Shown piece by piece: positions 1 through 64,000 of a stretch of DNA of 64,000 bases. Numbering within the stretch: position 1 is the stretch's first letter; every line of letters begins with the position of its first letter. This DNA is from Pseudomaricurvus alkylphenolicus (lineage in GTDB: Bacteria; Pseudomonadota; Gammaproteobacteria; Pseudomonadales; Cellvibrionaceae), in the NCBI RefSeq assembly GCF_011683955.1, contig NZ_JAAQPI010000001.1, positions 1,116,001-1,180,000 on the forward strand, read 5' to 3'. Made by a program: the position numbers and the translations under genes. The notes beneath the pieces are model-generated. The model was not told the origin of the DNA, ran no database searches, and saw nothing but the letters and a program-made list of their open reading frames with translations.

Positions 1-341
1 GCGTAGAGATAGCGTTCAGCCAGTTGCCGCTGACCCACCAGGCGCTGCACCCAGCGCCGCCGCAAGGAGCCGGCACGCAGCAGCAGTGCCTGGGCGATAA
101 CGCTGAGGCGTTCATTGTCTGCAGTGTTCTTGTCGAGACGGTCTTCAACAGTGCCGAGCGCTGGCAAATAAATACTGCGGCCGTCCGAATAGGCGCGGTA
201 CTTGTGGCTGCCATGCCAGTGTACGGTGACCGCCCGCCCGGCCACCGCACTGGCGATCAGATTATAGTGGTGCAGCGATGACGAATCGGGCTCGCCGGCA
301 CTGGTCGCGTCATGGCCGCGACTGTCAGTCCCCGTCAGCAT
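1..341 (-). CDS. NorD/CbbO-like VWA-domain protein, N-terminal part (cut by window edge)
   Basis: An open frame on the minus strand runs without a stop to the window edge. It begins at ATG 341 or at GTG 353, which overlaps the stop of the upstream AAA+ ATPase. The visible ~113 residues include the stretches LIASAVAGRAVTVHW and AYSDGRSIYLPA, which resemble the start of NorD/CbbO-type proteins. Members of that family carry a C-terminal von Willebrand factor A domain, which here would lie beyond the edge. NorQ/CbbQ ATPases and NorD/CbbO VWA proteins work as pairs that remodel or insert metal into a target enzyme. The overlap with the ATPase gene supports that pairing. The target enzyme is not in the window, so whether it is nitric oxide reductase, Rubisco or something else is unknown. 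Confidence 0.6.
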   Translation of the reverse strand, partial: MLTGTDSRGHDATSAGEPDSSSLHHYNLIASAVAGRAVTVHWHGSHKYRAYSDGRSIYLPALGTVEDRLDKNTADNERLSVIAQALLLRAGSLRRRWVQRLVGQRQLAERYLY

Positions 342-349
342 CACTGGGG

Positions 350-1153
350 TCACCCGGCAATATAGGTATTGACGATTTCCCTGAGACTGGCGCTGACCGT
401 CGCATCGTCACACAGCGGGCCGATCATGCCCGCCTCGACGGCTTCCCGGGGGGACAGCCCGGCCTGCATCAGATCGGCGGCGGCAATCAGCGAGCGGGTG
501 GAAGACACCTCGGGCAGCCCGGGGATGTCCAGTTGCCGAATGGCGCTGGCCAGGCGCACCAGATCCTCGGCGATGTTCTCGGCGATGCCGGTTTCATTAA
601 GGATGACGGACCGCTCCACCTCGGCCGGGGGAAAGTTCAGTTCGATGGAGACCATGCGCTGGCGGGTCGAGGGTTTGAGATCTTTGAGAATGCTCTGGTA
701 ACCGGGGTTGTAGGACACCACCAGCATAAACTCGGGCTGCGCTTTCAGTGCCTCACCCAGGCGGTCCACGTACAGCTCCCGGCGATGGTCGGTGAGGGCG
801 TGGATGGCCACGGTGGTATCAGCGCGTGCTTCCACCACCTCATCGAGATAGCAGATGGCACCCTCGCGCACGGCGCGGGTCAGGGGGCCGTCCATCCACT
901 CGGTATCGCCGCCCTTGAGCAGGTAGCGCCCCAGCAGGTCGGCAGAGGTCAGGTCTTCATGGCAGGAGACGGTGATCAGCGGCCGATCCAGCTCGGCGGC
1001 CATGGCCTCCACAAAGCGGGTTTTGCCCACCCCGGTGGGGCCCTTGAGCATGACGGCGTGACGGCTCTGGTAAGCGGCCCGGAAGATGGCTTTTTCGTTG
1101 CCGACGTCTTTGTAAAAGGGAATGTTGCTCACGTTTACCTCACAGCGGATCAT
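350..1153 (-). CDS. MoxR-type AAA+ ATPase, CbbQ/NirQ/NorQ family
   Basis: A 267-residue ATPase with Walker A GPTGVGKT at residues 38-45 and Walker B ending CYLDEV around 101-106. It is followed by the sensor region FMLVVSYNPGYQS and a CbbQ-type C-terminal part with a NorQ-like STRSLIAAADLMQAG segment. The length is normal for CbbQ/NorQ proteins. These ATPases act in the cytoplasm with a VWA partner to activate an enzyme complex. The partner-like gene overlaps its 3' end, which indicates translational coupling. The gene is divergent from the RND adaptor, and the shared region of about 165 bp contains a TATAAT at 1181-1186. The exact client enzyme cannot be told: no norB, norC or cbbL is visible, although NorE/NorF-like genes lie at 19-20 kb. 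Confidence 0.85.
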   Translation of the reverse strand: MIRCEVNVSNIPFYKDVGNEKAIFRAAYQSRHAVMLKGPTGVGKTRFVEAMAAELDRPLITVSCHEDLTSADLLGRYLLKGGDTEWMDGPLTRAVREGAICYLDEVVEARADTTVAIHALTDHRRELYVDRLGEALKAQPEFMLVVSYNPGYQSILKDLKPSTRQRMVSIELNFPPAEVERSVILNETGIAENIAEDLVRLASAIRQLDIPGLPEVSSTRSLIAAADLMQAGLSPREAVEAGMIGPLCDDATVSASLREIVNTYIAG

Positions 1154-1318
1154 CCGCCTCTTGCCATAGGACGTGTGCCATATAATATGGGCACGAAAAG
1201 AACTGATAAATACAATGATCTAGCGTATTATAAGGGTAATAGTGTTAAAGTAGTAGTGGTATGGGGCTCGGAGGCTCCAACCACGTTTCTGAACCAGCTT
1301 CTTTTCTGGAGTAGAAAT

Positions 1319-2407
1319 TTGAATTTCCGCAGTAGCACCGCCCCTTGCGACAATGGCCTTAGGGTCCTGATATGTATCTTCGGTTTATCATGGTTACTGG
1401 GCGGTTGTTCGTCCTCAGACGGCGACACGGAAGTGCGCCTGGTTCGTCCGGTAAAAACGCTCGTATTGCAGACGCCAGAACAACAGTTAACGGTCAGCTT
1501 CCCGGGCCGGCTCGAACCCGTGCATGAGGTAAACCTGGCCTTTGAGGTCCCCGGCCGGCTGGAGCACTTGCCTGTCAGCGTCGGCGACAGTGTGACCGAA
1601 GGCGCCCTGATCGCCCAACTTAACCAGGAAGCCTACCGGGCCAGACTGGAAGCCACCAAGGCTCGCTACCATCAGGCGCGCAGCGACAGTCAGCGGCTGC
1701 AGACCCTATTGGCGACCAATAACGTTTCCCAAAATCAAGTGGACGAAGCCCGGACCCGCCTGGACGTCGCCTCCAGCCAGCTGGCCCTGGACACCAAGGC
1801 CTATGCTGACACCACTTTGCGCGCCCCCTTTGACGGCCAGGTGGTGGCCGTCTATCTGGACAACTTTACTTATCTCCCGGCTTCCACTCAGGTGGCGCGA
1901 CTGGTGGATCTATCGCAATTTGAAGTCTGGGTGGATGTGCCGGAACGCTTTGCCAAACTGCGCTCCCGACTGGTGGAGCATCGCGCCTACGTAGAGGTGG
2001 ACGCCTTTCCTGGACAGTGGATCGAGGCACGCTTTAAAGAGTTTGGTCACGAGGCCTCCCGCCAGACCCGCACCTACCCCGCCAGTTTTGTAATTGACCG
2101 CAATGATGCCTTCTCGCTGTTGCCCGGAATGTCCGCCAAAGTGCGGGTGGAAGTGGAACGCAAGCCTCTGGGCCTGCCCGAGGGATTGCAGGTGCCGGTC
2201 AGTGCTGTGTTTACCCGTCCGGCTCAGCACCAGAGTGCGGTGTGGGTGGTGGAAGAGGATCGTATTGTTTATCGGGAAATTGTGCTGGGTGACGCTCAGG
2301 GTGAACACATAGAGGTAACCGAGGGGCTGGCGGCCGGCGAAGAAATTGTCATTGCCGGTGTTCATCAGCTCAAGGAAGGGCAGGCTGTATCGGAGCGGGT
2401 GCACTGA
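1319..2407 (+). CDS. RND efflux periplasmic adaptor lipoprotein (membrane fusion protein)
   Basis: A 362-residue protein of the HlyD/AcrA adaptor family. It has a lipoprotein signal with the lipobox-like LLGGC around residue 27-32, and a lipoyl/barrel-sandwich half FPGRLEPVHEVNLAFEVPGR. A helical hairpin with SDSQRLQTLLATNNVSQNQVDEA is followed by the second half TLRAPFDGQVVAVY. The reading frame stays open far upstream, opposite the AAA+ gene, but that extension lacks family similarity. I chose TTG 1319 because GGAG lies 8 nt before it and the length then fits the family. ATG 1187 is the alternative start. The stop overlaps the ATG of the pump gene (TGATG), so the two are co-translated. The adaptor links the inner-membrane pump to an outer-membrane channel; no TolC-type gene is present here. 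Confidence 0.82.
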   Translation: MNFRSSTAPCDNGLRVLICIFGLSWLLGGCSSSDGDTEVRLVRPVKTLVLQTPEQQLTVSFPGRLEPVHEVNLAFEVPGRLEHLPVSVGDSVTEGALIAQLNQEAYRARLEATKARYHQARSDSQRLQTLLATNNVSQNQVDEARTRLDVASSQLALDTKAYADTTLRAPFDGQVVAVYLDNFTYLPASTQVARLVDLSQFEVWVDVPERFAKLRSRLVEHRAYVEVDAFPGQWIEARFKEFGHEASRQTRTYPASFVIDRNDAFSLLPGMSAKVRVEVERKPLGLPEGLQVPVSAVFTRPAQHQSAVWVVEEDRIVYREIVLGDAQGEHIEVTEGLAAGEEIVIAGVHQLKEGQAVSERVH

Positions 2408-5400
2408 TGGCTGCCGATAACCTCAACCTGGCCAGGTTCAGTCTAAACAATCCCCAACTGGTGTACTTTGCCGCCTTTGTGTTGGCACTGTCCGGGGTGT
2501 TCAGTTATCTCAGCATGGGCTGGCTGGAAGATCCGGACATTTCGGTAAAATCCGCGGTGGTGTTGGTGGACTACCCGGGGGCATCGCCGGAGGAAGTGGA
2601 GCTGGAGGTGGTGGAGCCGCTGGAAACCAAGCTGCAGGAGATGCCGCAGATCAAGCATATTGCTTCCCTCAGTCGCGATGGTCGCGCCATCCTGCGAGTT
2701 GATATCAAGGACGAATACTGGACACCTAAACTGCCTCAAGTCTGGGACGAGCTACGGCGCAAGGTCAGAGACGTGCAACCGCTGCTGCCCAGTGGCGTAC
2801 GCCCGCCGGTGATCAAGGACGACTATGGCTCGGTGTTCGGTTTTGTATTGGCAGTCAGCAGCGATGGCTTCAGCCAGAGTGAATTGCAGGAAACCGCACG
2901 CGAACTGCGGCGCGAACTCAACCTGATGTCGCAGGTGGCGCGGGTGGATCTGTGGGGTATGCAGCAGCGCCAGGTGGTGATCGAACTGCTGCCCTCGGAG
3001 CTGACCGCCTTCAAAGTCAACGAGGCCGCGATTGCGCGGGCCTTCAGCCAGTACAACCTGATTGTGGATGCGGGTGCCCTGGAAATTGGTGAGCGCCAAT
3101 ACGCGCTGAGCGTCTCCGGCGAGGCCAAAAGCCTTGAAGATCTGCGCCAGATGCTGGTGTCGGCGGTGGATGATCGGGGCCATCGGGAGCTGGTGCGCTT
3201 TGGCGATGTGGCTCGCTTCCGTTACGACTACGCCGATCCGGCCACCGAAGTATTTCGCAATAACGGTTTGCCTGGCGTGGCGCTCGCGATCGCGCCGATT
3301 CAGGGCGCCAATATCGTGCAGGTGGGTTATCGACTCGATCAGCGTTTGCAGGAGTTGCAGGCGGAGTTGCCCATCGGGCTGACGCTGCAAAAAGTTGCCT
3401 GGCAGTCGGACTATGTGGCCGATGCGGTCAAGGGCTTTATGCTCAGTCTGGTGCAGGCGGTACTCATCGTATTTGCCGTATTAAGCGTGACTATGGGTCT
3501 TCGCATGGGTTTGCTGATCGGCGGCATTGGCCTGGGGCTGACGGTGCTCGGCAGTATGACCTTGATGCAGGCGCTGGAGCTGAATTTGCACCGCGTCTCC
3601 CTCGGTGCGTTGGTGGTGGCCATGGGAATGATGGTGGACAACGCCATCGTGGTGGCCGATGGGTTTGTGGTGCGCGTGCAGCGGGGTATGTCACGTCTGG
3701 AAGCGGCCGTTGAAGCCGCGCATCAGCCGGGCTGGCCGTTACTGGGGGCCACCATTGTGGCGGCCATGGCGTTTTATCCGGTGTTTGGCTCCGATGCCAG
3801 TGCCGCAGAGTACAGCCGCAGTTTGTTTTTGGTTGTGGGTTTGTCGCTGCTGCTGAGTTGGGTGGTATCGCAAACCATTATTCCACTGTTATGCGCGCGT
3901 TTGCTGCCGGTATCGGCGGCGAGTGAAGACGGCAGCGCCAGCGGTTTTGTGAGCCGAGTGCAGGGGCGTTTTCAAAGCGTCATCATATGGGTCATGAGGC
4001 GCCGATTGTTCACCCTGCTGATTCTGGGTGGTGTCTTTGTGACGTCACTGTTGGTGTCCAATCAGGTAGAGAAACAGTTCTTTCCCACCGCCAAACGCGA
4101 TCAGTTTATGGTCGACTACTGGGCACCGGAAGGCACCCGCCTGGCGGTGGTGTCGGAGCGCTTGCAAGCCCTGGAAGCGGATCTGCTGGCACAGTCGAGC
4201 GTCGCTTCCGTGAGCAGCTTCATTGGTCAGGGCGCGCCGCGTTTTTATTTGCCCATCGATCCCGAACTGCCGAACCCCAGCTTTGGTCAGCTGCTGGTCA
4301 CGGTGGAGGATGCGGCTGTGGTAAAAGACACTATCGCCGCGTTTGAACAAGGGTTGGCGCAAAGACACCAGGAGGCGTTTGTGCGCGTACGCCAGTTCGG
4401 CGTGGGCGCGGCGCCCAAATGGCCGGTGGAAATACGCGTGGTGGGTCCGGCCAATGCTGAGCTGAATGTGCTCCGAAGTATCGCCGAGCAGGTCAAGACC
4501 AGTATTGAGGCGCATCCCGAAGTACAGGTGGTGATCGACAACTGGCGCCAGCGCAGTTTGCGCATGGCTTCCAGTTACAGTGCGGAAGAGGGTGGCTGGA
4601 CCGGGGTTGGCCGTGAAGACGTGGCCCGGGCCTTAAAGCGCAGCCTCGATGGCGAAACCGTCGGCGCCCTGCGCAAGGGTGACGAGCAGCACGCCATTGT
4701 TCTCAAAACTGCCAGTGATGTCGACGCCGGCAATCCGTTGCAGCAGGTACAGGTTCGTTCCGCTTCTCAGTCCGTCAGCATACCGCTGTTGCAGATCAAC
4801 AAATCCACCGACTGGGAATGGTACGATCCGATTATCTGGCACCACGACCGACGCCGGGCCATTACCCTGCAGGCGGCCACCGATGGCAGCGATGGTGTTA
4901 CGGTGGTGGCGCAGTTAAAGCCCACTCTGGAGGCGTTGCCACTGCCGGACGGCTATCACATCGAACTGGCCGGGGAATATCAGACCAACAACGACACTTT
5001 GTATTCCATGGCCGAGGGGCTGCCCGTCGCCCTGGCGGTGATGACCCTGGTGGTGGTCGGGCTGTTTAACGGCTATCGCGCCAGTGTGTTGGTGTTTGCC
5101 GTACTGCCGTTTGCGCTGATCGGCGTCTTCTTCGGTCATTGGATCACCGGTGTGCCCTTGAGTTTTGTATCCACGCTGGGCATCTACAGCCTGGCGGGCA
5201 TGATGATCAAAAATTCCGTGGTGTTGCTCGATCAGGTCAAGTTGAACATGGCGCAAAACATGTTGCCCTATGAAGCCCTGGTGGACGCGGCACGGTCCCG
5301 GCTGATGCCGGTGGTCAACGCCAGCCTCACTACCGTGCTGGGGTTGATTCCATTACTCCAAGATGTGTTCTGGAAATCCATGGCCGTGACCATTATGTTC

Positions 5401-5508
5401 GGGTTGATGGCCGGGGTGGTGATTACGATGTTGATTGTGCCGGTGGGGTATGGGTTGTTGTTTGGGGTGAGGGCGGAATCTTCTAAAACACGTTATAGCG
5501 ATCATTAG
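2407..5508 (+). CDS. RND family efflux pump permease (AcrB-like)
   Basis: A 1033-residue inner-membrane transporter of typical RND length, with the usual layout: TM1 near the N-terminus, a large periplasmic loop beginning VDYPGASPEEVELEVV, then TM2-6, a second loop and TM7-12. The proton-relay Asp of TM4 is seen in VVAMGMMVDNAIVVADGF, and the TM10/11 Lys in LAGMMIKNSVVLLDQ. The family uses the proton gradient to export hydrophobic compounds together with the adaptor encoded immediately upstream (1-nt stop/start overlap). The sequence looks closer to the many uncharacterised HAE-1-type pumps than to AcrB itself, and the substrate is unknown. No regulator sits directly beside the pair. Confidence 0.92.
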   Translation: MAADNLNLARFSLNNPQLVYFAAFVLALSGVFSYLSMGWLEDPDISVKSAVVLVDYPGASPEEVELEVVEPLETKLQEMPQIKHIASLSRDGRAILRVDIKDEYWTPKLPQVWDELRRKVRDVQPLLPSGVRPPVIKDDYGSVFGFVLAVSSDGFSQSELQETARELRRELNLMSQVARVDLWGMQQRQVVIELLPSELTAFKVNEAAIARAFSQYNLIVDAGALEIGERQYALSVSGEAKSLEDLRQMLVSAVDDRGHRELVRFGDVARFRYDYADPATEVFRNNGLPGVALAIAPIQGANIVQVGYRLDQRLQELQAELPIGLTLQKVAWQSDYVADAVKGFMLSLVQAVLIVFAVLSVTMGLRMGLLIGGIGLGLTVLGSMTLMQALELNLHRVSLGALVVAMGMMVDNAIVVADGFVVRVQRGMSRLEAAVEAAHQPGWPLLGATIVAAMAFYPVFGSDASAAEYSRSLFLVVGLSLLLSWVVSQTIIPLLCARLLPVSAASEDGSASGFVSRVQGRFQSVIIWVMRRRLFTLLILGGVFVTSLLVSNQVEKQFFPTAKRDQFMVDYWAPEGTRLAVVSERLQALEADLLAQSSVASVSSFIGQGAPRFYLPIDPELPNPSFGQLLVTVEDAAVVKDTIAAFEQGLAQRHQEAFVRVRQFGVGAAPKWPVEIRVVGPANAELNVLRSIAEQVKTSIEAHPEVQVVIDNWRQRSLRMASSYSAEEGGWTGVGREDVARALKRSLDGETVGALRKGDEQHAIVLKTASDVDAGNPLQQVQVRSASQSVSIPLLQINKSTDWEWYDPIIWHHDRRRAITLQAATDGSDGVTVVAQLKPTLEALPLPDGYHIELAGEYQTNNDTLYSMAEGLPVALAVMTLVVVGLFNGYRASVLVFAVLPFALIGVFFGHWITGVPLSFVSTLGIYSLAGMMIKNSVVLLDQVKLNMAQNMLPYEALVDAARSRLMPVVNASLTTVLGLIPLLQDVFWKSMAVTIMFGLMAGVVITMLIVPVGYGLLFGVRAESSKTRYSDH

Positions 5509-5530
5509 AGCGTCTTGGAGATCTAATGTA

Positions 5531-5589
5531 CGTTTAAACGAGTGATATAAGGTGTGGATCTATTATCCACTTTAACGTATATTAATACG
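5531..5589. promoter_or_regulatory. Palindrome cluster before the hipB-like gene (putative operator)
   Basis: Three inverted repeats lie in the 116 bp before the HipB-like start: the perfect palindrome CGTTTAAACG at 5531-5540, GTGGAT-N5-ATCCAC at 5554-5570, and CGTAT-N4-ATACG at 5576-5589. HipB-type antitoxins are known to repress their own operon by binding repeated inverted repeats between promoter and gene. Which of these is the real operator is inference. Confidence 0.45.
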
Positions 5590-5624
5590 CATTAAGTCCT
5601 TTAATAACCGTTAAAACGTCTTTT

Positions 5625-5972
5625 ATGGATATTGACCTTTCTTCGAAAACTGACCAGGAGGTCATAGAGTTCCTGGGTCAGCAATTCGACATTCTCAGGC
5701 GAACCAAGGCTATCCAGGACCAGGAGCTGCTTGAGCGTGGAGGGGCACACGCGGAATCCCTGAATAAATTCAGGCAGGGTACGGGCAACCCCACCTTAAA
5801 AACACTCATTCGTCTGTTACGGGGTATCGGTGAGCTGGATCGCCTTGAGGTTTTGATGCGTGCGCCAGAGCCCGATTTCCGACCCAGCGGCCAAGCAGTG
5901 AAGCCACTTCCCAAACGAATCAAAAAACCGGTCAAGCCGACTAAACCAATCATGGATTGGAAATCGAAATGA
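5625..5972 (+). CDS. HipB-like XRE-family antitoxin/regulator
   Basis: A 115-residue protein with a helix-turn-helix core. Residues ~12-75 read as an XRE domain (LGQQFDILRRTKAIQDQELLE, then SLNKFRQGTGNPTLKTLIRLL) and are followed by a basic, Pro/Lys-rich tail (KPLPKRIKKPVKPTKP). Its last codons overlap the start of the HipA-like gene by an ATGA junction. The order small HTH gene then HipA kinase matches HipBA-type toxin-antitoxin operons, where HipB neutralises HipA and autorepresses the operon. No clear ribosome site precedes ATG 5625. The HTH is less canonical than in E. coli HipB, so the assignment rests largely on the partner gene. Confidence 0.7.
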   Translation: MDIDLSSKTDQEVIEFLGQQFDILRRTKAIQDQELLERGGAHAESLNKFRQGTGNPTLKTLIRLLRGIGELDRLEVLMRAPEPDFRPSGQAVKPLPKRIKKPVKPTKPIMDWKSK

Positions 5973-7282
5973 GCCTATCTCGCGTTGAGGTGAAGCTGTG
6001 GGGGCTTACGGTTGGCTATCTCGCCTACGCTCCCGGACAGCGCGACGTTGCCACCTTTGAGTACAGCGATGGGTTTGTCAACGCGCCGGTAGAAATTTCC
6101 CCGATTACCCTGCCCAACCGACAACAATTGCACCGCTTTGACGAAATCAGTCGCAATACCTTTAAAGGCATTCCCGGCATCTTTGCTGACAGCTTGCCAG
6201 ATAAGTACGGCAATCAGTTAATCGATCTGTTTATGGCGGACAGAAATATTGCCGCCTCAGAAGTCACTGCTCTGGACCGCTTGCTGTATGTTGGCAATCG
6301 CGGCATGGGTGCTCTGGAGTACCATCCGATTGAACCAGTCAGCGATGGGGTCAATGCGTCCCTGAGGCTGGAACTGAATGAACTGGCGGAGTTGGCTGAT
6401 CGGGTTCTGAAAAAAAAGAGTGATTTGGCTGACGCTTTGAAGCGTGCCGATGATCGCGGCAAAGCGCTGACGGTGATACGAGTGGGTTCCAGTGCTGGCG
6501 GGGCACGTTCAAAAGCACTCGTCGCCACAGACACACAGGGTGGTCTCTATGATGGCACCGTGGATCATGGACCTGGTTTTCGTTACTGGATGCTGAAGTT
6601 CGACAGCGAAGACAACAAGGATCGCGACCATAAAGACCCCAAGGGAATGACCAAGGTTGAGTATATCTATTCCAGGATTGCCCGCATGGTTGATATTAAT
6701 ATTCCCGAGACGGACTACATGGAGGATGGGGGTGATTTCCACTACCTGATCGAGCGATTTGATCGGCGCATTGAAGACGGAGAGTTGGCCAAGGTGCACT
6801 ATGGCAGTTGGTGTGGGTTGGCGCATGCGGACCGGGACACCACGGGTACCAAGTCCTATAAGCAATTAATTGATCTCGCTCGTCAGTTAAACTTGAAACA
6901 GTCGGAGATCGAGCAACTGTATCGACGTGCCGTTTTCAATGTGATTGGAAGAAATCAGGATGATCACACCAAAAACTTCGGTTTTTTAATGGACAAGTCT
7001 GGAAATTGGTCATTAGCGCCTGCGTTTGATATGACCTATTCCTGCGACCCGACAGGGAAGTGGACGCGAGCGCATCAGATTCGATTGAACAACAAGCAGG
7101 ATCACTTTTTCCGAGAAGATCTCATTGCCTTCGGTGAGCAGTGTAATCTGCGCTCGATCAAGGCTGAGCGCATTGTTGACGCTACCCAGCAAGCATTTTC
7201 TCATTTCGAGGACATGGCTCGACAGTTCGAGCTGGGACCAGGGTTGCGGGAAACGATTGTTGCGAATTTGCGTCGTCTGTAG
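5969..7282 (+). CDS. HipA-like Ser/Thr kinase toxin
   Basis: A 437-residue HipA-family protein. The N-terminal subdomain contains GIPGIFADSLPDKYG (residues ~68-81). The Gly-rich ATP loop is GSSAGGARSK at 173-182, the catalytic loop is NQDDHTKNFGF at about 329-339, and the metal-binding Asp is in APAFDM (~D354). All hallmark kinase residues look intact. HipA kinases phosphorylate a cytoplasmic target (glutamyl-tRNA synthetase in E. coli), stopping translation and favouring persistence. The target here is unknown. I chose ATG 5969, which overlaps the antitoxin stop as ATGA, over the in-frame TTG 5957. About 110 bp without recognisable features follow before the next, convergent gene. Confidence 0.88.
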   Translation: MSLSRVEVKLWGLTVGYLAYAPGQRDVATFEYSDGFVNAPVEISPITLPNRQQLHRFDEISRNTFKGIPGIFADSLPDKYGNQLIDLFMADRNIAASEVTALDRLLYVGNRGMGALEYHPIEPVSDGVNASLRLELNELAELADRVLKKKSDLADALKRADDRGKALTVIRVGSSAGGARSKALVATDTQGGLYDGTVDHGPGFRYWMLKFDSEDNKDRDHKDPKGMTKVEYIYSRIARMVDINIPETDYMEDGGDFHYLIERFDRRIEDGELAKVHYGSWCGLAHADRDTTGTKSYKQLIDLARQLNLKQSEIEQLYRRAVFNVIGRNQDDHTKNFGFLMDKSGNWSLAPAFDMTYSCDPTGKWTRAHQIRLNNKQDHFFREDLIAFGEQCNLRSIKAERIVDATQQAFSHFEDMARQFELGPGLRETIVANLRRL

Positions 7283-7389
7283 ATTTCTGGAGACCTAAAA
7301 GGCGTACTATCGCCCGCCCGGAGCTTTCTACAATGTCTGTCTCAGGCGGACGTGAAAGTTGGTTGAGTCAACTGACGAATATGAACTGG

Positions 7390-8988
7390 TTATAGGCCTT
7401 CAAAGCCTTCTTTCAAATCAATCCCCATATCCTGATACATCTTGATCGCCGTCGTGCGCCCTCCCAGAGTTACCATACCGCCCGGGTGCATAAATGGTCC
7501 CACCAAATAAATCTTCTCGATGCCGGGGATGGTGTAGTCAGATATAGAGGGAGTAGGCCGGCGGCCCAGCAATTGCCCTGGCAGTCCGATGCCAAAAATA
7601 TCACCGTGCATCATGCTGGCCGAATGCCGATGATGATCCAATGGCGATTCAACCAGTCGGCCCATAACATTGGAATCGTCAATATTGGTTGCGTAGGTTT
7701 TAAAAACGTCCCAGATATCTTCGGCGTACTGTTGTTTGAGTTCTTCCCACCTTACCGGGTCCTGCTTGTCGTCCAGTATGGGTGCAAACTGATAGACGTA
7801 CATCGCACAGTATTCGTCTTTCGGCACTCGTGTTTTGTCGAAGGTGGACGCACGCATGATCAAGGGGCTGATGTCGTCCTTTTGAGGCAGTTCACCAAAT
7901 CGGAAACCGTCCATTGAACGACGCATTTCTTTCGGATCCTTGCGTTTCATCAATTCGAGGCACATCGTCTCGCGACAGATCTTCGGATCATCGGTACGAA
8001 ACTCCGGCTCGCGATCAAGAGAAACCTGCTGGTTACAGGCGCCGTGATTGCTGAGTCTTACCCAAGTCATTTCCTCTTTGAGTTGGTCGCTCATTTCGGG
8101 AATGACCTTGCCAAGGTTCCAAGGGTGAACGCAAGCAACTACAGCTTCTCTAGCGGAAACATATTCGCCGTCTGACAGATAAACACCTTTCGTCACTCCC
8201 GACTCGACTTTGAGTTTGACCACCTCTGCTTCGGTGCGAACTTCGCCGCCAAAACGTTGGACGCTGCGTGCCAGGGCATTGCTTAGTTCCTGACCACCAC
8301 CAATCGGGTGAACGGCCTGTGTGGTGTGGCACAGCCCTAATAGTTGGTACATGGCTACGCCGGTACCCTTGGTTTCCGGATGTTCCATGGCCTCGGCGAT
8401 CCACTTGAAGTAGTGCATCTGCAGCTCGGGCGATTCAAAGTAATGGGTGATAACATCCCAGGCGCTGCAGAACAGCGAGTTGGCAAGTTCACGGCCCAGG
8501 TGACTCTCTTCGAGCATGCCGAGAAAGGCCGCGGTGGGCAGCGGTGGGTTGGTGGAGCCCATGCCCAGCAGGCCAATCAGAGAAATGCATTTGTCTGCAA
8601 AGGCGGCGTAGGTTTCTGCATCTCTGGTGGAGAATTTGGCAATGCTCTCACAGGTACGGTCAACCTCCTTAAAGGTCGCCAGTACGCTGCCATCATCAAA
8701 CAGAGAAGTGAACATGGCGTCCCAGTGACCGAATTCAAGCCCCTCTTTGGCATAGAGGCCCAACTCGTCAGCGGTGAGAGTTGGGCTATTAATACAACCG
8801 GAGTAACTGGTCGCATGGGTGTCGTGAATAAATCCAGGGGCGACTTCAACGGAGACAGCGCCACCACCGCACTGGGCATTCTTTTCCAGCACCAGCACAC
8901 TCTTGCCTGCCTTGGCCATATAGGCTGCGGTGGTAAGGGAATTGGAACCGCCGCCAACGACGACAATATCATATTGGGGTGAGGTCAT
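7390..8988 (-). CDS. Phytoene-desaturase-like FAD-dependent oxidoreductase (type 'GGGSNSL')
   Basis: A 532-residue flavoprotein. The N-terminal Rossmann motif VVVGGGSNSL (residues ~9-18) has its ribose-binding Glu in VLVLEKN. The C-terminus has the FAD-closing motif IYLVGPFMHPGGMVTLGGR. The family (CrtI/PYROXD2-like, amine-oxidase superfamily) desaturates, isomerises or oxidises hydrophobic substrates. It is a close relative of the gene at 53732, sharing SVLVLEKN.QCGGG and the ending region LLGRRPTPSISDY. I chose ATG 8988, preceded by AGAGAGAAG, over an upstream TTG. A TAGTAM-N6-KTACTA-type site lies 57 bp before the start, the same distance as before the relative at 53732. No carotenoid synthesis genes are nearby, so a carotenoid substrate is unlikely. 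Confidence 0.82.
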   Translation of the reverse strand: MTSPQYDIVVVGGGSNSLTTAAYMAKAGKSVLVLEKNAQCGGGAVSVEVAPGFIHDTHATSYSGCINSPTLTADELGLYAKEGLEFGHWDAMFTSLFDDGSVLATFKEVDRTCESIAKFSTRDAETYAAFADKCISLIGLLGMGSTNPPLPTAAFLGMLEESHLGRELANSLFCSAWDVITHYFESPELQMHYFKWIAEAMEHPETKGTGVAMYQLLGLCHTTQAVHPIGGGQELSNALARSVQRFGGEVRTEAEVVKLKVESGVTKGVYLSDGEYVSAREAVVACVHPWNLGKVIPEMSDQLKEEMTWVRLSNHGACNQQVSLDREPEFRTDDPKICRETMCLELMKRKDPKEMRRSMDGFRFGELPQKDDISPLIMRASTFDKTRVPKDEYCAMYVYQFAPILDDKQDPVRWEELKQQYAEDIWDVFKTYATNIDDSNVMGRLVESPLDHHRHSASMMHGDIFGIGLPGQLLGRRPTPSISDYTIPGIEKIYLVGPFMHPGGMVTLGGRTTAIKMYQDMGIDLKEGFEGL

Positions 8989-9044
8989 TGCGAACTTCTC
9001 TCTAGCTGTCCAAAAGGGTATCAAAGCAGTAATGCTTGCAGATA

Positions 9045-9062
9045 TAATAAACTAGAGTACTA
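9045..9062. promoter_or_regulatory. Shared palindrome TAGTAM-N6-KTACTA, copy 1
   Basis: An 18-bp imperfect palindrome, TAATAA-N6-GTACTA on the plus strand, in the divergent promoter between the flavin oxidoreductase (57 bp from its start) and the binding-protein gene (43 bp from its start). Its half-sites match three other sites in the window (14191, 53658, 60179). That it is an operator is inference from recurrence and constant position. Confidence 0.5.
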
Positions 9063-9104
9063 TATGTGTGAGTTCTACTCAATGCTTGTGCGGAGGTTTT
9101 GAGT

Positions 9105-9893
9105 ATGCCATTGCCTGTCAGGACAGCTCAGAGCCTTCGTCGCTATGCTCTGGCTTTTTGTATGGTTTCCCTGTGCAATTCCCTATCGCCATATTCGAAG
9201 GCTGAAGACTCTATAACTGAAAAGCCAATCGTGCGCATTGCCTGCTTTGACATGCCTCCCATCTTTATGGCCGCGGAGGACGGTCATGGCACCACTGGCA
9301 AAGGGGTGCATATACTCAAACTGGCTTTTGAGCGCATCGGTTATCGGGCCGTTTTTCACCATATGCCCCAACCTCGGGCCCTGAGAAGTGTGGTGGTGGG
9401 AGAGAGTGATGTGTACTGTGCCGTCGCCAAGGACTTCGGAGATATGTCCCTGACCACCTCATCGGAGCCCTACTACCAGGTTCAAACCGCTTTCTATCAG
9501 CGCAAACAGGCGGATTGGCGCTACAACGGCATGCAATCCATCACCCAAAGAACCTTGGTGAGCGTCAAGGGCTTTGATTATCGCAACGCTCACCCGATGT
9601 TGCACCGCTACCTGGAAACCCGGCCGCCGAACGTAATCATGCTGCATGGCTCCAAACCCTGGGAGCGTATGGTATCTATCGTCCTTGCCGGCCGAGCGGA
9701 TACGGCGCTGTTGGGGGTGGATCAGGCCAATTATGTGATGCGCAAGCTCGGTGCGACCGGTCAGATTGTTCCCGTAGAAGGCTATCGGGCTTATTCTCCG
9801 GCCTATGTGGCTTTTTCCCGTCAATCGTCGCACCTGCAGCCCTTGTTCGACCAGGCGCTTCGGGACGCAGAACAGAGGGTCGGTGATCTATAA
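9105..9893 (+). CDS. Periplasmic substrate-binding protein, family 3-like
   Basis: A 262-residue protein with an N-terminal signal sequence (hydrophobic LAFCMVSLCNSL, cleavage likely near YSKAED). It then has the type-2 periplasmic-binding fold typical of bacterial family 3 (RIACFDMPPIFM, GKGVHILKLAFERIGY, RVSVKGFDYR-like strand segments). GGAGG at 9092-9096 selects ATG 9105 over TTG 9099. Such proteins usually feed ABC importers or sensor proteins, but no permease or ATPase is adjacent. It sits 34 bp before a TonB receptor in the same direction and may be co-transcribed with it. That suggests a role in sensing or scavenging the same ligand. Similar orphan binding proteins are common next to TonB receptors in marine gammaproteobacteria; the ligand is unknown. 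Confidence 0.7.
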   Translation: MPLPVRTAQSLRRYALAFCMVSLCNSLSPYSKAEDSITEKPIVRIACFDMPPIFMAAEDGHGTTGKGVHILKLAFERIGYRAVFHHMPQPRALRSVVVGESDVYCAVAKDFGDMSLTTSSEPYYQVQTAFYQRKQADWRYNGMQSITQRTLVSVKGFDYRNAHPMLHRYLETRPPNVIMLHGSKPWERMVSIVLAGRADTALLGVDQANYVMRKLGATGQIVPVEGYRAYSPAYVAFSRQSSHLQPLFDQALRDAEQRVGDL

Positions 9894-9927
9894 TTAGCGA
9901 ACATTGTCCTACGGATTGCCATGAACG

Positions 9928-12126
9928 ATGCTCGTTTTCCCATCTGCCGGCCGACATCGACTGTTTTGTGCAGTCGTCCTGCCATCGTTGCTGTTTCCAT
10001 ATTCCTTGGCTCGGGCCATTGATGACTTCAAGCTGGAGGAAATAATCGTTACCGCACAAAAGCGTGAACAGAGCATCCAGGACGTACCCATGGTGGTTGC
10101 GGCAGTGACGGCGGAAGACCTGCAGGCCTCCGGTGTACAATCCCTGGACAGCCTGACCCACTTGGTTTCGGGGCTGGTCATCAATACCAATAATTCATTG
10201 CTCTTACCCTTTGTTCGTGGGGTGGGTTCCTTTAATGCCGGCGCCGCCACCAATACCAGTGTCGCGGTCTATGTGGACGGGGTCTACACACCGCGGTCAA
10301 ATGCTCTGGCTTTCGGGCTGGATAATGTTGCTCAAATCGAGGTGCTTAAGGGGCCTCAGTCAACACTCTATGGCCGCAATGCTACGGGTGGTGCGATTAC
10401 CATTACAACTCATTCCCCCGAACCTGACGAGGCGGCGGCTTCCCAGATCCGCTTGTCGGTGGGGAATTACCAGCAGCAGCGACTCAGTGCCCGAACCACC
10501 AGGCCTCTGGCCGATAACCTGGCCATCAGCCTCAGTGGTGCGATTGTGCGGCGGGACGGCTATGTGGACAATCTGGCGACGGCCACCCCTCTGCCGGGCT
10601 CGCTGCAAGACATCAATAATGTGGACGAAAAGTCCCTGGCCCTGAAGCTTCTCGGCTCGATCTCAGAGACCAGCGAATGGGAGTTGGCATTGAGTTATCG
10701 TGAGTACGATGACACCAACAATTTTGGATTTCGTCAGTTTAATCCGGCGTTTGCCTCTGACCCGGGGCAGTACCACAGCTATGGTCATTGGGGTCTGCGA
10801 GAAGGCGATGATACCGCGGCGACGTTGCAGGGGCGTTTCGAGTTTGAGCCCTTCACCCTGGTGTCGGTAACCGGCTACCTCAACAACCGTTTTTTCGGTA
10901 CGGCGGAGGTGTTTTCCCTGCCCGAGGCGGTAGCAGGATTTGCCGCCGACTGGGAGGCGACCACCTACAGCCAGGAGCTGAGGTTGCATGCCCCCGATGA
11001 TGCCGACCACCCCTGGCTGCTGGGGTTCCAGTACTTTGAGGAAGGAGATACGGACTCTCAGATTTGGGGCGCGCTTGGGGCGGCCCTGTCGCCTGCCGGT
11101 GAGGCGACCCTATCGCCCTCCGCTGAACATTCCCTGGGGGATTCCGACTGGCAATCCCGCTCCCATGCCCTCTTTGGCGAGTGGATTTACCGCGCCTCGG
11201 AGGCCCTGAGCCTGACTCTGGGGTTGCGCCATACCCGCGAAGCCTTTTCCCTGAAGGACAACCGCGACCCTGGTTTTTTTGGCGCTATTGGCTTTGTCGG
11301 TGTGCCGGTGGACAGTCAGCGCGAGGTCTGGGAAGAGCTGACCTACCGTGCGGTGCTGGACTATCACACGCCGTGGGGGCTGATTTACGGCAGTCGTGCC
11401 AAGGGCTTTGTCAGCGGTACTCTGAATGTTCAGAACCCGGCGGGCGCGGTGGTGGATCCCGAAATTCTGATCGCCCATGAAATTGGATTTAAGGCCGATG
11501 TGGCCGCCTGGGGTATTCGCCTTAACGGGGCGTTGTTCGATTACGACTATCAGGACATTCACGCCCAGACCGTCAGTGCTACCACCGGCTTCACCAATCT
11601 GGTGGCCGGGCAGAAGGCTGCGATAAGGGGAATGGATCTGGAATGGCAGGGAGCCGTAGGGGAGGCGTGGGGCTACAACCTGGCGCTGACCTATCTTTAT
11701 GAGCGTGAATATGACGAATTCAGTGTGCCCGCCGGAGCCGGGGGCTTTCCTGCCATTGAGGCCTCGGGCAACACTATCTCCGGGGCGCCGGAACTGACCC
11801 TGGCGCTGGGGGTGGAGCACAACCACCACACCCTGCGTGGACGCTGGCAATCAAACCTCTCAATCAGCCATAACAGCGGTGTATTTTACGGGGTGGATGA
11901 ATCTGTAGGCTCGGGCGGTGATTCCGATGATGCCTTTACACTGGTCAACGTTCAGACCACCTTTTACCCGCCCCACGAGCGCTGGAGCCTGTCGCTGTGG
12001 CTCAATAATCTGTTTGACGAGTATTACCTCAGCGGCGGTCTGCGCTCGGGGGATTCCATTGTGGCGGTGGAAGCGCCGCCCAGGTTCTACGGGCTCACCT
12101 TTACCTGGCGTTGGGGTGGGGAATAA
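9928..12126 (+). CDS. TonB-dependent outer-membrane receptor
   Basis: A 732-residue receptor with a signal peptide and, right after it, the segment LEEIIVTAQKREQSIQDVP that opens the plug domain in this TonB receptor group. The plug motifs LPFVRGVGS, VAVYVDGVYTPR and IEVLKGPQSTLYGRNATGG follow, then the beta-barrel ending in an aromatic residue region (FYGLTFTWRWGGE). The last residues are WRWGGE rather than a terminal Phe, which is slightly unusual. Such receptors import large or scarce ligands using TonB energy; this FecA/CirA-like subgroup without siderophore genes is often used for hydrophobic organic compounds. It ends 6 bp before the convergent TetR gene. It is one of four relatives in the window, all sharing the EEI(I/V)VTAQKR start. 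Confidence 0.9.
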   Translation: MLVFPSAGRHRLFCAVVLPSLLFPYSLARAIDDFKLEEIIVTAQKREQSIQDVPMVVAAVTAEDLQASGVQSLDSLTHLVSGLVINTNNSLLLPFVRGVGSFNAGAATNTSVAVYVDGVYTPRSNALAFGLDNVAQIEVLKGPQSTLYGRNATGGAITITTHSPEPDEAAASQIRLSVGNYQQQRLSARTTRPLADNLAISLSGAIVRRDGYVDNLATATPLPGSLQDINNVDEKSLALKLLGSISETSEWELALSYREYDDTNNFGFRQFNPAFASDPGQYHSYGHWGLREGDDTAATLQGRFEFEPFTLVSVTGYLNNRFFGTAEVFSLPEAVAGFAADWEATTYSQELRLHAPDDADHPWLLGFQYFEEGDTDSQIWGALGAALSPAGEATLSPSAEHSLGDSDWQSRSHALFGEWIYRASEALSLTLGLRHTREAFSLKDNRDPGFFGAIGFVGVPVDSQREVWEELTYRAVLDYHTPWGLIYGSRAKGFVSGTLNVQNPAGAVVDPEILIAHEIGFKADVAAWGIRLNGALFDYDYQDIHAQTVSATTGFTNLVAGQKAAIRGMDLEWQGAVGEAWGYNLALTYLYEREYDEFSVPAGAGGFPAIEASGNTISGAPELTLALGVEHNHHTLRGRWQSNLSISHNSGVFYGVDESVGSGGDSDDAFTLVNVQTTFYPPHERWSLSLWLNNLFDEYYLSGGLRSGDSIVAVEAPPRFYGLTFTWRWGGE

Positions 12127-12132
12127 TAGTGG

Positions 12133-12819
12133 CTAGGCCGGTTCCTCTTCGCTTTCCGTGGCCTCTAAAGGATCCAGATTGAGCCCCTGCTTTACCTCGT
12201 CGGTGTAATGGGAAAACATCAGCGCCATGTTGTGGCGGGAGGCAAAGTTGATAAAACCTTCCTGGGAGCACTTGCGGCTACCCACCTCAAAGGCATAGAT
12301 CCTCACATAGCTCAACCACAGATACCAGATGTTATCGACCAGCAGCTCCACGGTATTTGGCGCGACAATAGGGTTCATCAACCCGGCCTGCTCCAGGCGC
12401 TTGTAGTTGTCGCGCATTTTTCCCGTTGAGCTGTTTTTAAAGAATCCGTACTTTTTCTTCAATTTCGGTGCATTGAGGCCAAGGTAGGTAATGTCGTTAA
12501 AGAAAAACCGGTATTGCCACAACAGCCCAAACAAACGGTTAACCCACTGCTGGTGATCCTGGGCCAGCGCGCCGATGGTGTCGATATCTTCCAGTGCCGT
12601 CAGCAGGTCCTGTTCCAAGGCCTCCACCAGGGCATCGACAATGTCCTGTTTCTTCTTGAAGTGGTAGGTCAGGTTGCCGGGGCTGATGGATAGCGCCTTG
12701 GAGATATCCAACGCCGATACCTTTTCTACGCCGCGCTGATTAAACAAACGCAGGCTGTTCTCAAGGATGCGATCCCGGGTATTTTGGCGGCTCTTGGCGG
12801 GGGTTGATCTGGCTGCCAT
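12133..12819 (-). CDS. TetR/AcrR-family transcriptional regulator
   Basis: A 228-residue regulator with the TetR helix-turn-helix at residues ~18-62 (RDRILENSLRLFNQRG, then ALSISPGNLTYHFKKKQDIV) and an all-helical ligand-binding part. It is clearly paralogous to the regulator at 51774: both have ISPGNLTYH(F/Y)KKK, WRYRFFFN-like and LWYLWLSYVR-like segments. Its divergent promoter contains two TAGTAA-N4-TTACTA palindromes (12920 and 12964), good candidates for an autoregulatory operator. The effector is likely a lipophilic molecule related to the surrounding pathway (inference). It faces the TonB receptor tail to tail. Confidence 0.88.
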   Translation of the reverse strand: MAARSTPAKSRQNTRDRILENSLRLFNQRGVEKVSALDISKALSISPGNLTYHFKKKQDIVDALVEALEQDLLTALEDIDTIGALAQDHQQWVNRLFGLLWQYRFFFNDITYLGLNAPKLKKKYGFFKNSSTGKMRDNYKRLEQAGLMNPIVAPNTVELLVDNIWYLWLSYVRIYAFEVGSRKCSQEGFINFASRHNMALMFSHYTDEVKQGLNLDPLEATESEEEPA

Positions 12820-12919
12820 TGTTATCCGTCCTCAGTATGACCGCTCAAAACTATCATGAACGGTAATTTTATTACGCATGGCCTCTAATAACCATTCGAT
12901 ATTTGCCATTCTCATGTTT

Positions 12920-12979
12920 TAGTAATAGATTACTACAAAACTAGTAATGAGTTGCTATTATTGTAGTAAAGGGTTACTA
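12920..12979. promoter_or_regulatory. Twin TetR-type operators TAGTAA-N4-TTACTA
   Basis: Two palindromes with identical arms and spacing: TAGTAA-TAGA-TTACTA at 12920-12935 and TAGTAA-AGGG-TTACTA at 12964-12979, 44 bp apart start to start. A further half-site TAGTAA lies at 12942-12947. They lie about 100-160 bp upstream of the TetR start and 55-114 bp upstream of the small acidic gene. A similar N4 site lies beside the TetR paralogue at 51774. The segment 12950-12965 between them is also repeated near 62401. Binding is inferred, not shown. Confidence 0.55.
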
Positions 12980-13033
12980 ACCCTTCAAGTGGCAGACCCA
13001 CATAAAACCCGGGTCTTAGAGAGAGAAAATAAA

Positions 13034-13303
13034 ATGAAAACTTCAACAGTAAACTCAAATGTCGATATGCGTCAGCAAATGGAATCACTGCTGGAAAGCT
13101 ACTGCGCGGTTCTGGACGAGCCGGAATTCTGCGAACTGGATGATCTCGAGGATCAGCTGGACGCAGGACAGCCCGAATGCGAGGTTCTGCCGATCAATCG
13201 CCAGGCCATGGTGGACAATATCCTCCACTGCCTGGACGATTCCCGGTCTGGATCAAAACTGTCCGCTGAGGCGCTGCTGGTAGGACTCTGCCTTCCGGCG
13301 TAG
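13034..13303 (+). CDS. Small acidic protein of unknown function
   Basis: An 89-residue, strongly acidic protein (segment ELDDLEDQLDAGQPE) with several Cys residues (YCAVLDEPEFCEL, HCLDD) and no signal or membrane segment. I do not recognise a family. ATG 13034 has GAGAGAG about 7-8 nt upstream, and in-frame starts further upstream lack such a site. It is divergent from the TetR gene and downstream of the twin palindromes, so it is probably a TetR target. Its stop TAG lies in CCGGCGTAGGG, an 11-bp string repeated 16 bp later at the start of a palindromic repeat. Repeat insertion may therefore have trimmed or altered its C-terminus. Confidence 0.55.
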   Translation: MKTSTVNSNVDMRQQMESLLESYCAVLDEPEFCELDDLEDQLDAGQPECEVLPINRQAMVDNILHCLDDSRSGSKLSAEALLVGLCLPA

Positions 13304-13315
13304 GGAGAAACCGGC

Positions 13316-13346
13316 GTAGGGTGGATAGCGCGAAGCGCAATCCACC
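13316..13346. repeat. Palindromic GTAGGGTGGATTA...TAATCCACC repeat, single degenerate copy
   Basis: A single hairpin copy reading GTAGGGTGGATAGCGCGAAG followed by CGCAATCCACC. It sits between the small acidic gene and the convergent enoyl-CoA hydratase gene. It belongs to the repeat family also seen at 14228, 21835, 22729, 52463 and 63266. Confidence 0.8.
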
Positions 13347-13364
13347 GAGGGTTTGGCCTTGCCG

Positions 13365-14135
13365 CTACTTTCTGGCCAGAAACTTCGCCACCAGATCGCG
13401 ATGTTCCTGGGACTGGGACAACTGGGTATTGGCCATGCGCTCGATATTGCGGGCCGAGGCTCTGTCCAGATCCTTGACGCTTTCAATGGTCAGCTTGGCC
13501 ATGCCCAGAACCTCGCGTGGCAGCGAAGCCAGATGGCGGGCAAACGCCTGACAGCGTTGCAGGAATTCGGCGTCCGCATAGACCTCATGCACCAGTCCTA
13601 CCCGCAGGGCGCGTTGGGCGTCGATGGTTTGTGCGGCCATGATCAACCATTTGGCCTCGGCAACACCCACCAGGCGGGTCAGGCGGCTGGTGCCGCCACT
13701 GCCGGGCAGGGCGCCGATATTGGTTTCGGGTAGGCCGTAGGCAGCACTTTCAGCCGCCAGGCGAAAATCGCAGGACAGCGCCATTTCCAGCGCACCGCCC
13801 AGGCACGGGCCCTGCGCGGCTGAGATGATGGGCTTTTCGATGGCTTCCAGCTCGTCGAACAACTGGTGGATGGCAGTGCGATACCAATTGCGAAACTCGA
13901 TACCGCTGTCAGTTTCAGGTGCCAGGCCGGCGCTGATGTCCATGCCGGCGGAGTAGTACCTGCCGTTGCCGGTGATCAACAGCACTCGCAGTGAGTCATC
14001 TTCACGGAATTTGTCGGCCAGCTCTTGCAATTGGTCGAGCATGGCAAACGTGAGCGCATTGTATTTTTGTGGGCGGTTAAAGGTGACGGTCAGTACGCCA
14101 TCGCTTTCGCTGTGCAGCAGGTCGGGCTCGCTCAT
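13365..14135 (-). CDS. Enoyl-CoA hydratase/isomerase family protein
   Basis: A 256-residue crotonase-fold protein. Both catalytic Glu positions are present, E117 in GGALEMALSCD and E137 in LPETNIGALPGSGG, and the oxyanion-hole region is YYSAGMDIS. True hydratase activity on an enoyl-CoA (beta-oxidation or side-chain degradation) is therefore plausible. The protein is cytoplasmic. A perfect palindrome TAGTAATC-AA-GATTACTA ends 56 bp upstream of the start, linking the gene to the putative shared regulon. Palindromic repeats flank it on both sides. The homologue at 55621 has lost both glutamates. Confidence 0.88.
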   Translation of the reverse strand: MSEPDLLHSESDGVLTVTFNRPQKYNALTFAMLDQLQELADKFREDDSLRVLLITGNGRYYSAGMDISAGLAPETDSGIEFRNWYRTAIHQLFDELEAIEKPIISAAQGPCLGGALEMALSCDFRLAAESAAYGLPETNIGALPGSGGTSRLTRLVGVAEAKWLIMAAQTIDAQRALRVGLVHEVYADAEFLQRCQAFARHLASLPREVLGMAKLTIESVKDLDRASARNIERMANTQLSQSQEHRDLVAKFLARK

Positions 14136-14190
14136 GGTTGTGCTCGGGATTTATCAGTCATCAATACCGATAGTTTAGGATATTAAGTTA

Positions 14191-14208
14191 TAGTAATCAA
14201 GATTACTA
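14191..14208. promoter_or_regulatory. Shared palindrome TAGTAM-N6-KTACTA, copy 2 (perfect)
   Basis: TAGTAATC-AA-GATTACTA, a perfect palindrome with 8-bp arms located 56 bp upstream of the enoyl-CoA hydratase start. It is the best copy of the motif. The segment AAGATTACTA is identical in the copy at 60179. Confidence 0.6.
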
Positions 14209-14227
14209 GGTTGGCATGCCCGTCCCT

Positions 14228-14318
14228 GTAGGGTGGATTAGGCGAAGCCGTAATCCACCATTGGGCCTGGTACGTGCCACATTCTCGGTGGATTACGGCT
14301 TCGCCTTATCCACCCTAC
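14228..14318. repeat. Palindromic GTAGGGTGGATTA repeat, inverted pair
   Basis: Two copies in opposite orientation (14228-14259 and 14287-14318), separated by 27 bp. Each copy is itself a hairpin (GTAGGGTGGATTAGGCGAAG, then CCGTAATCCACC). It lies between the hydratase promoter and the 3' end of the AraC gene. The paired arrangement could form one long cruciform or transcript stem and may act as a transcription stop for the AraC operon (inference). Confidence 0.85.
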
Positions 14319-14338
14319 ACCAAAGCATCAAAGCACCA

Positions 14339-15337
14339 TTAGGCTGCGGCCTGATTGCGGAAATCCGTTACCGTCTGTCCTGTCCAGCTCTTAAACGCGC
14401 GCAGAAAAGCTTTGGTATCCTGGTAGCCCAGCAGGAAGCCAATCTCCTGGTTGCTAAGACCCGATTCGCGAATGTACTCCTGTGCCAGATCCGCGCGAAA
14501 CTGATTAAGCAATTCCTGATAGCTGACGCCCTCGGCCTGCAGGTGGCGCCTTAAGCTGCGGCTGCTCATGTGCAGAGCGTCCGCCATTTGTTGCAGGCTC
14601 GGCAATTCGCTGCGTCGCTGCAACAGGATATGCCGGATTCGAAACGCCAGCGGCCGCTCTTCGGTGATCTTGCGCATCACCTGCTGGCAGTGCTGCAGGC
14701 ACACCTCGTGCAGTTCACTGTCGTTGTGCTCGATGGGAGTGTTGAGTCCGGGGCTGCGGATGTGCATCAGGGTTCTGTCGCCGTTAAATGAAATCGGACA
14801 ATCGAAAAGCGCAGCATAAGAGCTGGTGTCAGCGGGCTTCGGGTAGGCCAGAGTCAGGCTGACAAAATTGAACGGATTCTTGGTGGTCGCCTCGCCAATA
14901 TACTTACCGTAGGCCAAACACTCTTCCAGGCAGAAACGCAAAAGGGAACCCAGCGGGGCAACCTCGGTAAAGACAACCCGCCAGCCGTCTTCCTGTTCTT
15001 CCACTGCTATGCGTATCAGTTCCCCAATCAGTGTGTGGCTGTAGGTGGTCCAGAGGTTGGCCACCTCACGCATATCCCGCGCTGACATTAAGGCGTAACC
15101 CATAATGCCGAAGTCCGACATCTTAATGTCTTCCGCAATACGGAAACCCAGATGGTCATCGCCAGTCAGTGCACTCATATTAGCGATGACTTTTTGTGAC
15201 TGCCAGATATCGATCAGGTAACTGTGGTCGCTCAGCTTGTGCTCTTCAATCCCGGTATCAGACAGCACCTGTTGCGGTTGGAACCCTTGTTGTTCCATCC
15301 ACGACAGGTAATGTTTGATAATGGTGGGTCTGAACAT
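14339..15337 (-). CDS. AraC-family regulator (OruR/arabinose-binding-like N-terminus)
   Basis: A 332-residue regulator beginning MFRPTIIKHYLSWMEQQGF. The N-terminal ligand domain (residues ~1-200) is of the type shared with OruR/ArgR-like AraC proteins. The C-terminal double helix-turn-helix (~235-330) contains MSSRSLRRHLQAEGVSYQELL and SNQEIGFLLGYQDTKAFLRAF. It is closest in the window to the AraC at 41917. It is last in an apparent minus-strand operon after the Pyr4-like gene (26-bp gap), the flavin oxidoreductase and the AveC-like gene. The 41917 gene likewise directly follows a Pyr4-like gene, a conserved pairing. Confidence 0.88.
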   Translation of the reverse strand: MFRPTIIKHYLSWMEQQGFQPQQVLSDTGIEEHKLSDHSYLIDIWQSQKVIANMSALTGDDHLGFRIAEDIKMSDFGIMGYALMSARDMREVANLWTTYSHTLIGELIRIAVEEQEDGWRVVFTEVAPLGSLLRFCLEECLAYGKYIGEATTKNPFNFVSLTLAYPKPADTSSYAALFDCPISFNGDRTLMHIRSPGLNTPIEHNDSELHEVCLQHCQQVMRKITEERPLAFRIRHILLQRRSELPSLQQMADALHMSSRSLRRHLQAEGVSYQELLNQFRADLAQEYIRESGLSNQEIGFLLGYQDTKAFLRAFKSWTGQTVTDFRNQAAA

Positions 15338-15363
15338 ATCAATGGTTTAGTACTAACAGCCCG

Positions 15364-16098
15364 CTAAGAGACGGCGACGGCACCCTGTGGGTTTTGTTCT
15401 TCAATGACAGGACTATAGGCCGGCAGCGACTTCAACACAAGGATGTTGGCCAGACACCAGACCACTGTGCCGGCGCCCAGAGCGATAAACCAGACGGATT
15501 GAAACGCCGGCGCGGTGATGTACCACGCGGGCCAGATACCAAACACCATAATGATATAGATCAGGTTAAGGCGAATGGATTGCCCTTTGCGGGAGCGGCG
15601 GCGCATGGCGGTGGGAATCGCAAAGATCGGGCAGGCAAAGATAGTCAGCACCATGATCGACAGGAACATGGGATCACCACCCATGGCCATCTTCACGTAC
15701 CAGAATACCGCCAGTGCAATCACCTGACCGCCGAACAGCAAACACAGGGCGGTCTTGCGCGGCAGGCCGGGGAACAGCTCGTTGAGCCCGAATTTGATCA
15801 TCTGGTAATAAAAGAACACCTCGAACACCACGGACAAAAGAATGTTGACCCAAAATAGTTTCCACACCCAAAAATCCATTTCCACAAACCAGGTGTGCCA
15901 CTGCAGCACAAAAGAAATGTCGTGGGCGGTCCAGAAATAGGTGGCGAACAGAGCGATGGAATAGGTACGGTGTTTAAAACCGAGCTTGACGCATTCAAAC
16001 AGCAGCCACCAGTTGCAGAACATACCGATGGCGCCAAAGCCCATAAACCAGAAGATATTATTGCTGATATTGTCCATTACGGACTGAACGTCATACAT
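15364..16098 (-). CDS. Seven-helix membrane protein, PaxB/Pyr4 terpene-cyclase-like (paralogue 1)
   Basis: A 244-residue integral membrane protein with about seven hydrophobic segments. Visible motifs are TYSIALFATYFWTAHDISF (H59-D60), the second acidic helix FEVFFYYQMIKFGLNEL (E93) and a late IWPAWYITAPAFQS. From memory of the fungal PaxB/AtmB/Pyr4 family (same size, seven helices, TYSxAL...NNFAWE and IKFxPNEW segments) these regions line up, with Asp at the position of the catalytic Glu. This is distant similarity read by eye. A microbial rhodopsin was considered but no Schiff-base Lys is present. ATG 16098 was chosen. The gene overlaps the stop of the flavin oxidoreductase by 8 bp, so the two are probably translationally coupled. 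Confidence 0.5.
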   Translation of the reverse strand: MYDVQSVMDNISNNIFWFMGFGAIGMFCNWWLLFECVKLGFKHRTYSIALFATYFWTAHDISFVLQWHTWFVEMDFWVWKLFWVNILLSVVFEVFFYYQMIKFGLNELFPGLPRKTALCLLFGGQVIALAVFWYVKMAMGGDPMFLSIMVLTIFACPIFAIPTAMRRRSRKGQSIRLNLIYIIMVFGIWPAWYITAPAFQSVWFIALGAGTVVWCLANILVLKSLPAYSPVIEEQNPQGAVAVS

Positions 16099-17689
16099 TG
16101 ACCGAATTCCTCTGCTGTGACAGGGCAAACTCTGCCCCGAGTTTGCCCGGTTGCCCGGAGACGCCGCCGCTGGGGTGAGAACCGGAGCCCGCCAGATATA
16201 ATTGCGGCACGGGAGTTTGATAACCACCGAGACCGGGAGCGGGTCGATTGTTGCCCATACGGGTTGGCAGCATATCGACATGAAAGTAGGTAGCCCTGGG
16301 GGCGGAGAACTGTTCGATAAAGTCCGCCGGACAGGTCTGGAGTCGCCCGATTTCGCTCTCCAGACCATCAATGTAACGGCTGGCCGCTGCATAGATCTGT
16401 TGGCCATAGCGATCTTTGTTGTCGGCCCAGCCGCCGATGGGTTCAACCGGTACGTTGGCATACAAGTAAAGCACATCACCATTGTCAGGTGCGACACTGG
16501 GATCGGCACCGGACAAAATGGAGAAGTACAGCGGTGGTTCAAAAGCGACGGCTTCCCCCCTCAGGCAGGCTTTGTGCTGGGCGATATGATCCTCCAAGGT
16601 GCCGGTCATAAAGGTGGTTTTGCGCAGATCGACGGCGTCCCTTCGTTTTCGCAGTTGTTGCGCTCGGTGGTAACTCAGGCGGCCGCCACTGGCCAGATCA
16701 ATCTTATAGGGCGCCACCTCGGCGGAATTGGCGGGAATATGCCGCAGCTGGCGAACGATGCCGGGGTCCAAATCGCCGTCGCCGAGCAATTCGCCCAGTG
16801 CTACCTGGGGCGCGCAATTGGCGAGTACGCCATGCCGTGCCTGCAGTTGGGTTCCATCCGCCAGCCGAACGCCGCTGGCCGTTCCGTATTGGCTGTCAAT
16901 CAGGATGCGCTGCACCGGGCTGTTAAGTCGGATCTCACCGCCGAGGCTCTTGAGGCAGTTGGCAAAGGCGCCGACTAATCCCGTCATACCGCCTTGGGGG
17001 CGAAAGATGCCGCTGCGGTGAACATTGGCAAAACCCGACAGGTAAATGCCGCCGCCCGGTGCCGTGGCCGGTGCAAACATGCAGCTCCAGAACGCCCACA
17101 AACCGCGCATGGCATCACTCTCAAAGGTGTCATCGATCATCTCGAAGGCACTACAGGCCGCCATGCGCTTCAGTGTTTCCCGAATCTGTCGATCGCCCGC
17201 CAGTTTTAACAAAGAGCCGGCGATATCCAGTTTGCCAATCGCGGCTGGATGTTTTGCACCGATCTTGTCGAGGCTGTTCATCAGAAAATCAAAGATGCCA
17301 CGCAGGTTGCGGTAGGTGTTTGCGTCTTTGGGGGAAAAGTAGTGAATCTCTTTAACCGTTCGTTCAAAGTCCGAGAACAGCAGCAGGGTTTCCCCTTCAT
17401 CGTTCATCCAGCCGTAGGGGTGTTCAAGTGGTATCGGATGGTAACCGTGCTGGTGCAGGTGGAATTCCCTGGCCATGCTGCTCGGAGCCATCAACGCATC
17501 GTCCATGGCGCCGATGCTGAGCAAGTGTTGTGGCGCTTCAGGCAAATAGGCGTGGCTCGCGGACAGGCCGCCGATGATGGCTCGTTGTTCAATCACCAAC
17601 ACGCTTTGCCCGGCTTTGGCCAGTGTGCAGGCGGCGGCCAGACCATTGTGGCCGCCGCCAATAACAAGATAATCCCAGGTATTATTCAT
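16091..17689 (-). CDS. Phytoene-desaturase-like FAD-dependent oxidoreductase (type 'GGGHNGL')
   Basis: A 532-residue flavoprotein with the Rossmann motif YLVIGGGHNGLAAACTLAKAG at residues ~7-27 and the FAD-binding Glu in VLVIEQR. The C-terminal motif is LYLAGSGSHPSGGVSGQPGK. It is nearest to the gene at 26900 and more distant from those at 7390 and 53732. Related enzymes oxidise or desaturate lipophilic substrates, often membrane-associated. It lies between the AveC-like gene (27 bp downstream of its stop) and the overlapping Pyr4-like gene, all on one strand. The direct coupling of a flavoenzyme with a Pyr4-like membrane protein resembles the epoxidase-cyclase pairing of fungal meroterpenoid clusters, though this flavoenzyme belongs to a different family. 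Confidence 0.82.
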   Translation of the reverse strand: MNNTWDYLVIGGGHNGLAAACTLAKAGQSVLVIEQRAIIGGLSASHAYLPEAPQHLLSIGAMDDALMAPSSMAREFHLHQHGYHPIPLEHPYGWMNDEGETLLLFSDFERTVKEIHYFSPKDANTYRNLRGIFDFLMNSLDKIGAKHPAAIGKLDIAGSLLKLAGDRQIRETLKRMAACSAFEMIDDTFESDAMRGLWAFWSCMFAPATAPGGGIYLSGFANVHRSGIFRPQGGMTGLVGAFANCLKSLGGEIRLNSPVQRILIDSQYGTASGVRLADGTQLQARHGVLANCAPQVALGELLGDGDLDPGIVRQLRHIPANSAEVAPYKIDLASGGRLSYHRAQQLRKRRDAVDLRKTTFMTGTLEDHIAQHKACLRGEAVAFEPPLYFSILSGADPSVAPDNGDVLYLYANVPVEPIGGWADNKDRYGQQIYAAASRYIDGLESEIGRLQTCPADFIEQFSAPRATYFHVDMLPTRMGNNRPAPGLGGYQTPVPQLYLAGSGSHPSGGVSGQPGKLGAEFALSQQRNSVNV

Positions 17690-17715
17690 GACTCAACTCT
17701 TCACTGCTGTTGAAC

Positions 17716-18783
17716 TTACAGGGGATTGTTTTCGGGGCGTGGCATCATCACTCCCGGGCCAGGGCACTGGTCGCGGTTTACGCCGTATACACACATGTCA
17801 TTGATCATGTAGGACGGATAACCCTCCGGATAGGGATCGGAGTGGGTGGCAAACCATTGCATCGGCACGGTAAAGACCAGAAACATGCTGATATGCACAT
17901 AACCAAACAGCGCCAGGAACTTGACCCACTGCTTTTGGAAGCGGCTGATTTTGAGCGTATCCAAACCCCGGTCGACAAATGTCTGGCCTTTATCATCCCG
18001 GTACAGCAACAGAATCATGGTGGCACCAATGGTAAAACCGCCGTAGAAAATGCCTTCGGTTAAGGGAAACTGATAGGTTTCTCCCGCGAACAGGGTCAGT
18101 TCGCGAATACCGCCGGGGTAGGCATAGACACCGGTGCGCAACAGCAGGGATTCAAAAACGGTGTCGAGCAGGATCAGGATCAACACCCCGATGGTGGCCA
18201 GCATCGGTTTGCTGATGGCCGGGCGTTTTTCTTTGATCTTGTTCAACAGCGCCAATACCGGGAAGCACAGGCAGTAACCGATAATGGTGTAGCCAACTAC
18301 GATCAGCAACAGGGGTTCCGGCAGATTGCTGCCGTTGGGGCTGGTCCAGCCCGGCGTGGAACCCAGTGTCCAGGTACCCATATTAAACATGTAGCTGTTG
18401 TAGAGCACATGGGCGGAGGTGTAGTTCATCATCGGGTCCTGGAAAAACAAGGTCAGCCAACAGATATAAAGCATACCCGTGGTGGTTAACTGTTTTTCCC
18501 GTATCCAGGGCCGGATCACCACCAACCACATGGCCACGACACCCAGCATCAAGGTAACGATCTGGACCCAATAAATAAAGGTGGCCTGAAGTGCTGGCAG
18601 AGGGTCGGGGCCTGGGTCAACGGAGTGGAAGTGGGGGCCGCTTATCCAGGTTGCCAGTACATAGACAATAAAGGCCAGAACCAGCGCACCGGCCCGCGAC
18701 CAATAGATGACAGGAGGTGTGGGTTTGGCATCGAGGGGAGTCGGGGTCAACAGCTTCAGGTTGGGTTCGGTGGCACTGGTCAT
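17716..18783 (-). CDS. AveC-like integral membrane protein (paralogue 1)
   Basis: A 355-residue membrane protein with about seven to eight hydrophobic helices. Strongly conserved loops are shared with the gene at 60234: DPGPDP, DPMMNYTSAHVLYNSY, NMGTWTLGSTPGWTSP, RTGVYAYPGGIRELTLFAGE, THSDPYPEGYPSYMINDM and QCPGPG. I recognise these as features of the AveC-like 'spirocyclase' family, named after the avermectin protein and common but uncharacterised in mycobacteria. AveC itself acts in spiroketal formation, and the function of other members is unknown. It is first in the minus-strand operon with the flavin oxidoreductase, Pyr4-like and AraC genes, and divergent from the NorE/F-like pair. The pattern of conserved Asp, Asn, Trp and Gly in loops looks like an active site, not a mere channel (inference). 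Confidence 0.65.
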   Translation of the reverse strand: MTSATEPNLKLLTPTPLDAKPTPPVIYWSRAGALVLAFIVYVLATWISGPHFHSVDPGPDPLPALQATFIYWVQIVTLMLGVVAMWLVVIRPWIREKQLTTTGMLYICWLTLFFQDPMMNYTSAHVLYNSYMFNMGTWTLGSTPGWTSPNGSNLPEPLLLIVVGYTIIGYCLCFPVLALLNKIKEKRPAISKPMLATIGVLILILLDTVFESLLLRTGVYAYPGGIRELTLFAGETYQFPLTEGIFYGGFTIGATMILLLYRDDKGQTFVDRGLDTLKISRFQKQWVKFLALFGYVHISMFLVFTVPMQWFATHSDPYPEGYPSYMINDMCVYGVNRDQCPGPGVMMPRPENNPL

Positions 18784-19048
18784 GACAGTGGCTCTCTCTG
18801 TGTAGGTCTAGGTGTGCCCATCATGCTACACACCCCCTGTTGTACCTGTCGGTGCAGAAGTGGCCAAGATCACCCCAAACCAGGCCAGTGTGTTTTTGCG
18901 GCACCTCGAAGTGTAAAGATTTGAAATTGATACATATTGTATGCATAGTCACTATACACATCAATATAGAAAACCTGCTACTATGGCCGCTGAAGAGCTT
19001 TAAAGTGACTCACTATAACTTCTATCATTGCTGCGACGGATACTGTGA
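18784..19048. promoter_or_regulatory. Divergent promoter region between the AveC-like operon and the NorE/F-like pair
   Basis: A 265-bp gap that must hold both promoters. Visible elements are the inverted repeat TGTGTAG (18799-18805) / CTACACA (18826-18832), and near 18950 an ATAGT-C-ACTAT palindrome within an AT-rich stretch. One AAGATCACC string around 18866-18874 resembles, without a second phased copy, the TCACC repeats of two other AraC promoters. No copy of the TAGTAM-N6-KTACTA palindrome was found here. Confidence 0.4.
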
Positions 19049-19678
19049 ATGACCCCACCTGCCGATAGTCTGGAAATGGAACCTGAGCGCCAAGATGCAG
19101 TCCCCCGAGTGAAACGCCATCTCCCGGCCGAAGAGGGCGTCTGGGTCTTTATTCTGGGCGACATGATGGTGTTCAGCCTGTTCTTCCTGGTGTTTATGTA
19201 CTACCGCAATCAGGATATCCCCACCTTTGTCGAGTCCCAGGCGACGCTCAACCTGCACTACGGTGCCCTTAATACCATGCTGCTGTTGACCAGCTCCTGG
19301 TTTGTGGCGCTGGCGTTGCGCAGCGTGCGTCATAATTGGCCAACGCACGCGGCTCGATTGATTGCCCTGGCCGGGGCCTGCGGCGTGGGATTCGTGATCG
19401 TCAAATTCGTCGAGTATGGCGAGAAAATCAGGGCTGGTCTGGTGCTGACCACCAATGACTTCTACATGTACTACTACGTGTTTACCGGGGTGCACTTTCT
19501 GCACCTGCTGATTGGCCTGGGGGTGTTGATTTTCCTCTGGTTTAAGGCCCGCGCCGGTGCTCCGGCGGGTGGTTACACTCAGCGGGATATTCAGACCTTT
19601 GAGGGCGGTGCGGCCTACTGGCATATGGTGGATTTGCTATGGATCGTTTTGTTTCCGTTAATTTATTTGGTGAAATAA
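19049..19678 (+). CDS. Cytochrome c oxidase subunit III-family / NorE-like membrane protein
   Basis: A 209-residue protein with about five helices and the subunit III signatures GVWVFILGDMMVFSLFF, YYYVFTGVHFLHLLIG and AYWHMVDLLWIVLFPLIYL. This length and the lack of two N-terminal helices fit NorE and caa3/NorE-like proteins better than full COX3. NorE-type proteins support heme-copper oxidases or NO reductases, but no catalytic subunit is nearby. Instead the gene sits divergent from the AveC-like operon and upstream of a Rieske oxygenase. Similar orphan COX3/COX4 pairs near oxygenases suggest a role in oxygenase chemistry or electron supply (inference). The next gene starts 4 bp after its stop. 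Confidence 0.75.
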   Translation: MTPPADSLEMEPERQDAVPRVKRHLPAEEGVWVFILGDMMVFSLFFLVFMYYRNQDIPTFVESQATLNLHYGALNTMLLLTSSWFVALALRSVRHNWPTHAARLIALAGACGVGFVIVKFVEYGEKIRAGLVLTTNDFYMYYYVFTGVHFLHLLIGLGVLIFLWFKARAGAPAGGYTQRDIQTFEGGAAYWHMVDLLWIVLFPLIYLVK

Positions 19679-19682
19679 CGCA

Positions 19683-19964
19683 ATGAAGGCATTGATTCAT
19701 ACTCCCATCACCTACGTCTGGTTGCTGCTGGCGGTATTGACCGGACTCTCCTGGGGCCTGGCCGACGGTATCGCACCCGATCCCCAGGCGGCCTTTCAGT
19801 GGGTCACCGTGGCGCTGATGTTGCTGGCCTTTTTTAAGGTGCATCTGGTGATAATGCACTTTATGGAAGTGGGCACCGCGCCCATCCCTTTGCGGGCCAT
19901 ATTCGAAGTCTGGGTTGTCGTGGTCTGCACTGCGATCCTGTTGCTCTACCTGGGTTATATCTGA
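19683..19964 (+). CDS. Small membrane protein, COX subunit IV/NorF-like
   Basis: A 93-residue protein with three predicted helices (ITYVWLLLAVLTGLSWGLAD, VTVALMLLAFFKVHLVIMHF, VWVVVVCTAILLLYL). This is the size and layout of prokaryotic cytochrome oxidase subunit IV/NorF proteins, and the LAFFKVHLVIMHFMEV segment is typical. It follows the subunit III-like gene by 4 bp and is almost certainly co-translated with it. As with that partner, no heme-copper core subunit is in the window. The gap of ~145 bp before the Rieske gene contains no obvious strong terminator hairpin. Confidence 0.72.
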   Translation: MKALIHTPITYVWLLLAVLTGLSWGLADGIAPDPQAAFQWVTVALMLLAFFKVHLVIMHFMEVGTAPIPLRAIFEVWVVVVCTAILLLYLGYI

Positions 19965-20110
19965 GCCATATAACCCAGCGCCTCCAAAGAGGACTTTCTT
20001 AGTCCTCATTATTCCCCCGATTGCGATACTTGACTATTGATACGCTAGCGAACTAAGTGTAGAGTATTTCTAACCGATTGGTATTTTTTATGGCTTGGAG
20101 AAGGTACGAC

Positions 20111-21520
20111 ATGGGAGACAATAGCGAAGGTTTAATCGAAGGTTACGGCACTAAAGAGAGTCCCCTGGTTAAGGACTTGTTGGCGAGCGACAGTCGACCC
20201 CTGTCCTATGCTTTGCAGCAGGAGGGCAATTATCGGCCCGCGCCGGCCAAGATTCCATTCAGCACCTATTACGACAAGGACTACGCGGAACAGGAAATGG
20301 AGCACGTCTGGAAGAAGTGCTGGCAGTTTGCCTGTCGCGAAGAAGACATCCCCAATGTCGGTGATCGCTACGTATATGATGTTGGCCCCCTGTCTTTTAT
20401 TATCATTCGCAGTGGCGAAAACGAATTCAAGGCACTGTACAACGCCTGCTTGCACCGAGGTACCCGTTTGTGCAGTGCTCACTCCGGCGGCGACGAAATC
20501 CGTTGCCCTTTCCACGGCTGGCAATGGCACGTGGATGGTTCAGTCAAGGAGATTCCGGGCCAGTGGGACTTCCCACAGGTAGACGAGACCTTCCGTCTGC
20601 CGGAAGCACAGATTGCCAGCTGGGGTGGCTGCCTGTTTATCAATCCCGACCAGGATGCGGCGCCACTGGAAGATTCGTTGGGGGTGCTGAAAGAACACTT
20701 TGAGCACTTTGACATGGGCAAGCGCTTTACCCTGGTTAAAACCGCGAAGAAGATCAGGGCCAATTGGAAAAATGTCTGGGCCGCATTTCTGGAAGCCTAT
20801 CATGTGGCGGAAACCCACTTTGATGCGGTGGACTTTAACGGCGACGCCAACACCAAGTACGATATTTTCGACAACGGTGTGACCAAAACCGGGCGCCTGA
20901 TTACACCGGCGGCGGTGCCATCACCGGGTTTGAACGACGCCGTGACCGCGCGTGAGGCGGCCATCGAAGCGGCCAAATCCTTTGCCAACGCGCTTGGTCC
21001 AGCGGCCGAAGACACATTGCCAGACTTCGATAAAATTCCGGATTTTGGCCGCAAGCACGTAGCGGAGTGGCGTCGCGAAACCATGAAGGCCATGTTGGGG
21101 GTCGATCTTTCCGAGGTGTCGGATTCCGAAATGCTGGACGCCACTCAGTACGATATGTTCCCCAATTTTGGCGCCTGGCTCGGTGAAGGCCTGCCGCTGA
21201 TGTATCAGTTCCTGCCTCTGGGCGATGACCCCAATGAGTCCTTGTTTGTGGTGCGTCTGCTGGCGCCGGTGGCCGATGAAAACCAGCGTCCACCAGCGGC
21301 ACCCATGACCGAGCTGGATTTTGACGAGTTCTTCGAAAGCCTTCCTCAGTGGGGCCGTATTGCTCATGTGTTTGACCAGGACATGTCCAACCTGCCGATT
21401 ATTCAAAAAGGCATGCGTTCAGCGGCCAAGGAACGCTCGGATCTGGTGCTGGGACGTTATCAGGAACAGCGTATCGCGCTTATGCATGAATTTCTTGAAG
21501 CACAAATTTGCGGCAAGTAG
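20111..21520 (+). CDS. Rieske non-heme iron oxygenase, catalytic (alpha) subunit
   Basis: A 469-residue ring-hydroxylating-type oxygenase. The Rieske [2Fe-2S] ligands are CLH and CPFHGW (C113, H115, C132, H135). The mononuclear iron site is in NWKNVWAAFLEAYHVAETH (H231, H236), with a likely Asp ligand in the C-terminal part (FDQDMSNLPIIQKGM region). GGAGAAGG ending 6 nt before ATG 20111 picks that start over upstream in-frame codons. The enzyme activates O2 for hydroxylation or dealkylation in the cytoplasm, receiving electrons from a ferredoxin such as the one encoded 15 bp downstream. No ferredoxin reductase is visible. The lineage looks like the broad group acting on aromatic, steroid or terpenoid compounds; the substrate is not determinable. 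Confidence 0.9.
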   Translation: MGDNSEGLIEGYGTKESPLVKDLLASDSRPLSYALQQEGNYRPAPAKIPFSTYYDKDYAEQEMEHVWKKCWQFACREEDIPNVGDRYVYDVGPLSFIIIRSGENEFKALYNACLHRGTRLCSAHSGGDEIRCPFHGWQWHVDGSVKEIPGQWDFPQVDETFRLPEAQIASWGGCLFINPDQDAAPLEDSLGVLKEHFEHFDMGKRFTLVKTAKKIRANWKNVWAAFLEAYHVAETHFDAVDFNGDANTKYDIFDNGVTKTGRLITPAAVPSPGLNDAVTAREAAIEAAKSFANALGPAAEDTLPDFDKIPDFGRKHVAEWRRETMKAMLGVDLSEVSDSEMLDATQYDMFPNFGAWLGEGLPLMYQFLPLGDDPNESLFVVRLLAPVADENQRPPAAPMTELDFDEFFESLPQWGRIAHVFDQDMSNLPIIQKGMRSAAKERSDLVLGRYQEQRIALMHEFLEAQICGK

Positions 21521-21535
21521 ATAGAGGAACTTACC

Positions 21536-21838
21536 GTGCAGGCGGACGTACTGGCGTTAGAAGAACTCGGTGTTGGTGATCAGCGCTGTGTGGCGGTGTC
21601 GAGCCTGCGGCTGCTGATTTGTCGAACCGATTCCGGTGTCTACGCCATCGAAAACCGCTGCCCACACGCCAACCTGCCGTTGCAAGGGGGCGTGGTGGTG
21701 TCCGATGTGATTCGCTGCCCCAGTCATGGGGCAAAGTTCCGTTTGCAGGATGGCCAGCCGGCAATCGGGCGTCTGGCACCGGTCAAGACATTTCCGGTGT
21801 CGGTTGTGGAAGGAAGAATCCTGGTTGACGTTGCGTAG
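21536..21838 (+). CDS. Rieske [2Fe-2S] ferredoxin
   Basis: A 100-residue Rieske-type ferredoxin with ligands CPH and CPSHG (C42, H44, C61, H64) and the surrounding NRCPHANLPLQGG and IRCPSHGAKF. It starts at GTG 21536 (AGAGGAA 8-10 nt upstream), 15 bp after the oxygenase, so it is its likely electron donor. The stop codon TAG lies inside the first bases of a palindromic repeat (GTAGGGTGG at 21835). The present C-terminus (LVDVA) may therefore have been set by the repeat's arrival. Confidence 0.9.
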   Translation: MQADVLALEELGVGDQRCVAVSSLRLLICRTDSGVYAIENRCPHANLPLQGGVVVSDVIRCPSHGAKFRLQDGQPAIGRLAPVKTFPVSVVEGRILVDVA

Positions 21839-21866
21839 GGTGGATTAGCCGAAGGCGTAATCCACC
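21835..21866. repeat. Palindromic GTAGGGTGGATTA repeat, single copy
   Basis: One hairpin copy whose first bases supply the stop codon of the ferredoxin gene. Together with the inverted pair at 22729 it brackets the PPPSP membrane-protein gene at 21934. Confidence 0.85.
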
Positions 21867-21933
21867 GTGGGCAATTTATTTGTACTGCGTGACGGAACAG
21901 AAATAACGAATAATAAAATTACCGGAGCGAAAG

Positions 21934-22662
21934 ATGAATCTGAAAACCCAACTGGTTTGCATCTGGAGCATACCGGCTTTTATCGTCCTCTACCTGATCG
22001 CCTTTATCGGCATCAGTGGCTTTGTACCACCACCGTCCCCAATGTTATCTGCGCCGGAAGTGGCTGCGTTTTTTGAACAAGATCGTACCAGCATTCGTCT
22101 GGGGCAATTACTGTGTCTGGTTTTTTCCGCGTTGTTCTTGCCATGGACTGCAGTAGTCACTGTCCATATGGCCAGAATCGAAGGGCGCTATCCGGTACTC
22201 GCATGGTTACAGTTCGGCGGCGCTCTGATTCTTTGTACGTTTTTTATGGTGTGTAGTCTTATCTGGACCATTGCGGCGTTTCGACCGGAGCTGGACCCCG
22301 CTCTGGTGCAGCTGCTGAACGATGCCGGCTGGCTGGTGTTTGTGATGGCCTATCCCGAGTATTTGATTCAGTTGATCGCTATGGCCGTGGTGTTCTTGGG
22401 AGATAAATCGGAGCAACCGTTTTTGCCTCGCTGGTTTTGTTACTTTACCTTCTGTGTTGCCCTGGCGGGTACGGGGGGTGGTTTTGCCACCTTTATGAAG
22501 GAAGGCGCCTTTGCCTGGAACGGGGTCCTGGGTTTCTGGACACCGGTGGCGTTTTTTCTGGTCTGGTTGTTGGTGTTGTTTCCGCTGTTGTTGAAAGGTG
22601 TGAAAAGACTGATGGCGGAAGAGCACTCTGAACGCTTACAGGCGACTGCAATTAAGGCTTAA
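21934..22662 (+). CDS. PPPSP...GPFAWNG-family six-helix membrane protein (copy 1)
   Basis: A 242-residue integral membrane protein of unknown function with about six helices. After TM1 comes GFVPPPSPMLSAPEVAAFF, and near the C-terminus KEGAFAWNGVLGFWTPV. These two signatures, together with a FLPRWFCYFTF segment in the middle, are conserved in four other window proteins (23961, 25958, 61321, 62479). I do not know a named function; similar proteins occur near lipid or steroid metabolism genes in actinobacteria and proteobacteria. GGAG lies 8 nt before the ATG. It follows the Rieske pair and precedes the SDR on the same strand. Confidence 0.6.
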   Translation: MNLKTQLVCIWSIPAFIVLYLIAFIGISGFVPPPSPMLSAPEVAAFFEQDRTSIRLGQLLCLVFSALFLPWTAVVTVHMARIEGRYPVLAWLQFGGALILCTFFMVCSLIWTIAAFRPELDPALVQLLNDAGWLVFVMAYPEYLIQLIAMAVVFLGDKSEQPFLPRWFCYFTFCVALAGTGGGFATFMKEGAFAWNGVLGFWTPVAFFLVWLLVLFPLLLKGVKRLMAEEHSERLQATAIKA

Positions 22663-22728
22663 TCGGCTATGCCCTGCGCAACGCAATGGCAACGCTGCCT
22701 AGTCAACGTTACGTTGCCAGGTTGCCGC

Positions 22729-22818
22729 GTAGGGTGGATTAGGCGAAGCCGTAATCCACCGTAAGGTGGCACCTTCAAGGGCCATTGGTGGATTACGCCT
22801 TTGGCTAATCCACCCTAC
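22729..22818. repeat. Palindromic GTAGGGTGGATTA repeat, inverted pair
   Basis: Two hairpin copies facing each other, the outer arms reading GTAGGGTGGATTA and TAATCCACCCTAC. The pair ends 15 bp before the SDR start. Just upstream at about 22688-22718 lies another short inverted repeat built on GGCAACG/CGTTGCC. Confidence 0.85.
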
Positions 22819-22833
22819 AGATGGGAGGTAGAT

Positions 22834-23748
22834 ATGCACAGCAGAGGTGAAACATCAAAATCCAAACTCCGCTTTGATGACAAAGTCGTTCTGGTCACGG
22901 GTGGCAGTCGCGGTCTCGGTCGAGCTTTCAGCCTCTATTTTGCCTCCCTGGGGGCAACCGTGGTAATTAACAGCACCGGCGCGCCCGATGACGAGCAGTC
23001 AGAGTCACCCGCCTCGGTGGTAACCAAAAAATTGATCGAAGCCCAAGGCGGCAAGGCAGAAGTGTTTGATGCGCCTGTCAGTGATGCTGAAGCGATTATT
23101 GACTATTGCCATCTGCAATTCGGTCGCCTGGATGCGGTTGTGCACAACGCTGGCTTTGTTCGCGATGCTTCGTTTGTCAAGTCGACCTTGGAAGAATGGC
23201 AAGCGGTACAGTCCGTGCATCTTGAGGCGGCCTATCGGTTAAGTCATGCGGCCTGGCCACTAATGAAGTCACAGGGCTTTGGTCGTCTGCTGTTTATCAG
23301 CTCCGCCGCAGGGCTTTACGGCAACTTTGGACAGGCTAATTACAGCGCTGCCAAGCTTGGAATGGTGGGTTTGGCCAAAACACTGGCGGTGGAAGGTGCG
23401 CGCAATAATATTCACTGCAACTGTGTCGCCCCCATCGGCATAACCCGGATGAATGCCGATGTTTTGGACGAATCAATGCAGCGAGCGTTTCCTACGGCTG
23501 CCATTGCGCCTCTGGTAGCGTATTTGTGTCACGCTTCCTGCCAGGAAAACGGATCACTGTTTGAAGCCGCCGGTGGCTGGTTCAGCAAGGTGCGGTTTCA
23601 ACGCAGTGAGGGTGCGGCGCTACCGCCTGCTGAGTGGAAAATTGATACTATTGCTGAACAGTGGAAAGTAATAACGGACTTTGAACGTGCTGAAGCTTCG
23701 GAATCCATGGAAGAAAGTGTTGTACAGATTTTAGATCACATAATTTAA
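22834..23748 (+). CDS. Short-chain dehydrogenase/reductase (HSD17B4-like (3R)-hydroxyacyl-CoA type)
   Basis: A 304-residue classical SDR. The cofactor motif is TGGSRGLG (22-29), followed by HNAG (104-107), the catalytic Ser in SSAAGLYG (~157), Y170 and K174 in YSAAK. The longer C-terminal tail and the fold around LLFISSAAGLYGNFGQANY resemble the dehydrogenase domain of the multifunctional enzyme type 2. That group oxidises 3-hydroxyacyl-CoA or 17-hydroxysteroid substrates. GGGAGG before ATG 22834 fixes the start. It would supply a redox step to the module formed with the Rieske enzymes. The actual substrate is unknown. Confidence 0.85.
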   Translation: MHSRGETSKSKLRFDDKVVLVTGGSRGLGRAFSLYFASLGATVVINSTGAPDDEQSESPASVVTKKLIEAQGGKAEVFDAPVSDAEAIIDYCHLQFGRLDAVVHNAGFVRDASFVKSTLEEWQAVQSVHLEAAYRLSHAAWPLMKSQGFGRLLFISSAAGLYGNFGQANYSAAKLGMVGLAKTLAVEGARNNIHCNCVAPIGITRMNADVLDESMQRAFPTAAIAPLVAYLCHASCQENGSLFEAAGGWFSKVRFQRSEGAALPPAEWKIDTIAEQWKVITDFERAEASESMEESVVQILDHII

Positions 23749-23960
23749 CTGATCAATAAGGTCTACAATACAACTTATACCTTACGCTATGATACAGCCA
23801 CTGTCAGACGACACCGATTGAGAAGCTTAACGTTCCCGAAAGTTACTATTAATAATCACTATTCAATTCATTGGTCGCCCAATGGAGAGTGACGATCGCA
23901 ATGATCGTCACAAATCACGCAGTCAACAGGGAAAGGTCAACCGTAGTATTTCAATCACAA

Positions 23961-24707
23961 CTATCCTCCCACTGCCGTCGCCGGATTTATCCCACTATTT
24001 ATCGCTTGTCGACTATCGCTCAACACTGAGCGTCGGACAAAGTAGATCAAGAAAGAACACCAGCCAAAGAAGTTGAACAGCGGAATCCACCATCCGAATA
24101 TGCCATTCCAGGCGAAAGGCCCGTCATGAAAGAAAAATAAGAGTTGTCCCGGCAGGAAAAGCACGATAACCCACAGATTTAGGTAGCCGAACCAGCGGGG
24201 AAATATGGGGTTAGGCCGCTTGTCAACGAAAGCTGCCCAAGCCAGGGTTGCTTGAATAAATAGAAACGGTGCAAGAGCTCCCATATATTGCAACCACGCA
24301 GCGTCGTTCAGCAATAAAATAAGTTCGGGACTTCGGTCCATCCGGAAAGCAGCGGTCAACCACCACAGAGGCGGATAGAAGAAGAGAATCATATTAGTAA
24401 ATCCAGCTAATACTTGGGTGATAGTCATCACACCTACGCCACCTTCTACCCGCGCGATGGTTACAGCTGTCACAGCAGTAAACGGGAGATACATCGCCGC
24501 AGCAAACATCAATAACACCATGCCAACTCGCAACAAAAACAAATTATTTTCGAATAAAGCCTTAACCTCAATCGCACTTAACGAAGGCGACGGAGGTGGA
24601 ATATAATTAGCCAACAGGCCTAGTCCGATTAAAGTCAACACAAAAAATGCAACACCGGCCCAGACGCAAGCAATCTGAGTTTTCTTGGTTATCGCCACCG
24701 AGAGCAT
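23961..24707 (-). CDS. PPPSP...GPFAWNG-family six-helix membrane protein (copy 2)
   Basis: A 248-residue membrane protein with NYIPPPSPSLSAIEVKALF after the first helix, PIFPRWFGYLNLWVIV in the middle and HDGPFAWNGIFGWWIPL near the end. Those are the same signatures as the copy at 21934, and about six helices are visible. GAGGTAC precedes the ATG. It is divergent from the AraC gene at 24849 and convergent with the SDR. The 212 bp between it and the SDR hold no recognisable gene. Base composition is visibly more AT-rich than in the copies near 61 kb. Confidence 0.6.
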   Translation of the reverse strand: MLSVAITKKTQIACVWAGVAFFVLTLIGLGLLANYIPPPSPSLSAIEVKALFENNLFLLRVGMVLLMFAAAMYLPFTAVTAVTIARVEGGVGVMTITQVLAGFTNMILFFYPPLWWLTAAFRMDRSPELILLLNDAAWLQYMGALAPFLFIQATLAWAAFVDKRPNPIFPRWFGYLNLWVIVLFLPGQLLFFFHDGPFAWNGIFGWWIPLFNFFGWCSFLIYFVRRSVLSDSRQAINSGINPATAVGG

Positions 24708-24848
24708 GTTAGTACCTCATACCATAACAAATTGAATCTAGAGAATGCACTCTACGTCAACATCAAGAATAAAGCGCTAGCCATTACAACCACAAATGCA
24801 TACACTTGAGGCCACTCATATTGAGGGATGGGCTAGAGGAACTCAGCG

Positions 24849-25874
24849 ATGTTTCATCCTGTTAAAATCCGTTACTATTTGTCAGTAATGCAAGAACGGG
24901 GCATTACCCCTGAAGCCGCATTGCTAGGTAGTGGTATTAACCAAGAGCGGCTTGATGACGCGGACTATCTGGTAGATTTGAGTCAGTGTCAGATAGTCGT
25001 AGAGAACATGATTCGACTGACCGAGGATCAAGGTATAGGCCTTGATGTAGGCAACCGGGTCAATTTGGCGGATTTTGGAATTATTGCACACGCTATGGTT
25101 TCCTCCGGCACACTGCAAGCAGCCGCTCAGCATTGGGTTACCTTTAGCAACCTTACTGGTATGCTAATCAACATCAAACTGGAGCCCGAGGAAGAGCAGT
25201 GGACGATCGTCTATTCTTCGGCCATTCAGAGCGGCTTTATCTTTAATTTTTGCGTTGAGGAAATGACCGTTGCCGGACGTAACATAGTCAAGGCACTTAC
25301 AGGAGAACCACTGTCTATCAAAGAGGTCTACCTGAGCTACCCGGCGCCACTGCATGCAGAAAAGTACAAGAATTACTTTGAGTGCCCTATTTATTTTAAT
25401 GCACGCCGATGTGCAGTGGTGATTCGCTCACCTGCATTATCATTCCCTTTGCCCAGAAATGACGAGCAGCTACATCGCATAGCCAATCAGCATTGCAGGC
25501 ATATACTCCGCACAACCGGCTATCGAGATCTCTTGGTGTCTAAGCTGAGGAAGTTGTTCTTAAGTAATCCTGGCGCCATCCCCGCATTTGAGCAAGCTGC
25601 TGAACACTTACAATTAGCTCCTCGGACATTACGCAGACGCTTGCTCGAAGAAGGCACCAACTATAAGTCCCTAACTCAAAAATTTCGTCTAGAATTAACG
25701 ACAGCATACCTCAGGTCAAGACAACTACGTATCGATGACATAGCCATACTGCTGGGCTACAGTGATGCCAATGCATTTCGACGTGCTTTCAAATCGTGGA
25801 CAGGCTCTACCCTTACGAATTACAGAAAACACTTGGATCGTTCTGTCGAAGATAACGCTGATGATAACCAATGA
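24849..25874 (+). CDS. AraC-family regulator
   Basis: A 341-residue regulator beginning MFHPVKIRYYLSVMQERG. It has the OruR-like N-terminal ligand domain and a C-terminal AraC domain with APRTLRRRLLEEGTNYKSL and IDDIAILLGYSDANAFRRAF. AGAGGAAC precedes the ATG. It sits between two PPPSP membrane-protein genes, divergent from the one at 23961 and convergent with the one at 25958. It is the most divergent of the five AraC paralogues. The likely target is one or both of the flanking genes (inference). Confidence 0.87.
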   Translation: MFHPVKIRYYLSVMQERGITPEAALLGSGINQERLDDADYLVDLSQCQIVVENMIRLTEDQGIGLDVGNRVNLADFGIIAHAMVSSGTLQAAAQHWVTFSNLTGMLINIKLEPEEEQWTIVYSSAIQSGFIFNFCVEEMTVAGRNIVKALTGEPLSIKEVYLSYPAPLHAEKYKNYFECPIYFNARRCAVVIRSPALSFPLPRNDEQLHRIANQHCRHILRTTGYRDLLVSKLRKLFLSNPGAIPAFEQAAEHLQLAPRTLRRRLLEEGTNYKSLTQKFRLELTTAYLRSRQLRIDDIAILLGYSDANAFRRAFKSWTGSTLTNYRKHLDRSVEDNADDNQ

Positions 25875-25957
25875 CAATCAAGACCCTCTAGCATTCTTGT
25901 TAGATAAAGAGGGCCAAGATTAGTAGCTCCAATGCAACGCTGAAAAATCCAGCTTCG

Positions 25958-26725
25958 CTATGAAAGCACCGTCCTCAAAGTGTTCTCCACACCAGATGGA
26001 TTACTGTTTTCTACATCCAACTTATGGGTCTTGACTGCCCGGTAGAATACCCAAAATGAGCAAGGGAAGTACAGTATGAAAACTGATACTGGCAAATAGA
26101 ACGCCAAAATACCATTCCAGGCAAAGGGCCCTTCGAAAAAAATAATTGCCAGCATGCCGGGGAATGTCAGCAAAGCCACCCAGATATTAAAGTAACAGAA
26201 CCACCGGGGAATAACCTCACGCTTGGCCGTAGAGGTCAATCCGGCGTAAGCAATAGCGAACATTTGGAGTGCATAGGGTGGAACAATCATTACAAACTCC
26301 AGCCACGTCACATCGTTGAGGAGCCTTATCAACTCCGGATCGCGATCTGCGCGATAGAATGCACCGGACCAAAAGATAAAAGGAAGTATAAACAACAGAG
26401 CATTAATCATGCCTGCAGACAAAGAGAGTACAGTCATGAATGGTAGTCGTCCTGCTTCCATTCGGGAGACTTGGAACGCAATCATTACAGACCACGGGAT
26501 TAGCAGTGAGGAACCGATAATGCAGACAATAATACCGACTTTAATCAGAAGTATGTTTTCCGTATACTTTGCAAGCAGCTCTTCTCCAGACATCATCGGT
26601 GATGGGGGTGGGAAGAATCCCATCATGGGCAGCAAGCCAAAAAAGAACAATACAAAGAACCCCAATCCACACCAGCAGCTGATCAACTGGAATCTCTCGT
26701 GGACTATTCTGCTAGCAGTCATCAT
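25958..26725 (-). CDS. PPPSP...GPFAWNG-family six-helix membrane protein (copy 3)
   Basis: A 255-residue membrane protein with MGFFPPPSPMMSGEELLAKY, VIPRWFCYFNIWVALL and FEGPFAWNGILAFYLPV, matching the family signatures, and about six helices. It starts at ATG 26725 or the adjacent ATG 26722 (GAGGTG 3-7 nt upstream). It is last in the minus-strand series SDR, DapB-like, flavin oxidoreductase, separated from the flavin gene by 174 bp, so it may have its own promoter. Function is unknown. Confidence 0.6.
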   Translation of the reverse strand: MMTASRIVHERFQLISCWCGLGFFVLFFFGLLPMMGFFPPPSPMMSGEELLAKYTENILLIKVGIIVCIIGSSLLIPWSVMIAFQVSRMEAGRLPFMTVLSLSAGMINALLFILPFIFWSGAFYRADRDPELIRLLNDVTWLEFVMIVPPYALQMFAIAYAGLTSTAKREVIPRWFCYFNIWVALLTFPGMLAIIFFEGPFAWNGILAFYLPVSVFILYFPCSFWVFYRAVKTHKLDVENSNPSGVENTLRTVLS

Positions 26726-26899
26726 GTCACCTCAAAGATCTCTGATTCTTCAGGAAAATATTTTGTCGCTTAGTTACTAAGCTCTATAGTGATGGAGATA
26801 ACCACACGAAAACACTGAAGTTTTTTCACTTACGGATTTCCTGGAAGGACTTGTTTGTAAAAAACGAGCAAAATGGGGAGGCAGTGAGTATCTAATCTA

Positions 26900-28477
26900 C
26901 TAGCCCTTTGAAATTAAAGCCTCTTGAGCCGCAAACTTACCCGGCAATCCATAGACACCACCACCAGGATGGCTCCCAGCTCCGCCGAGGTACAAGCTTT
27001 TTATCTCCGTACTGCCCCCTCCCAATCCACGCGCAGGTCGCAAAGGACCCAATCTGGTGGGCAACATGTCGACATGGTATATGCAGCCATTGGGCAAAGA
27101 GAATTCGTCATTGAATGCCAACGGTGTCAGGGTATTACGTCCCAACTCAGCTCCGAGTCCAACAAGATACTGTTTGGAACTCTCGACTAGAAAATTACTA
27201 CAACGGTGACTTAACTCTTCTTCAGACATATCAGTCTTTACCGGAATACTGGTGTAGAGATAAGCCGTAGATTTGCCCTCAGGCGCCAAGGTTTTATCGT
27301 TATGGGAGAGAACCGTCATCCAAATGGGTGGCTTTTTTCCCAGTCTTCCCAGTCTTACTTGACTCGTATGATCGACGTGTTCATCCAATGTGCCTGTCAT
27401 CAAACTGGCACCATTAATATCAACACCATCTCGTTGCCCCCTTTTCTGACTGGCCCTTTCAAACAATAATGGACCATCAATGGCCATATCGATTTTGAAA
27501 GGCCCCATATTGCTTGCATTGGCGGGTATAAACGGCAATTGTTCTCGTACATTTTGGGGACGGTCGTTATCTTGAAGTAGCTGCCCCAGCGTAATCTGCG
27601 GTGCACAAGCGCCAATCACACCGAGACGCGCGTTTATCACTTCACCTGAGTTTAGCACTACGCCTCTAGCCTGGCTGTTTTCAACAACAATATTCTTTAC
27701 TGAAGCCGATGTACGTATCTCTCCACCCAACTCCATCAAGCAGTTGCTTAACGCATTAATCAGCGAAGACATTCCCCCGCGAGGCCTGCTACAACCCAGC
27801 TGATGTATCTGGGAAAAAGAGGCCAAGAAGACACCGGAGTTTTCGGCATCCGGCGGGCAGGCTATTGCACACCAATAGGCGTACAAACCTCTGAGAGGCT
27901 CAGATTCAAAAGTCTCAGCGATTGCCTCATAGGCGCTAACAGAAAGAAGCCTTCCTAGCGTCCTGCGAAGACTCTTATCGGCCACAAGCTTCCAGGCAGC
28001 TCTGACCAGATCACACCATCCACTTTGACTCAGCGGTCTCGACATAAAATCGGATTGAATTTCTAGAATAAGCTGAAATACTTCAGCAAGCTCCAGATAC
28101 TGGGAAGCATCTTTTTTAGAGTAGTATTTGATGTCTTCAGCAGTCTGTTTGACTGACTGGAATAGCATTAAGCTATCCCCATCTTCATTAACCCACCCAT
28201 AACCGGGGTCGACATCGATCAGTGAGAATCCAAAACGAGCTAACCGCAGCTCTTCGATAATAGATGTCTGTCTGATAAAAACAGCGTCAATCGCTCCAGG
28301 ACTCAAAGTATACTCTGGCGCCACGCTGACAAGGGGTTGAGAGATAGATGCTCCACCTGCTACCTGGCGTTTCTCAAGTACCTGCACGGAATGTCCGGAA
28401 CGCGCTAGATAGCAGGCTGCTACAAGACCATTGTGACCACCGCCAACCACCAAATAATCGAAATTTTTCACACGCAC
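26900..28477 (-). CDS. Phytoene-desaturase-like FAD-dependent oxidoreductase (type 'GGGHNGL')
   Basis: A 525-residue flavoprotein with YLVVGGGHNGLVAACYLARSG at residues ~8-28, the FAD-ribose Glu in VLEKRQ and the C-terminal LYLGGAGSHPGGGVYGLPGK. It pairs with the protein at 16091: both have SQ/ANVHRSG-like RPRGGMSSLI/GLV and PTRLG/MGP(L)RPA-like segments. It starts at GTG 28477, with GTG 28471 as the alternative. The gene lies 30 bp downstream of the DapB-like gene on the same strand, which indicates an operon of oxidoreductases downstream of the TonB receptor. Its codons are more AT-rich than those of its paralogues at 16 and 54 kb. Confidence 0.82.
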   Translation of the reverse strand: MRVKNFDYLVVGGGHNGLVAACYLARSGHSVQVLEKRQVAGGASISQPLVSVAPEYTLSPGAIDAVFIRQTSIIEELRLARFGFSLIDVDPGYGWVNEDGDSLMLFQSVKQTAEDIKYYSKKDASQYLELAEVFQLILEIQSDFMSRPLSQSGWCDLVRAAWKLVADKSLRRTLGRLLSVSAYEAIAETFESEPLRGLYAYWCAIACPPDAENSGVFLASFSQIHQLGCSRPRGGMSSLINALSNCLMELGGEIRTSASVKNIVVENSQARGVVLNSGEVINARLGVIGACAPQITLGQLLQDNDRPQNVREQLPFIPANASNMGPFKIDMAIDGPLLFERASQKRGQRDGVDINGASLMTGTLDEHVDHTSQVRLGRLGKKPPIWMTVLSHNDKTLAPEGKSTAYLYTSIPVKTDMSEEELSHRCSNFLVESSKQYLVGLGAELGRNTLTPLAFNDEFSLPNGCIYHVDMLPTRLGPLRPARGLGGGSTEIKSLYLGGAGSHPGGGVYGLPGKFAAQEALISKG

Positions 28478-28507
28478 CTTACTTCTGTCAAATGATCCGA
28501 AAAGAAT

Positions 28508-29623
28508 TTATAACCACATAGCATTACGGCCCGTGATAGGCGGCAGGTCCCCCTTGGTTTTAAAACCAGGGCTGGCCTTACACACTGCCTCAATACTGTT
28601 AACAGCCCGCGCTGCCGCCCCGTACATAGCGGCATCGAAACTATCTACTGTGGGCATAGGTGTGCCACAGCGACCAGAGTGAATGTCTACGGTCAGTGGC
28701 AATTGATTACTCTGGATTTCTACACGATATCCACCACCAGGCAGCAGTGATGGGAGTTCGGGGGCAAGATCGGAACGCATTCGGTTGCAATGCTCAATAG
28801 CAATGCGTGGAACACCATCCTTCATGCCCTCAACCGCCCAGTGGTTTACCGCTACAGTACCTTTTTCAATCACTACACCTCCCGCAGTAGTAAAGGTATC
28901 TTCTGCCAACTGGGGCCTGTCCCATACACGCAGCTCATCTAACTCGATGTTAATCATATCTGCCAACTCGTAGATGCTGGTTGCCCAGACGTTTCTAAAA
29001 GCTTCGAGTACCATGGGACGCATTTCCCCTCCAGGGGGTACACCGACTCCAAGAGCCTTCAAGCTATCAACCTTGTCGTAGTTACTCCATTCTACCAGCT
29101 CGTAAGTTCGGAACTCCGTAATGTCCATTGAAATGCTGGAAATCAGGGCCGCCATGGCATCCCCCATAAACCCAGGTTCATAACCGGTAAAGAGCACCGT
29201 ACTGTTACCTCTCTCACAGGCAAGGTTCAGCATATCCACCAGCTTCTGGCCTTCGTTACCCATATGTTTTGGATAAAGCATGTGCATTGGGGTGGTCGCT
29301 ACAACGTTTTTTCCACTCTCTAAAAGCCGGCAAATGGTTTCTAAGAACTCATAGCCCATAGTGCCCGGGTAAGGTTGCAGCATAGTGGTTTCGCCGCAAG
29401 TGAAAATGACACAGTCAGCATCAAGATCCAGCAGTTCTTCTTCGCTCTTGGTCGCATACACACCTATGGGGTCCAATCCACAGATTTCACCGGCATCCTT
29501 TGCAGCTTTTGAATCGCCAAAGCATTTGACACCCACTAGTTCCATCATTGGGTGCTGAATCACATATTTCATTGCTGCATTGCCCACATAACCGGGCGCC
29601 CACTGAATTACTTTATAACTCAT
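28508..29623 (-). CDS. DapB-like NAD(P)-dependent oxidoreductase
   Basis: A 371-residue protein with an N-terminal Rossmann fold (YKVIQWAPGYVGNAAMKYV, residues ~3-21). A long C-terminal domain follows, as seen in the dihydrodipicolinate-reductase-like/2,4-diaminopentanoate-dehydrogenase-like group that is frequent in mycobacteria and in terpenoid or steroid gene clusters. Real DapB is only about 270 residues and lysine biosynthesis is not the context here. A CGETTMLQPYPGTMGYE segment around residue 75-90 may line the active site. GGAGTAAAG precedes the ATG. It sits between the truncated SDR and the flavin oxidoreductase in one direction. The reaction is unknown; reduction or oxidation of a keto or hydroxy substrate is a guess. 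Confidence 0.7.
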   Translation of the reverse strand: MSYKVIQWAPGYVGNAAMKYVIQHPMMELVGVKCFGDSKAAKDAGEICGLDPIGVYATKSEEELLDLDADCVIFTCGETTMLQPYPGTMGYEFLETICRLLESGKNVVATTPMHMLYPKHMGNEGQKLVDMLNLACERGNSTVLFTGYEPGFMGDAMAALISSISMDITEFRTYELVEWSNYDKVDSLKALGVGVPPGGEMRPMVLEAFRNVWATSIYELADMINIELDELRVWDRPQLAEDTFTTAGGVVIEKGTVAVNHWAVEGMKDGVPRIAIEHCNRMRSDLAPELPSLLPGGGYRVEIQSNQLPLTVDIHSGRCGTPMPTVDSFDAAMYGAAARAVNSIEAVCKASPGFKTKGDLPPITGRNAMWL

Positions 29624-29683
29624 TACTTTACTCCATTGATGTTCATTCTGGTGAGAGGTCTATGGTGAAAGTCGTATTGCCTT

Positions 29684-30256
29684 CTACGGACTTTGCGTGT
29701 TGGGGCGAATCATAATGCGCATCCCGCCATCAATATTAACTTCGCTGCCTGTAATGTAACTTCCAGCATCGCTTGCCAACAATTGAATCATACCCTCGAC
29801 ATCATGACACTCACCGAGACGTCCTACGGGTATCATACTGGTAAAGCCGCTCACAATAGCTAAGACGCTGTCGCTACCGTGTTGCTCTTGTATTGATTTT
29901 TTGGCCGCTTCAATCGTCTCGTCTTGAACCTTATCTATGGGTTCTAGCCCATCCATCGCAGCATTACCAACGAAGATGTCAATACCACCAAGTTTCTCTA
30001 CTGCATTACTGGCAGCGCTCAAAACACTGTTTCTATCTGAGAGGTCCATTACGGTATACTGGATTAGGCCACCTGGATAGTCTTCCGCCAGTTGTTTGAC
30101 AGCTTGTTGTAGAATTTCCTCACGGCGCGATGCGATCATAACGGCGGCACCGGACTCAGCCAGGGCCTTTGAAATACTAAAACCTATACCTGTACCACCG
30201 CCGGTTACAAAAGCTGTCTTTCCCGATAGGTCAAATTTATTTTGTAACTGATGCAT
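29684..30256 (-). CDS. SDR-family protein lacking the catalytic core (internal deletion)
   Basis: A 190-residue open frame. The SDR N-terminal half (TGGGTGIG at 18-25, NAAMDG at 98-103) is joined directly to the family's C-terminal half (IPVGRLGECHDVEGMIQLL, ASDAGSYITGSEVNIDGG). Normal SDRs of this group are ~250 residues. The missing ~55-60 residues include the catalytic Ser, the YxxxK pair and the helix after it. The junction is near residue 116 (about 29908). The frame is intact across the deletion, so a protein may still be made, but it cannot be a normal dehydrogenase. I chose ATG 30256; the frame also opens at TTG 30289. It lies next to a hydrolase remnant, so this corner of the locus appears to be decaying. 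Confidence 0.7.
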   Translation of the reverse strand: MHQLQNKFDLSGKTAFVTGGGTGIGFSISKALAESGAAVMIASRREEILQQAVKQLAEDYPGGLIQYTVMDLSDRNSVLSAASNAVEKLGGIDIFVGNAAMDGLEPIDKVQDETIEAAKKSIQEQHGSDSVLAIVSGFTSMIPVGRLGECHDVEGMIQLLASDAGSYITGSEVNIDGGMRIMIRPNTQSP

Positions 30257-30365
30257 GATAACTTTCGTAGGTAACTCGGTATTGTTCAATATTAGGTGCT
30301 GACGCTCTAGATTAATAATGATTTTGAATGCTAGGTACTGGGCCTCATAATCATTTTAAAAGTGC

Positions 30366-30720
30366 TCATGAATGTGTGTATTGTCCAAGTAGTAAGTGCT
30401 TAGCTAAGAAGTCGTGGACTTGATGATTAAAGCCTTTGGAAATGGATGCTTCAGGAACTGTTGTTCCCAACAGTAATCCAGAGCCATGCCGATCTGGAGC
30501 GAGGTGCTTTCGGACGATAAAGGTGCACGGAACAGTCATCGATGGGGTGCACGGAAATCTCGACGTCCTTAACGGCCTTCCTTCGCAACAGGAACCAGGA
30601 CATGAAACGTATTCCATACAGAAAAGCACGTCCTTGAAACGGTAATGAAGGCATACGAGCGTAGGCGGAGCGCAACTCGGGGTGAACATCTCCGATATTC
30701 AAGTCTATATTCCTATGATT
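30366..30720 (-). pseudogene. Remnant of an alpha/beta-hydrolase (hormone-sensitive-lipase-like) gene
   Basis: Two overlapping minus-strand frames together read like the start of an alpha/beta hydrolase. In one frame FLYGIRFMSWFLLRRKAVKD is followed by SVHLYRPKAPRSRSAWLWI. In the other the oxyanion-type motif HGSGLLLG is followed by FNHQVHDFLAKHLLLG. Joined, they would give AWLWI-HGSGLLLG, matching the family's WIHGGG block, so a frameshift lies near 30480. The copy stops soon after (YTHS, stop at 30366) and lacks the catalytic GDSAG, Asp and His regions. The intact enzyme would be an esterase. The rest of the 520-bp gap between the SDR and the TonB receptor shows no other gene. Confidence 0.55.
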
Positions 30721-30809
30721 GTAAAACCCGTCGGCAATGACGGGTTTGGAACACGAAGGATAGATGAGCCTCCGGTTTAGAGGCTCTTTAGCAGGGAAAC
30801 CTAAAGGAG

Positions 30810-33140
30810 TTAGAAATTTGCAGTGAATTGCACTGTAACCTGACGCGGCATTGCTGGAATCTGCCAACCACCGGTTCCCTGCGGGAATACAACCAAATTG
30901 TATTCTTCATCAGTGAGGTTATCAACCGACGCAGTCACTTGGTACATTTCATCAACGGACGTCCAAGACGCCTGCACCCCTACCAGAGTTCGACTGGGAT
31001 CTTCAAAACGATTCGATGAATCGTAAAAGGTCTTCGAACGGTAACTGATCACACTGCTGAATGCCAATGTGCCAATCTTTTCAAGATCCATGGAGTATTG
31101 CCCACGTATGTAGGCAGTTACTTCTGGCGCATTGGCCAAATCATTGCCTGATGCGTCTTCAGACAGCTCCGCAACACCAACTACCAATCCAGGACCAAAT
31201 GGTGTACAGGTAGCCGGCTGTTCTGCAGCAGCCAAGTCAGTACAAGGGATATAACCCAGACTGTCTGGGAAGTCATCGTACTCGCTGTCGAGTAGGCCAA
31301 CACCGGCTCCTAACTCAAGATTCGCCGTAGCGGCCCAGGTCAGATCCATCTCCAAGCCTGTTACTGTCGCCGTGGCAGCGTTCCGTACGTTGGTCGATAA
31401 GGTTTCGGGGTCCGAAGTTTGAATCTGTAAATCCTGGTAGTCGTAGTGAAACAATGCGCCGTTAAAGCGCACGGTTGATCCTTGGAATTTCCATCCAAAC
31501 TCCAACATATCCAGAATTTCGGAGTCTACCTGATCGATTACTCCAAAGCCGGGAAGATTAAATCCACCGCTTTTAAAGCCACGTGAGTATGTACCGTACA
31601 GCATCCAGTCTTGATCGGGTCGGTAGGTCAAAGTGACCAATGGAGTAAATTCCTCGAAATCCATATCCTGGCCCGGGTCAACTACAATACCAACGGTATT
31701 GCCCCAAAATCCGTCAGACGCCAATGCCCCCGCGCCAGGGTAGAGCGTGTTACTCAGTAGATCTTTCTTCTCATTGGTATAGCGAGCCCCCAAAGTGGCA
31801 GACCACGCTTCTGAGATTTCGTAGTCAAGTTGTATATAGGGTGCAAACGACTCTACTTCAACTTCGCCATGGGCGCCGAATGCACTGTTAGGCACCAGAG
31901 CCGGCAACCCAAATTGTTGTTGTAATTGTGCATCGATCAAATCACCGTGTAGTGCAAATGCAAAATCAGACTCTTCTTTGAGCAAGTACAAACCGACGAC
32001 ATACTGCAAATTGCTATCACTGCTGGAGACTAACTGAAACTCCTGAGTGTATTGATCCGTTTGCCCTTCACCGGAAACACCCAGCAAGGTCGCGCCAGTA
32101 GCGTCCGCATCTGCATAGGATTTGTCTCTTTGCATCCGCGCCGATGTAATGCTTGAAAAGGTTGCATTGCTTAACTCGTAATCGACGCGAATTGCACCGC
32201 CATAGGCTTTGATGACGCCGTCATCTGCTGTCGGAACAGAACCATTGCCATTACTGCACACCTCGTAAAAATCTGAAGGACTACAACCACCCAACGCCGT
32301 TCCCAACTGTGAAGGCGCATCAAAGAGCGCACGATGGCCAGAGCCTACAGAGCCGTTTACTTCGGTATAATCGGTGGATACTTTAATGCTGAACTCTTCT
32401 GAGGGGGTCAGCAATAGTTTGGCTGTGAATGCCTCTTCGTCTTTGCCACCAAACTCTGACACACTTGTACCTGGCGTTTTGTTATCGATATAGCCATCCT
32501 GTTCCACTTTGCGGGCGGTCAGGCGCAATGCTGCAGTGTCTGTAAGAGCCAAGTTCACCATACCCTCAATGCCACGGGTGTCGTAGTCGCCGGCGATCAA
32601 GGATACTCGCGCTTCAAACTCATCCGCTGGATCAGCAGTGATAGCCCGAATGGCGCCAGCCGTGGCGTTGCGTCCAAAGAGGATGCCCTGCGGCCCTTTG
32701 AGTACTTCAATTCGTTCTACGTCTCCAAAGCCAAATAGTCCCCCGTAGGCACGCGGCATGTAGCTATCATCCAGGTAGACTGGAGCGCTGCTTTCCAGTC
32801 CCGCGTTAGCTAGCTGGGTGCCAACTCCCCTCAAGTAGATCGCTGTGAATGCCCCGTTGTTATTGATAGCTAGATTAGGAACCACTTTCTCTAGCTCAAT
32901 GGTAGTACTTACGCCCCCACTGAATAGCTCATCTCCGCTCAATGCTGACACAGCAACCGGAACATCCTGCAAACTCTGCACTCGCTTTTGGGCCGTAACT
33001 ATTATCTCTTCCAGAGTGAATGTATCTGATTGTACTAGCGAAGATTGAAGTGAGGCTGCAACCATGAGTGGAATAGGCAATAGTGGCCTGATTCCAATTG
33101 ATGTTAGAGATTGCGCGACTTCTTTATAAGAATAGTTCAT
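30810..33140 (-). CDS. TonB-dependent outer-membrane receptor
   Basis: A 776-residue receptor. The N-terminal export signal is followed by LEEIIVTAQKRVQSLQDVP, the plug motifs IYLRGVGTQLANAG, APVYLDDSYMPR and IEVLKGPQGILFGRNATAG, and a beta-barrel ending in Phe (RQVTVQFTANF), the canonical C-terminus. GAGGAGC precedes the ATG. It belongs to the same subgroup as the receptors at 49259 and 63378. Divergent from it is the LysR gene at 33487, a likely regulator. Downstream genes on the same strand encode oxidoreductases, which suggests uptake of the compound those enzymes handle (inference). Confidence 0.9.
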   Translation of the reverse strand: MNYSYKEVAQSLTSIGIRPLLPIPLMVAASLQSSLVQSDTFTLEEIIVTAQKRVQSLQDVPVAVSALSGDELFSGGVSTTIELEKVVPNLAINNNGAFTAIYLRGVGTQLANAGLESSAPVYLDDSYMPRAYGGLFGFGDVERIEVLKGPQGILFGRNATAGAIRAITADPADEFEARVSLIAGDYDTRGIEGMVNLALTDTAALRLTARKVEQDGYIDNKTPGTSVSEFGGKDEEAFTAKLLLTPSEEFSIKVSTDYTEVNGSVGSGHRALFDAPSQLGTALGGCSPSDFYEVCSNGNGSVPTADDGVIKAYGGAIRVDYELSNATFSSITSARMQRDKSYADADATGATLLGVSGEGQTDQYTQEFQLVSSSDSNLQYVVGLYLLKEESDFAFALHGDLIDAQLQQQFGLPALVPNSAFGAHGEVEVESFAPYIQLDYEISEAWSATLGARYTNEKKDLLSNTLYPGAGALASDGFWGNTVGIVVDPGQDMDFEEFTPLVTLTYRPDQDWMLYGTYSRGFKSGGFNLPGFGVIDQVDSEILDMLEFGWKFQGSTVRFNGALFHYDYQDLQIQTSDPETLSTNVRNAATATVTGLEMDLTWAATANLELGAGVGLLDSEYDDFPDSLGYIPCTDLAAAEQPATCTPFGPGLVVGVAELSEDASGNDLANAPEVTAYIRGQYSMDLEKIGTLAFSSVISYRSKTFYDSSNRFEDPSRTLVGVQASWTSVDEMYQVTASVDNLTDEEYNLVVFPQGTGGWQIPAMPRQVTVQFTANF

Positions 33141-33486
33141 ATTAGCTCCTCGTTATATAACCTAATTATAATAGCTACGGTAGTTATGGCTCTTAATAGA
33201 GAGTTTAGTTTCCAGAGAGGGTGTCTATCGCACCAATAAAGTAAGCTTGGTTACTATATTTCATGATAGTACTGATCTTAGAGCGCAAATAATGATTCTT
33301 GCTCTTATGATGCATTCCTGACAGGACTAGATCGCACGGTAAACAAATGGTGACCGGCAATCTGCCCCTCGTAGGTCAATTAACAAGGTTGATGATTGAT
33401 AACAGTATTCCAAACTCCTATTCTTGTGCTTATGAGCACAACTATCCCCCCAATGTCGCCCGATCTTCGCTTTAGGCAGAACTAAT
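33141..33486. promoter_or_regulatory. Divergent promoter region, TonB receptor / LysR
   Basis: A 346-bp AT-rich gap with no coding frame I can support. A TATATAACCTAATTATAAT stretch at about 33154-33172 could hold the receptor promoter. As LysR-type regulators usually bind T-N11-A sites in such divergent regions, operator sites for the 33487 regulator are expected here, but I cannot single one out. Confidence 0.35.
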
Positions 33487-34416
33487 ATGTACGACCAATT
33501 ATCTCGTATTGATCTGAACTTACTCATTGCCCTTCAGGTGTTGCTGGAGGAGCGGAATACAACTAAAGCCGCTGAACGGATGTTTATCACTCAGTCAGCA
33601 ATGAGCAAGACACTCAACCGGCTCCGTCAGGTTTTCGACGATGAGTTGTTTACTCGACAAGGTTTTGGTCTCAAACCGACTCCCAAAGCAGAGCAGCTTG
33701 CCAGACCGCTGCAAGAAACGCTGAAAACCGTGTATGGCATGGTTCACCCGACGCCATTTGACCCAGCCTCCGCCAGAGGTGTCATTCATCTGGGGATTAC
33801 GGAACCCACGAGCATATGCGTTGTTCCCGCGCTTCTACAAATTCTGGAACAACAAGCTCCCAATGTAATCCTGGCCTCGCACAACCTGGTTGGGGACTAT
33901 CGGGAGTCCTTGCAAAGCGGACTATTGGATTTTTATTTGTATCAGCTTGAAACGGGTCCAGAGTTGGTGAGCAATAAAGTCGGCTCTCTGAAACCTTTCT
34001 GTATCATGAGAAAGAACCACCCTCTGAGCGATAAGGAGTACATAGATTGGAATGAACTCCGTACCATAAGAAAAGTTATATACTCTCTGCCCAATGTGGG
34101 TATTGAAACCTGGTCTAGCTATATGAAGGACGCGGAAGTTCAGGAGGCTCAAAATCATTGTGCACTGGAAACCACGCAGCTTCTCCTGGGGATTGAGGTC
34201 TTGCTGAATTCGGAAGCTGTCATGCTGGGATCGATCGGAATGCTTGATCTGGTCGCATGCGGCGACAAGCTCACAGCCAAACCGATAAAAAATATTCCTC
34301 CAGAGGCCGAAACCATTGACATGTACCTTACACAACATCTCCGAACACTTAACCTCCCTCTGCACCAATGGTTTACCGAAAAGATTGCAGAAGTGGCAGC
34401 GGATACGCTCAGGTAA
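33487..34416 (+). CDS. LysR-family transcriptional regulator
   Basis: A 309-residue LysR regulator. The N-terminal winged helix-turn-helix spans residues ~5-65 (LSRIDLNLLIALQVLLEERN, TKAAERMFITQSAMSKTLNRL) and is followed by a LysR substrate-binding domain. It is a clear paralogue of the LysR at 34432, with which it lies tail to tail (16-bp gap). It is divergent from the TonB receptor at 30810 and is its most likely regulator. LeuO/NodD-like proteins of this subgroup respond to aromatic or lipophilic effectors; the effector here is unknown. Confidence 0.88.
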   Translation: MYDQLSRIDLNLLIALQVLLEERNTTKAAERMFITQSAMSKTLNRLRQVFDDELFTRQGFGLKPTPKAEQLARPLQETLKTVYGMVHPTPFDPASARGVIHLGITEPTSICVVPALLQILEQQAPNVILASHNLVGDYRESLQSGLLDFYLYQLETGPELVSNKVGSLKPFCIMRKNHPLSDKEYIDWNELRTIRKVIYSLPNVGIETWSSYMKDAEVQEAQNHCALETTQLLLGIEVLLNSEAVMLGSIGMLDLVACGDKLTAKPIKNIPPEAETIDMYLTQHLRTLNLPLHQWFTEKIAEVAADTLR

Positions 34417-34431
34417 GAAATAGGTTCTGTA

Positions 34432-35379
34432 TTATGCGCTGTTGAGGTTTATGGGAAAACGCTCACCTACAGTATCAGCAATCTGTACGGCCAGCCACAA
34501 ATGCAACGGAGAGTTCAAACTACGCTGGTGTTGGGTCAGATACAGATTTTTGACAGCATTGTTGATGGGCATGTCGACTATGGGTTTTTCAACCAGTTGG
34601 TTGCGGCATACTGCGAGATCTTTGGTTCCGGGTGGAAGTAAAAGCAAGGCATCGCTATTGATAACTAATTCTATTGCCGTGAGTAATTGCGTTGTTTCCA
34701 TAAGGCAATGCCTATTGTCATCATGATGTAGCGATTGATTGACAAAGTCGACCAGCTTTTCTTCGTAGATCAACGGTATGGTGTAGAGAATATGATCTGA
34801 ATCGAAAAACAACTCACCAGGAATCGATGTCTTGTTCTCGTAAGGATGACCTTTTCGCATCAGGCAGGCCAGATCAAAACTGCCGATCAGTTGAGAGTTA
34901 AACTCAGTCTTTTTCTCCTGTTGATAGATGACAAAGTCCAGGCTGCCTGCTTCGAGCTTGTCGCAATAATCGTCGATGACCGGGTGCGACTTCAAGATCA
35001 GTTGAGGAGCGTCCTGTTTAACGCGTTGTACGAGTTCGGGAACCATAAAGACCGAAATCGGTTCGGGTATGCCCAAGTGTATTTCACCAATCGCGTTAGC
35101 CGGCTCAAACGGTTCCGGGCTGATAACGCCTTGTAGAATATGCAATGCTTGCTCAATAGGAAGAGCCAGCGATTCAGCTTTTGGAGTGGGCTTCAACCCT
35201 TGCGGTTGGCGGATAAACAGCTCGTCGTCAAAGACCTGCCGCAACCGGCTTAGGGTACGGCTCATGGCCGACGGTGTAATAAACAGTCGCTTGGCGGCAC
35301 GGGCGGCATTTTTCTCTTCCAGGAGAACCTGAAAGGCTACCAGCAGATTTAAATCTGTTCTTGAGAGGCGATCCAGCAT
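34432..35379 (-). CDS. LysR-family transcriptional regulator
   Basis: A 315-residue LysR regulator with LSRTDLNLLVAFQVLLEEKN and AAKRLFITPSAMSRTLSRL in the DNA-binding domain, then the co-inducer domain. I placed the start at ATG 35379 because MLDRLSRTDLN then lines up exactly with MYDQLSRIDLN of the paralogue at 33487; GTG 35403 is the alternative. It is downstream of the F420-dependent oxidoreductase on the same strand, with ~80 bp between. Two recently related LysR genes placed tail to tail suggest duplication and split control of neighbouring genes. Confidence 0.86.
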   Translation of the reverse strand: MLDRLSRTDLNLLVAFQVLLEEKNAARAAKRLFITPSAMSRTLSRLRQVFDDELFIRQPQGLKPTPKAESLALPIEQALHILQGVISPEPFEPANAIGEIHLGIPEPISVFMVPELVQRVKQDAPQLILKSHPVIDDYCDKLEAGSLDFVIYQQEKKTEFNSQLIGSFDLACLMRKGHPYENKTSIPGELFFDSDHILYTIPLIYEEKLVDFVNQSLHHDDNRHCLMETTQLLTAIELVINSDALLLLPPGTKDLAVCRNQLVEKPIVDMPINNAVKNLYLTQHQRSLNSPLHLWLAVQIADTVGERFPINLNSA

Positions 35380-35460
35380 CTGACTTGCACTAACCGATGT
35401 CACTAAGGTGATACAACTATTAGAGCAAATCAGATGCTATTGATCAATTCTGTGTGGTTA

Positions 35461-36501
35461 TTATCTGGCAAAGGTGGTAACGATATTCTTGAAAGCGTCT
35501 TCACTCTCTGCTGCACTCAGGGGAGGCACATAGGGCGTGTGCAGAATCAGGTGAGGAATGGCCTCTTGGTACTCGTCAATCTGCGCTTTGGCTTCTTCGG
35601 GGGTGCCGCTGATGGAGAATTTCTTAACCAGGGCATCTGAAGTAACATCGGCCAGAGCGGCGGGACCGCCTTGGAACAGGGCCTCAGCGACCTTACGTTG
35701 ATCATCACCGAGACCATGTTGTTCGCAGATCTCTGCGGCGGTGGGGTAGGCAACATAGCAGCCGACCTGGATTCTGGCTCGTCGCATGGCCTCTTCTCGA
35801 TCCTCCGAGATGCTGCAAATCACGTAGGAGGCGATATCAACGTCGCTGGGGTCGCGACCGGCTTTCTCAGCAGCTTCGTCTACCTGAGGGATAATAATGT
35901 CACGTACGTGTTCTGGCGGTAGTAACCAGGCCAAAACGCCATCGCAGCTGCGGCCCGCCAAGCGCAGCATTGCCGGACGCACTGCACCGAGATAGACCGG
36001 GATGCGGGGGCGGGTCAGGGTGCGGCCACCAAACGGGTTAAAGGGTGGTGTGCTAAAACGATAAAACTCGCCTTGAAATTCTTTGGCCTCACCGGTATGC
36101 ATGTGATCCCAATAAAGACGCAACACCTGAATATACTCTTTCATTCGGGCGGCTGGCCGGTCGATGTCGACACCATTGAAGTGCTCAGCAAAAGCGGGCC
36201 CGCCAATACTGGTGGCAATCAGCATGCGACCATCGGATAACTCGTCTACATCAGCGGCGGCATTTGCCATCTCAAAGGGGGTGCGCTGCGCTGCGGTGGC
36301 CAGGCCGGTGCACAATTTGATGTTCTTGGTTTGCGTCGCCGCGAGTGCGTGCATTACAAAGGCATTGCGGTAAAACTCATAACCCCAGACGGAATCAAAA
36401 CCTGCCTGGTCTGCCAGGGAAGCCAACTCCGGGAATTTGTGCATGGGTTGGTTGATGCCAGGCATGGTAATGCCGAGTTGGGATTTTCTTTTGTGTGCCA
36501 T
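35461..36501 (-). CDS. LLM-class (luciferase-like) F420-dependent oxidoreductase
   Basis: A 346-residue TIM-barrel protein of the bacterial luciferase-like superfamily: LGITMPGINQPMHKFPELA at the start, then GFDSVWGYEFY, IKLCTGLATAAQRTPFEMA and GRMLIATSIGGPAF. Proteins with these features are mostly F420-dependent in actinobacteria, for example the glucose-6-phosphate dehydrogenase and mycolic-acid reductase types. The divergent neighbour makes F420 precursors, which strongly supports F420 rather than FMN as cofactor. AGGAAAAG precedes the ATG. The reaction is a hydride transfer at a carbonyl, alcohol or C=C; the substrate is unknown. It shares a 176-bp divergent promoter region with the F420 biosynthesis fusion gene. 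Confidence 0.85.
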   Translation of the reverse strand: MAHKRKSQLGITMPGINQPMHKFPELASLADQAGFDSVWGYEFYRNAFVMHALAATQTKNIKLCTGLATAAQRTPFEMANAAADVDELSDGRMLIATSIGGPAFAEHFNGVDIDRPAARMKEYIQVLRLYWDHMHTGEAKEFQGEFYRFSTPPFNPFGGRTLTRPRIPVYLGAVRPAMLRLAGRSCDGVLAWLLPPEHVRDIIIPQVDEAAEKAGRDPSDVDIASYVICSISEDREEAMRRARIQVGCYVAYPTAAEICEQHGLGDDQRKVAEALFQGGPAALADVTSDALVKKFSISGTPEEAKAQIDEYQEAIPHLILHTPYVPPLSAAESEDAFKNIVTTFAR

Positions 36502-36677
36502 AGCCGCTGCTTTTCCTGTTTAATTGAGTGATACGCGATTGCTTTGGTATGAATTTACCGATTGTCGATCGCCTTCGGAATTGATTCTTGGTCAAGCCCG
36601 TTTTGCGTCAAATTCAATTCAAATTTGGGAGCACCCGACCGTACTATTGTCTGTCAAATCGCAAGAGATACACGGTT

Positions 36678-39600
36678 ATGTCGATATCAGCAGAGAGTCC
36701 CTGGGCGTTGATCCCTGTTAAGCGGTTCACTGAGGCCAAGAAACGGCTAAGGCAGGGTTTGCACCAGAAGTATGGTGTATCCGCAGAGGCTTTGGCGCGG
36801 GCGATGCTGATGGATGTGGTGGAGTCGGTGTCCGGAGTTTCAGATATTGCCGGTGTGGCTGTGGTGACTTCAGAAACGAGCATATCGCAATCCCTACCCA
36901 ATGTCAGGGTTATCCCTGAGCCTCCTGGTTGCGATATGAATGGCGCAATTGCAGAGGGATTGCAGACCCTTTCTGAGGACGGTGTCAAACGTGTAGTCAT
37001 CTTGCCCGCCGATATTCCTTTGCTCACCAGGAATGATCTTGAGCAAGCGCTTCGGGAGCTGGACTTGCACCGTCTGGGGGGCATACCTTCCTATGACGAA
37101 AAGGGCACGAATCTACTCATATTGGATACCGATACTGGATTTACACCTCAGTTCGGTGTGGCCAGTTTTCAGAAACACCTTCAGCAGTGCAGAGAACTGG
37201 GTATTGACCCTGCCATCGCTCAGATAAATGGCATCAGCCGTGATATGGATTATCTGGAAGATGTGGATGCGTTCTTCGAGGATATGTCTAATAGGGATAA
37301 CGCTTTTGCCAGTCACACCTATTGTTTGCTGTATGCCGCTGTTCATGGAGGAACGACGCTGCAGGAGATTGAGCGGGATTCTTTAGCGCAACTTAAGGCA
37401 ATGGCAGCCGATCTTCGTGACCAGCATTTTGGCAATGTGATCACCTATTCTCGAAAGGTGTTTATTCCTTTGACGCGATTGTGCCGAGATGTGTGCCACT
37501 ATTGCACATTCGCCACCACACCCGGGCATGTGGATTCTCCGTATATGAGTCCTGAAGCCGTCTTGGCTATTGCGCATCGAGGCAAAAAAATGGGCTGCAA
37601 AGAGGTGTTGTTGACATTGGGCGAGAAGCCGGAGCGGCGCTATCGGGTGGCCAGGCAAGCCCTAGAGAAAATGGGCTTCAACTCCACTCTGGAGTACGTC
37701 GCCCATATTGCCGGTCGGGTGCTGCAAGAGACAGGGTTATTGCCCCATATCAATGCCGGTTGCATGAGCCTTGATGATTACAAAATGCTGCGACCCGTCT
37801 CTGCCTCCATGGGCTTGATGCTTGAAAGCGTCTCGCCCCGATTGTGCCAAAAGGGTAACGCCCATTTTGGCTCGCCCGATAAGGAGCCAGGGGTTCGCCT
37901 AAAAGCACTGGCTGACGCGGGTCGGGCCAAGGTACCCATGACCACGGGTATTCTTATTGGCATTGGTGAAACCCGGCAGGAGCGGATCGATTCTCTGTTG
38001 GCCATCCGTGAATTGCATCAACGCTACGGACACATTCAAGAGGTGATCGTACAAAACTTTGTCGCCAAAGAGGGCACAAAGATGGCAAATGCCGTGGAAC
38101 CAGATAATGACGATCTATTGTGGACGATCGCCGTGGCGAGATTGATTCTGGGTGCCCAAATGAGCATCCAGGTTCCCCCGAATCTCAATGGTGGCAATTT
38201 GCAGAGACTGATCAATGCCGGGATTAACGACTGGGGGGGTGTTTCACCACTGACCCCGGATCACGTCAACCCGGAATCACCCTGGCCCCAGATTGACATA
38301 CTGGCGTCGGAAACCGCTGCCACGGGAAAGATTCTGCAACAAAGGCTGACGATTTATCCTCAATTTCTCTGGCAGAAAGCGCACTGGCTGGACTCGGGCC
38401 TATGGCCCGCCGTGCTCAATCTGTCAGATGGGCAGGGCCTGGCAAGGCAGGACAACTGGGTCAGTGGCGTCAGTGAACATCCGACGCCGACGGTACGAGA
38501 GCAGGTATTGGCAAAGAAAGTGGCCGCAACAACGCCCAGCATTCGGGTCATACTTGATAAGTATCAGTCCCATCCGACAAAAGCACTGTCTGAAGGGGAG
38601 ATTGCACGACTGTTCTCTGCACGGGGTGATGACTTCGCAGCGATATGCTCTGTTGCCGATGATATGCGCGCACTGACTAGCGGTGATAGCGTCAGCTACG
38701 TGGTCAACAGAAACATAAACTATACCAATATCTGTTCGTTCAGCTGCTCGTTTTGTGCGTTTTCCAAAGGTAAGAAACACGGGGGCAGCGGTGATGCACC
38801 CTACCTGAAATCACCTGGGGACGTCGCTCACTTGGCGAGAGAAGCGTCGGTCAAAGGCGCTGCTGAAGTTTGCCTTCAGGGTGGTATTCATCCCAGTTTT
38901 ACGGGCCAAACTTACCTCGACATTTGCCGAGCCGTCAAAGAGGCAGAGCCTGACCTGCACATTCATGCGTTTTCTCCGCTGGAGGTCTGGCACGGAGCGC
39001 ACACCTTGGGCATATCGGTGAAGGATTTCTTGCTGGCGTTGAAATCCGTCGGATTGCGATCGTTACCGGGAACGGCGGCAGAAATTCTGCACGGGCAAGT
39101 TCGAAGTGAGATCTGCCCAGACAAGCTCAGTTCCGAGCAATGGTTGTCAGTCATAGAAACGGCCCATGAACTCGATCTACATACAACGGCGACGATTATG
39201 TTTGGGCATGTGGATACTTACGAACACTGGGCGGCGCACCTGCTAAAAATTCGCCGTCTGCAATCGCGAACCGGAGGCTTTACCGAATTCGTACCACTGC
39301 CCTTTGTTGCCCATGAGGCACCGGTTTATAAAAGAGGGCGTGCCAGACAGGGTCCGACGCTGCGCGAGGCCATTCTAATGCACGCCGTGTCCCGCATTGT
39401 GTTTCACGGATTGATCGACAATATCCAGAGTTCCTGGGTAAAGATGGGGTTGGAGGGTGCGGCACTGTGCCTGCACGCAGGCGCCAATGACCTGGGCGGT
39501 GTGCTGATGAACGAGAGTATTACTCGAGCTGCCGGCGCAAAACATGGGCAGTTTATGGACGAGTATTCTTTGGTCGAGAAAATTCAAGCCTCCGGAAGGC

Positions 39601-39707
39601 AACCCCAGCGGCGCTCCACGTTGTATCAGCGACTGGCACAAACGGGTGGCGTCCCGGCTGCACAATCCTACCCCGGTGATCAGATGATTGAGCTGGTCGC
39701 TGTTTAA
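36678..39707 (+). CDS. CofC-CofG-CofH fusion (F420 biosynthesis: guanylyltransferase plus FO synthase)
   Basis: A 1009-residue three-part enzyme. Residues 1-~205 are CofC/FbiD-like guanylyltransferase (IPVKRFTEAKKRL, VVILPADIPLL with D112, EKGTNLLIL, FGVASFQKHL, DYLEDVDAF). Residues ~225-545 are radical-SAM CofG with C269-x3-C273-x2-C276 (LCRDVCHYCTFAT). Residues ~615-1000 are radical-SAM CofH with C686-x3-C690-x2-C693 (NICSFSCSFCAFSKGKK). All key cysteines are present. CofG and CofH together make the deazaflavin FO from tyrosine and a ribityl-uracil; CofC activates the lactyl-type side-chain precursor. The CofG-CofH fusion is the actinobacterial FbiC layout; adding CofC in front is unusual. 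ATG 36678 (AAGAGA upstream) was chosen because the N-terminal extension before it has no family similarity. CofD and CofE are not in the window. Confidence 0.93.
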   Translation: MSISAESPWALIPVKRFTEAKKRLRQGLHQKYGVSAEALARAMLMDVVESVSGVSDIAGVAVVTSETSISQSLPNVRVIPEPPGCDMNGAIAEGLQTLSEDGVKRVVILPADIPLLTRNDLEQALRELDLHRLGGIPSYDEKGTNLLILDTDTGFTPQFGVASFQKHLQQCRELGIDPAIAQINGISRDMDYLEDVDAFFEDMSNRDNAFASHTYCLLYAAVHGGTTLQEIERDSLAQLKAMAADLRDQHFGNVITYSRKVFIPLTRLCRDVCHYCTFATTPGHVDSPYMSPEAVLAIAHRGKKMGCKEVLLTLGEKPERRYRVARQALEKMGFNSTLEYVAHIAGRVLQETGLLPHINAGCMSLDDYKMLRPVSASMGLMLESVSPRLCQKGNAHFGSPDKEPGVRLKALADAGRAKVPMTTGILIGIGETRQERIDSLLAIRELHQRYGHIQEVIVQNFVAKEGTKMANAVEPDNDDLLWTIAVARLILGAQMSIQVPPNLNGGNLQRLINAGINDWGGVSPLTPDHVNPESPWPQIDILASETAATGKILQQRLTIYPQFLWQKAHWLDSGLWPAVLNLSDGQGLARQDNWVSGVSEHPTPTVREQVLAKKVAATTPSIRVILDKYQSHPTKALSEGEIARLFSARGDDFAAICSVADDMRALTSGDSVSYVVNRNINYTNICSFSCSFCAFSKGKKHGGSGDAPYLKSPGDVAHLAREASVKGAAEVCLQGGIHPSFTGQTYLDICRAVKEAEPDLHIHAFSPLEVWHGAHTLGISVKDFLLALKSVGLRSLPGTAAEILHGQVRSEICPDKLSSEQWLSVIETAHELDLHTTATIMFGHVDTYEHWAAHLLKIRRLQSRTGGFTEFVPLPFVAHEAPVYKRGRARQGPTLREAILMHAVSRIVFHGLIDNIQSSWVKMGLEGAALCLHAGANDLGGVLMNESITRAAGAKHGQFMDEYSLVEKIQASGRQPQRRSTLYQRLAQTGGVPAAQSYPGDQMIELVAV

Positions 39708-39732
39708 ACGACAGATTCTTTGAGGAACTAAC

Positions 39733-40398
39733 ATGACAGACACAAAACCGATATTGGCGATTCTGGGCGGCACCGGTGATCTGGGTGGCGGTCTTGCTCG
39801 CCGCTGGATAGAAGCGGGTTACCAAGTGATTATTGGTTCGCGTACACTGGAAAAAGCCGAGGAGGTGGTAGCCAGTCTGGCTGAAAAACTGGAGATAGCA
39901 GCATCCTTGACGGCGAAACAGAACAAAGAGGCCGCGGCGAGTGCCGATGTCGTCGTACTGACTGTGCCATTCGCTCATCAGGCGGCCACTCTGGAGCAGG
40001 TTCGCGAGGCACTGATCGGAAAGATCCTTATCGACGTTACAGTGCCGTTGGTCCCTCCTAAAGTTGCCAGAGTAGAGTTGCCTGCGCAGGGGTCCGCCGG
40101 TCAGATCGCGCAGGAGCTACTCGGGGAAGAGGTGCGTGTGGTATCGGCCTTCCAGAACGTTGCCGCTCTACATCTACAGTCAGGCGGCCAACAAGATTGC
40201 GATGTTCTGGTCTGTGGCAATAACAAGGAGGCACGGGCAGAGGTGATCTCGCTAGTGGAGGCTTGTGGATTGCGTGGTTTTCATGCCGGTCCGATTAACA
40301 ACGCGGCGGCGGTGGAAGCAATGACATCACTTCTGATCTTTATCAATAAGCAGTACAAAGCCCATACTGGGATTCGGATTACCGGATTGCAGGGTTGA
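39733..40398 (+). CDS. NADPH-dependent F420 reductase (Fno/NpdG-like)
   Basis: A 221-residue protein with the NADP Rossmann motif LGGTGDLGGGLARR (11-24), the phosphate-binding GSRT segment (~35-38) and VVVLTVPFAHQAATL. Further on it has DVTVPLVPP, SAFQNVAALHL and the C-terminal GPINNAAAVEAMTSLLI block, all typical of F420H2:NADP oxidoreductase. It regenerates reduced F420 from NADPH (or the reverse) in the cytoplasm. It starts 25 bp after the CofC-CofG-CofH gene, hence an operon. Together with the LLM enzyme it makes a compact unit for producing, charging and using F420. Confidence 0.92.
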   Translation: MTDTKPILAILGGTGDLGGGLARRWIEAGYQVIIGSRTLEKAEEVVASLAEKLEIAASLTAKQNKEAAASADVVVLTVPFAHQAATLEQVREALIGKILIDVTVPLVPPKVARVELPAQGSAGQIAQELLGEEVRVVSAFQNVAALHLQSGGQQDCDVLVCGNNKEARAEVISLVEACGLRGFHAGPINNAAAVEAMTSLLIFINKQYKAHTGIRITGLQG

Positions 40399-40850
40399 AG
40401 ATAACCAGGGTACCTTGGGTGCCCTGCGGCTTAGGCAACAGAGGTCCAAACGGTAACCAACCGCGACATGATTGTAGTACGTGGTCAGATACAGCGACGT
40501 GCACCTCAAAAACTAGTATGTGCTCCTCAATGACCATATAGGACTGGGTGACTGGCAGTGCTGCGCGGTTGGCCATTGGTGCAGGGATGTCGCTTATACT
40601 ATTGTGACAGCGTTGACGATATTGGTTTTGATCAAGTTTGGGATCTCTATCGAGGGTAGCTACTCTCAGCACTCGCTTGGTGGACCATCACCCTCAAACC
40701 CTCGGATGGTATGCCAGAGATGCAACCCAGGGACATTACACTGGCCTCATCCAGCCCCACCTCCGTCCACATTGGACGCCTGCCTTCATGCTCACAACCG
40801 ATATAATCAAACGTCAATTTTCTCAAAACCTTTACTCAAAGGAACACTCG
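40399..40850. other. 452-bp intergenic stretch without a recognised gene
   Basis: Several overlapping short frames are open on both strands, but none has a ribosome site, a family signature or consistent codon use. The minus-strand frame containing LPFGPLLPKPQG looks vaguely protein-like, but I cannot assign it. A small-membrane-protein gene with a clear AAGGA site begins at 40851. The gap separates the F420 block from the Pyr4-like/AraC pair and may hold the promoter for the latter. Confidence 0.4.
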
Positions 40851-41120
40851 ATGTTGACGCTTCTCTTGATCAGTATGCTGGCCGGTCTGCTCGGCGGTTA
40901 TATCGCGGGTTTTCGCTGCCCGGCAATTCACCAGGGTATGGCCATGAATCTGCTCGCCGGTGCTGTCGGCGGCATTCTTGCCGGTCAGCACGGCGAAATG
41001 CTGCTGATGGGCGAACCGGTGTTGGGCATCAGCGTCATGGTGCAGACGGTTTTCGGTCTGCTGGGTGGTCCCATTGCCCTGGCGTTGACTGCCATCGTCA
41101 GGGAGAAGGTCTCGCAATAA
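40851..41120 (+). CDS. Small glycine-rich membrane protein
   Basis: An 89-residue protein of three hydrophobic, glycine-rich helices (LLISMLAGLLGGYIAGF, MNLLAGAVGGILAG, VQTVFGLLGGPIALALTAI). The pattern recalls GlsB/YeaQ/YmgE-type small membrane proteins, but the family assignment is uncertain. AAGGA 8 nt before ATG 40851 supports the start. It is followed 27 bp later by a Pyr4-like gene on the same strand and is probably co-transcribed with it. No function can be given. Confidence 0.6.
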   Translation: MLTLLLISMLAGLLGGYIAGFRCPAIHQGMAMNLLAGAVGGILAGQHGEMLLMGEPVLGISVMVQTVFGLLGGPIALALTAIVREKVSQ

Positions 41121-41147
41121 CACAGAACAAAAAATAAGGACGCTGTG

Positions 41148-41897
41148 ATGAGTTACGATCCCCACGCGGTACTGCAGGCTATTGATGAAAACACGATAAC
41201 GGTGCTGCTGTTCTTCGCCGCTGCCGCCATCTGCACTTTTATATTCCTGATAGAGTCGTTCCGGTTGACCTTGAAGCACGCTGCCTACTCTGCGCCCCTG
41301 GCCGCCGTCGGCTGGTTTGCGATGCATGATCTGATTTTTGTGCTTCAGTATGAGAAATGGTTCGTCGAATATAACCACTGGTGGTGCAAAGCCTGGTGGG
41401 TGGCGTTGATTTTTACAGCATTGATCGAGTTCACGCTGGTGGGGATGGTGATCAGATACGGTCGCAAAGAACTGTTGCCCATGGTCTCCCAGCGGCAGTT
41501 TGCGGCCTTGGTGATTGCAGCAACACTGGGTATTGGCGTGCTTTGGCTGGTGATCAAGAGCGTTCTCAATGACGACCTCTATTTGATCTCCTTCCCGGTA
41601 ACGGCTTTTTGGGCTTTGCCCTTCAGCACAGCGCTGCTGGTCAAGAGGCAGTCGCTGCGCGGTCAGTCCACGCGCTTGGAATTCTGCGTCATAGGTATTA
41701 TGCTTTCTTTTCAGGGCGCCTTTTGGCCGTTGGACGAAGTGTTTCGTTCGCCCGCCTATATTGCCCTGACGGTACTCTCGGTATTCTGGGGGGCGACCAA
41801 TATCTGGCTGATGAGACGATTTCCGGCCTATGAGCCCGAACAGCAAGGAAACTCTGGTATCAACCATGTTGAATCCCTAAAACTTGCCAACACATGA
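41148..41897 (+). CDS. Seven-helix membrane protein, PaxB/Pyr4 terpene-cyclase-like (paralogue 2)
   Basis: A 249-residue membrane protein with about seven helices. The hallmark region is AAYSAPLAAVGWFAMHDLIF (H60-D61), the second acidic helix IEFTLVGMVIRYGRKELLP, and the late motif FWPLDEVFRSPAYIALTV, which carries Asp-Glu. Pairs of acidic residues in these two regions are what the fungal transmembrane terpene cyclases use for proton-initiated cyclisation. That comparison is from memory and needs a profile search. I chose ATG 41148 (AAGGA 7 nt upstream) over GTG 41145. It is followed 19 bp later by the AraC gene at 41917, the same Pyr4-like/AraC adjacency as at 14339-16098. Confidence 0.5.
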   Translation: MSYDPHAVLQAIDENTITVLLFFAAAAICTFIFLIESFRLTLKHAAYSAPLAAVGWFAMHDLIFVLQYEKWFVEYNHWWCKAWWVALIFTALIEFTLVGMVIRYGRKELLPMVSQRQFAALVIAATLGIGVLWLVIKSVLNDDLYLISFPVTAFWALPFSTALLVKRQSLRGQSTRLEFCVIGIMLSFQGAFWPLDEVFRSPAYIALTVLSVFWGATNIWLMRRFPAYEPEQQGNSGINHVESLKLANT

Positions 41898-41916
41898 GAA
41901 AATGCTGATCTGAGAA

Positions 41917-42915
41917 ATGTTTCGCCCCACCAAGATTCTACATTACCTGAACTGGATGCAGCAGAGGGGCTTCTCGGATCAGCAGGTGCTGGCCAATACC
42001 GGCATCAGTGCCGACAAACTCAATGACAAACACTACCTGATTGACAGCTGGCAGACCCAGCAGGTCATTGCCAATCTCAGGCATCTCACCCAAGACGAAG
42101 CGCTGGGTTTTACTATCTCCGAGAGTGTCAGGTTTTCAGACCTCGGCATCATGGGTTATGCGTTGATGTCGGCCAGAACCATGCGCGAGTTTACCGAACT
42201 CTGGCACACCTATAGCCACCACTTGGTCGGCAATATGGTACACCCGCAAATCTGGCAGCAGGACGGCTGTTGGGGGGTAACTTTTCATGAAACGGTTCCC
42301 TTAGGCGAAACCCTGACTTTCTGCATGGAAGAGATATTTACCGTCGGCAAGGTCGTCGCGGAAGCGGCTACCAATACCCCCTTCGTTTTTTCCCATCTGG
42401 AACTGGATTATCCCCCTCCCTCCCATGAGCAGCGTTACCGGGAGATAATGAATTGCCCGGTGAGTTTTAACGCGGGAATCACCCGCGTTACCATCACACA
42501 ACCGACGCTGGATACCCCGATTCAGCATAACGACGATGAACTCTATGCCCTCTGTCTGCAGCACTGCCAGCAGGTCATGCAACAAATTATTCGGGATCGG
42601 CCTTTGGCCGCAAAGGTTCGTCAGTTATTTCTGCATAGTCAGGGTGAGTTGCCCAGTCTTGAGAGCGTTGCCGATCAGCTACACATCAGTAGCCGAACCC
42701 TACGTCGGCGACTGCAGGCAGAGGGGGTAAATTTCCAGGCGTTGATCAACCAGTTTCGCGCCGATCTGGCCAAACAGTATATGACCCAGACCAATCTTAG
42801 CAATCAAGAGATTGGTTTCCTTCTGGGCTACCAGGACGCCAAGGCGTTTTCCAAGGCGTTTAAAAACTGGACTTCTCAGACGATCAGTAGCTTTCGTCAA
42901 TCTCTGGGGGGCTGA
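41917..42915 (+). CDS. AraC-family regulator
   Basis: A 332-residue regulator starting MFRPTKILHYLNWMQQRGF. The N-terminal ligand-binding domain is OruR-like and the C-terminal AraC domain has SSRTLRRRLQAEGVNFQAL and SNQEIGFLLGYQDAKAFSKAF. It is closest to the AraC at 14339; the last 70 residues are nearly interchangeable. It follows a Pyr4-like gene by 19 bp, so the regulator is apparently co-expressed with its probable target (autoregulated operon, inference). About 230 bp of AT-rich DNA follow, before the AbiE pair. Confidence 0.88.
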   Translation: MFRPTKILHYLNWMQQRGFSDQQVLANTGISADKLNDKHYLIDSWQTQQVIANLRHLTQDEALGFTISESVRFSDLGIMGYALMSARTMREFTELWHTYSHHLVGNMVHPQIWQQDGCWGVTFHETVPLGETLTFCMEEIFTVGKVVAEAATNTPFVFSHLELDYPPPSHEQRYREIMNCPVSFNAGITRVTITQPTLDTPIQHNDDELYALCLQHCQQVMQQIIRDRPLAAKVRQLFLHSQGELPSLESVADQLHISSRTLRRRLQAEGVNFQALINQFRADLAKQYMTQTNLSNQEIGFLLGYQDAKAFSKAFKNWTSQTISSFRQSLGG

Positions 42916-43042
42916 CGGGATGACCATCATTTCCCGACACCAATAGTCAGTCGAAAGACTGAAATTTCGTTTTTTAGCTGTTCAGTGACTGTCTGAGGAC
43001 GCGTCTTAGAGCTTGTCTAAATCAACTCTTTGGATCCATAAA

Positions 43043-43101
43043 AGTTTATATTTTATCTATTTACGGTACTAAAAGTACCATTAAATTTGAAAATATAAAC
43101 T
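43043..43101. promoter_or_regulatory. Nested palindrome before the AbiE operon (putative AbiEi operator)
   Basis: Two inverted repeats share one centre at 43072: outer arms AGTTTATATTTT (43043-43054) and AAAATATAAACT (43090-43101), inner arms GGTACT (43065-43070) and AGTACC (43074-43079). A further pair ATCAACT (43021-43027) / AGTTGAT (43107-43113) surrounds them. The antitoxin AbiEi is known to repress its operon by binding inverted repeats upstream, so this is a strong candidate operator 42 bp before the start codon. Confidence 0.6.
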
Positions 43102-43143
43102 ATCCCAGTTGATTCGGTTTAAAAAATAGCCTAGATTGGTGCT

Positions 43144-43917
43144 ATGAGTACCGAAAACGAGTCAAAATTAAACCTCTTGCTCAGCACTATGCCACCGGGC
43201 ATAGTGCTGACGTCGTCTTGGTTGTCGGAACAGGGCTATAGCCATGATCTTCAGAAGCGCTATCGCAAAAGTGGCTGGTTTGATCCCATCGGCACAGGTG
43301 CGTTGATACGCCACCGTGATGATGTGGATTACTTGGGGGCTGTGTATTCGCTGCAAACTCAGTTAGGTCTCTCAGTACACCCGGCGGCAAAAACCGCCTT
43401 ATCTTTGCAGGGAAAAGCTCAGTACCTGGAATTTTCCGCCAAGCGGGCTCAGCTTTTTGGTGGCAGTGAGGAGCGTTTACCTCTCTGGTTCTCGAAACGC
43501 GACTGGGAATTGAGTGTGGATTGCAGAATGACGTCGTTTTTACCTCCAACGCTGGGATTGGCCAAAATAGGGTACAAGAGCTTTGAGGTGAAAGTATCCA
43601 GTCCAGCACGGGCACTAATGGAATGCCTTTACCTCGTTCCGAAGCATCAACCGCTAATGGAAGTATTTGAGCTAATGGAAAGTTTGAATAACCTCCGTCC
43701 AGCATCTGTGCAAAAGCTGCTTGAATCTTGTACATCGGTCAAGGTTAAGAGACTGTTTCTTTATTTAGCTGATAAAGCCGGCCATGAATGGTTGAACTAT
43801 TTAAAGCTGGAAAAGATCGACTTGGGCGCGGGCAAACGAGCTATCGCGGATAGAGGAATTTACGTTCCCAAATACCAGATAACAGTACCAAGGGAATTGG
43901 AGATGCAGGATGAATGA
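43144..43917 (+). CDS. AbiEi-type antitoxin/transcriptional regulator
   Basis: A 257-residue protein. The N-terminal winged helix (LTSSWLSEQGYSHDLQKRY, then SGWFDPIGTGALIR) is followed by the longer AbiEi C-terminal domain with SSPARALMECLYLVP. It overlaps the next gene by 8 bp. AbiEi represses its operon and counteracts the AbiEii nucleotidyltransferase in this type IV toxin-antitoxin/phage-abortive system. No ribosome site is evident before ATG 43144. The pair is inserted between metabolic modules and is more AT-rich than the DNA downstream, consistent with acquisition as a defence unit. Confidence 0.85.
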   Translation: MSTENESKLNLLLSTMPPGIVLTSSWLSEQGYSHDLQKRYRKSGWFDPIGTGALIRHRDDVDYLGAVYSLQTQLGLSVHPAAKTALSLQGKAQYLEFSAKRAQLFGGSEERLPLWFSKRDWELSVDCRMTSFLPPTLGLAKIGYKSFEVKVSSPARALMECLYLVPKHQPLMEVFELMESLNNLRPASVQKLLESCTSVKVKRLFLYLADKAGHEWLNYLKLEKIDLGAGKRAIADRGIYVPKYQITVPRELEMQDE

Positions 43918-44809
43918 GGTCTATAAAACCCAGGTTAAACTTCTGCTAGAAGTATTACCCGAAGTCGCCAAAGAACAGTGTTTTGCGATGCATGGCGGAA
44001 CCGCAATCAATCTGTTTGTGCAGAACATGCCACGACTGTCGGTTGATATTGACTTGACCTATGTGGAAATTTCGGCGCGAGATGAAGCTTTAATTGGAAT
44101 TAACAGCGCGCTTCTACGCATCAAAGACCGTGTTGAAGCTTTACGACCTTCGTTGCAGGTTTCACACAAAGAAAACGTATGTAAACTTCAAGTCAGCGAA
44201 AATGGAGTGATTATAAAGGTAGAAGTTAACATGGTTGGTCGGGGGTTGCTGAGTAATGCTGTCAGTGCTCCGCTCTGCGAGACTGCTCAGGAACAATTTG
44301 ATGTATTTTGTGTAGTACCGCTAGTGCCAATTGCGCAGCTATATGGCGGGAAAATATGCGCTGCTCTCGATAGACAGCATCCAAGAGATATGTTTGATGT
44401 AAAGCTCTTGTTAGACAATGATGATCTCACCGGCGAAACCAAGTTGGGGCTAATTTATGGTTTGGTAAGCAGCAATCGGCCAACTCATGAAATGCTTGAT
44501 CCTAATTTGCTCGATCAGAGTTCTGCCTTCGTTAATCAATTTGAAGGGATGAGCGGTGTCGATTTCTCCTACGAGGATTTCGAACAAACACGCCTTCTAC
44601 TCATTGGTACTATCAAAAGTTGTTTGGCTGAGGAGGACAAAGACTTCTTACTGCGATTCAATAAACTCTCGCCTGATTGGAGTGTTTACGATTTTCAAAA
44701 TTACCCATCTGTCCGTTGGAAACTATTGAATTTGCAAAAATTTAAAACCAATAATCCCGATTTGTATAATCAACAGCTAAACAAGCTTTCAGACTTGTTC
44801 GGACGATAA
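43910..44809 (+). CDS. AbiEii-type nucleotidyltransferase toxin
   Basis: A 299-residue protein with the nucleotidyltransferase signature HGGTAINLF at residues 28-36, then RLSVDIDLTY with D46 and D48 as metal ligands. YGGKICAALDRQHPRDMFDV in the middle is also typical of AbiEii/MenA toxins. The family transfers nucleotides to tRNA or other acceptors, which arrests growth and gives phage abortive infection. The overlap with AbiEi shows co-translation. The 3' end overlaps by about 20 bp the end of the convergent Pyr4-like gene at 44789. Confidence 0.88.
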   Translation: MNEVYKTQVKLLLEVLPEVAKEQCFAMHGGTAINLFVQNMPRLSVDIDLTYVEISARDEALIGINSALLRIKDRVEALRPSLQVSHKENVCKLQVSENGVIIKVEVNMVGRGLLSNAVSAPLCETAQEQFDVFCVVPLVPIAQLYGGKICAALDRQHPRDMFDVKLLLDNDDLTGETKLGLIYGLVSSNRPTHEMLDPNLLDQSSAFVNQFEGMSGVDFSYEDFEQTRLLLIGTIKSCLAEEDKDFLLRFNKLSPDWSVYDFQNYPSVRWKLLNLQKFKTNNPDLYNQQLNKLSDLFGR

Positions 44810-45532
44810 TTGAAATCTCGGCAACCGGTAATACATCCACAACGTCACCAGCGCAATCGCGATATTCGCAACCCCCAAACTCACAAACAGTGGGCTGGTA
44901 AAATACGGGTCCACCAGATACATCCACGGATAGAAGCCCACCGCCAAAAACACATACCCCCAGAGCATAAAGGGTGAGAAACCCTGCTGAGAGTTGCGCT
45001 GCAACATCAATGGAATGGTCAGCACCGGCGTCAGTATCACAGTGGTGGTAAAGCTCAGCAAATACAGCGGGTCCTCGATAATCTGGTGAAACCACCAAAA
45101 GGCGATGTAAGCGGCGATCTGGCATAGCAGATAAACGCCCACCGCCTGTGGCAGGGTCAGACCCGGAAACACCTTATGCCGTGAATAGCGCAGTACCTGA
45201 TAGATAACGGTCGCTTCCAGCAGAGCGAACAGCACCAACATGACCCAAAAGGCCTTCATCAACCAGTGATCCACGGTGTAAAACCAGTGCGAGAAGTTCA
45301 TCACGAAGGTGGTGTCGTGGGCGAAAAACCACAGGTTACAGCCCACCGGTATGGCGTGAGTCTTATCGCGAAAACCGTTCTTGATGGCGCCGAAGTACTG
45401 CATATAAGCACCCAAAAAGCTGATCGCGCACCAGAATACCACCGGCCATAAATTGGCATCAGTAGCGGCCAGGGTGGCGGTGGCATCATAGCTTAGGGCG
45501 TGCAGGAAGGTTGGCGATTCGGGATTGCTCAT
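44789..45532 (-). CDS. Seven-helix membrane protein, PaxB/Pyr4 terpene-cyclase-like (paralogue 3)
   Basis: A 247-residue membrane protein with about seven helices. It has THAIPVGCNLWFFAHDTTF (H72-D73), the acidic LLEATVIYQVLRYSRHKVFP and the late FYPWMYLVDPYFTSPLFVSL. The last motif is the best of the four paralogues against the fungal family's WMYWPEAF..LNSPL block (remembered, not computed). Start ATG 45532 is preferred over GTG 45538. It is transcribed in the same direction as the CrtC/AttH-like gene at 45609, from which a strong perfect hairpin separates it, so it may have its own promoter or be attenuated. Confidence 0.5.
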   Translation of the reverse strand: MSNPESPTFLHALSYDATATLAATDANLWPVVFWCAISFLGAYMQYFGAIKNGFRDKTHAIPVGCNLWFFAHDTTFVMNFSHWFYTVDHWLMKAFWVMLVLFALLEATVIYQVLRYSRHKVFPGLTLPQAVGVYLLCQIAAYIAFWWFHQIIEDPLYLLSFTTTVILTPVLTIPLMLQRNSQQGFSPFMLWGYVFLAVGFYPWMYLVDPYFTSPLFVSLGVANIAIALVTLWMYYRLPRFQLSSEQV

Positions 45533-45570
45533 TATCACGGTCGAAGCGGTTAGTCAGAATCAGCAGTGTA

Positions 45571-45604
45571 CATGATAAAGGTATCCAAAGATACCTTTAT
45601 CATG
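45571..45604. terminator. Perfect 15-bp hairpin between the CrtC/AttH-like and Pyr4-like genes
   Basis: CATGATAAAGGTATC, a CAAA loop, then GATACCTTTATCATG: 34 bp with no mismatch. It starts 5 bp after the stop of the upstream gene and ends 39 bp before the downstream ATG. There is no long T-run after it, so it could be a processing or attenuation hairpin, a regulator-binding palindrome or a bidirectional terminator. Confidence 0.5.
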
Positions 45605-45608
45605 CGTA

Positions 45609-46619
45609 TTATCTCCGTGGGTTCATGGCCCGCACATAGTGTTGCCAGAAGCACTCCTGATGATCTCCGTGGGTCACCAGGCCATCGTACTCCCAACGGG
45701 TGAGGGAAATCACCGAACTGAAGTTATGCCAGGTATGCCATTCGGCCGAGGCCCTGGCCTCGCCCCGGATCAGGAAACTTCGGTCCATGGCATCGACCAG
45801 TTCCATTTCCAGCGTCTGGACGTAGAGGGAGTTGGGATCGCGAACGGTCTTCTTGAGGGCGTTGACAATGGGCACCATTTCGCCCTCGGTGTACACCCAG
45901 CCGCCCTTGACGGTCTCACCGCCGGGTATTTCCAGGATGCCGGCCCATTCCGGATCGGAGTCCGGCGAGTCGAAGGCGGTGCAGCCAAAGGCAAAGTCGT
46001 CGTTGAAGACGCCGGTCATCCAGGCCATGGCCGGAAAGTCCTGGTGCACCTCGGGGCGGGGGGCGCCCCAGGAGCGGTCGCGAACAGTGTAACAATCCAC
46101 TTCATAATCGTTACCCAGCAATCGCAACTGGCCCTTCGCGCGCAGGGGCTGCTCAAGGTGCAGACCGCTGCTGAGCAACATGGGCGCGGTTACCGCCTGG
46201 TAGTGAATGTCGAACGAGTTGTTCTGCTTAGGGTCGCTGTAGCGGATACGATATCTTTTGAGGGGCTCCAGCACCTGGGCGCGATAACTGTTGTCCAGCG
46301 TATAGTCATGCAGGTCGTTGCTAAGACACTCGTCGCTCATAAAGGTGACGAAGTCGTACAGCTCACACTGCAGGTTGTAGCGCTTGGTGCCCTGCCAGGC
46401 CCAGGCGCCGCCGGTCACAACACCCAGGTTGGGGTGGTGCCACATGTAGCAGAGGCCGTGAATATTTTCTTCCGGGATATTAAAGCCGAAATACTGGGTT
46501 TCTGTCAGTGACGGGTCAGTGATCTGTTGCCGAAATTCAGGATGCAGAAAATCATCTGCAGCTGTTGCCGTTGCGAAGGCGGTGTTTTTCGTTTCCCAGA
46601 AGGGCTTGTCTTCAGCCAT
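45609..46619 (-). CDS. CrtC/AttH-like (DUF7064/7065-type) lipocalin-fold protein (copy 1)
   Basis: A 336-residue soluble protein without a signal sequence. Visible blocks are DDFLHPEFRQ, LTETQYFGFNIPEENIHG, CYMWHHPNLGVVTGG, YTVRDRSWGAPRPEV and a C-terminal TRWEYDGLVTHGDHQECFW. The DRSWG motif and all-beta composition point to the AttH/CrtC (carotenoid 1,2-hydratase-like) two-domain lipocalin group, which binds or hydrates isoprenoid-like lipids. I am less sure of the exact family. It forms a tight series with the kinase at 46632 (12 bp) and its paralogue at 48149. Enzymatic versus binding role is open. Confidence 0.55.
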   Translation of the reverse strand: MAEDKPFWETKNTAFATATAADDFLHPEFRQQITDPSLTETQYFGFNIPEENIHGLCYMWHHPNLGVVTGGAWAWQGTKRYNLQCELYDFVTFMSDECLSNDLHDYTLDNSYRAQVLEPLKRYRIRYSDPKQNNSFDIHYQAVTAPMLLSSGLHLEQPLRAKGQLRLLGNDYEVDCYTVRDRSWGAPRPEVHQDFPAMAWMTGVFNDDFAFGCTAFDSPDSDPEWAGILEIPGGETVKGGWVYTEGEMVPIVNALKKTVRDPNSLYVQTLEMELVDAMDRSFLIRGEARASAEWHTWHNFSSVISLTRWEYDGLVTHGDHQECFWQHYVRAMNPRR

Positions 46620-46631
46620 TTTCGCTTCTCC

Positions 46632-48137
46632 TTAATGTTCGTATTGTTCAATCAATTGCTGCGCTGCGTCGATAAACTGACTGATGTAAGTGAAGGGCAG
46701 CACTGCAAGCTTCAGCTCCTCCGCTTCGCCCCTGGCAAACAGGGTAGACATAATATTGGCCGCGGTGGCATTGCGGACCTGGCCCCAAATCTGAAAGTAG
46801 CGCAGGCGTTTTTCGTCGATATCGAACCCGCTTTCCCGTGTGTAGCTCGTCATAAATCGATCCCAATCAAGCAGATGACCGACGGTGTTCTTGATATAGG
46901 CCAGATCTTCAGCCGGGTCGCCCACATGCACAAACTCCCAGTCCACCAGGCAACTGAGGTCGCCTTTCACCAACAGCATATTTTGGAAACCGATATCTCC
47001 GTGCAGCAGCACCGGATTTCCGTCAACTTGGGGAATATTGTCCAGTAGCCAGCCGTAGAGACAGGCCAGCGCCGGGGAGGGAGTATGGTCACTGCTCAGG
47101 TACATGCGGTACCACTCGTCGATATACTCGTGCACCACCTCCTGGGTGGAGTTCTGCCAGGACTTCAGGCAAATGCTGCTGGTCAGGTTTCCCAGGGATG
47201 TCAGTGGTGGCAGACTGTGGAGCTGCGCACAGGCAAGGGCAAGGGTGTCAACCAGCTTTTCAGAAACCGCTTGATGGGAGGAGAACACGGTGCCTCCGGT
47301 TTCCCCCGGTGATCGCCGCATGACGATAAAATCTCCGCCGGGCAGTTGCGGGTGATCGGTATCCAGCCACAGGGCATCGGGTGCCGGGAAGCCGCTTGCG
47401 TGTACGGCTCGAATGACGGCGTATTCCTTGTCGACGGTATGGCAGTCGTTTTCCAGGCCGTCGCTGGTGTAGTCGCGGCGAATCACGTAATCCCCATCGA
47501 GCGCTTTGCCACTGGCGCTAAAGAGAATCGTCTGTTTGCCAAAACCACCGGACAGGGACTTAAATTCGGTGACGATAAGGTCAGCTTCACTGAAACGCTC
47601 ACGCAGGTAGGATTGCCATTGATCGGTATCAATGTCGGTTGCCGACGTGTCCGATTCTTCCATGCGGTCGGGCGTGTTCATATGTTCTTGAAGATCCTTG
47701 GCTTCCCAACGCCCCATAATGCCGGCTAATGAATGTCGGGTAGCTTCGGAGACTTCGTCGGCAGCAGCAACGGCGACCAAGGCTTGTTCGAGTGTGACCA
47801 AATTCTGTCGCCACTGTTCTTCCCGGGCGCTAAGGCAGCGCTCCTCGTTATGATGAAGTAATGCCTTTCGCAATTGCTCGAAGGGCTGGACCAGTGCAGC
47901 GGAAACTCTCCCATCATTGTTGAGCAGCACCACTGCGTCGTTCAAGGTGGCAGCAAGAGTCGCCTCCTGTTTTTCGATAAAGGCCAGGTTCTGGTGCTCA
48001 CGCCAATACAGCATCTTCAGGCAGGCTTCGATCACCTGGGCTGGAGATCCGGCTTGATGGGCGTCGGGCAGGTTGGGGATAATCCTGGCAAATTCTTTCT
48101 GTATGGCGGCCAGTTTGTGCACGGCGGGAAACAGCAT
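46632..48137 (-). CDS. APH-family phosphotransferase with ~150-residue N-terminal extension
   Basis: A 501-residue protein. The C-terminal ~330 residues are an aminoglycoside-phosphotransferase/choline-kinase fold with a nucleotide-binding start (LSGGFGKQTILFS), catalytic loop LLHGDIGFQNML (H379, D381, N386) and metal-binding DWE at ~399-401. The N-terminal ~150 residues are helical (LYWREHQNLAFIEKQEATLA) and of unknown function. ATG 48137 is chosen, as it leaves a 12-bp gap to the gene before. Relatives in actinobacteria and marine proteobacteria accompany acyl-CoA dehydrogenases and are thought to phosphorylate a hydroxylated metabolite. Here it is sandwiched between two CrtC/AttH-like proteins, so a phosphorylated lipid or terpenoid intermediate is a possibility (inference). 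Confidence 0.75.
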   Translation of the reverse strand: MLFPAVHKLAAIQKEFARIIPNLPDAHQAGSPAQVIEACLKMLYWREHQNLAFIEKQEATLAATLNDAVVLLNNDGRVSAALVQPFEQLRKALLHHNEERCLSAREEQWRQNLVTLEQALVAVAAADEVSEATRHSLAGIMGRWEAKDLQEHMNTPDRMEESDTSATDIDTDQWQSYLRERFSEADLIVTEFKSLSGGFGKQTILFSASGKALDGDYVIRRDYTSDGLENDCHTVDKEYAVIRAVHASGFPAPDALWLDTDHPQLPGGDFIVMRRSPGETGGTVFSSHQAVSEKLVDTLALACAQLHSLPPLTSLGNLTSSICLKSWQNSTQEVVHEYIDEWYRMYLSSDHTPSPALACLYGWLLDNIPQVDGNPVLLHGDIGFQNMLLVKGDLSCLVDWEFVHVGDPAEDLAYIKNTVGHLLDWDRFMTSYTRESGFDIDEKRLRYFQIWGQVRNATAANIMSTLFARGEAEELKLAVLPFTYISQFIDAAQQLIEQYEH

Positions 48138-48148
48138 GGAGGGGTACC

Positions 48149-49156
48149 TCAGTCGGTAAATTGGTGGATATAGTCGGTCCATTGGCATTCCTGGGTGTCG
48201 CCCCAGCCAACCCGGCTGTCCCATTCCCAGCGGGTCAGGTTCAGGTGCACCAGACAGTTAGGCCATCCGGACCAGGGCAGGCCCGCCTGGGTGGTGCCTC
48301 GAATCCGATAGTCGCGCCCGCGACTGTCGGTGAGTTCGATCTCGTGTGTCAGGGGCCGACCGCTGTGGCGATCCCTGCGGGTGATCTTGCGGCCGCCGGT
48401 GGCGCGCAGCAGTTCTCCGTCGCGATACACCCAGCCGTCGTGAAAGGAATTTTCCGCGGGCCAGTCGAAGCTGCCTAGCCATTCCGGTTTGAGGTCGGGG
48501 TGATCGAAGGCGCTGAAATTAAACGCAAAGTTCTCGTCAAAGGTGCCGGTCATCCAGGTCATCGGCGGGATCGGGTTATGGCCTTCCGGACGCGGTTGGC
48601 CCCAGGAACGATCACGGACGTTAAAGGTGTTGTCGATGGTGTAACGCTTGCCTCGCAATACCAGTTCGCCCTGGTTGCGCATGGCCTGTTCGAAATGGAG
48701 ATTGTTACCACGCATGGCGACTGGCATGATGGCTGTGCTGGTCATATCCAGAAAATTCTCACGCGCTGGATCTTGATAGCGAACGCGCATGGATTTTCCA
48801 GGTTCGATCACGTCTACCTGATAACTGTTGGGCAGGCGAAAGCTATGCAGATCATTGGTAATGATGTCGCTCTGTTTACTGTAGGCGCGCATATCGAACA
48901 GTTCGGCCTGCAAATGCGAGCGCTTGATACCCTGGCAAACGAACAATCCGCCGGTGGCGGTGTCGAGATTGGGATGCAGCCACAGGTAACCGAAGCCATA
49001 GATGTTTGCCTCGGGAATATTGAGGCCGAAGTACTGAGTCTCCGTTAAGCTGTCGTCGTTGACAGGTGACTGCGGGTGAAGAAAATCATCAGCACCCGTA
49101 AATTCGCCGAAGCCGGCGCCGATGGTTTTAAACCAGTTTTGGTTGTCGCAGGACAT
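48149..49156 (-). CDS. CrtC/AttH-like (DUF7064/7065-type) lipocalin-fold protein (copy 2)
   Basis: A 335-residue paralogue of the protein at 45609, with DDFLHPQSP, LTETQYFGLNIPEANIYG, GYLWLHPNLDTATGG, FNVRDRSWGQPRPEGH and the ending TRWEWDSRVGWGDTQECQW. Start ATG 49156 aligns the N-terminus exactly with copy 1 and has AAAGAAGA upstream; ATG 49180 lacks both. It is first of a three-gene minus-strand unit with the kinase and copy 1, downstream of the TonB receptor. Two copies around one kinase suggest a heterodimer or two related steps. Confidence 0.55.
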   Translation of the reverse strand: MSCDNQNWFKTIGAGFGEFTGADDFLHPQSPVNDDSLTETQYFGLNIPEANIYGFGYLWLHPNLDTATGGLFVCQGIKRSHLQAELFDMRAYSKQSDIITNDLHSFRLPNSYQVDVIEPGKSMRVRYQDPARENFLDMTSTAIMPVAMRGNNLHFEQAMRNQGELVLRGKRYTIDNTFNVRDRSWGQPRPEGHNPIPPMTWMTGTFDENFAFNFSAFDHPDLKPEWLGSFDWPAENSFHDGWVYRDGELLRATGGRKITRRDRHSGRPLTHEIELTDSRGRDYRIRGTTQAGLPWSGWPNCLVHLNLTRWEWDSRVGWGDTQECQWTDYIHQFTD

Positions 49157-49258
49157 GGTGTCTTCTTTATCATGGTTCAAAAGGCAAAAAAGAGGCCGTA
49201 CTCGTTAAAGTACAGCCAGAAGGTAGGAGCGATTGACGAAGCTCCATTCAGTATCCGC

Positions 49259-51541
49259 TTAGAACATGTACTCCACGCTGGCGCCAAAGGTGGCAGGTGG
49301 TGCGTAGACAGAACCGGACCAACCGGTATTGAGCGGCTCGGGCAGGCCAGTCAAAACGTTGGCGCCAGAGGTGCTGTTGGCGTTGAGCATACTGATCATC
49401 ACCTCTTCATCGGTGATGTTTTTACCCCAGGCCACCACATGCCAGTGCTCGTCGGCGGAGGTATAACTGACGCGTATATTGGCGACGGTGGAAGCGTCCT
49501 GTTCATCCAGGGGATGATCGAACTCTCGCAACTGGTAGGCGTCTCTTATGTTGACGTCAGCTCGAAACACGATCTCTCCGCCGGAAGATAGCGGCAGTGT
49601 GTACTGGCCGCCAAGTACCAACGTCCATTCCGGTGAACGCAACAACGGATTGCCGGAGAGATCCTGAGAGGTGCCGCTGGCGTCGTTGATCAAATCGACG
49701 TTTTCAAATTGCGTGTATTCAGTGTCCAGCAGGGAGAGACCAACGTTCAGCTCGATATTTTGGTTGACCCTATAGAGGGCATCAAGTTCGGCACCGAGAA
49801 TTTCGGCGTCGGCGTTGTTGACTCTGGCACTGGAGCGAATCACTTCTTCCACTTGCAGGTTGGTATAGTCGTAGGCATAGACAGCACCACTCAAGCGCAA
49901 TTGCCCGTCGAGCAGGGTGGACTTAAAGCCCATCTCTATCGCATCGAGATTTTCCGCCTCGAAGTCATCGTTACAGGCAGAGGTGGAGTTACCGCCGCTT
50001 TTATAACCGGTGGAGATCTGAGCGTAAGTCATCACTTCATCGGACAGATCCCACTGCAAACCCAGGCGACCGGTAGTTTCGTCGACGTCTTGTTGTTGTC
50101 TCTGGTTTTCACAGGCAACAATGGTTTGGGTCGTCAGCCGATTGTCGAGGCTTGGGCTGTCGAAGATCCCCAAGTGTTGATAGAAGTGCAGGGTTGCATC
50201 TCGCTCTTCCTCCATATAGCGAATGCCGGCGAAGGCGCGAAGTGTGTCGGTCAGTGTATAGGTACCGTCAGCGAACAGGGCGGTACTTTCGATTTCTTCT
50301 TCAAAGTCAATTTCGATATTGATCGTGCCGAGCCACATGGACATGGCCGGATCCAGGGGCACTACAGGTGCGGCACCGGAAAGGTCGGCGTTGGGAGTTA
50401 CATTAGTGACGTCCTGCTTCATAAAAAAGGCGCCCACCAGCCAATCCAGCTTGCCATGACTGCCGGAAAGGTCAAATTCCTGGGACAGGGTCTTGTCAGT
50501 ACCGCCACGGCTGACGCTCACGTACTGTAGGTTGGTGCCGTCCATATCGGTGTCCGGTGCGTCGCGTTCGTAGTCTACATATCCGGTAATGGAGGCGAGG
50601 CTGATATCGTCATTGATATCCCAGTCGATGCGTACAGAGCCGCCGGTCAGTTCGTCTTCCAATGACGGGTAGCTGTTGGCGAGGGAACGGAAAGGGTCCG
50701 TGTCGTAAGTGCCTTCGAAATTAAAGCCCAGCGCGGGCAGAAAACCATTATCGAGAATGCGATCATCGTTGTGGTCCCAGACCGGGCCGACAGCGTCATA
50801 GGTGGCATGGAAGGCGCGGATCTTGGCGCTGACGGAATCACTCACATCAATGTCTGCGGAGAAACGCACATCCAGAAGCTCATCACCGCCGGTATCTCCA
50901 GCCACAGGGTTACTGATATAGCCATCCCGCTCCGAGGAAGTGATAGCCAAACGAGTGCGAATGCTGTCATTTACCGGGACGCTGATGGTGGCACTGGCTA
51001 CTTTGGCGTCGTAGCTGCCATAGCCCAGTTTGATAGAGCCGGACAATTCCTCGGTGGGGGCAGCGGTCACGAAGTTGATCACGCCTGCAGTGGCATTGCG
51101 CCCCCAAAGTGTCCCTTGGGGGCCTTTTAGCACTTCAATAGAAGACGCGCCACTTTGCAGCATGGCCACGGCGCCGGGGTTGGCAATATAGATTCCATCA
51201 GAGTGCACGGCCACGGAGTTTTCACCAGCGCCGGTAACAATACCAAAACCCACACCGCGAATGCTGAGTTGGGCGGAGCCGACGGCTTCTCCGTATTGGA
51301 GGCTGGGGGTATGCACGGCCAGGTCCTCAGCACTGTCGATACCGCGCTCTTTCACGGCGTTTTCCGAAAAGGCGTCTATGGCAATGGGAACATCCTGCAG
51401 GCTCTGGGTTCGCTTTTGTGCGGTAACCACTATCTCCTCAAGGGTGAATTCACCACTATCGGCGCTTGCCATTGAGGCCACTCCCGCTATTGCCAGTGGC
51501 AATAACAATTGGGTGAGTTTTCCGCAGTTGGATGGGGTCAT
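49259..51541 (-). CDS. TonB-dependent outer-membrane receptor
   Basis: A 760-residue receptor. The signal peptide (LLLPLAIAGVASMASA) is followed by LEEIVVTAQKRTQSLQDVP, plug motifs LSIRGVGFGIVTG, VAVHSDGIYIANPG and IEVLKGPQGTLWGRNATAG, and a barrel ending in Phe (TFGASVEYMF). AGGAGAG fixes ATG 51541. It is closely related to the partial receptor at 63378: both contain NNADAEILGAE(L/M)DAL, QDLSGNPLLRSPEW and DSYQLREFDH-like strings. It stands 103 bp before the CrtC/AttH-kinase unit on the same strand and is divergent from the TetR gene, whose putative operator lies between them. Confidence 0.92.
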   Translation of the reverse strand: MTPSNCGKLTQLLLPLAIAGVASMASADSGEFTLEEIVVTAQKRTQSLQDVPIAIDAFSENAVKERGIDSAEDLAVHTPSLQYGEAVGSAQLSIRGVGFGIVTGAGENSVAVHSDGIYIANPGAVAMLQSGASSIEVLKGPQGTLWGRNATAGVINFVTAAPTEELSGSIKLGYGSYDAKVASATISVPVNDSIRTRLAITSSERDGYISNPVAGDTGGDELLDVRFSADIDVSDSVSAKIRAFHATYDAVGPVWDHNDDRILDNGFLPALGFNFEGTYDTDPFRSLANSYPSLEDELTGGSVRIDWDINDDISLASITGYVDYERDAPDTDMDGTNLQYVSVSRGGTDKTLSQEFDLSGSHGKLDWLVGAFFMKQDVTNVTPNADLSGAAPVVPLDPAMSMWLGTINIEIDFEEEIESTALFADGTYTLTDTLRAFAGIRYMEEERDATLHFYQHLGIFDSPSLDNRLTTQTIVACENQRQQQDVDETTGRLGLQWDLSDEVMTYAQISTGYKSGGNSTSACNDDFEAENLDAIEMGFKSTLLDGQLRLSGAVYAYDYTNLQVEEVIRSSARVNNADAEILGAELDALYRVNQNIELNVGLSLLDTEYTQFENVDLINDASGTSQDLSGNPLLRSPEWTLVLGGQYTLPLSSGGEIVFRADVNIRDAYQLREFDHPLDEQDASTVANIRVSYTSADEHWHVVAWGKNITDEEVMISMLNANSTSGANVLTGLPEPLNTGWSGSVYAPPATFGASVEYMF

Positions 51542-51618
51542 TGGGTCTCTCCTGATTATTATGGTTGGGCTACAAATAAACATACGCTAAATAATAGTAA
51601 TCATGCGATCTAAATTTA

Positions 51619-51634
51619 TAGTACTCCAGTACTT
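51619..51634. promoter_or_regulatory. TetR-type operator TAGTAC-N4-GTACTT
   Basis: TAGTAC-TCCA-GTACTT in the 232-bp divergent region between the TonB receptor and the TetR gene. It has the same half-sites and N4 spacing as the twin sites beside the paralogous TetR at 12133. A further TAGTAATC half-site lies at about 51595-51602. Confidence 0.5.
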
Positions 51635-51773
51635 ATTCGAGATCAAACCCCCAATTTGATTTTTTACAGAACGGGTTGTGATATCTGAATAGTGTTAATA
51701 TTCGATATAGAAATAAGTGATCTATTCAGCTATCGGGTATAGTGCTCAAAGAAATTTTGATCGGACAGCAAGT

Positions 51774-52430
51774 ATGGCACAGGCCGAAAAACCCTCCAGA
51801 CCGGCACAAATACTCGAAACCAGCCTGCACCTGTTTAACGAAAAGGGGGTGCACGATGTTTCCGCACATGACGTTGCCCGTACTCTGGGTATCAGTCCTG
51901 GTAACCTCACTTACCATTACAAAAAGAAAAATGACATTGTGAATGGTCTGGTGGATGAGCTCGAACAGGCGGTGGAAGGGGCCCTGGGTGGGGCGCCGGA
52001 ATTGAGCGCCACCATGCGCGATCATGCTGAAGCGACGCTGGCCATTCTGAGCGTGTTTTGGCGTTATCGTTTTTTCTTTAACAACCTGTCCTACGTCATC
52101 GCCAAGGACGAATCCCTCAAGGCCCGCTATATGCGAATCCGGGCAATGAGTATCGACATGATCAAGGACGGCATGGAGGCATTGCCCGTCGATGGGCCTC
52201 TGCTGCAGGTGAATACCGAAGAGCAAAGACAACTGGTGGCGGAGAATCTCTGGTATGTGTGGTTAAGTCACCTGCGTCTCTATCTGATCGAGACCGATGC
52301 GGACGGGGTGAACGAGACCGACTACTATCGCTTTGCCGCCAGTCATATGTATGCCTACCTGGAGCCTTACTATCGTGAGTCCATTCGCGAGGGCTTTATG
52401 GAATTTTTGGAACAGGCGCTGGCTAGTTAA
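51774..52430 (+). CDS. TetR/AcrR-family transcriptional regulator
   Basis: A 218-residue TetR regulator with the helix-turn-helix around residues 8-50 (AQILETSLHLFNEKG, ARTLGISPGNLTYHYKKK). The ligand domain carries SVFWRYRFFFNNLSYV and ENLWYVWLSHLRLYLI. It is paralogous to the regulator at 12133. I chose ATG 51774 because the N-terminus then matches the paralogue in length. It is divergent from the TonB receptor, with the TAGTAC palindrome between, and is likely a repressor of that receptor and the following CrtC/AttH-kinase unit. Confidence 0.87.
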   Translation: MAQAEKPSRPAQILETSLHLFNEKGVHDVSAHDVARTLGISPGNLTYHYKKKNDIVNGLVDELEQAVEGALGGAPELSATMRDHAEATLAILSVFWRYRFFFNNLSYVIAKDESLKARYMRIRAMSIDMIKDGMEALPVDGPLLQVNTEEQRQLVAENLWYVWLSHLRLYLIETDADGVNETDYYRFAASHMYAYLEPYYRESIREGFMEFLEQALAS

Positions 52431-52462
52431 ACTTACTTTATCACACAAACGCGGCTCTTGGC

Positions 52463-52549
52463 GTAGGGTGGATTAGCGATAGCGTAATCCACCACAATTT
52501 GGCACTCGCTCGATTCATGGTGGATTACGCTATTGCTAATCCACCCTAC
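52463..52549. repeat. Palindromic GTAGGGTGGATTA repeat, inverted pair
   Basis: Two facing hairpin copies between the convergent TetR and AraC genes, with outer arms GTAGGGTGGATTAGCGATAG and CTATTGCTAATCCACCCTAC. Placement between convergent genes would suit a bidirectional terminator role. Confidence 0.85.
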
Positions 52550-52584
52550 GTAAAGCAGTTTTCAGTCTCATAAAACTGAACTCT

Positions 52585-53595
52585 TTAAGCGTTTGAGGCT
52601 ACCGAATGGGTTCTGCGATAGTCACCGACCGTCATTCCCGTCCACAGTTTAAATGCCCGCAAAAACGGCTTGGTGTCGGTATAACCCAACAGATAAGCCA
52701 CTTCCTTGGCACTCAGGTTGGTTGACTTAAAGTGCTCCTCCGCGAAGTCCCTGCGGAAGCTATTCACCAAGTCACGAAAATTCAGGTCTTCACTATTCAA
52801 CCGTCGGCGCAGGGTGGCGGTGCTGCAGTCCAGCTGCCTGGCCAGGGCCTCAAGGCTGGGCGGATTGCCCAGATTCTTGAGCAGATAGTTGTGTACCTTG
52901 TAGGCATAGGCACCGCGATGGGCCTGCTGTTTGGACTGCCGTTCGCAATACCTCTGGTAAATACCGTACAGGTACTCGTCGCGGGTTTCGATAAAATCGT
53001 CGAGGCCGGGGCTGAGCACGGAGATGCGGTTAAAGCCCATGTCGAAGTTGACCGGGCAATCGAACAACTGCTCGTACAACGCAGCGTGCCGAGGAGCCGA
53101 ATAACTGATGTCCAGTGACCGATAGGTAATGGGCTTGCCGAACATCTGCCCGCCCATATTCATCACCAGCGCCAGGTATTCCTCCAGGCAAAACTGATAG
53201 CACAGTCCCGGTGGCAATTCTTCTTTGAGCAACATATGCCAGACATTGGGCTCTTCCTCCAGCGACAGCTGGATCATGGTGCCATACAGGGTCGGGGCGT
53301 AGGCAGCCCACAGGTTGATGGTATCGCGAAACCGCGGTGAGGCGATCATGCCCCGGCCCACCACGCCCATCTCCGACACGGTAACGGCACTGCCCAGTTC
53401 GAAACCCAGGGCCTCATCGCCGCTGAGGTTGAGCATATTGTGGATAAGGACCTGGGATTGGGCGAGGTCAATGCGGCAGCCAGGGGCATCCAGAGCCTGC
53501 GGGTGCAGCCCGGTATTGGCCAATACGGCCTCGGCGCCAATACATCGTTGCGCCATATGGGCGAGGTAATTCTTGATTTTGATGGGTTGCAGCAT
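52585..53595 (-). CDS. AraC-family regulator
   Basis: A 336-residue regulator starting MLQPIKIKNYLAHMAQRC. The N-terminal OruR-like ligand domain is followed by a C-terminal AraC domain with STATLRRRLNSEDLNFRDL and SAKEVAYLLGYTDTKPFLRAF. It is most similar to the AraC at 59088 (shared SEMG(V/L)(V/L)G, YRSLDISY / YHSLSLVY and KEVAYLLGYxDTKPFLRAFK). Both are divergent from an enzyme or membrane-protein gene, and both have 20-bp-phased direct repeats ending TCACC just upstream. It is likely the activator of the flavin oxidoreductase operon at 53732. Confidence 0.9.
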   Translation of the reverse strand: MLQPIKIKNYLAHMAQRCIGAEAVLANTGLHPQALDAPGCRIDLAQSQVLIHNMLNLSGDEALGFELGSAVTVSEMGVVGRGMIASPRFRDTINLWAAYAPTLYGTMIQLSLEEEPNVWHMLLKEELPPGLCYQFCLEEYLALVMNMGGQMFGKPITYRSLDISYSAPRHAALYEQLFDCPVNFDMGFNRISVLSPGLDDFIETRDEYLYGIYQRYCERQSKQQAHRGAYAYKVHNYLLKNLGNPPSLEALARQLDCSTATLRRRLNSEDLNFRDLVNSFRRDFAEEHFKSTNLSAKEVAYLLGYTDTKPFLRAFKLWTGMTVGDYRRTHSVASNA

Positions 53596-53606
53596 CGTTT
53601 TTTGAG

Positions 53607-53640
53607 TGAAATTGTCACCAGTTGATTGAATATATCACCA
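53607..53640. promoter_or_regulatory. AraC-type direct repeats (TGAAATTGTCACCA / TGAATATATCACCA)
   Basis: Two 14-bp repeats (53607-53620 and 53627-53640), spaced exactly 20 bp, or about two helical turns, as is usual for AraC-family sites. They lie 12-45 bp upstream of the AraC start and 92-125 bp upstream of the flavin oxidoreductase. The core AAWWNRTCACC recurs in the promoter of the sister regulator at 59088. Confidence 0.6.
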
Positions 53641-53657
53641 AAATATCATTGAGCGCA

Positions 53658-53675
53658 AAGTATGTAGGCGTACTA
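53658..53675. promoter_or_regulatory. Shared palindrome TAGTAM-N6-KTACTA, copy 3
   Basis: AAGTAT-GTAGGC-GTACTA, ending 57 bp upstream of the flavin oxidoreductase start. That is the same distance as copy 1 from the related oxidoreductase at 7390. The left half is degenerate and the right half matches fully. Confidence 0.45.
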
Positions 53676-53731
53676 TATGGATGTATTGGTAATTGATGAT
53701 AACCTTGAGCAATCAACGTGGTAACAACCCT

Positions 53732-55318
53732 ATGAGCAAACAGTACGATATGGTGGTGGTGGGTGGCGGCAGCAACAGCCTGGTCGCGGCCGCTTATATG
53801 GCCAAAGCCGGCAAGAGTGTGTTGGTGCTGGAGAAAAACGACCAGTGTGGGGGCGGTGTGGTTTCCATCGAAATCGCTCCCGGCTTTATCAACGACCCCC
53901 ACGCCAGTGGCTACTATGTGTGTATGGCCAATCCGGCCATTTCCCACGACGAACTGGGGCTGTTCGCCAAACACGGGCTGGAGTTCAAGTACTGGAAGGC
54001 GGGGTTTGCCACCATCTTCAGCGATGGCTCCCACATTACCGCCTATTCCGATCTGGACAAAACCTGCGAAGACATTGCCAAGTTCTCGCAAAAGGATGCC
54101 CAGACCTATCGCGAGTTTGCCCAGGACTGCGCTGAACTGTTGCCATTGTTGTCCCGGGGCTTCTCCACACCGCCCATGCCCACGGGTAATTTTATGACCA
54201 TGCTGGAGTCCAGCGTACTGGGGCGCAAGCTGGCGGCGTCCATGTTTATGAGCGTCTATGAAATGCTCGACCATATGTACGAATCTCCGGAAGTGAAGAT
54301 CCACATCATGAAGTGGTGTGCGGAAATGATGGAAGGGCCGGACATCAAGGGAACCGGCGTGGTCTTGTACCAGCTGTTTGGCCTGGCCCACACCTACGAC
54401 GCCGCTATCCCTGTGGGAGGATCGAGGGAGGTGACCAACGCGTTGCTGCGCTGTATCGAGTATCACGGCGGCGAGATTCGCACCGAAGCCGAAGTCACCG
54501 GCTTCAAGATTGTCTCCGGGGATGTTAAGGGAGTCTACGTTGGCGACGAGCTGATTGAGGCCCGCGACGCGGTGATAGCGAACATCCATCCCTGGCGCCT
54601 GCAGGATTTTATTCCCGAAGTGGATCCGGACGTGGCCGCCAGCGCGCGCATGGTGCATCTGAGTAACCACGGTGCCGTCAACCAGCAGTTTGCACTGACG
54701 GAGCCACCGCGCCTGAAGGCAGGCAAACAATTTGATGAAGCGCTGTGTGTGGAATTTGTGGAGAAAGACGTTGAGGCCTGTCGCCGGGTGTTTGACGAGT
54801 ATCGCTATGGTTATATTCCGAAGCACCATCTCAGCCCGCTCACCATGATCAACAGCAACCTGGATCCCTCACGGGCACCGGAGGGGCAGGCCACCATGTA
54901 TCTCTATCACTTTGCACCGCGTGAGTTGGCCGACGGGGGCCTGGAAGCCTGGGCGCGGCCGGAAAATCGCGAAGGTTTTGCCGACGCCGTACTGGAGAAC
55001 TACAAACAGTACACCACCAATATCGACAGCTCTAAAATTATTGCCCGTCATATCGAGACACCCCTGGAACACCACCGTCACTCCATGAATATGATGCACG
55101 GCGACATCTACGGCATCGGTACCACCGTGGGGCAGTTGATGGGTCGCCGGCCGACGCCGGAGTTGTCCCAGTACCAGGTGCCGGGCATTTCGTCCCTGTA
55201 TCTGGCCGGCCCGATTCAACATCCGGGCGGTACTGTGACCTTTGGTGGTCGCGCTACCGCGATGCGCATGGCCATGGATATGGACATGAACCTGAAGAGC
55301 ATTTTTGAAGCTCACTGA
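53732..55318 (+). CDS. Phytoene-desaturase-like FAD-dependent oxidoreductase (type 'GGGSNSL')
   Basis: A 528-residue flavoprotein with VVVGGGSNSLVAAAYMAKAG at residues ~8-27, the FAD Glu in LVLEKN and the C-terminal LYLAGPIQHPGGTVTFGGR. It is nearest to the protein at 7390, with the same GKSVLVLEKN.QCGGG and MMHGDI(F/Y)GIG strings. I chose ATG 53732 by alignment with that paralogue. It begins a plus-strand series: 69-residue protein (78-bp gap), enoyl-CoA hydratase homologue (14 bp) and Pyr4-like protein. It is divergent from the AraC gene at 52585, with both the TCACC repeats and the TAGTA palindrome between. Confidence 0.83.
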   Translation: MSKQYDMVVVGGGSNSLVAAAYMAKAGKSVLVLEKNDQCGGGVVSIEIAPGFINDPHASGYYVCMANPAISHDELGLFAKHGLEFKYWKAGFATIFSDGSHITAYSDLDKTCEDIAKFSQKDAQTYREFAQDCAELLPLLSRGFSTPPMPTGNFMTMLESSVLGRKLAASMFMSVYEMLDHMYESPEVKIHIMKWCAEMMEGPDIKGTGVVLYQLFGLAHTYDAAIPVGGSREVTNALLRCIEYHGGEIRTEAEVTGFKIVSGDVKGVYVGDELIEARDAVIANIHPWRLQDFIPEVDPDVAASARMVHLSNHGAVNQQFALTEPPRLKAGKQFDEALCVEFVEKDVEACRRVFDEYRYGYIPKHHLSPLTMINSNLDPSRAPEGQATMYLYHFAPRELADGGLEAWARPENREGFADAVLENYKQYTTNIDSSKIIARHIETPLEHHRHSMNMMHGDIYGIGTTVGQLMGRRPTPELSQYQVPGISSLYLAGPIQHPGGTVTFGGRATAMRMAMDMDMNLKSIFEAH

Positions 55319-55396
55319 GTTCTTTGTCACTTAGAACGGCCTTGAGCTTTATCACATAGACAGCCTTGAGCTTTGCCACCTAAAGAGGATAACACC

Positions 55397-55606
55397 ATGA
55401 AACTCTACGCTAGCGATAACTCCGACCTGATGGAAGTCAGCAAGATCTCCAAAGACGACAACAACCTGGTGGTGGAAGGCACCATCATGGGCGCCATGCC
55501 CATTCGCGCTGTAGTCAAACCGGCCGAAGTGCGCAGTGTGTTTAAAGTCATGTCCATCGGCACACTGTTCCACGCCATCTCCATGATGTTTCGTCCTTCC
55601 CGCTGA
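55397..55606 (+). CDS. Small conserved-looking protein, unknown function
   Basis: A 69-residue protein with a mixed N-terminal half (LMEVSKISKDDNNLVVEGTI) and a more hydrophobic C-terminal half (VFKVMSIGTLFHAISMMF). It has no signal peptide, and AAGAGGA precedes ATG 55397. It is tightly placed between the flavin oxidoreductase and the enoyl-CoA hydratase homologue (14-bp gap), so co-expression is very likely. I do not recognise the family; a small accessory or substrate-tethering protein for the flavoenzyme is one possibility, stated only as a guess. Confidence 0.65.
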   Translation: MKLYASDNSDLMEVSKISKDDNNLVVEGTIMGAMPIRAVVKPAEVRSVFKVMSIGTLFHAISMMFRPSR

Positions 55607-55620
55607 TTGGAGCATTACCC

Positions 55621-56415
55621 GTGAACGGTGAATATCAGACCCTGAAGCTGGAGCAACAGGGGACGATCGCCTCCCTGACGCTCAATCGTCCCGATAAACT
55701 CAACCTAATCGACGGGCTGGCGCACGATGAGGTTCATCATGCGCTGGAGGCACTAAAGTCTAATACGGAACTGCGGGCCATTGTTATAGCTGCAGAGGGT
55801 AAATGTTTTTCAGCCGGCGGTGATTTTGAATTGATGCTGGAGGTAAACAAAAGCCCGCAGCTCAACAGCAACACAGCCCGTAACGCCGTGGGGATTATTC
55901 AGGCGCTGACGCATATCAGCGTTCCAGTAATAGCCGCTGTGCAGGGGGATGCCATTGGTTTTGGTGCGTCTCTGGCGTTTGGCTGCGATATTGTTGTCGC
56001 CAACCGCAACGCCCGTTTTGCTGATCCTCACGTATTGGTGGGCCTCGCTGCCGGGGACGGCGGTTGTCTGTTCTGGCCCCAGGCGGCGGGAATCCTGCGA
56101 GCCAAACGCTATCTGTTGACCGGTGACTATCTGCAGGCCGACAAAGCCTATGAATTTGGTCTGGTGACGGATCTGGTGGATTACGCGGAAGACGCTCTAC
56201 CGCTGGCCAACAGGATAGCTGAAAAAATTGCGGCATTGGCACCCCTGGCCGTGCAGGGTACCAAACGCAGTCTTAACACCATTATGCAGCACCGGGCGGC
56301 GGAGGTGGTTGAGCAAGCGGCGTTGTATGAGCAGCAGACGATGGCTTCCGGCGATCTAGTCGAAGCGGTAACGGCCATTCAGGAAAAACGTTCGTCGGTG
56401 TTTGATGGCACTTAG
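55621..56415 (+). CDS. Crotonase-fold protein lacking both hydratase glutamates
   Basis: A 264-residue enoyl-CoA hydratase/isomerase homologue starting at GTG 55621. The fold motifs are clear (CFSAGGDFELM for the oxyanion region, GFGASLAFGCD, GDGGCLFWP). The two catalytic glutamates of true hydratases are absent: S117 and H137 occupy the positions of E117 and E137 in the paralogue at 13365. It could be an isomerase, hydrolase, cyclase-like or decarboxylase variant, or act as a binding protein, as in several divergent crotonases. It lies in the flavin oxidoreductase / 69-residue protein / Pyr4-like operon. Confidence 0.85.
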   Translation: MNGEYQTLKLEQQGTIASLTLNRPDKLNLIDGLAHDEVHHALEALKSNTELRAIVIAAEGKCFSAGGDFELMLEVNKSPQLNSNTARNAVGIIQALTHISVPVIAAVQGDAIGFGASLAFGCDIVVANRNARFADPHVLVGLAAGDGGCLFWPQAAGILRAKRYLLTGDYLQADKAYEFGLVTDLVDYAEDALPLANRIAEKIAALAPLAVQGTKRSLNTIMQHRAAEVVEQAALYEQQTMASGDLVEAVTAIQEKRSSVFDGT

Positions 56416-56501
56416 TACCCGGAAGGGGCCGAAGGCCGATCGAGGTCTCCGACCCAATGCCACTACCTTGCCAAAAACGATATTCTATCTTAGGACGAAA
56501 C

Positions 56502-57242
56502 ATGTCGGAAGTGATCTCCATCTACGATGTCACCACCACACTGGCCAATATCGATGCCAATAAGGCACGTCTGTTTGTGTTTGGGGGATTGGCCTTGATC
56601 TGTAACTTTATCTACTTTGGGGCGGGCATCTATCAGGGGTTCAAACACAAGGTATTCAGTATGCCGGTGTGTGCGACCCTGATTTTTATTCCTCACGATC
56701 TCCTGTATCTGATGATGTTTGACAAGTGGTTCAACGTCTACGACCACTGGTTCTGCCAGCTGTTTTGGGTGGGGTTGATCATTACCAATCTGGAAGAGTT
56801 TCTGTTTTTGTATCTGACCCTGAAGTACGGTCGCAAGGAGCTGATGCCCCAGGTGTCTCAGCGTACCTTTCAAACATTGGTGCTACTGGGCCTGGCTGGA
56901 GTATTCGTGGCTTGGTATGCGATCAAGTCGGTGCTGGCCGATGAGTTGTGGTTGTTTACCTTTGGCTGGACAGTGTGGTTCTGTATTCCGTTTGTGATCC
57001 CCATGATGTTGCGTCGTAACTCTGCTGTGGGTAACTCGACGCTGATGTGGGGCGCGTATATCGGCATGGCGCTTTGCTATTGGGCGGCCGTGTGGCCACT
57101 GGCACCGTTCTTCCGGTCACCGGCCTGGTTGGCGTTGGGGGCTTTGGTGGTGGTTTGGGCCCTGGCGGTGATTGTGGTGATGAAAAAGCTCCAAAGCGGG
57201 TCGCCGGTCAAGGACTTGGGTGCCGTGGCTGCAGCGTCTTAA
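56502..57242 (+). CDS. Seven-helix membrane protein, PaxB/Pyr4 terpene-cyclase-like (paralogue 4)
   Basis: A 246-residue membrane protein with about seven helices: VFSMPVCATLIFIPHDLLYL (H65-D66), the acidic EEFLFLYLTLKYGRKELMP and the late VWPLAPFFRSPAWLALGAL. The KYGRKEL.P.VSQR segment is shared almost letter for letter with paralogue 2 at 41148. TAGGACG precedes ATG 56502. It is 86 bp downstream of the crotonase-fold gene and last in the plus-strand series starting with the flavin oxidoreductase. As at 16 kb, a Pyr4-like protein and a phytoene-desaturase-like flavoenzyme share one transcription unit. Confidence 0.5.
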   Translation: MSEVISIYDVTTTLANIDANKARLFVFGGLALICNFIYFGAGIYQGFKHKVFSMPVCATLIFIPHDLLYLMMFDKWFNVYDHWFCQLFWVGLIITNLEEFLFLYLTLKYGRKELMPQVSQRTFQTLVLLGLAGVFVAWYAIKSVLADELWLFTFGWTVWFCIPFVIPMMLRRNSAVGNSTLMWGAYIGMALCYWAAVWPLAPFFRSPAWLALGALVVVWALAVIVVMKKLQSGSPVKDLGAVAAAS

Positions 57243-57684
57243 TACCAGCTCGCGGAGGAACTGGATCGAGAAAGCTGGACGGCGATATTCATTTTTCACA
57301 ATGCGCTAAGCCCTTATAAGAAGAAGTTTCGTCCAAAACTGAAGGGACTACCCGTAGTGGATGTCGAGTCCCGGCTGGCTTCGTCACTGTCAGGGGATTT
57401 CAACCGCTTATTCATGGGCCATTGTCATTGAGTGGATAGCGTTAAGTGGTCGAAATTCAAATCCTCTTCGACTAAGAATATAGTAAATATCATTATAATA
57501 TTGATGATTTCATTGGCCGCGAAACAGCTGGAATAACACGCAAACCTCTACGGAGCATGCCGAGTCTGAATGACGCGATTAACATCTGGAGTGGCGCATT
57601 TAGGTCTGTGAATGGCGCAGAAGTGGCGCGATTAACGTATTCGTGCCATTATTGCGCCATTCAGATCGCTAAAATGGCGCCAAA
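57243..57684. other. 442-bp intergenic stretch before the Fic gene
   Basis: No gene is supported. A 37-codon open stretch on the plus strand ending at 57431 (containing LPVVDVESRLASSLSG) looks protein-like and may be the tail of a lost gene, but no family is recognised. The last 80 bp hold TGGCGC-rich inverted repeats before the Fic start. Confidence 0.35.
57610..57682. promoter_or_regulatory. TGGCGC-rich inverted repeats before the Fic gene (putative operator)
   Basis: GAATGGCGCA at 57610-57619 pairs with TGCGCCATTC at 57653-57662 (10-bp perfect arms). A further palindrome TGGCGCCA lies at 57675-57682, touching the start codon region, with extra TGGCGC copies around. As the Fic protein carries an N-terminal winged-helix-like segment, autoregulation through these sites is plausible (inference). 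Confidence 0.5.
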
Positions 57685-59049
57685 ATGAGTTCTGTTTCAA
57701 AGGTACACGCCAGCATTCTTGCGGCCGAAGAGCCAATTTCCCTGGCTGAATTGCAGAGCCTTCATCCAGATGTGGCTCGAAGAACCCTGCAAAGGTGGCT
57801 GAGCCGGCTTGTCACTGAAGGCAAGCTCGTCGCCATTGGGGCAGGGAGATCAAGGCGCTACACACCGGTGCAAGAAAACGATTCGGTCGAGGTCGCTGAA
57901 TCATTGCCGACTGCTATTCCCCTGTCGGCGGACAGTAAAGACATCCTGCAGTATATCGGGTTGCCTGTTGAATCCCGCAATCCCGTTGGCTATCAGCGAG
58001 ACTTTCTCGATGCTTATCAGCCGAACCATACCTATTATTTGCCTGAGCCCATTCGGCGCCAGTTGGCTCGTATGGGGGACACGCGTCAGTCATCGCAACC
58101 TGCCGGCACTTATGGAAGGGCCATCCTGTCTCGGTTATTGATTGATCTTTCGTGGGCTTCGAGTCAGTTGGAAGGCAATACCTATAGCCGTCTGGATACG
58201 TTGGAGTTGATCGAACATGGAAGGGCTGCGACAGGTAAGGCGGCGATTGAAACCCAGATGATTCTGAATCACAAGGCGGCTATTGAGCTGCTGGTCGAGG
58301 GCGCGGAGGTTGTTGATTTCAACCGCTACACCATCCTGAACCTTCACAGTGCCTTGTCTGAGAACTTACTGCCAAATCCTTCGGATGAGGGGCGTATACG
58401 TCAGCACTCTGTGGAGATAGGGAGCAGTGTCTTTCGTCCTTTGTCGGGCGAGCCACTGATATCAGATTTGTTGGATCTCTTTTTGCACAAGGCACAGCAA
58501 ATCAAAGACCCCTTTGAGCAATCGTTTTTCACTATGGTTCATATGCCGTATCTGCAACCTTTTGCAGATGTAAATAAACGAGTTTCTCGCCTGGCGGCAA
58601 ATATTCCGCTGATTCGCGCTAACTTGTGTCCATTAACTTTTGTTGACGTGCCGGTAGAGATTTACAGCAGGGCGATGTTGGGTGTCTATGAAATGACTCG
58701 CATAGAGTTGTTGCGTGACCTTTATCTGTGGGCCTATGAACGCTCAACTCAAGAGTATTTGGCCATCAAGCAACAGCTTGTCGCTCCCGACCCTGTTCGG
58801 TTGCAATACCGGGAGGAAATCAAGGCTGCAGTGCGTCAGGTGGTGCTGCGCCCTGATGTTGATCCAGTGACTCTACTGGAAGAAGTGTTGGATAGAGATA
58901 TCCAGCAAGTGCAACGCACTAATCTCTCGGCGTTGATTATCGAGGAATTGAGGCGTTTGCACGAAGGCGTATTGGCTCGTTATGGGCTTCGACCGTCTGA
59001 GTTTCAAAAGTGGAGGGCATTACAATTCGAAGGATTACACCCACAGTGA
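57685..59049 (+). CDS. Fic-domain protein with N-terminal HTH; catalytic His replaced
   Basis: A 454-residue protein. Residues ~5-60 look like a winged helix (SLAELQSLHPDVARRTLQRW, then GRSRRYT). A Fic fold follows, with the N-terminal inhibitory-helix motif SSQLEGN (S159...E163-G164) and a Fic core reading QPFADVNKRVSR at 291-302. The canonical core is HPFx(D/E)GNGRxxR; here His is Gln and the GNG is VNK. That removes the general base needed for AMP transfer, though the Pro-Phe, Asn and Arg remain. Such NKR-type Fic proteins exist as a subgroup, so this may be a regulator or a different transferase instead of a broken gene. It stands alone, flanked by metabolic modules. Confidence 0.8.
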   Translation: MSSVSKVHASILAAEEPISLAELQSLHPDVARRTLQRWLSRLVTEGKLVAIGAGRSRRYTPVQENDSVEVAESLPTAIPLSADSKDILQYIGLPVESRNPVGYQRDFLDAYQPNHTYYLPEPIRRQLARMGDTRQSSQPAGTYGRAILSRLLIDLSWASSQLEGNTYSRLDTLELIEHGRAATGKAAIETQMILNHKAAIELLVEGAEVVDFNRYTILNLHSALSENLLPNPSDEGRIRQHSVEIGSSVFRPLSGEPLISDLLDLFLHKAQQIKDPFEQSFFTMVHMPYLQPFADVNKRVSRLAANIPLIRANLCPLTFVDVPVEIYSRAMLGVYEMTRIELLRDLYLWAYERSTQEYLAIKQQLVAPDPVRLQYREEIKAAVRQVVLRPDVDPVTLLEEVLDRDIQQVQRTNLSALIIEELRRLHEGVLARYGLRPSEFQKWRALQFEGLHPQ

Positions 59050-59087
59050 GCCTTTCGAACGGCAGATAGAAGCTTGAGCCTGTGGGG

Positions 59088-60089
59088 CTACGGGGACGTT
59101 CTCTGGTATTCCCCAATAGTCATCCCCGTCCACCCCTTAAACGCCCGCAAAAACGGCTTGGTGTCCTGATAACCAAGCAAGTAAGCCACTTCCTTTGCGC
59201 GCAAACCGCCACTGGTCAAATTTTGCCGGGCAAAGTCCTGACGGAACTCGGCCAGCAGCTGTCGAAAGCAGGTGCCTTCTTCCTGCAGCCGACGCTTCAG
59301 TGTTCGTACGCTCATGCCCAGACTGTCAGCGGCGGCTTCCACCGCTGGCGTCTGGCCGAGGCCTTTCAACAGGTAGTTGTGAATTCGATAGGAAACCTGG
59401 TTGTCCTCACCTTCTCTTTTTGAGAGACGACTGCAATACTGGCGATAAACGCCATAGAGATAATCGTCCCGCGTAACCAACGGAGTGTCCAATTGTGGCG
59501 CCGCAACCGCCAGGCAGTTGCGGGGCGCGTTGAATTCCACTGAGCAGTCGAACAAACCCGAGTAGAGCGCGTGGTGTTTGGGAGGATCATAAACCAGCGA
59601 CAGGCTGTGGTACTGGACCGGGGCGTGGGACATAGAATTTCCCAGGCTATAGGCCATGGCCAGGTATTCCTCCAGGCAGAAGCGGTAACCCAACCCTCTG
59701 GTCAGGTCTTCGTCCATAAATAACAGCCAGGGTGAACGACCGTCACTTTCCTGTACCGACAGCTGCATATGGGTGCCATACAGCGAGGCAGCGTAGGTCT
59801 GCCAAAGTGTAATCGTGTGCCGAAAAGAGGGTGCGGCCACCATGGCGTGCCCCAGTAATCCCATCTCGCTGATATCGGTGGCGGCGCCCAGCTCGAAGCC
59901 CAGTGCCTCGTTTTCCGTGAGAGCGACCATATTGCGGATCAAGGCCTGGGATTGCACCGCACTGATGGTGGTATGTCGCAGGTTCAGTTCCTTGACCGTC
60001 AGGCCCGTATTGGCGAGCACCTGATTTGCATCGTGCCCCAGCCGCGCCATGGCCTTGATGTAGCCGATAACTCTCTGTGGCTGCAGCAC
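59088..60089 (-). CDS. AraC-family regulator
   Basis: A 333-residue regulator starting MLQPQRVIGYIKAMARLG, with the OruR-like ligand domain and the AraC domain (SVRTLKRRLQEEGTCFRQL, RAKEVAYLLGYQDTKPFLRAF). It is the sister of the AraC at 52585. It is divergent from the AveC-like gene at 60234. The region between carries two TTGGCCCAAA...TCACC direct repeats phased by 20 bp and one TAGTAM-N6-KTACTA palindrome. It most likely activates the AveC-like/PPPSP pair in response to a small molecule. Confidence 0.9.
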   Translation of the reverse strand: MLQPQRVIGYIKAMARLGHDANQVLANTGLTVKELNLRHTTISAVQSQALIRNMVALTENEALGFELGAATDISEMGLLGHAMVAAPSFRHTITLWQTYAASLYGTHMQLSVQESDGRSPWLLFMDEDLTRGLGYRFCLEEYLAMAYSLGNSMSHAPVQYHSLSLVYDPPKHHALYSGLFDCSVEFNAPRNCLAVAAPQLDTPLVTRDDYLYGVYRQYCSRLSKREGEDNQVSYRIHNYLLKGLGQTPAVEAAADSLGMSVRTLKRRLQEEGTCFRQLLAEFRQDFARQNLTSGGLRAKEVAYLLGYQDTKPFLRAFKGWTGMTIGEYQRTSP

Positions 60090-60122
60090 TATTCTACCTC
60101 TCCGTCAGTTAACCATTGCGAC

Positions 60123-60160
60123 TTGGCCCAAATCGTCACCTCTTGGCCCAAAATATCACC
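60123..60160. promoter_or_regulatory. AraC-type direct repeats (TTGGCCCAAATCGTCACC / TTGGCCCAAAATATCACC)
   Basis: Two 18-bp repeats at 60123-60140 and 60143-60160 with a 20-bp period, 34-71 bp upstream of the AraC start and 74-111 bp upstream of the AveC-like start. The 3' core AAWWNRTCACC equals that of the repeats at 53607, where the sister regulator is encoded. Confidence 0.65.
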
Positions 60161-60178
60161 GTTCATGAATGGAGAATA

Positions 60179-60196
60179 TAGTACATAAGATTACTA
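60179..60196. promoter_or_regulatory. Shared palindrome TAGTAM-N6-KTACTA, copy 4
   Basis: TAGTAC-ATAAGA-TTACTA, ending 38 bp upstream of the AveC-like start at 60234. The right part AAGATTACTA is identical to the perfect copy at 14191. Confidence 0.55.
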
Positions 60197-60233
60197 TATG
60201 GAAGAGAATTTAAATGGTTCGGTAACTTCAACA

Positions 60234-61298
60234 ATGAACGAAGCAACGCAATCCATGGGGGCGTTTACCACCCCCAGGAGGCTCACTCAATCCAAAACCC
60301 TGCCCGTGGTGTTCTGGGCCTGGGCAGGTGCCATTATTCTGGTGCTGGAGCTCAATATCTGGGGCAACTGGATTTTTGGCCCTAATTTTACACCCACCGA
60401 TCCCGGGCCGGATCCCATCTCTGAACTGGAGTTGTGGTACCTGTACGGCATTCAAGCGCTGTCGGTGCTGTTCTGGTTCTATGCCGTTTGGGCCTGGATA
60501 CTGAAACCTTCAATGCAGGAGGGCAAATTGACCACCGATGCCATGCTGGCTATCTGCTGCTGGACCATGTGGATCTGGGACCCGAGCATGAACTACAACA
60601 CCACAACCGTGCTTTATAACTCCTACGCGGTGAATATGGGATCCTGGACTTTGGGCAGCTGGCCAGGCTGGACCAGCCCGGCGGGGAATCTGCTGCCAGA
60701 ACCGATCCTGGTACTGGCGACGGGTTACCTGTGCTGGGTCTATTTGATGGTGGTGTTTCCCTGTTTTCTGCTCAAGAAGGTCAAGGCGAGATATCCGAAC
60801 CTTGGCTTCGTGCCCATGTTGGCACTCCTGATTGCCGGCGTCATGCTGACCGATCTGGTGGTCGAAGTGTTGATCCTTCGGACTGGTGTTTACGCCTATC
60901 CTGGTGGAATACGGGAAGTCACCTTGTTTGCCGGTGAAACCTACCAATTTCCCTTAACTGAGATGTTGACTTTTGGTGGCGCCGTGGCGGTGGTCGCCGC
61001 GCTGCGTTTTTTCAAGAATGACAAAGGCGAGACATTTGTCGATCGTGGTCTGGATTCATTGAATATTGGTCAGTTTTGCCAGCAGTGGATCAAGTTTCTT
61101 GGACTGTTCGGTTTTACCCATACGGCTTTTTTCCTGGTGTTTTTTGTTCCCAATATGTGGTTCGCCACCCACAGTGATCCGTGGCCGGAAGGCTACCCCT
61201 CGTACATGATCAATGGCATGTGCAAATACGGCGATGACCGCAATCAGTGCCCGGGTCCCGGCATTTCCATCCCCAGACCTGAAAACAATCCTTTTTAA
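60234..61298 (+). CDS. AveC-like integral membrane protein (paralogue 2)
   Basis: A 354-residue membrane protein with the same conserved loops as the gene at 17716: DPGPDP, DPSMNYNTTTVLYNSY, NMGSWTLGSWPGWTSP, RTGVYAYPGGIREVTLFAGE, DRGLDSLNIGQF, THSDPWPEGYPSYMING and QCPGPG. I set the start at ATG 60234 because the N-terminus then matches the paralogue residue for residue in length (MNEATQ versus MTSATE). An upstream ATG at 60198 would place the coding region against the TAGTA palindrome. The family name comes from avermectin AveC; most members have no assigned function. It is followed 22 bp later by a PPPSP membrane protein, forming an apparent two-gene operon. Confidence 0.65.
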   Translation: MNEATQSMGAFTTPRRLTQSKTLPVVFWAWAGAIILVLELNIWGNWIFGPNFTPTDPGPDPISELELWYLYGIQALSVLFWFYAVWAWILKPSMQEGKLTTDAMLAICCWTMWIWDPSMNYNTTTVLYNSYAVNMGSWTLGSWPGWTSPAGNLLPEPILVLATGYLCWVYLMVVFPCFLLKKVKARYPNLGFVPMLALLIAGVMLTDLVVEVLILRTGVYAYPGGIREVTLFAGETYQFPLTEMLTFGGAVAVVAALRFFKNDKGETFVDRGLDSLNIGQFCQQWIKFLGLFGFTHTAFFLVFFVPNMWFATHSDPWPEGYPSYMINGMCKYGDDRNQCPGPGISIPRPENNPF

Positions 61299-61320
61299 GT
61301 CGTTAATCGGAGAATTTATT

Positions 61321-62088
61321 ATGTCCCCCAATCTTTCTGAACGTGCACAGTCGATCACCGTCTGGTGGGGCCTGGCGTTTATGTATATCTTTGGCTTTAC
61401 CCTCTATTGGCTCCTGCACATGATGCCCCCACCCACGGCGATGTTGACGGAGGCCGAGGTGGGCGCCTTTTATTTGACTCACGCCTTTGATATCAAACTG
61501 GGTGCGATGGTGTCGTCCTGGGTCAGTGCTTTTATGGTGCCCTTTAGTGTGGTTGCCGCGATTCAGTTGGCGCGGCTGGAAAAGCAGGACAACCCAACGG
61601 GAGTACCTGCCTGGTCAATACTGGCGTTTGCCGGCGGTATTTTGATGTCCATGTTTTTGGTGTTCCCTCCAATCGTCTGGGGCGTGGCCGCTTTTACCGC
61701 CGAGCGATCCCCGGGCTTGACGACCATCCTGCATGAGTTGGGAATGCTGACGTTAACGACGACGGATCAGTTTTACATCTTCCAGATGATTCCCATTGCA
61801 ATTGTGAGTTTAACCCGCAAGCACGATGAGTTTTCGGCGTTTCCCCGCTGGCTGGGGTATTTCACCCTGTGGGCGGCGCTGGCATTTGAAGTGGGCGCTT
61901 TGGCGTTTATGTTTAAGGACGGCCCGTTTTCCTGGAATGGTGTATTGGTGTTCTGGATGCCGCTGGTGGTGTTTGGCAGCTGGGTGACGGTTACGTCGCT
62001 GGTGATGTTGCGGGCGTTGGGGCGGCAGTCTCTAGAAAAGCGAATATTGCAAGGTTCGTCGGTGAATGCAGCTGATGTGCGGGTTTGA
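61321..62088 (+). CDS. PPPSP...GPFAWNG-family six-helix membrane protein (copy 4)
   Basis: A 255-residue membrane protein with HMMPPPTAMLTEAEVGAFY (a PPPTA variant), AFPRWLGYFTLWAAL and KDGPFSWNGVLVFWMPLVV, matching the family layout of about six helices. GGAG upstream fixes ATG 61321, and the frame's upstream extension overlaps the AveC-like gene. The tight 22-bp spacing after the AveC-like gene is the strongest physical link in the window between those two families. Confidence 0.6.
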   Translation: MSPNLSERAQSITVWWGLAFMYIFGFTLYWLLHMMPPPTAMLTEAEVGAFYLTHAFDIKLGAMVSSWVSAFMVPFSVVAAIQLARLEKQDNPTGVPAWSILAFAGGILMSMFLVFPPIVWGVAAFTAERSPGLTTILHELGMLTLTTTDQFYIFQMIPIAIVSLTRKHDEFSAFPRWLGYFTLWAALAFEVGALAFMFKDGPFSWNGVLVFWMPLVVFGSWVTVTSLVMLRALGRQSLEKRILQGSSVNAADVRV

Positions 62089-62143
62089 TTGCTGGTTTGG
62101 TTATAACCATTGCGGCAAAGTGCTATGACCGGAACTTGATAAA

Positions 62144-62210
62144 TGCGCTCTTCGAGCGCAATCGCCCTCGGAACGGGCTCCTACAAGATTCTCCAATCAC
62201 CTGTAGGAGC
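62144..62210. repeat. Second palindromic repeat type (TGCGCTC hairpin and GCTCCTACA/TGTAGGAGC pair)
   Basis: TGCGCTC-TTC-GAGCGCA is a perfect small hairpin at 62144-62160. The inverted pair GCTCCTACA (62177-62185) / TGTAGGAGC (62202-62210) follows. The CTGTAGGAGCGC string is typical of REP-like elements known from pseudomonads and relatives. It lies just after the PPPSP copy 4, in the 390-bp gap between convergent genes, and might end transcription. Confidence 0.6.
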
Positions 62211-62362
62211 GCGCGCTGACAGCGTGCCCCGCTTTATCGGGTAGTGCGATGGGTTTTCTCCATACTGAATTTAAAACTCAATGGTCAGAACCGGTGCGCT
62301 ACTTCTGGCCTTGGCACCTAAGCTACACCCAGAAATTTCTGAATTTTGATGGGGCTGTAAAT

Positions 62363-62419
62363 TGATATCATAGTAGCAAAAAAACCAAAATAAATGACGT
62401 AGTTGCTACTATTGTATCA
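62363..62419. repeat. Inverted repeat with 17-bp arms, ATAGTAGCAA / TTGCTACTAT core
   Basis: Arms TGATATCATAGTAGCAA (62363-62379) and TTGCTACTATTGTATCA (62403-62419) match at 15 of 17 positions around a 23-bp AT-rich spacer. The right side AGTTGCTACTATTGTA (62401-62416) matches 15 of 16 bases of 12950-12965, which lies between the twin TetR-type palindromes. It is located between two convergent genes, where a promoter is not expected, so it could be a relic promoter or an additional regulator-binding site. Confidence 0.45.
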
Positions 62420-62478
62420 AGTTTCGATCCCGCGCTATTCGTGATCAATTGAGATGATCTGAAAACCGGTAAGGTCCC

Positions 62479-63222
62479 TCAAGCGCCCTCAGCCGCCAGC
62501 GACGCCAACGGAGCCGTACCAGACTCCTCCTTGATATGCTGCGTCAGATTCCGATGCACACACCAAGCCATACTCCCAAACCAAACGGCAAAGGCAAAAA
62601 CAGGCACATACAAGCCAAACAACCCGTTCCAGGCAAAAGGCCCGTCTTTGAAAAACAACACGGTTCCCGCCGGTATAATCAGGACTGCCGTCCAAAGATT
62701 GATAAAACCAACCCATCGCGGAAAGATTTTGGTTTCACCACGATCGATAAGAATGGCCATACCAATCGCAATCAGTTGAATAAACAAAGACCAGATCACC
62801 GTCATAAACAGAATCCATCCCATCTCATGGATGGCAAAGGTGAGCTCGGCGGCGCGGTTATCGAAGTTATAGGACACGGCCATCCAGATACCAATGGGCG
62901 TGATAAATTCGAGGGACAGCAGGGCGCAGGAGACCATCTGTGTATCGGCCAGGGCCTTGGCGCCGTCGATGCGTTTGAGTTGGCCGGACACCGCGACGGC
63001 ATAAGGCACCATCAAGGCGCAGCCAAACATGGAGATGACCAGACCGATGCGAATGCCAAAAGTGTTTTCGCCATAAAACTGGACAATCTGTTCGGGGCTG
63101 GCCAGAGGCGCGGAGGGGGGAATAAACCCTGCGATCCAAAGAAATGCACCGAGCCATACCAGTAACATGCCGGGCCCGCCCCAGACCAGTACGCGTTGTA
63201 CGCGGGCTTCCATCACGCTCAT
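62479..63222 (-). CDS. PPPSP...GPFAWNG-family six-helix membrane protein (copy 5)
   Basis: A 247-residue membrane protein with AGFIPPSAPLASPEQIVQFY (PPSAP variant), KIFPRWVGFINLWTAVL and KDGPFAWNGLFGLYVPV, and about six helices. AGGAG fixes ATG 63222. It lies downstream of the partial TonB receptor region on the same strand but is separated from it by 155 bp with an inverted repeat pair. It is convergent with copy 4 at 61321. Confidence 0.6.
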   Translation of the reverse strand: MSVMEARVQRVLVWGGPGMLLVWLGAFLWIAGFIPPSAPLASPEQIVQFYGENTFGIRIGLVISMFGCALMVPYAVAVSGQLKRIDGAKALADTQMVSCALLSLEFITPIGIWMAVSYNFDNRAAELTFAIHEMGWILFMTVIWSLFIQLIAIGMAILIDRGETKIFPRWVGFINLWTAVLIIPAGTVLFFKDGPFAWNGLFGLYVPVFAFAVWFGSMAWCVHRNLTQHIKEESGTAPLASLAAEGA

Positions 63223-63265
63223 TGTGTTACTCCTGTTTCGGTTTTGGCTAGATGCCTGTTCGCGC

Positions 63266-63359
63266 GTAGGGTGGAATAGTCGCGAAGCGGCGTAATCCAC
63301 CATTGATCCAGGTATGTGCTACATTCATGGTGGATTACGCTAACGCTAATCCACCCTAC
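63266..63359. repeat. Palindromic GTAGGGTGGATTA repeat, inverted pair
   Basis: Two facing copies (outer arms GTAGGGTGGAATAGTCGCGA and CTAATCCACCCTAC), starting 18 bp after the 3' end of the TonB receptor as read on the minus strand. It matches the pairs at 14228, 22729 and 52463. Confidence 0.85.
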
Positions 63360-63377
63360 GCAGCTGGTGCAAGGAGC

Positions 63378-64000
63378 TTAGAAACGGTACTCCACTTTGG
63401 CACCATAGGTGGTCGGCTCCGCCCACACCGCATTGGCCCAACCCTGAATGCCGGGCGAGGACAAGCTGTTGCCGTTCAGCAGGCTCAACATGATTTCTTC
63501 ATCGGTGAGGTTTTTGCCCCAGGCGGTAATCGTCCAGTCTTCGTTGGGACTGCGGTAGGTCACAAATGCATTGACCAGGGTGTAGCTGTCCTGCTCGTCG
63601 TAGGCGTGGTCAAATTCCCGCAGCTGGTAGCTGTCGCTGAGGGACAGGTCTGCACGGAAGGTGATGGAACCACCATTGTCCAGGTCCAGAGTGTACTGGG
63701 CGCCGGCGGTGGCGGCCCATTCCGGTGAGCGCAACAATGGATTGCCGCTGAGGTCCTGTTCGGTATAGGTCGGGTCGTTGATCAGATCGACGTTCTTGAA
63801 CTCGGTGTATTCGGTGTCGAGCAGGGTCAAGCCAAAGTTGACTTCAAAGGTTTCGCTGAGATAAATCAGCGCGTCCATTTCAGCGCCCAGGATTTCCGCA
63901 TCGGCGTTGTTCACCACGGCGGCGGCACCGACCACTTCCTCTACCTGCAGATCGCTGTAGTCATAGGCAAAGATCGCCGCATTTACCCGCGCTTTGCCAT
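63378..64000 (-). CDS. TonB-dependent outer-membrane receptor, C-terminal part (cut by window edge)
   Basis: The last ~206 residues of a TonB receptor beta-barrel, open to the window edge (FAYDYSDLQVEEVVG at the edge). It ends in Phe (TTYGAKVEYRF), as expected for barrel insertion. It shares NNADAEILGAEMDALIYL, EQDLSGNPLLRSPEW, DSYQLREFDHAYDEQDSYT and WGKNLTDEEIMLSLLN with the receptor at 49259, so the two are recent paralogues. Upstream neighbours lie outside the window. Confidence 0.9.
   Translation of the reverse strand, partial: GKARVNAAIFAYDYSDLQVEEVVGAAAVVNNADAEILGAEMDALIYLSETFEVNFGLTLLDTEYTEFKNVDLINDPTYTEQDLSGNPLLRSPEWAATAGAQYTLDLDNGGSITFRADLSLSDSYQLREFDHAYDEQDSYTLVNAFVTYRSPNEDWTITAWGKNLTDEEIMLSLLNGNSLSSPGIQGWANAVWAEPTTYGAKVEYRF

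What the first reader, a model, noticed from the sequence alone, without database searches (positions are those of the whole stretch)
36678..39707. Single-chain CofC-CofG-CofH fusion for F420 biosynthesis
One 1009-residue protein carries a guanylyltransferase domain and both radical-SAM halves of FO synthase, with all six cluster cysteines intact (269/273/276 and 686/690/693). Actinobacteria fuse only CofG and CofH (FbiC). A further CofC fusion joins an FO-making enzyme to the enzyme that activates the side chain, which could channel or co-regulate two branches. F420 in gammaproteobacteria is itself uncommon.
Basis: partly seen in the sequence, partly recalled or inferred. Interest (0 to 1): 0.75.

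Follow-up and report, generated by a model that had tools for sequence, protein, structure and literature searches.

The report
Three-in-one enzyme for cofactor F420
A gammaproteobacterium carries the first steps of both branches of the cofactor F420 pathway on one protein; such fusions of neighbouring genes recur in related bacteria, and this genome unusually holds four sets of these genes.

Summary
The fusion is real. Window 36678-39707 (+) encodes one uninterrupted 1009-residue protein: an N-terminal CofC guanylyltransferase, then CofG and CofH. All six cluster cysteines and the metal- and substrate-binding residues of CofC are present. It is not unique: I read 26 CofC-CofG-CofH fusions from 25 genomes, including a second one in this genome. 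In an order sample at least 19 of 101 genomes with FO synthase carry it. In relatives cofC often lies directly upstream of cofGH as a separate gene (49 of 80 scanned loci). The fused rows are scattered on the CofGH tree (26 rows, 11 changes), so fusion, or splitting, recurred. CofC residues predict a 2-PL/PEP-type enzyme, not the 3PG type. The two halves make the two substrates of CofD, encoded 188 kb away, so the fusion couples supply; it cannot feed one half's product to the other. The odder fact is genomic: four npdG-cofC-cofGH sets, two of them fused, but one cofD and one cofE. Other FO-synthase genomes sampled in the order and family show a single copy (one has an extra broken piece). The four sets are about 60% identical in CofGH and not one clade. 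The papers I could search named no such fusion. Verdict: new variant of a known enzyme.

The parts
36678..39707 (+). Fused CofC-CofG-CofH gene, 1009 aa
   Evidence: AlphaFold2 mean pLDDT 90.6, pTM 0.86
36699..37289 (+). CofC guanylyltransferase domain, about residues 8-204; D112, T144, N145, G160, S163, D189, D191 in the active site by alignment
   Evidence: TIGR03552 over cut-off; Foldseek to 7p97 TMt 0.87-0.88 and 6bwh TMt 0.83-0.84; residues
37290..37412 (+). Linker, about residues 205-245; pLDDT lowest at 222-227
   Evidence: frames at the junction
37413..38432 (+). CofG radical-SAM half, about residues 246-585, C269/C273/C276
   Evidence: TIGR03550 510.8 bits
38568..39647 (+). CofH radical-SAM half, about residues 631-990, C686/C690/C693
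   Evidence: TIGR03551 542.5 bits
39733..40398 (+). npdG, NADPH:F420 reductase, 25 bases after the fusion's stop; likely same operon (inferred)
   Evidence: TIGR01915 199.9 bits, cut-off 149.8; sequence between genes
35461..36501 (-). Luciferase-like (LLM) oxidoreductase, divergent; candidate F420 user, cofactor not established
   Evidence: PF00296 222.6 bits; best NCBIfam TIGR03617 183.8 bits, below its cut-off 278.15
33487..34416 (+). LysR-type regulator near the locus
   Evidence: PF00126, PF03466
34432..35403 (-). LysR-type regulator next to the LLM gene
   Evidence: PF00126, PF03466

Best explanation
It is a genuine trifunctional enzyme that supplies both substrates of CofD from one polypeptide. 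The N-terminal domain activates a C3 acid (2-phospholactate or phosphoenolpyruvate) with GTP. The CofH and CofG halves make FO from tyrosine and 5-amino-6-ribitylaminouracil. A separate CofD, encoded 188 kb away, joins the two, and a separate CofE adds glutamates. The gene arose by merging cofC and cofGH, which lie side by side in many related operons; this happened repeatedly. Here it sits in a reduced set with npdG, one of four in the genome, which probably raises F420 supply locally beside genes for F420-using oxidoreductases. Shown: the reading frame, the domains, the active-site residues, the recurrence, and four sets with one cofD and one cofE. Inferred: catalysis, the C3 acid used, equal-dose supply as the benefit, and local supply as the reason for four sets.
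For: All three NCBIfam models are over cut-off. The CofC fold matches solved CofC/FbiD structures, and seven active-site positions are kept. All 26 fused CofC domains read keep the three aspartates and the serine. In G005, G087 and G088 the fused copy is the only PF01983 match at E <= 0.001, so it must do the job there if F420 is made. Fused pairs show dN/dS below 1 for the CofC domain wherever computable: 0.178, 0.097, 0.286 and 0.119 in 4 of 5 pairs. 57 of 92 CofGH loci have an unfused cofC upstream, and the usual order is npdG-cofE-cofD-cofC-cofGH. The genome has one CofD, one CofE, four CofC and four CofGH, with four NpdG over cut-off, one beside each set.
Against: No activity or F420 measurement exists. 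This CofC is the weakest of the four in the genome by model score (121.1 bits against 140.7-153.9) and only 19.5-28.8% identical to the other three, and those could cover for it. No FbiB-type reductase domain is over cut-off (best 54.2 bits, cut-off 249.55), so a PEP route lacks an identified reduction step. The LLM neighbour falls below its F420-subfamily cut-offs. The CofC domain is less conserved than CofGH.
Confidence: 0.75

Rival explanations
1. The fusion is a hand-off scaffold: CofD docks on the CofC domain and receives the unstable guanylylated acid there and FO from the neighbouring CofG domain, so the fusion is selected for transfer to CofD and not just for equal dose.
For: PMC8764529 (passages) reports that CofC keeps its product tightly bound and works closely with CofD; the fused state recurs; in 15 of the 16 fused order loci L111-L126 a CofD match of over 300 bits lies directly upstream (the 16th, L123, shows only a cut-off piece).
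Against: A low-confidence stretch between CofC and CofG in the model; FbiC's own halves reportedly work by diffusion (PMC8498797 passage); in this genome cofD is not near the fusion; recurrent fusion of adjacent genes needs no channel.
Confidence: 0.15
2. The CofC domain of this copy is decaying or only structural; the other CofC copies in the genome do the guanylyl transfer and the fused protein is effectively an FO synthase.
For: Three other CofC in the genome; the lowest CofC model score of the four.
Against: D112, D189, D191, S163, T144 and N145 all intact; over the curated cut-off; confident fold.
Confidence: 0.12
3. Sequencing or assembly error joined two overlapping genes.
For: Related genes can overlap out of frame, e.g. 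L015, so one wrong base count could merge them.
Against: The same fusion in 24 other genomes and a second, diverged fusion in this genome; by my reading both the CofC tail and the CofGH head are kept in frame.
Confidence: 0.03
4. The ancestor was fused and many lineages split it again.
For: Parsimony counts changes, not directions.
Against: The unfused state is the commoner one in both halves of the midpoint-rooted tree, and several fused rows sit inside unfused groups.
Confidence: 0.1

Closest known systems
FbiC (bifunctional CofG-CofH FO synthase; NCBIfam PRK09234/NF006687)
   Same: Both radical-SAM halves in the same order, over cut-off (1098.2 against 1018 bits)
   Different: A complete CofC domain is added at the N-terminus
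CofC/FbiD guanylyltransferases (Mtb FbiD 6BWG/6BWH; Mycetohabitans CofC 7P97; M. mazei 2I5E)
   Same: Fold (TMt 0.80-0.88) and active-site residues; glycine at the specificity position, as in the 2-PL/PEP type
   Different: Fused to FO synthase; 23-27% identical in the structural alignment
FbiB (CofE fused to a reductase domain)
   Same: Another fusion of two F420 pathway steps (review passages)
   Different: Different steps; the CofE of this genome is a single domain of 256 aa

Membership tests
CofGH / FbiC FO synthase | CofG and CofH domains over curated cut-offs in one chain | tested here: met
CofGH / FbiC FO synthase | Two CxxxCxxC cluster motifs | tested here: met
CofGH / FbiC FO synthase | Makes FO | not testable with these tools
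   Needs an assay
CofC / FbiD guanylyltransferase | TIGR03552 over curated cut-off | tested here: met
   116.7 bits, cut-off 105
CofC / FbiD guanylyltransferase | Three-aspartate metal site and carboxylate-binding serine | tested here: met
   D112, D189, D191, S163; residue roles from PMC6450877 and PMC8764529 passages
3PG-type CofC (Mycetohabitans) | Ser or Thr at the S162 position | tested here: not met
   Glycine at 160; glycine in all 26 fused rows read
Complete F420 pathway in this genome | CofD and CofE present | tested here: met
   One each
Complete F420 pathway in this genome | Dehydro-F420-0 reductase if PEP is used | tested here: inconclusive
   No TIGR03553 match over cut-off, best 54.2 bits
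NpdG | TIGR01915 over cut-off next to the fusion | tested here: met
   199.9 bits, cut-off 149.8

The most novel reading that the evidence does not exclude
The four npdG-cofC-cofGH sets are not mere dosage. They are independently acquired modules that feed one shared CofD-CofE pair under different conditions, so that F420 supply, and perhaps the C3 acid attached, is switched by substrate; the fused versions are hand-off scaffolds that dock that single CofD.
Probability: 0.15. Interest if true: 0.7.

Novelty: new variant of a known kind. Interest (0 to 1): 0.45.

Why it matters
A recurrent triple fusion points to a benefit from making CofD's two substrates together, and gives a ready single-gene part for making F420 in other hosts. 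A genome with four FO-synthase sets but one cofD and cofE makes it testable what limits F420 supply in Gram-negative bacteria; why Proteobacteria make this cofactor is named as an open question in the review PMC8498797 (passage).

Tried and rejected
Artefact by frameshift: rejected on recurrence and junction anatomy, without reads. 3PG-F420 type: rejected by the glycine at the diagnostic position. Recent duplication of the four sets: rejected; holding the four as one clade costs 79.4 log units, p-AU 1.55e-05, on a quick tree of 43 rows that I picked by hand out of the 110. One origin of all fusions: rejected on that tree for its 12 fused rows, p-AU 0.000185. One origin of this genome's two fusions is undecided: p-AU 0.0843, with the window copy sister to the unfused L015. 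Promoter and terminator scans gave fewer sites than the shuffle means (2 against 3.8; 1 against 3.4) and were not used. My first dN/dS run included codons outside the CofC domain, gave 0.16-0.36 for CofC, and was replaced. Paper searches, seen as listings with titles and the start of abstracts, showed no paper that I recognised as describing the triple fusion. Of three papers I read passages (PMC8498797; PMC6450877; PMC8764529), and of the last also the outline with abstract. All places of 'fusion' in PMC8498797 were shown and none names a CofC-CofGH fusion. A paper on bacterial F420 distribution that I recall as relevant was not held, so a prior description there is possible.

Full report
What is there. 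One frame, 36678-39707 (+), encodes 1009 residues. CofC, CofG and CofH models are all over their curated cut-offs, and Pfam agrees on CofC, two radical-SAM stretches and the CofH C-terminal region. All six cysteines are present. AlphaFold2 with a 96-row alignment gives mean pLDDT 90.6 and pTM 0.86; residues 222-227 are below 50, which suggests a flexible linker. Foldseek matches the radical-SAM part to MqnE (6xi9, best TMt 0.86) and the N-terminal part to 7p97 (TMt 0.87-0.88), 6bwh (0.83-0.84) and 2i5e (0.80) (the table gives no ranges in the model, so the assignment to the two parts is mine).

Is CofC functional? The positions that bind metal and substrate in Mtb FbiD and Mycetohabitans CofC (passages of PMC6450877, and PMC8764529) map to D112, T144, N145, G160, S163, D189 and D191 in the window protein. 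The mapping rests on the printed PDB-chain alignments and my motif matching. The three aspartates and the serine are kept in 26 of 26 fused and 57 of 57 unfused rows; the lysine and threonine positions vary (fused: K 20, R 5, N 1; T 21, S 5). Glycine at 160 predicts the 2-PL/PEP type; the paper ties Ser or Thr there to 3-PG. In the three genomes G005, G087 and G088 the fused frame is the only PF01983 match at E <= 0.001. NG86 dN/dS on five fused pairs gave 0.178, 0.097, 0.286 and 0.119 for CofC (not computable in one pair) and 0.029, 0.054 and 0.086 for CofGH (not computable in two). Both parts are under purifying selection, CofC less strongly.

How common is it? Of 117 relatives, fused frames occur in the own genome, G005, G087 and G088. 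Among 390 genomes of the order, 101 have a CofH match at 1e-60, and 100 of these are over cut-off. I read 20 loci picked for long frames, plus G088 and G087 already fetched; 16 of the 20 were fused and 4 were not. With G087, G088 and the own genome that makes 19 of 101, a lower bound since shorter and contig-cut frames were not all read. Of the other 14 of 369 class genomes with CofC over cut-off, none had a fused frame. In all, 26 fused loci from 25 genomes were read.

How did it arise? In relatives the usual order is npdG-cofE-cofD-cofC-cofGH: of 92 loci, CofD lies within 3 kb in 69, CofE in 67 and NpdG in 60. The genes can overlap; in L015, the window copy's sister in the tree, the cofC stop lies just inside the start of cofGH in another frame. 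On a 110-row CofGH tree the 26 fused rows need 11 changes, 7 of them forced by starred branches (quick search; an earlier 92-row tree with 10 fused rows needed 7, 6 forced). The changes could include splits. A single clade of 12 fused rows was rejected.

The genome. The window lies in an 8.88 Mb, 99.6% complete assembly with 2.1% contamination. The genome has four CofC, four CofGH, four NpdG over cut-off, one CofD and one CofE. Sets 1 (window) and 2 (C11:595783-598773) are fused; sets 3 (C11:22458-25405) and 4 (C70:35828-38850) are not. Three sets and the cofE-cofD pair lie on one contig, so contamination does not explain them. In the order sample every other genome with a match shows one, except G610, whose second match is a partial piece with a stop; the single match of G525 is also partial with a stop. 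In the family sample 13 of 144 genomes have it, the other 12 once. In a phylum sample 7 of 398 match at 1e-60, 4 over cut-off; only one other genome, G893, has two matches, both under cut-off. The four CofGH are 58-62% identical, the four CofC 19.5-29.8%. They are not one clade. Set 3 groups with family members G028 and G030, which keep the full operon, so set 3 plus the lone cofE-cofD is probably the inherited pathway, split. The others look like separate acquisitions or old paralogues that lack cofE-cofD; this is inference.

Neighbours. The window set has npdG 25 bases downstream and an LLM oxidoreductase divergently upstream. Set 2 has two LLM genes nearby. The genome has seven LLM matches in all. 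LysR-type regulators lie within the stretches read around all four sets (set 1 by Pfam, the others by my reading of the sequence). This fits locally regulated supply but does not show it.

Mechanism. FO and the guanylylated acid meet only at CofD (pathway as in PMC6450877, passages). The fusion therefore cannot pass one half's product to the other; it makes both CofD substrates at equal dose, and might hand both to a docked CofD. I hold the simple reading most likely. No activity was measured.

Noticed in passing
L017, L018, L021, L024, L025, L026, L028, L030, L035, L036, L037, L038, L043, L045, L049 (CofC upstream of cofGH): 15 of 57 unfused CofC rows carry Asp (12) or Asn (3) at the specificity position that is Gly in 2-PL/PEP types and Ser/Thr in 3PG types, in the motif F/Y-[DN]-G-x-S. 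They may attach a different C3 acid; the passages of PMC8764529 that I saw describe a S162E mutant but no natural Asp or Asn there.
   Followed up: partly
G000:C70:35136-38850 (L096): Set 4 sits in a cluster that by eye includes glutamate-mutase-like, methylaspartate-ammonia-lyase-like, CoA-transferase-like and lyase-like genes and a nitroreductase-like gene; names are my reading, not a family search.
   Followed up: no
G002:C48, G003:C18, G004:C2: Three genus mates have CofH in frames of 403-431 aa, so CofG and CofH are probably separate genes there; with G005 and the own genome, one genus would hold split, double and triple forms.
   Followed up: no
window 17716-18783 (-), 60198-61298 (+): The first is an AveC-like spirocyclase match (PF17198, 176.2 bits); the second looks similar by my reading. 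The window also holds several AraC-type regulators and TonB-type receptors by my reading.
   Followed up: no
window 45609-46619 (-) and 46632-48224 (-): A DUF7064 protein beside an APH-family phosphotransferase-like protein; function not pursued.
   Followed up: no
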